DNA from: Terriglobia bacterium
GTDB taxonomy: Bacteria; Acidobacteriota; Terriglobia; UBA7540
Direction of reading: 5' to 3'
NCBI GenBank assembly: GCA_030042795.1
Contig: JASHYZ010000277.1
Span: 1 to 10,254 of the forward strand
Length of the DNA stretch: 10,254 bases
Made by a program: the position numbers and the translations under genes. Below, piece by piece: positions 1 through 10,254 of this stretch (positions are counted from its first letter, which is position 1; each line of letters opens with the position of its first letter). The notes under the pieces are model-generated. The model saw only the letters and a program-made list of their open reading frames with translations, ran no database searches and was not told where the DNA came from.

Positions 1-80
1 AGATGTACCTGCGCGAGGTCAACGAAGAACCGGTCGTCTTCCGGTGGAAGTACAAGCTGGAAACGCTCTCGGTGGTATAG
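1..80 (+). CDS. 3' end of an unrecognised protein gene (partial)
   Basis: An open frame enters from the left edge and ends at TAG 78-80. It encodes at least 25 residues, ending in KLETLSVV, with a charged stretch (YLREVNEEP) followed by an aromatic/basic stretch (VVFRWKYK). The first in-frame ATG, at 3-5, is probably internal because the frame is already open at the edge. I do not recognise the family. Codon use is GC-rich like the neighbouring real genes, which favours a genuine C-terminus. It lies about 140 bp upstream of ndk on the same strand; whether the two share a transcript cannot be told from what is visible. Confidence 0.45.
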   Translation, partial: MYLREVNEEPVVFRWKYKLETLSVV

Positions 81-158
81 TTGCATTGCTATGTTAATTA
101 GGAATCGAACTACTAGTATTAGGCAATTAGCGTAGGCTGCTTTGCTGCGGGCTCATGG

Positions 159-207
159 CTGACCGCTAACAGCTTACTGCCGACTGCCAACCGTCGACTG
201 TTAACTT
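159..207. repeat. Degenerate 7-nt tandem repeat, seven units
   Basis: Seven consecutive heptamers can be read in register: CTGACCG, CTAACAG, CTTACTG, CCGACTG, CCAACCG, TCGACTG, TTAACTT. Position 4 is A and position 5 is C in all seven; position 7 is G in six; positions 1 and 2 are always pyrimidines. The consensus is YYNACNG. The array ends directly against the TGAGGAG Shine-Dalgarno of ndk (208-214), so it forms the immediate 5' leader of that gene. Function is unknown. It could be slipped-strand expansion debris or a protein- or RNA-binding array. Confidence 0.6.
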
Positions 208-218
208 TGAGGAGACTC

Positions 219-638
219 ATGGCACTGGAACGTACGTTGACCATCATCAAGCCTGACGCCGTCAAGGCCGGGCACGTAGGTGACATCATCAAGATTTTCG
301 AGGCCAGTGGCTTCCGCATCGTCGCGGCCTGCCTGGTGAACCTCAGCAAAACGGAAGCTGAGGGGTTCTACGCCGTTCATCGCGAGCGTCCATTCTTCCC
401 CAGCCTCACGGCATTCATGAGCTCGGGCCCCGCAATTCCAATGGTGCTGGAAAGCGAGAACGTGATTGCGCGCCTCCGCGAGGTGATGGGGGCCACCAAT
501 CCGGCCAACGCGGCGCCCGGAACCATTCGCAAGCTGTACGCTTCCAGCATCGAAGCGAATTGCGTTCACGGATCAGACGCGCCCGAGACGGCCGCCTTCG
601 AGATCGGGTATTTCTTCCCTGGTGTGGACCTAGCCTAG
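219..638 (+). CDS. ndk: Nucleoside diphosphate kinase
   Basis: Cytoplasmic enzyme that transfers the gamma phosphate of ATP to nucleoside diphosphates through a phosphohistidine, balancing NTP and dNTP pools. The product is 139 residues, the usual size for the family. Visible hallmarks are the N-terminal IIKPDAV (K11), Y51 in GFYAVH, R87, the GTIR loop (R104), N114 and the active-site block NCVHGSD with catalytic H117, followed by an EIGYFF C-terminal segment. The ATG at 219 is chosen because TGAGGAG (208-214) sits 4 nt upstream and the protein then begins MALERTLTI, as in homologues; a TTG at 207 would place the start inside that ribosome site. A 6-bp GC hairpin (638-655) overlaps the stop codon but has no T-run, so it is at best a weak terminator. 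Identification is firm. Confidence 0.97.
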
Positions 639-654
639 CCGGGACTGTACCCGG

Positions 655-851
655 CAACGCTCCTGCGCAACATTCGGCAGAATCTGTTCTTCGCTTTTGT
701 ATACAATTCGCTCGGCATTCCGCTAGCGGCGGGAGTGCTTTACCTTGTGTTCGGGTTGCTCTTGAGCCCGGTGGTGGCAAGCGCTGCGATGACCTTTAGT
801 TCGGTTTCAGTCATCACCAACGCTCTGCGGCTGCGGAGGGCGAAGCTGTAG
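655..851 (+). pseudogene. C-terminal remnant of a CopA-type copper P-type ATPase
   Basis: After the ndk stop a frame without a plausible start reads [18 protein letters not shown], then a hydrophobic stretch, then [14 protein letters not shown], and ends at TAG 849-851. This matches the last two membrane helices of P1B-1 copper ATPases: the YN pair in the first helix and the M-x-x-SS pattern in the second (AMTFSS) are the copper-ligand signatures of that subgroup. Only about 60 residues remain; the phosphorylation motif DKTGT, the ATP-binding domain and the other helices are absent from the window. No ribosome site precedes it. It is best read as a fragment left by deletion or recombination, with ndk now occupying the place of its 5' part. 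A functional short membrane peptide is unlikely. Confidence 0.75.
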
Positions 852-1281
852 GCCGATAGACCCGCACACCATTCAATTCGGCGGGCTTGGTTGCGCGGGT
901 CCTACCGGTTTGATTTCGCTTTTAACGGTGAACAGCTTGAAATTGAAATAAAGATGACGGTTTCGATACATCTGCCCGTTGTAGATGGAGGTGACGATAA
1001 CTTCCCGGGGCAACCACAGCGCGGCTGCCGCCTGCGGAATGTGGACCTCGCCGAATTGAATATCGGTGGTCGATCTTTCGAGGCCGATGTCGAGGCGCGG
1101 CTCCAAAAGATCGAGGCGCAGCCTCACGATACGGTAAGTTTTCGCGTCGATCCATGCTACGCCTTGATACAACAGGAGCACAGACCTTCCTTCAGCGTTT
1201 GCGTAACCCTTTAACGCAGCCTCGCTGGGCCGCTCGGCGAAAGCGATGGCGTACCGGATGCCACTGGCGGATGTCTGCTCT

Positions 1282-1289
1282 CCGAGATA
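1282..1289. repeat. Target-site duplication, left copy
   Basis: CCGAGATA directly abuts the left terminal inverted repeat and is identical to 1451-1458. On the coding (minus) strand it reads TATCTCGG and encodes the YLG of the interrupted protein. Confidence 0.75.
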
Positions 1290-1450
1290 CGTAGTGGTGT
1301 CATTTGCTCTCAAAGACCACTCTCGAAGCGCAGTCATTCCCGCGAAGCGGGAATCTATTTGCTCGATGCAGTATTTCCAAGAACTTGCACAATGGATTCC
1401 CGCTTTCGCGGGAATGACTGCGCTCACGGACTTCAAATGACACCAGTACC
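1290..1450. mobile_element. MITE-like non-autonomous element, 161 bp
   Basis: The ends are inverted repeats: CGTAGTGGTGTCATTTG at 1290-1306 and, on the opposite strand, GGTACTGGTGTCATTTG at 1450-1434 (15 of 17 identical, the inner 12 perfect). The element is flanked by an exact 8-bp direct repeat CCGAGATA (1282-1289 and 1451-1458), as expected of transposase-mediated target duplication. It carries no coding capacity for a transposase, so it would need one in trans. Inside lie two facing copies of a palindromic repeat. It sits within a protein gene and shifts its frame. I cannot assign a transposase family; those producing 8-bp duplications are the candidates. Confidence 0.8.
1328..1423. repeat. 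Facing pair of ATTCCCGCG/CGCGGGAAT palindromic repeats
   Basis: One copy (1328-1355) runs GCGCAGTCATTCCCGCG, AA, GCGGGAATC; the other (1395-1423) is its reverse complement with one extra A in the loop. Each copy is itself a hairpin and the two face each other across about 39 nt. When translated the family gives the familiar VIPAKAGIH and HSRESGN peptide strings, a widespread interspersed repeat in many bacterial genomes. Here the pair makes up the core of the insertion element. Confidence 0.75.
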
Positions 1451-1458
1451 CCGAGATA
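1451..1458. repeat. Target-site duplication, right copy
   Basis: CCGAGATA directly abuts the right terminal inverted repeat and matches 1282-1289 in all 8 bases. The next base on either side differs between the two copies, so 8 bp is the full extent. Confidence 0.75.
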
Positions 1459-2042
1459 ACGAAAGTTGACCAAGGATTGATTCACAGGATAAAAGAGAAG
1501 CCACAAGGAGGCGAAGTCCTTCGTAAAGTTGAAGCCTTCACCGACGCCCATTGAATCCACCGGCCTCATTCGAGCGTCTGTCCGATACTCCTGGAGGCTT
1601 TCCACCGGCCCATCATGGTTGACGGTGATCAGATAATTGAAGTCGTGTTGCGTTGTCGATCTCGCCCGGCCGTCGTCATCGCATTGCTCTTGGGTGATGC
1701 GCTCTTCCGCCGCAACGCTGGGGAGATTTTGATAAAGCTGCTCGACCGTAACACCAACTTTACTTAGGATCGTAGGAAGCTCTTGCTGGCTGGCAGCAGG
1801 TTCGAGACCTTTCAATTCCGGAAAGTCGGCTAGCAGCTCCCCGAAAGGGAGATCGATGATGGTGTAGGCGTTCTTATAATACGACCCCTCTTCTGCCTGT
1901 GGCGCTGGCAAGGCTCCAAGGGCTGAGGCCAAATATCCCGGATCCTGCCCTATCTCGATCGCGAACAGAAGTGCTGCGAGGCCAAGCGCCGCCAGAATGT
2001 TGGGGTGCGATATACCGCGCACCGGTGTGCTGATCCTGAACA

Positions 2043-2644
2043 CTATCGATTAACCTTCTTCATGTCTTTGACCAACATGGCAAAAGGGCTTCTCAGCGCG
2101 TCCTTGGTTGTGCCGTCGAGGACCTGGCTCTCAGCACGATAGAACAGCCTGATGGAGGCTTTGTCGTAGAGCAGTAGCACGGACTGCGAACCGCGCCGAA
2201 CGCTCACGGCTGTGCCAGCCGCGACGGGGCCCGGCATCTCCTCAAGAACATGGATCCTCGAGAAATGGATCCTGGCTACCGCATCGGCCTTCGCGCAGTC
2301 ATCCACGAGTTGCCAGGGAAGGTGGCCGAGCAGTTTCTTGGGCCCGCTCTCCTTGGCCAGAAACTCCTTCACCTCGGCTGCCTGGGAGCTTTCCATGTGG
2401 TTCAAGTCCACGCAGTAGCTCCTGGCGTGTTCGAGAGCGTCTGCGTCAAAGATTGCGCCACGCCCGCGCGAATTGTGGGAGCCGCTTGGTGAGCCTCAAT
2501 TGACTGGGGCAGTCTCGCGCCCAAACCTCCACCTGCGACCCCTGGAACCTGCGCAGCGGCGACAGCGGGTTGAAGGCAGGGAATGCACATCCTCGCGACG
2601 ACATCAGCGGCTAAGACAACTGCCGACAAGAAACAGGAATTCAC
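2043..2644 (-). pseudogene. Hypothetical secreted protein gene split by a frameshift
   Basis: The downstream part (minus strand, open from about 2488 to the stop at 2043-2045) encodes a plausible conserved segment: AIFDADALEHARSYCVDL, later VSVRRGSQSVLLLYDKASIRLFYRAE, ending SPFAMLVKDMKKVNR. It has no good start; GTG 2411 and ATG 2396 both cut into the likely domain and lack a ribosome site. In another frame, GTG 2644 has a GGGAGGG site 7 nt upstream and begins with a signal-peptide-like stretch ending AVAAAQ; that frame dies at 2402-2404. The span of 602 nt is one base short of a whole number of codons, so a single-base loss somewhere in about 2430-2490 would explain both halves (about 200 residues when intact). 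It might instead be a base-calling error. It lies directly upstream of the element-interrupted gene, so both members of this pair appear broken. Confidence 0.5.
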
Positions 2645-2722
2645 GGGACAGCCCTCCCATTAGACCCGGGATAAATCGAGTATTTCTCAATTCTTGGACA
2701 CACACAAGGGAGGCAAATAGTC

Positions 2723-2738
2723 GAAGGTCACAACCTTC
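2723..2738. promoter_or_regulatory. Inverted repeat upstream of the HD-GYP promoter, possible operator
   Basis: GAAGGT-CACA-ACCTTC is a perfect 6-bp inverted repeat ending 10 nt before the -35 box at 2749. Its position would suit an activator or repressor site, but such short palindromes also arise by chance, and no regulator can be named. Confidence 0.3.
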
Positions 2739-2748
2739 TGATGTCGAA

Positions 2749-2777
2749 TTGACAATTACCGCCATGCTATTTATCAT
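2749..2777 (+). promoter_or_regulatory. Near-consensus sigma-70 promoter for the HD-GYP gene
   Basis: TTGACA (2749-2754) is a perfect -35 box; TATCAT (2772-2777) matches the -10 consensus in 5 of 6 bases; the spacer is exactly 17 nt. Initiation would fall near 2784, about 19 nt before the ATG at 2803, leaving just enough leader for the TGAGG site at 2790-2794. This geometry argues against longer upstream starts in the same frame. Confidence 0.65.
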
Positions 2778-2802
2778 CCAAGAAGCTCGTGAGGTCTGCG
2801 CG

Positions 2803-3945
2803 ATGAGCGACAAGCGGGAGAGGGTTCGAGCACTGGTCGTCGATGACGAAGCGGCCGTGGTCACGCTGCTCTGCGCACGACTCACCATGGAGGGCTACGA
2901 ATCCAAAGGCGTCTCAAACGCCGAGGAGGCGCAGGCGCGGCTCGAGGAGGAACACTTTGACCTGGTGATCTGTGATTTGCGAATGCCCGGGATGTCGGGG
3001 CTAGAACTGTTAAAGGAAGTCCGCGTCCGGTTCCCTCACCTGGCGTTCATTATATGTACGGGCGAGGACGATGTACGAACCGGCATCGAAGCGATGAAGC
3101 AGGGAGCGGCAGACTATCTGGTAAAGCCCTTGCAGCTCGATGGAATGATGGCAAGCATTGTGCGTGCGCTCGACAAGCAACGGCTGACCATTGAGCTTGA
3201 ACAGTACCGGGGCCGCCTTGAAGATATGGTCGAGCAACGCACGCGGCAGTTGAAATCAGCCATCGCGCGCATCGAACATACCTACGACGAGACGCTGGCC
3301 GCGTTGGGCGGAGCGCTCGAACTCCGCGACATTGAGACCCAAGGACACTCGCGACGTGTCACCCACTATTGCCTCGAAATGGCGCGCGCCATGCAGTGCT
3401 CGAACGAGGATTTGCGCACCATCGCCCGTGGCTCGTTTCTGCACGATATCGGCAAAATCGGGATTCCCGATGCCATCCTTTTGAAGCCTGACCGCCTGAG
3501 CGAAGCAGAGACCGCCGTGATGCAGACGCACGCCCGCATCGGATACGAGCTTGTGTGCAGGATTGCCTTCCTGACGCCTGCAGCCCAAATCGTCCTAACG
3601 CACCAAGAGCGCTGGGACGGCACCGGGTACCCGCAGGGCTTGCGAGGCAAGGAGATTCCTCTGGGCGCACGCATCTTTTCGGTGGCAGACACCCTGGATG
3701 CCATGACGTCCGATCGCCCGTACCGTTCGGCCTTGTCGTTTGCCGCGGCACGCGAGGAAATTGCACGCCAAGCCGGCCGCCAGTTTGATCCCGACGTTGT
3801 AGCAGTCTTTATGGCGATTCCCGAGGAGGTATGGCGCAAAATCCGGCGCGAGGCTACCGAGCGCCCCCAGTTCGCGGTGGCGGCTCTTACGGGCTCCAGC
3901 GGCAGGCTCGACACTGCCCTTGAGGGACTGGCGGTTGCTCGGTAA
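2803..3945 (+). CDS. Response regulator with HD-GYP domain (cyclic-di-GMP phosphodiesterase)
   Basis: A 380-residue cytoplasmic two-component output protein. Residues 9-125 form a receiver domain: acidic pair D14-D15, phosphoacceptor D58 in ICDLRMPG, T86 and K108 in VKPL. A helical linker (about 126-160, EQYRGRLEDMVEQR) leads to an HD-GYP domain with E173-R-D, E178, H182, the HD pair H214-D215 with K218, H243, H267 and GYP at 275-277, then ADTLDAMTSDRPYR. Such domains hydrolyse cyclic-di-GMP. The usual HHE is HQE here (Q268), which removes one expected metal ligand, so activity or metal content may differ. Start at ATG 2803 is supported by TGAGG 8 nt upstream and the promoter just before; the frame stays open back to 2473 without homology. 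No sensor kinase is adjacent. It precedes the GGEEF regulator by 141 bp. Confidence 0.92.
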   Translation: MSDKRERVRALVVDDEAAVVTLLCARLTMEGYESKGVSNAEEAQARLEEEHFDLVICDLRMPGMSGLELLKEVRVRFPHLAFIICTGEDDVRTGIEAMKQGAADYLVKPLQLDGMMASIVRALDKQRLTIELEQYRGRLEDMVEQRTRQLKSAIARIEHTYDETLAALGGALELRDIETQGHSRRVTHYCLEMARAMQCSNEDLRTIARGSFLHDIGKIGIPDAILLKPDRLSEAETAVMQTHARIGYELVCRIAFLTPAAQIVLTHQERWDGTGYPQGLRGKEIPLGARIFSVADTLDAMTSDRPYRSALSFAAAREEIARQAGRQFDPDVVAVFMAIPEEVWRKIRREATERPQFAVAALTGSSGRLDTALEGLAVAR

Positions 3946-4086
3946 CTTCTTCGGGATGATCGATGCAGCCCAAAAGCCGCTCGCGTGATTTAACTTCTCG
4001 CTGCGTCGCATCTCGTAACGGTTTTAGGTCGCCGTTTTTAGAAGATCAGGTTCTCGCGGCGTGCCACCCGGAAAAGCCTCAAGACC

Positions 4087-5040
4087 ATGGCGAAGACGAA
4101 AGTATTGATTGCTGAGGATGACCCGATTTCTCTTCGCGTGGTGGAGACCATGTTGAAGAAGTGGGGTTACGAGCCGGTGTTGGCTCACGATGGTGAAGAG
4201 GCTTTGCGAGCCCTCCAGAGCGAGGATCCGCCACGAATCGCTATCCTCGATTGGATGATGCCGCGCAAGGACGGAATCTCCGTCTGCCGCGAGCTGCGCC
4301 AGCAGACTGACCGCGCTTATGTTTACATTCTGCTTCTGACAGCAAGATCGCAGCAGCGAGATTTGGTGGAGGGGTTAGGAGCGGGTGCCGACGATTACCT
4401 CACCAAGCCCTATAGTGGTGACGAACTGCGCGCGCGCTTATTTTCGGGCGAGCGCATTCTGGAGGTGCAGCAACAACTTGTAGCCGCCCGCGAGGCGTTA
4501 CGGATGCAAGCCATCCGCGACCCCCTGACGGGGCTGTTCAACCGGCGCTACATGGGGGAAGCGTTGGAGCGGGAACTACGGCGCGCTGAGCATGGCGGCC
4601 AGCCGCTCAGCATGATTATGTTGGACGTCGATCACTTCAAGCGCTTCAATGATACGTCGGGCCACCAGGCTGGCGACGATCTACTCGTCCACATCGGCTC
4701 CTTGCTGCAGGCTCGGACGAGGCGCGAAGACATCGCGTGCCGCTATGGCGGAGAGGAGTTTCTCTTGATTCTTCCAGGCGCGCCGCTCGAGGCTGCTCTT
4801 CGCCGGGCTGAGGAACTACGCTGCCAGATGCGCGAGACCACGGTGGAGCACCGGGGCCAGCCGCTTAGCCGCATCAGCGTGTCGGCGGGTGTCGCCTGCT
4901 TTCCTGACCACGGTACGACTGCTGACGAATTGCTTCGCGCTGCCGATACGGCGCTGTATCGCGCTAAAGAACTCGGCCGGGACCGTGTGGAGGCATGCGA
5001 GCGGCCGGTGCCAATGACGGCGCCGGCGCCACTGGGATAA
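4087..5040 (+). CDS. Response regulator with GGDEF domain (diguanylate cyclase, PleD/WspR-like)
   Basis: A 317-residue cytoplasmic protein predicted to make cyclic-di-GMP from two GTP when phosphorylated. Receiver domain at about residues 5-120: E10-D11-D12, phosphoacceptor D55 in ILDWMMP, T85, K107 in TKPY. A short coiled linker (122-140) precedes a GGDEF domain beginning at DPLTGLFNRRY (145-155), with DVDHFKRFND (180-189), GHQAGDDLL and the active-site motif GGEEF at 221-225. The inhibitory I-site RxxD is intact (R212 to D215, five residues before GGEEF), so product feedback inhibition is expected. ATG 4087 is the first codon of the conserved fold; only a loose GGAAA lies about 11 nt upstream. 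It follows the HD-GYP regulator on the same strand, suggesting opposing control of one messenger. It converges on the thiolase gene with a 26-bp gap. Confidence 0.94.
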   Translation: MAKTKVLIAEDDPISLRVVETMLKKWGYEPVLAHDGEEALRALQSEDPPRIAILDWMMPRKDGISVCRELRQQTDRAYVYILLLTARSQQRDLVEGLGAGADDYLTKPYSGDELRARLFSGERILEVQQQLVAAREALRMQAIRDPLTGLFNRRYMGEALERELRRAEHGGQPLSMIMLDVDHFKRFNDTSGHQAGDDLLVHIGSLLQARTRREDIACRYGGEEFLLILPGAPLEAALRRAEELRCQMRETTVEHRGQPLSRISVSAGVACFPDHGTTADELLRAADTALYRAKELGRDRVEACERPVPMTAPAPLG

Positions 5041-5066
5041 GGCTGGAGACGCGAGGGGCGCGCCCA

Positions 5067-6248
5067 TCAGTTGCTTTCGACGGCCAGCGCTACTGCATTT
5101 CCACCGCCGAGGCAAAGCGCCGCGATGCCGCGCCTGGCATGACGGCGCCTCATTTCATGGAGCAGCGTAACCAGCACTCGCGCTCCCGAGGCGCCGATGG
5201 GATGGCCGAGCGCGACAGCGCCGCCATTCACGTTGGTCTTTTCGGGGTCGAGGCCAACTTCTTGAATCACAGCCAGCGCCTGCACCGCGAAAGCCTCATT
5301 GAGCTCCACAAGATCGACGTCTTCAATTTTCCAGTGTAGCTTCGCCAGCAGCTTCCTCACCGCTTCCACCGGAGCCATCATCACCCAGCGAGGCTCCACG
5401 CCGCTCACCGCTTGCCCCACAACTTTCGCAAGCGGGCTCTTGCCCCACTCGCGTGCTGTCTCTCGTGAAGTTAGCACCAGGGCCGCGGCGCCGTCGTTGG
5501 TGCCCGGAGCGTTACCTGCCGTCACGGTGCCGTCAGGCTTAAACGCCGGCTTGAGCTTGCCGAGCGCTTCAAGGGTGCTGTCGGCGCGCGGCGATTCATC
5601 GATGGCAAACTGCACCGGGTCGCCCTTGCGCTGCGGAATGGGCACCGGAACAATCTCCTGACTGAACCGGCAGCTCTTGATGGCGTCTGAGGCGCGGCGA
5701 TGGCTTTCGATCGCATACGCATCCTGGCGCTGTCGCGAAATCTTGTACTTTTCCGCAACGAGTTCCGCCGTCATCCCCATATGAAAATCTTCGTAAGCGT
5801 CCCAGAGACCGTCCTGGATCATCGAGTCCAGTATCTTGCCGTGTCCGAGGCGGTATCCCTGGCGAAGCTGCGGCAACAGGTAGGGCGCGTTACTCATCGA
5901 TTCCATGCCGCCCGCCACCACGGTCTCAACATCTCCAAGCTGGATACCTTGCGCCGCGAGACCGACTGCCTTAAGGCCCGAACCGCAGACCTTATTGATA
6001 GTGAGCGCCGCCACGTGATTTTCCAGGCCGCCTTTCAGGCCCGCCTGCCGCGCCGGATTTTGTCCCAGTCCGGCTGAAATCACGTTGCCCATGATGATCT
6101 CGTCCACTTGGGCGGGTTCAATTCCGGCGCGCTTCACGGCTTCGCGCACGACAATCGCACCCAAGTCAATGGCTGACAAAGGGGTGAGAGATCCCAGGAA
6201 TTTGCCGATGGGAGTGCGGACCGCGGAGAGAATGACTGCTTCTCGCAT
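5067..6248 (-). CDS. Acetyl-CoA C-acetyltransferase (thiolase)
   Basis: A 393-residue cytosolic thiolase II. It condenses two acetyl-CoA to acetoacetyl-CoA, or cleaves it in reverse, and feeds polyhydroxybutyrate, ketone-body or short-chain fatty-acid pathways. The catalytic set is complete: nucleophile C88 in NKVCGSG, N317 in NEAFA, H349 in GHPIGASG and C379 in CLGGGNA. The length and residue spacing match the Zoogloea-type biosynthetic enzyme within one position. The CoA-contact motif usually written NASGxNDG is NAPGTNDG here (P248), which I take as a lineage variant rather than damage. The ATG at 6248 gives the standard N-terminus ([16 protein letters not shown]), though no clear Shine-Dalgarno precedes it. 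It lies 177 bp downstream of the anti-sigma gene on the same strand and could share its transcript. No phaB or hydroxyacyl-CoA dehydrogenase gene is adjacent, so the pathway is not settled. Confidence 0.95.
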
Positions 6249-6377
6249 CGTCGTACAATGAAAGGATATCTAGGCTCTTATCAGAGAGTCGAGGGACTTG
6301 CCCGCAACCTCCGAGCCACGACAGTGACGAAGCCAGGAAATCCGGAGCAGATTCGGGTTCCTGAGGATAGGCCGCCC

Positions 6378-6413
6378 TCCGTTCTGGCGACTTGCTACTT
6401 TCCGCCCTGGCGA
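6378..6413. repeat. Two direct 13-mers in the anti-sigma/thiolase intergenic region
   Basis: TCCGTTCTGGCGA (6378-6390) and TCCGCCCTGGCGA (6401-6413) agree in 11 of 13 bases and are 23 bp apart, about two helical turns. They lie in the 169-bp gap upstream of the thiolase gene, the rest of which shows no gene and no strong promoter. They might be paired operator sites or chance. Confidence 0.3.
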
Positions 6414-6425
6414 GCCTAGCTAACC

Positions 6426-6656
6426 TTATTGCCGGCACTTACGCTGCAGAGTGTCGTGGAGCCGCTGGCGAACCGCAATGGGTAGGGGAAAAAGGCGCCC
6501 ATCGCAGTAAAGCTCGATGGTTTTCCTCGTCGTATCCACCACCACTTCGCAGTGATGGCAGCCGCAAGCGTGCGCTTCAATGGCCCGTTTCAACTCCGGA
6601 TCAAGGTCGCCGTCCAGGTAATTCGATATTTCTCTAAAAACTTCCCGGCAATTCAA
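6426..6656 (-). CDS. Small zinc-type (ZAS) anti-sigma factor
   Basis: A 76-residue protein immediately downstream of an ECF sigma gene. The zinc-binding anti-sigma signature is H29-x3-C33-x2-C36, with an N-terminal Cys (C3) positioned as the fourth ligand. The N-terminus (NCREVFREISNYLDGDLDPEL) is typical of the family. There is no transmembrane segment, so it should act in the cytoplasm by holding the sigma factor, with possible release on zinc or thiol oxidation; further cysteines at 31, 51 and 74 add redox potential. The start is the TTG at 6656 because GAGG (6665-6668) is 8 nt upstream; a TTG two codons earlier is only 2 nt from that site. The gap after the sigma stop is 16 bp, so the two genes almost certainly share a transcript. 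Family assignment is confident; the sensed signal is unknown. Confidence 0.85.
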   Translation of the reverse strand: MNCREVFREISNYLDGDLDPELKRAIEAHACGCHHCEVVVDTTRKTIELYCDGRLFPLPIAVRQRLHDTLQRKCRQ

Positions 6657-6672
6657 CGTCAAAACCTCATGA

Positions 6673-7275
6673 TTACTTGAAAACCTTGCTCAACTCTTCT
6701 CGCAGCCGCAGACGCGCCCGGAACAGCCGCGCCTTCACGGCGCTGATGGTTAAACCGAGCATCTCCGCCGTTTCCTCGGTGGAGAGACCCTCCACGTCCC
6801 GCAGCATAAAGACGGTACGGAACGAAGGAGGAAGGTCCTGAATGGCTTTCTCCAACCTCTCGCGCGTTTCCGTGCGCCCCAAGAGCTGCTCGGGATTTGG
6901 CTTCCAATCGGCGAAGTCGCGCGGAATCACTTCGCCGTCCTCCTCGATGGGATCGTCGAGCGAGACGGAGCGGTCCGTACGGCGCTTGCGCAGCTTCATC
7001 AACGCCTGATTCACCGCGATGCGCACGATCCAGGTGTAAAAGCGAGAGTCTTCCCGGAATTTTGGTAAATTTTCGAAAGCTTTGAGGAAAGTCTCCTGCA
7101 GCACGTCCTCGGCGTCTTCGGGATTGCCGGTAATGTTCAGGCCGAGCCGGTAGATCTTGTGCTCGTACCGGTTCACCAGCGACTCGAAAGCCTCGTAGTG
7201 GCCCGCTTTGGCTGCCGTCACCAGCGCCGCTTCGGTTTGTTCTACCGCTTGTGGCACAGCTTCGCTCATCATCAT
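6673..7275 (-). CDS. ECF (RpoE-like) RNA polymerase sigma factor
   Basis: A 200-residue sigma-70 family group IV protein that directs RNA polymerase to a stress regulon. Region 2 spans about residues 27-98 and includes DAEDVLQETFLKAF (54-67) and FYTWIVRIAVNQAL; region 4 spans about 143-193 with LPPSFRTVFMLRDVEGLS and the helix-turn-helix ETAEMLGLTISAVKARLFRAR. A 30-residue acidic linker separates them. Region 3 is absent, as in ECF factors. The gene begins with three consecutive ATGs (7275, 7272, 7269); the third gives MSEAVPQ, and all lie just after a GC-rich hairpin with no Shine-Dalgarno, so the exact start is uncertain. The frame stays open further upstream, and a longer overlapping frame on the same strand (6659-7474) is a GC-driven shadow. 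It is followed at once by its anti-sigma partner and is divergent from the EgtB-like gene. Confidence 0.93.
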   Translation of the reverse strand: MMMSEAVPQAVEQTEAALVTAAKAGHYEAFESLVNRYEHKIYRLGLNITGNPEDAEDVLQETFLKAFENLPKFREDSRFYTWIVRIAVNQALMKLRKRRTDRSVSLDDPIEEDGEVIPRDFADWKPNPEQLLGRTETRERLEKAIQDLPPSFRTVFMLRDVEGLSTEETAEMLGLTISAVKARLFRARLRLREELSKVFK

Positions 7276-7279
7276 GGAT

Positions 7280-7297
7280 CGCCGGCACAGGCCGGCG
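7280..7297. repeat. REP-like hairpin abutting the sigma-factor start codon
   Basis: CGCCGGC-ACAG-GCCGGCG is a perfect 7-bp GC stem with a 4-nt loop. In the sigma mRNA it ends 4 nt before the first ATG, where a ribosome site would be. With its flank (GCCTACTGTCG side) it resembles the dispersed GTAGGCGCCGGC-type palindromes seen as multiple copies in many genomes. The rest of the 278-bp region between the divergent starts (7276-7553) holds no gene and no promoter I can call with confidence. Confidence 0.5.
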
Positions 7298-7553
7298 CCT
7301 ACTGTCGAGAGGTACGGGAAGACCTGCGGTCTGCTCCCCTCTCTGCATCCAGCATACGGGAAGCAGCCCGGAGATTCCAGCCCCGATGCGGCCGCGGCTC
7401 TGCCTCTCGGCACTCGCAGTTGCATCTCGGCGTCTGAACGTTGCACGAATCGATTGCCAGACCTTCACCATCAATTAGAGAATAAGCAGGTTGAAAGGAT
7501 TCTGGCGTTACGTCCTTTTGAGATGCCAGTTTCCGAACTGGGAGATCAACACG

Positions 7554-8882
7554 ATGGCCGGAGCTGTGGCAACCACCGAAGTGCAGCATCGTGGGCTTCT
7601 CGATCAAATTAGGGCCGCCCGCGCGGGAACCGACGGCCTTTTCGAGATTCTTCGGCAAGAAGCCCTCTATGACCGGCCCATCGCCGAGCGCCATCGAATC
7701 ATTTTCTACATTGGGCATCTTGAAGCTTTTGACCACAACCTGTTGGCTCCTGCTTTGGGCCTCGGGGCCTCCCATCCGGAATTTGACAAGCTCTTTGCGT
7801 TTGGAATTGACCCCGTGGATGGCGGCTTGCCGAGCGACCAGCCGTCGGACTGGCCGTCTATCGAACAAGTGCGGCGCTACGCCCGCTCGGTGAGAGAGAG
7901 GCTGGATGAGCGCCTCGCGCGGCACGCCCTATCCGAGTCTCTTCTGCACGTCGCCCTCGAACACCGGTTGATGCACGCCGAGACCTTGGCTTACATGTTC
8001 CACCAGCTTCCTTCGGACCGGAAGATTGGCCAATCGCAGGCGCCGCAGCCGCAGGCCCGGGCGGTGACTCCTCGCATGATCGAGATTCCGGCCGGTGTGG
8101 CCACGCTCGGCATGCTGCGTCCGAAGCCGTCTGAAAAGAGTCCTGCGACGTTCGGATGGGACAACGAGTTCGAGGCGCAGCAGGTAACCGTGCCTGCCTT
8201 TGCCATCGACGTCTACAATGTGACCAACGCTCAGTTTCTCGATTTCATGCGCGCCGGTGGCTATAGCGAGCCGAGCCTGTGGAGCGAAGCCGACTGGAAT
8301 TGGATTCAATCGGAGCAGATCCGCCACCCCCGGTTCTGGATTTCCTCGTTCAAAAACGGGGGGGACACCTGGCTTTACCGCACGATGTTCGATGAGCGCC
8401 CACTCCCGCTGGATTGGCCGGTTTACGTTAGCCACGCGGAGGCCTCGGCATACGCGCGTTGGGTGCGGAAGGCGCTGCCGACGGAATCGCAATTCCATCG
8501 CGCCGCCTACGGAGCTGAGAATGGTGAACGCGATTACCCTTGGGGCGCAGAGCCGCCCGATGGGCGCCAGGGCAACTTTGACTTCCACCGTTGGGACCCG
8601 GCGCCCGTTGGCTCCTATCCCTCCGGCCGCAGCGCTTTCGGCGTCGAAGACCTCGTGGGTAATGGCTGGGAATGGACTTCCAGCGTGTTCGGTCCGCTGC
8701 CGGGATTCGAAGCATTCGCGTTTTATCCGGGCTATTCGGCAAACTTCTTTGACGGCCAGCACTACGTGATGAAAGGCGGATCACCCCGTACTGCGGCGCC
8801 TCTTCTCAGGCGCTCATTTCGCAACTGGTTTCAACCTCACTACCCGTTCGTCTACGCAGCTTTCCGCTGCGTCAAAAACTGA
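7554..8882 (+). CDS. egtB: EgtB-like non-haem iron sulfoxide synthase (DinB plus FGE-sulfatase domains)
   Basis: A 442-residue protein with the two-domain plan of ergothioneine-type C-S bond-forming enzymes. The N-terminal DinB-like bundle supplies the iron ligands: H55 in YIGHLEAFDHN, and H137-x3-H141-x-E143 (HRLMHAE). The C-terminal half (about 190-440) is a formylglycine-generating-enzyme fold with IEIPAGVATLG, YNVTNAQFLDF, LPTESQFHRAAYG, GNGWEWTSS, GQHYVMKGGS and the closing FRNWFQPHYPFVYAAFR. EgtB joins a cysteine sulfur donor to trimethylhistidine in an O2-dependent reaction. The homologues SenA (selenoneine) and OvoA (ovothiol) share the fold, and no egtD, senB or senC is in the window, so the substrate is not fixed. 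Start ATG 7554 is chosen for GGGAG 9 nt upstream and a normal N-terminus; the extension to 7491 looks non-conserved. Cytoplasmic; no signal peptide. Confidence 0.85.
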   Translation: MAGAVATTEVQHRGLLDQIRAARAGTDGLFEILRQEALYDRPIAERHRIIFYIGHLEAFDHNLLAPALGLGASHPEFDKLFAFGIDPVDGGLPSDQPSDWPSIEQVRRYARSVRERLDERLARHALSESLLHVALEHRLMHAETLAYMFHQLPSDRKIGQSQAPQPQARAVTPRMIEIPAGVATLGMLRPKPSEKSPATFGWDNEFEAQQVTVPAFAIDVYNVTNAQFLDFMRAGGYSEPSLWSEADWNWIQSEQIRHPRFWISSFKNGGDTWLYRTMFDERPLPLDWPVYVSHAEASAYARWVRKALPTESQFHRAAYGAENGERDYPWGAEPPDGRQGNFDFHRWDPAPVGSYPSGRSAFGVEDLVGNGWEWTSSVFGPLPGFEAFAFYPGYSANFFDGQHYVMKGGSPRTAAPLLRRSFRNWFQPHYPFVYAAFRCVKN

Positions 8883-9008
8883 CTCCTTGCGAGGAGCGTC
8901 AGCAGCATCCGGCTATACTCGCGCCCTGCCAATATACGCCAGAGTAGGTCGGCATCTAATGTGAGCGCCTACCGTGACTGACGTACGCGGGCCCGGAACA
9001 TTTTTCAT

Positions 9009-9050
9009 CCTTCGTTGCGGCACGAAGGACTATGTCCTATTCGTGCCGCA
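9009..9050. promoter_or_regulatory. Overlapping hairpins across the permease stop codon
   Basis: TGCGGCACGAAGGAC (9016-9030) pairs with 9034-9050 in a long stem with a 3-nt loop and a 2-nt bulge; the permease stop codon (9037-9039) lies inside it. A competing 8-bp stem, TCCTTCGT (9009-9016) with ACGAAGGA (9023-9030), uses part of the same sequence. Neither is followed by a T-run on the minus strand, so it is not a classical intrinsic terminator. The rest of the gap back to the EgtB-like gene (8883-9008) has a 5-bp hairpin just after that gene's stop and nothing else I can name. Confidence 0.45.
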
Positions 9051-10254
9051 GAGCCGCGAGGGGATCAATTAGGGACGCTCGCCTTGCCGGCGCATAGCCA
9101 GCGAGAATCGCGGCGCTTAGGAGAACGGCGCCGGCCAGTGCCAGGGTTCCCGGATCATTGGGCTGGGTCTCGAACAGAAACGATTTGACAAGCCGGGACG
9201 CGCTCAACGCGGCAGGCACGCTGATCGCGAGCCCCACCGCGACCAGTATTAGAACGCGGCGCAGAATCATCCAAACCACGGCGCCGCGTTGCGCGCCCAG
9301 CGCCATACGGATTCCGATCTCGCCGGTTTGCCGCGCGACGTTGTACGACATCGTTCCGTAGAGTCCCACGCACGCGATCAGGAGAGCAAGAACTGCGAAA
9401 CCCGTACACAATTTCGCGAACATGACTTCGTGGCTGATCGTCCGATCGATTTCCGCCGCCTGCGTGACCACGTTGGTGACCGGTATGCGGGAATCTGCCT
9501 CCCGCACGATCTCCTGCACACTCTTGACATACCTCAGCGGATCACCCGCAGTGTGCAGCGCGTAGGTCATTCCGTCCGGAGAAAACTGGCTGGCCGCTAC
9601 GAACACGGTCATTGCACTTCCATTTTTCAGACCACCGTACCGCAGGTTAGCCGACACGCCGACAATTTCGAGATCGCGCTTCTCGTCCGGGAGCACAATG
9701 CGTCTGCCCACCGGATTCTCGTTCCCGAAGTAAGTTCGCGCCAGCCGTTCGCTGACTACTGCAACCGGCATGGAGCCCGCTTGGTCGCGGTCGTCAATCT
9801 CACGCCCGGCCAGGATCGGAATCTGCATCGTGGTGAGGAAACGCGGTCCGGCGGCCAGGACGCCTGCGCCTTCGATGGTAACAGCGCCGATTTTCATTGG
9901 CCCCCTGATTGCCTGCCCGGCGAAGCCGGCATTGATGATCGAGGATTGCGAAAGCGTCGCGCTGCTCACGCCGGGGATCGATTCGAAGCGCTTGCACAGG
10001 TCAGCGTAAAAAGTGGCGATCTCCGGGTCGCGATGCCCGGCCTGGCGCGCATTCAATGAGAACAGAAGGATGTTCTCGCGGGCGTATCCCAGTTGGACGG
10101 AGTGCAGCTTGTTGAGTGTCCGGACAAACAGACCCGCGGCGACCAGGATGAGAAAAGAGAACGCGATTTGGGCGACCACCAGAACCTGCTGCGCGCGGCG
10201 GCGCGGTCCGCCCCCGCGGCCGTTCTTTAGCGCGGGCATGACGTCCGGACGCGT
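9037..10254 (-). CDS. MacB/FtsX-type ABC transporter permease, acidobacterial orphan-permease family (partial)
   Basis: An inner-membrane permease whose 5' end lies beyond the right edge; 405 residues are visible, entering as TRPDVMPALKNG and ending ALRHE at TAG 9037-9039. The visible part holds a transmembrane helix (about residues 24-43 from the edge), a large extracytoplasmic MacB-like domain (about 45-275) and a C-terminal FtsX domain with three helices (about 279-398) carrying TGEIGIRMALGAQ and the PARRASxIDPLxALR ending. The entry motif DVMPALKNG before a helix is what I know from the second half of the long duplicated permeases abundant in Acidobacteria. These resemble MacB-type mechanotransmission exporters but usually lack a fused ATPase; cargo is unknown. 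The internal ATG at 10239 is not taken as the start because the frame continues to the edge. Confidence 0.9.
   Translation of the reverse strand, partial: TRPDVMPALKNGRGGGPRRRAQQVLVVAQIAFSFLILVAAGLFVRTLNKLHSVQLGYARENILLFSLNARQAGHRDPEIATFYADLCKRFESIPGVSSATLSQSSIINAGFAGQAIRGPMKIGAVTIEGAGVLAAGPRFLTTMQIPILAGREIDDRDQAGSMPVAVVSERLARTYFGNENPVGRRIVLPDEKRDLEIVGVSANLRYGGLKNGSAMTVFVAASQFSPDGMTYALHTAGDPLRYVKSVQEIVREADSRIPVTNVVTQAAEIDRTISHEVMFAKLCTGFAVLALLIACVGLYGTMSYNVARQTGEIGIRMALGAQRGAVVWMILRRVLILVAVGLAISVPAALSASRLVKSFLFETQPNDPGTLALAGAVLLSAAILAGYAPARRASLIDPLAALRHE

Follow-up and report, generated by a model that had tools for sequence, protein, structure and literature searches.

The window, meaning the whole stretch of 10,254 nucleotides analysed here (contig JASHYZ010000277.1 of the Terriglobia assembly GCA_030042795.1), contains a minus-strand gene that is split by a 161-bp element at positions 1290-1450, and this element is abutted on each side by one copy of the octamer CCGAGATA (Table 1). 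The octamer occurs at only these two places in the window, and its reverse complement does not occur there. The 17-bp inverted ends of the element (CGTAGTGGTGTCATTTG on the left and, reading inward, GGTACTGGTGTCATTTG on the right) match at 15 of 17 positions, with mismatches at positions 1 and 5 and the inner 12 bp perfect; a recount of these features agrees with an earlier sequence-only reading of the locus, which had given the same length, ends and identical octamers. When the window was randomised 300 times by a first-order Markov model, octamer-flanked inverted ends with at least 13 of 17 matches appeared in three randomisations, and the maximum was 14 of 17. The element is short and non-coding, and no transposase domain was found among the 10 window proteins scanned, in keeping with the earlier statement that it carries no transposase.

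Table 1. Features of the element and of the gene that it interrupts (window coordinates)
Feature	Position	Strand	Basis
Interrupted gene, 3' part	873..1289	-	in frame once 1290-1458 is removed
Left target-site duplication CCGAGATA	1282..1289	.	sole two occurrences in the window; family-wide 8/9-bp duplications
Left 17-bp terminal inverted repeat CGTAGTGGTGTCATTTG	1290..1306	+	1 mismatch to the family end GGTRSTGGTGTCATTTG
CGTC-1-type REP hairpin (dRS3-like), GTC + ATTCCCGC-GAA-GCGGGAAT + C	1333..1355	+	sequence; family definition as worded in passages of PMC3733652
Second REP hairpin, inverted to the first; tags outward, tails inward	1395..1418	-	inverted repeats in the window
Right 17-bp terminal inverted repeat GGTACTGGTGTCATTTG (read inward)	1434..1450	-	perfect match to the family end GGTRSTGGTGTCATTTG
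Right target-site duplication CCGAGATA	1451..1458	.	octamer repeat of 1282..1289
Interrupted gene, 5' part	1459..2043	-	GTG start at 2043; joined frame and homologue alignments; no Pfam family

The insertion can be undone on paper as follows: the two minus-strand frames present in the window, 2043 to 1300 and 1436 to 873, are each part gene and part element, and removal of the element plus one octamer yields a single 333-codon frame from the GTG at 2043 to a stop at 873-875. The N-terminal piece of this gene has homologues in 28 of 40 genomes of the order to which genome G001 belongs, and the joined protein aligns over the junction (NFR, then YLGEQT) in all 20 homologous loci fetched, in 19 of them with no gap within 15 residues and in nine gap-free from end to end; these loci are family members, 34-43% identical, and not counterparts of this exact site in sister strains. 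An empty target site, the lack of which the sequence-only reading had named as evidence against an insertion, is thus recognisable at the level of the gene family. The exception among the 20, locus L338 (G020:C51), has a large alignment gap about 7 residues from the window's insertion point. The frame that remains after the insertion has 247 codons and ends within the element, and the function of the gene has most likely been lost. The pieces scanned gave no Pfam or NCBIfam name for its family.

Two neighbouring features of the window may be mentioned here. A 122-aa minus-strand frame (2043-2411) that belongs to no Pfam or NCBIfam family adjoins the interrupted gene, and its stop shares a base with the GTG start of that gene, so the two may be translationally coupled. 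Farther away on the plus strand (2797-5040), a response regulator with an HD_5/HD domain is followed by one with a GGDEF domain, and these are possibly adjacent c-di-GMP enzymes of opposing activity.

Inside the element there are two inverted hairpins of the CGTC repetitive extragenic palindrome (REP) type. The right REP has the 8-bp ATTCCCGC stem and 4-nt loop by which CGTC-1 REPs are defined, and the left REP has a 3-nt loop; both tags in the window read AGTC, in which GTC is retained, and CGTC itself is present in the REP pair of another locus (L298, below). The passages of PMC3733652 that define these repeats allow the tag variants TGTC and CCTC, equate the neisserial dRS3 repeat with CGTC-1, and place CGTC repeats in five phyla, Acidobacteria not among them. 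Likeness to the repeats described there extends to the stem, the 3-4-nt loop, the GTC tag, the occurrence as dimers and the CCA tail, which here is on the right-hand copy; the difference is that the present dimer is enclosed in a transposon whose transposition signature is defined. According to the same passages of this 2013 survey, CGTC REPs are apparently without a dedicated transposase, and whether RAYTs or other transposases move them is left open. The core region of the window element matches database records of Legionella, Neisseria, Azospirillum and others. A plasmid collection gave 32 records and a phage collection three, none of which covers 80% of the query; the matches listed, which include 20 of the 32 plasmid records, are to the inner REP part of the element.

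Is the window element one of a dispersed family? A search of a genome contig collection with the single exact pattern GGTGTCATTTG-N5..35-GTCATTCCCGC gave 72 loci, 69 of them from Acidobacteria/Terriglobia metagenome-assembled genomes (MAGs; fen_180, gp13 AA73 and AA74, SRVP_9, JOPF041), and the three from other phyla are probably chance matches; in viral contigs the same pattern gave none. The 12-mer TGGTGTCATTTG occurs 116 times in five MITE-bearing genomes compared with once for its reversed control, and a 14-base form of the end was found in 11 of the 40 genomes of the order, its control being found at one place. From the loci fetched, which were mostly chosen by a match to end plus REP or came from genomes so found, we collected 72 distinct end-pairs at distances of 60-400 bp, counting the window's own pair and leaving out those with N in their flanks; the commonest length was 171 bp (26 of 72). 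Direct duplications of 8 or 9 bp with at most one mismatch flank 30 of these 72 pairs, compared with 0.18 expected from permuted flanks. Fifteen of the duplications are exact (eleven of 8 bp, four of 9 bp), and exact duplications of 5, 6, 7 or 10 bp are each absent from the 72 pairs. No recognisable duplication is present at the other 42, which may reflect decay, deletion or mispairing. The 8-bp duplication that the sequence-only reading had given as the signature of the element therefore stands for the window copy, and family-wide it has to be widened to 8 or 9 bp.

Copies have two different ends beyond the 17 bp, and their flanking sequence differs from copy to copy. Mean pairwise identity among 38 copies of 165-176 bp is 75.5%, and the window copy, at best 76.7% identical to these, has the 17-bp ends and the REP pair in common with them and different spacers. 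Of the 30 elements with a verified duplication, 11 have an open frame of at least 200 codons across the empty site, a count that was made with no control and has little bearing on gene disruption in general. The above measurements demonstrate that the feature at 1282-1458 is a genuine miniature inverted-repeat transposable element (MITE) with its target duplication, as the sequence-only reading had proposed in calling it non-autonomous; it is neither single-copy nor alone in its termini, the two findings that this reading had named as speaking against it. Among the papers listed by a literature search, which did not extend to ISfinder, none was seen to describe this family.

Ends and REPs each occur without the other. 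Two intact REP stem patterns are present in 11 of the elements with a verified duplication, one in 13 and none in six; the share of 24 in 30 is not a natural frequency, because the loci were mostly found by a pattern that includes part of the REP. When 22 regions of G001 (L131-L152) were instead chosen by ends only, an intact REP stem lay within 200 bp inward of 16 of 28 exact end cores. Outside the order, a REP stem was found within 200 bp inward of none of 30 ends of the same type (type I, GGTRSTGGTGTCATTTG), so the ends move without REPs, and the REP-carrying form was seen in this one order only. Counted from the REPs, which was done for genomes G001 and G002, an exact end core is present within 180 bp of 44 of the 64 REPs in G001; among the remaining 20, 15 (in 10 regions) are accompanied on one or both sides, at the usual 41-42-bp distance, by an end with no more than 4 mismatches, and five have no such end. 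The corresponding figure for G002 is 23 of 76, with 53 away from exact ends; 25 further G002 regions, which cover part of these 53, gave five with ends at the usual spacing, two (L295 and L296) with an end-like match at another spacing and 18 with none, among them L298, a REP pair without recognisable ends. REPs thus occur with and without a surrounding element, and transposition of these MITEs carries REP pairs along.

Several small elements have type I ends around unrelated cores. For example, L079:1368-1589 (G013:C18), a type I MITE of 222 bp, is flanked by an exact 9-bp duplication, CGGAAGCCA, and its large palindromic core is unrelated to CGTC REPs; L077, L084 and L258 also have type I ends and unrelated cores, without a duplication. 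Of two alternative cores compared with the plasmid collection, that of L079 matched no record and the other a single weak one. Palindromicity z values of the cores are −5.7 for L079, −5.9 for L089, −3.0 for L084, −2.3 for L117, −2.0 for L101, −1.4 for L258 and −0.8 for L077, those of larger elements of 459, 330, 811 and 706 bp range from −0.4 to 0.4, and 40 control stretches gave a mean of −0.17 and a minimum of −1.3. Because palindromicity is this uneven, we do not claim palindromes in all small elements.

Ends of this kind also bound larger, transposase-bearing elements of 2.4-3.2 kb. A degenerate pattern that combines the MITE end with the sister end GGTRSTGKYSTMATTTG matched in 84 of 399 genomes sampled from the larger class, compared with six places in all for the reversed control, and among the places listed there were opposed pairs 1-3 kb apart. 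Ends were paired and accompanied by a duplication (exact in 14 regions, otherwise with one mismatch) in 16 of the 20 regions fetched, and these elements are 330 to 3151 bp long; the remaining four are L224, L233, L235 and L237, of which L224 has both ends and no duplication. In L220, L221, L238, L255 and L256, type I ends (GGTAGTGGTGTCATTTG and close variants) enclose a transposase frame of about 270 codons; both ends are perfect in two of the five, L238, L255 and L256 each have a single mismatch in one end, and the duplication is exact in four and matches at 7 of 8 positions in L255. In L219, type I ends enclose no more than the remnant of a transposase. Type II ends (GGTAGTGTCCTAATTTG or a one-letter variant) enclose the transposase frames of L222-L226, and L243 and L248 are bounded by ends of a third type, GGTAGTGTCCTAGTTTG, with a further mismatch at one end of L248. 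The sequence-only reading had suggested looking for a full insertion sequence (IS) with the same ends, and such elements were found, in genomes of the class that are not the MITE-rich ones.

In a tree of 17 transposases, those with end types I (5), II (5) and III (2) each fall on one side of a branch, with support of 100/99, 100/100 and 100/100, respectively. This agreement covers 12 rows, since five were given no end type, and the sample is small and includes near-copies (L238 and L256, 92%). The correspondence of three end types with three well-supported transposase groups argues that transposase and end type have evolved together.

Insertion sequences of the IS1 family generate 8-9 bp target duplications and have inverted ends that start with GG; classical IS1 has two overlapping frames, insA and insB, joined by a programmed frameshift, and single-ORF IS1 relatives exist in ISfinder. 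IS1595 and IS1 are reportedly both treated by Siguier et al. in 2009. For all seven transposases scanned the top NCBIfam match was the IS1 model NF033558 (E 7e-15 to 1e-20), at scores of 55-74 bits that lie below its cut-off of 100, and scores to Pfam PF03400 (DDE_Tnp_IS1; cut-off 24.1) range from 21 to 34.6, above the cut-off for some copies and below it for others; for these reasons we call the enzyme IS1-like and not IS1. A database search with the transposase scored 8000 candidates, all at E <0.001, and among the 120 listed many are named IS1 family transposase and two are from Candidatus Acidoferrum. The alignment shows conserved D, D and E residues, which may form the catalytic triad. 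The transposase is a single uninterrupted frame of about 270 codons and not the two frames of classical IS1, and both the MITEs and the larger elements have the 8-9 bp duplication. The predicted structure of a relative was poor (mean pLDDT 52.8) and no use was made of it, and no solved structure gave a sequence match. Compared with the IS1 family, and with tIS (IS with passenger genes) as described in PMC7986276, these elements are alike in having IS1 as the top curated profile, 8-9 bp duplications and ends that start with GG, and different in their single ORF, their length of 2.3-3.2 kb, their extra frames (passenger genes are present in those scanned) and a score below the IS1 equivalog cut-off.

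Passengers and relatives of these elements merit separate description. L232:4144-6543 (G044:C4) is a 2400-bp element with type I ends (one mismatch in the right end) and an exact 8-bp duplication that carries a D12-class DNA methyltransferase (PF02086; PADLOC MTase_II, E 2e-152) beside a 304-aa frame and has no match to the helper transposases; it is possibly a mobile restriction-modification cassette. In the transposase-bearing type I element L221:828-3649 (G113:C12) there is an NYN-domain passenger that matches PADLOC HEC-09 (E 3.5e-74). Two frames recur in the type II elements L222, L225 and L228: a distantly related passenger of about 310-360 aa (24-32% identical) that matches no Pfam family, and a conserved one of about 100 aa, which in transposase-bearing copies is downstream of the transposase. 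At L168:118-2475 (also L064; G001:C462) a MITE-like sister element, whose ends are GGTAGTGTCCTAATTTG and whose duplication is GGATTTCC, is itself split by a 2.1-kb IS1595-type element, which duplicated CTAATTTG inside the MITE's own end.

Which transposase moves the MITEs? Since the ends are shared and the duplication lengths are equal, we infer that the type I IS1-like enzyme is the likely helper type, and very probably the 161-bp MITE was moved by such a transposase in trans with the REP pair as a passenger. The type I transposase, supplied in trans, would bind the two ends of the element and insert it by way of an 8- or 9-bp staggered cut that duplicates the target; in the present case the element has landed in a chromosomal gene of an acidobacterium with duplication of 8 bp, and the inverted CGTC-1 REP pair that it carries would have no role in transposition. 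The same argument from shared ends and equal duplication lengths is used for the parent IS of MITEAba12 in the part of PMC6382973 that treats it. That element resembles ours as described there: it is short, has no coding capacity, shares imperfect inverted ends of 16-17 bp with a transposase-bearing element (ISAba12) and can break a gene, with a duplication of 9 bp there and of 8 or 9 bp here. Our element differs from it in its ends (GGTRSTGGTGTCATTTG), IS1-like helper, CGTC-REP core and host group, and, whereas ISAba12 is co-resident with its MITE by that account, the type I parent is known here from other genomes of the class. MITEs are a known kind of element, of which the present one is a variant; its broken gene, the IS1-like helper group with its correspondence to end types and the REP-pair core are additions to what had been read from the window.

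The type I transposases come from genomes of the class other than the MITE-bearing genomes of the order. Of the order's 40 genomes, 27 have a relative of these transposases or a fragment of one, and 27 of 30 transposase loci fetched from it gave a usable match, with best identities to the type I set of at most 55%, compared with 65-92% within that set. No type I ends were seen on both sides of the order's transposases in flanks of about 1.5-3 kb, beyond which distant ends could be missed, and a scan of the 11 MITE-bearing genomes with the IS1 profile gave three weak partial matches, which are relatives of the helper. Multicopy 3-kb elements are easily lost from fragmented assemblies, and the MITE-bearing MAGs consist of many contigs each.

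Could the MITE instead be moved by an IS1595, IS256, IS6 or ISKra4 enzyme, all of which make 8/9-bp duplications, its end likeness to the IS1-like elements being convergence? Such enzymes are at hand in the 11 MITE-bearing genomes (matches to IS1595 in eight, to IS256 in seven, to IS6-type in seven with two over the cut-off and to ISKra4 in five with two over the cut-off), and the 17-bp ends are the only sequence seen in common between the MITEs and the larger elements. In the loci scanned, however, whose flanks were limited, none of these transposases lies between MITE ends: no MITE end was found on both sides of an IS1595 or IS256 transposase at up to 5 mismatches or of an ISKra4 transposase at up to 6, and IS6-type loci scanned for any end-pair plus duplication gave no such match; IS6, our initial helper candidate, was dropped. 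The IS1595-type elements there end differently (GGCAYCAATATAG...), and chance would not be expected to place the same ends, with duplications, around five related IS1-like transposases. We therefore regard this explanation as improbable.

A second alternative makes the core a REP- or REPIN-like unit moved by a RAYT-type or other REP-specific enzyme, the outer ends being incidental. CGTC-type REPs without ends do exist, as the 53 G002 REPs and the L298 pair described above attest, but the duplications abut the outer ends and not the REPs in 30 elements, the six elements without an intact REP stem and the unrelated core of L079 are bounded in the same way, and none of the 30 type I ends outside the order has a REP stem within 200 bp inward. 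The parts of PMC3733652 on CGTC REPs also report no transposase associated with them, and such an origin is very improbable. That the element is no transposon at all, and rather a structured RNA, or a hairpin resembling a terminator, that multiplied through recombination or gene conversion, is scarcely credible in spite of its very stable predicted fold (−54.7 kcal/mol as single-stranded DNA, z = −11.5, equalled by none of 200 shuffles), since the target-site duplications already contradict it, as do the interrupted frame and the differing flanks among copies, and no Rfam family matches the element at threshold.

Movement of the MITE by the type I IS1-like transposase can be taken one step further, and we do so only tentatively. 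The IS1-type ends could be a dispersal vehicle, in which naked REP dimers were captured repeatedly and independently and then spread by the DDE transposase in trans. The window copy, which has the ends and REPs of the 171-bp subfamily and different spacers, would then be a separate capture, and the palindromic cores within the type I ends of L079, L084 and L089 would be further captures. We rate such capture lower, as rather unlikely, because none of the 30 type I ends outside the order carries a REP.

These elements provide a testable case of REP pairs that move inside IS1-type ends and leave target duplications. If repeated capture did take place, it would explain, for this clade at least, the movement of a REP superfamily that has no transposase of its own. 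Since type I ends also flank gene-carrying elements, including the 2.4-kb methyltransferase unit, a single end sequence connects the MITEs, the REPs and the mobile accessory genes of soil acidobacteria.
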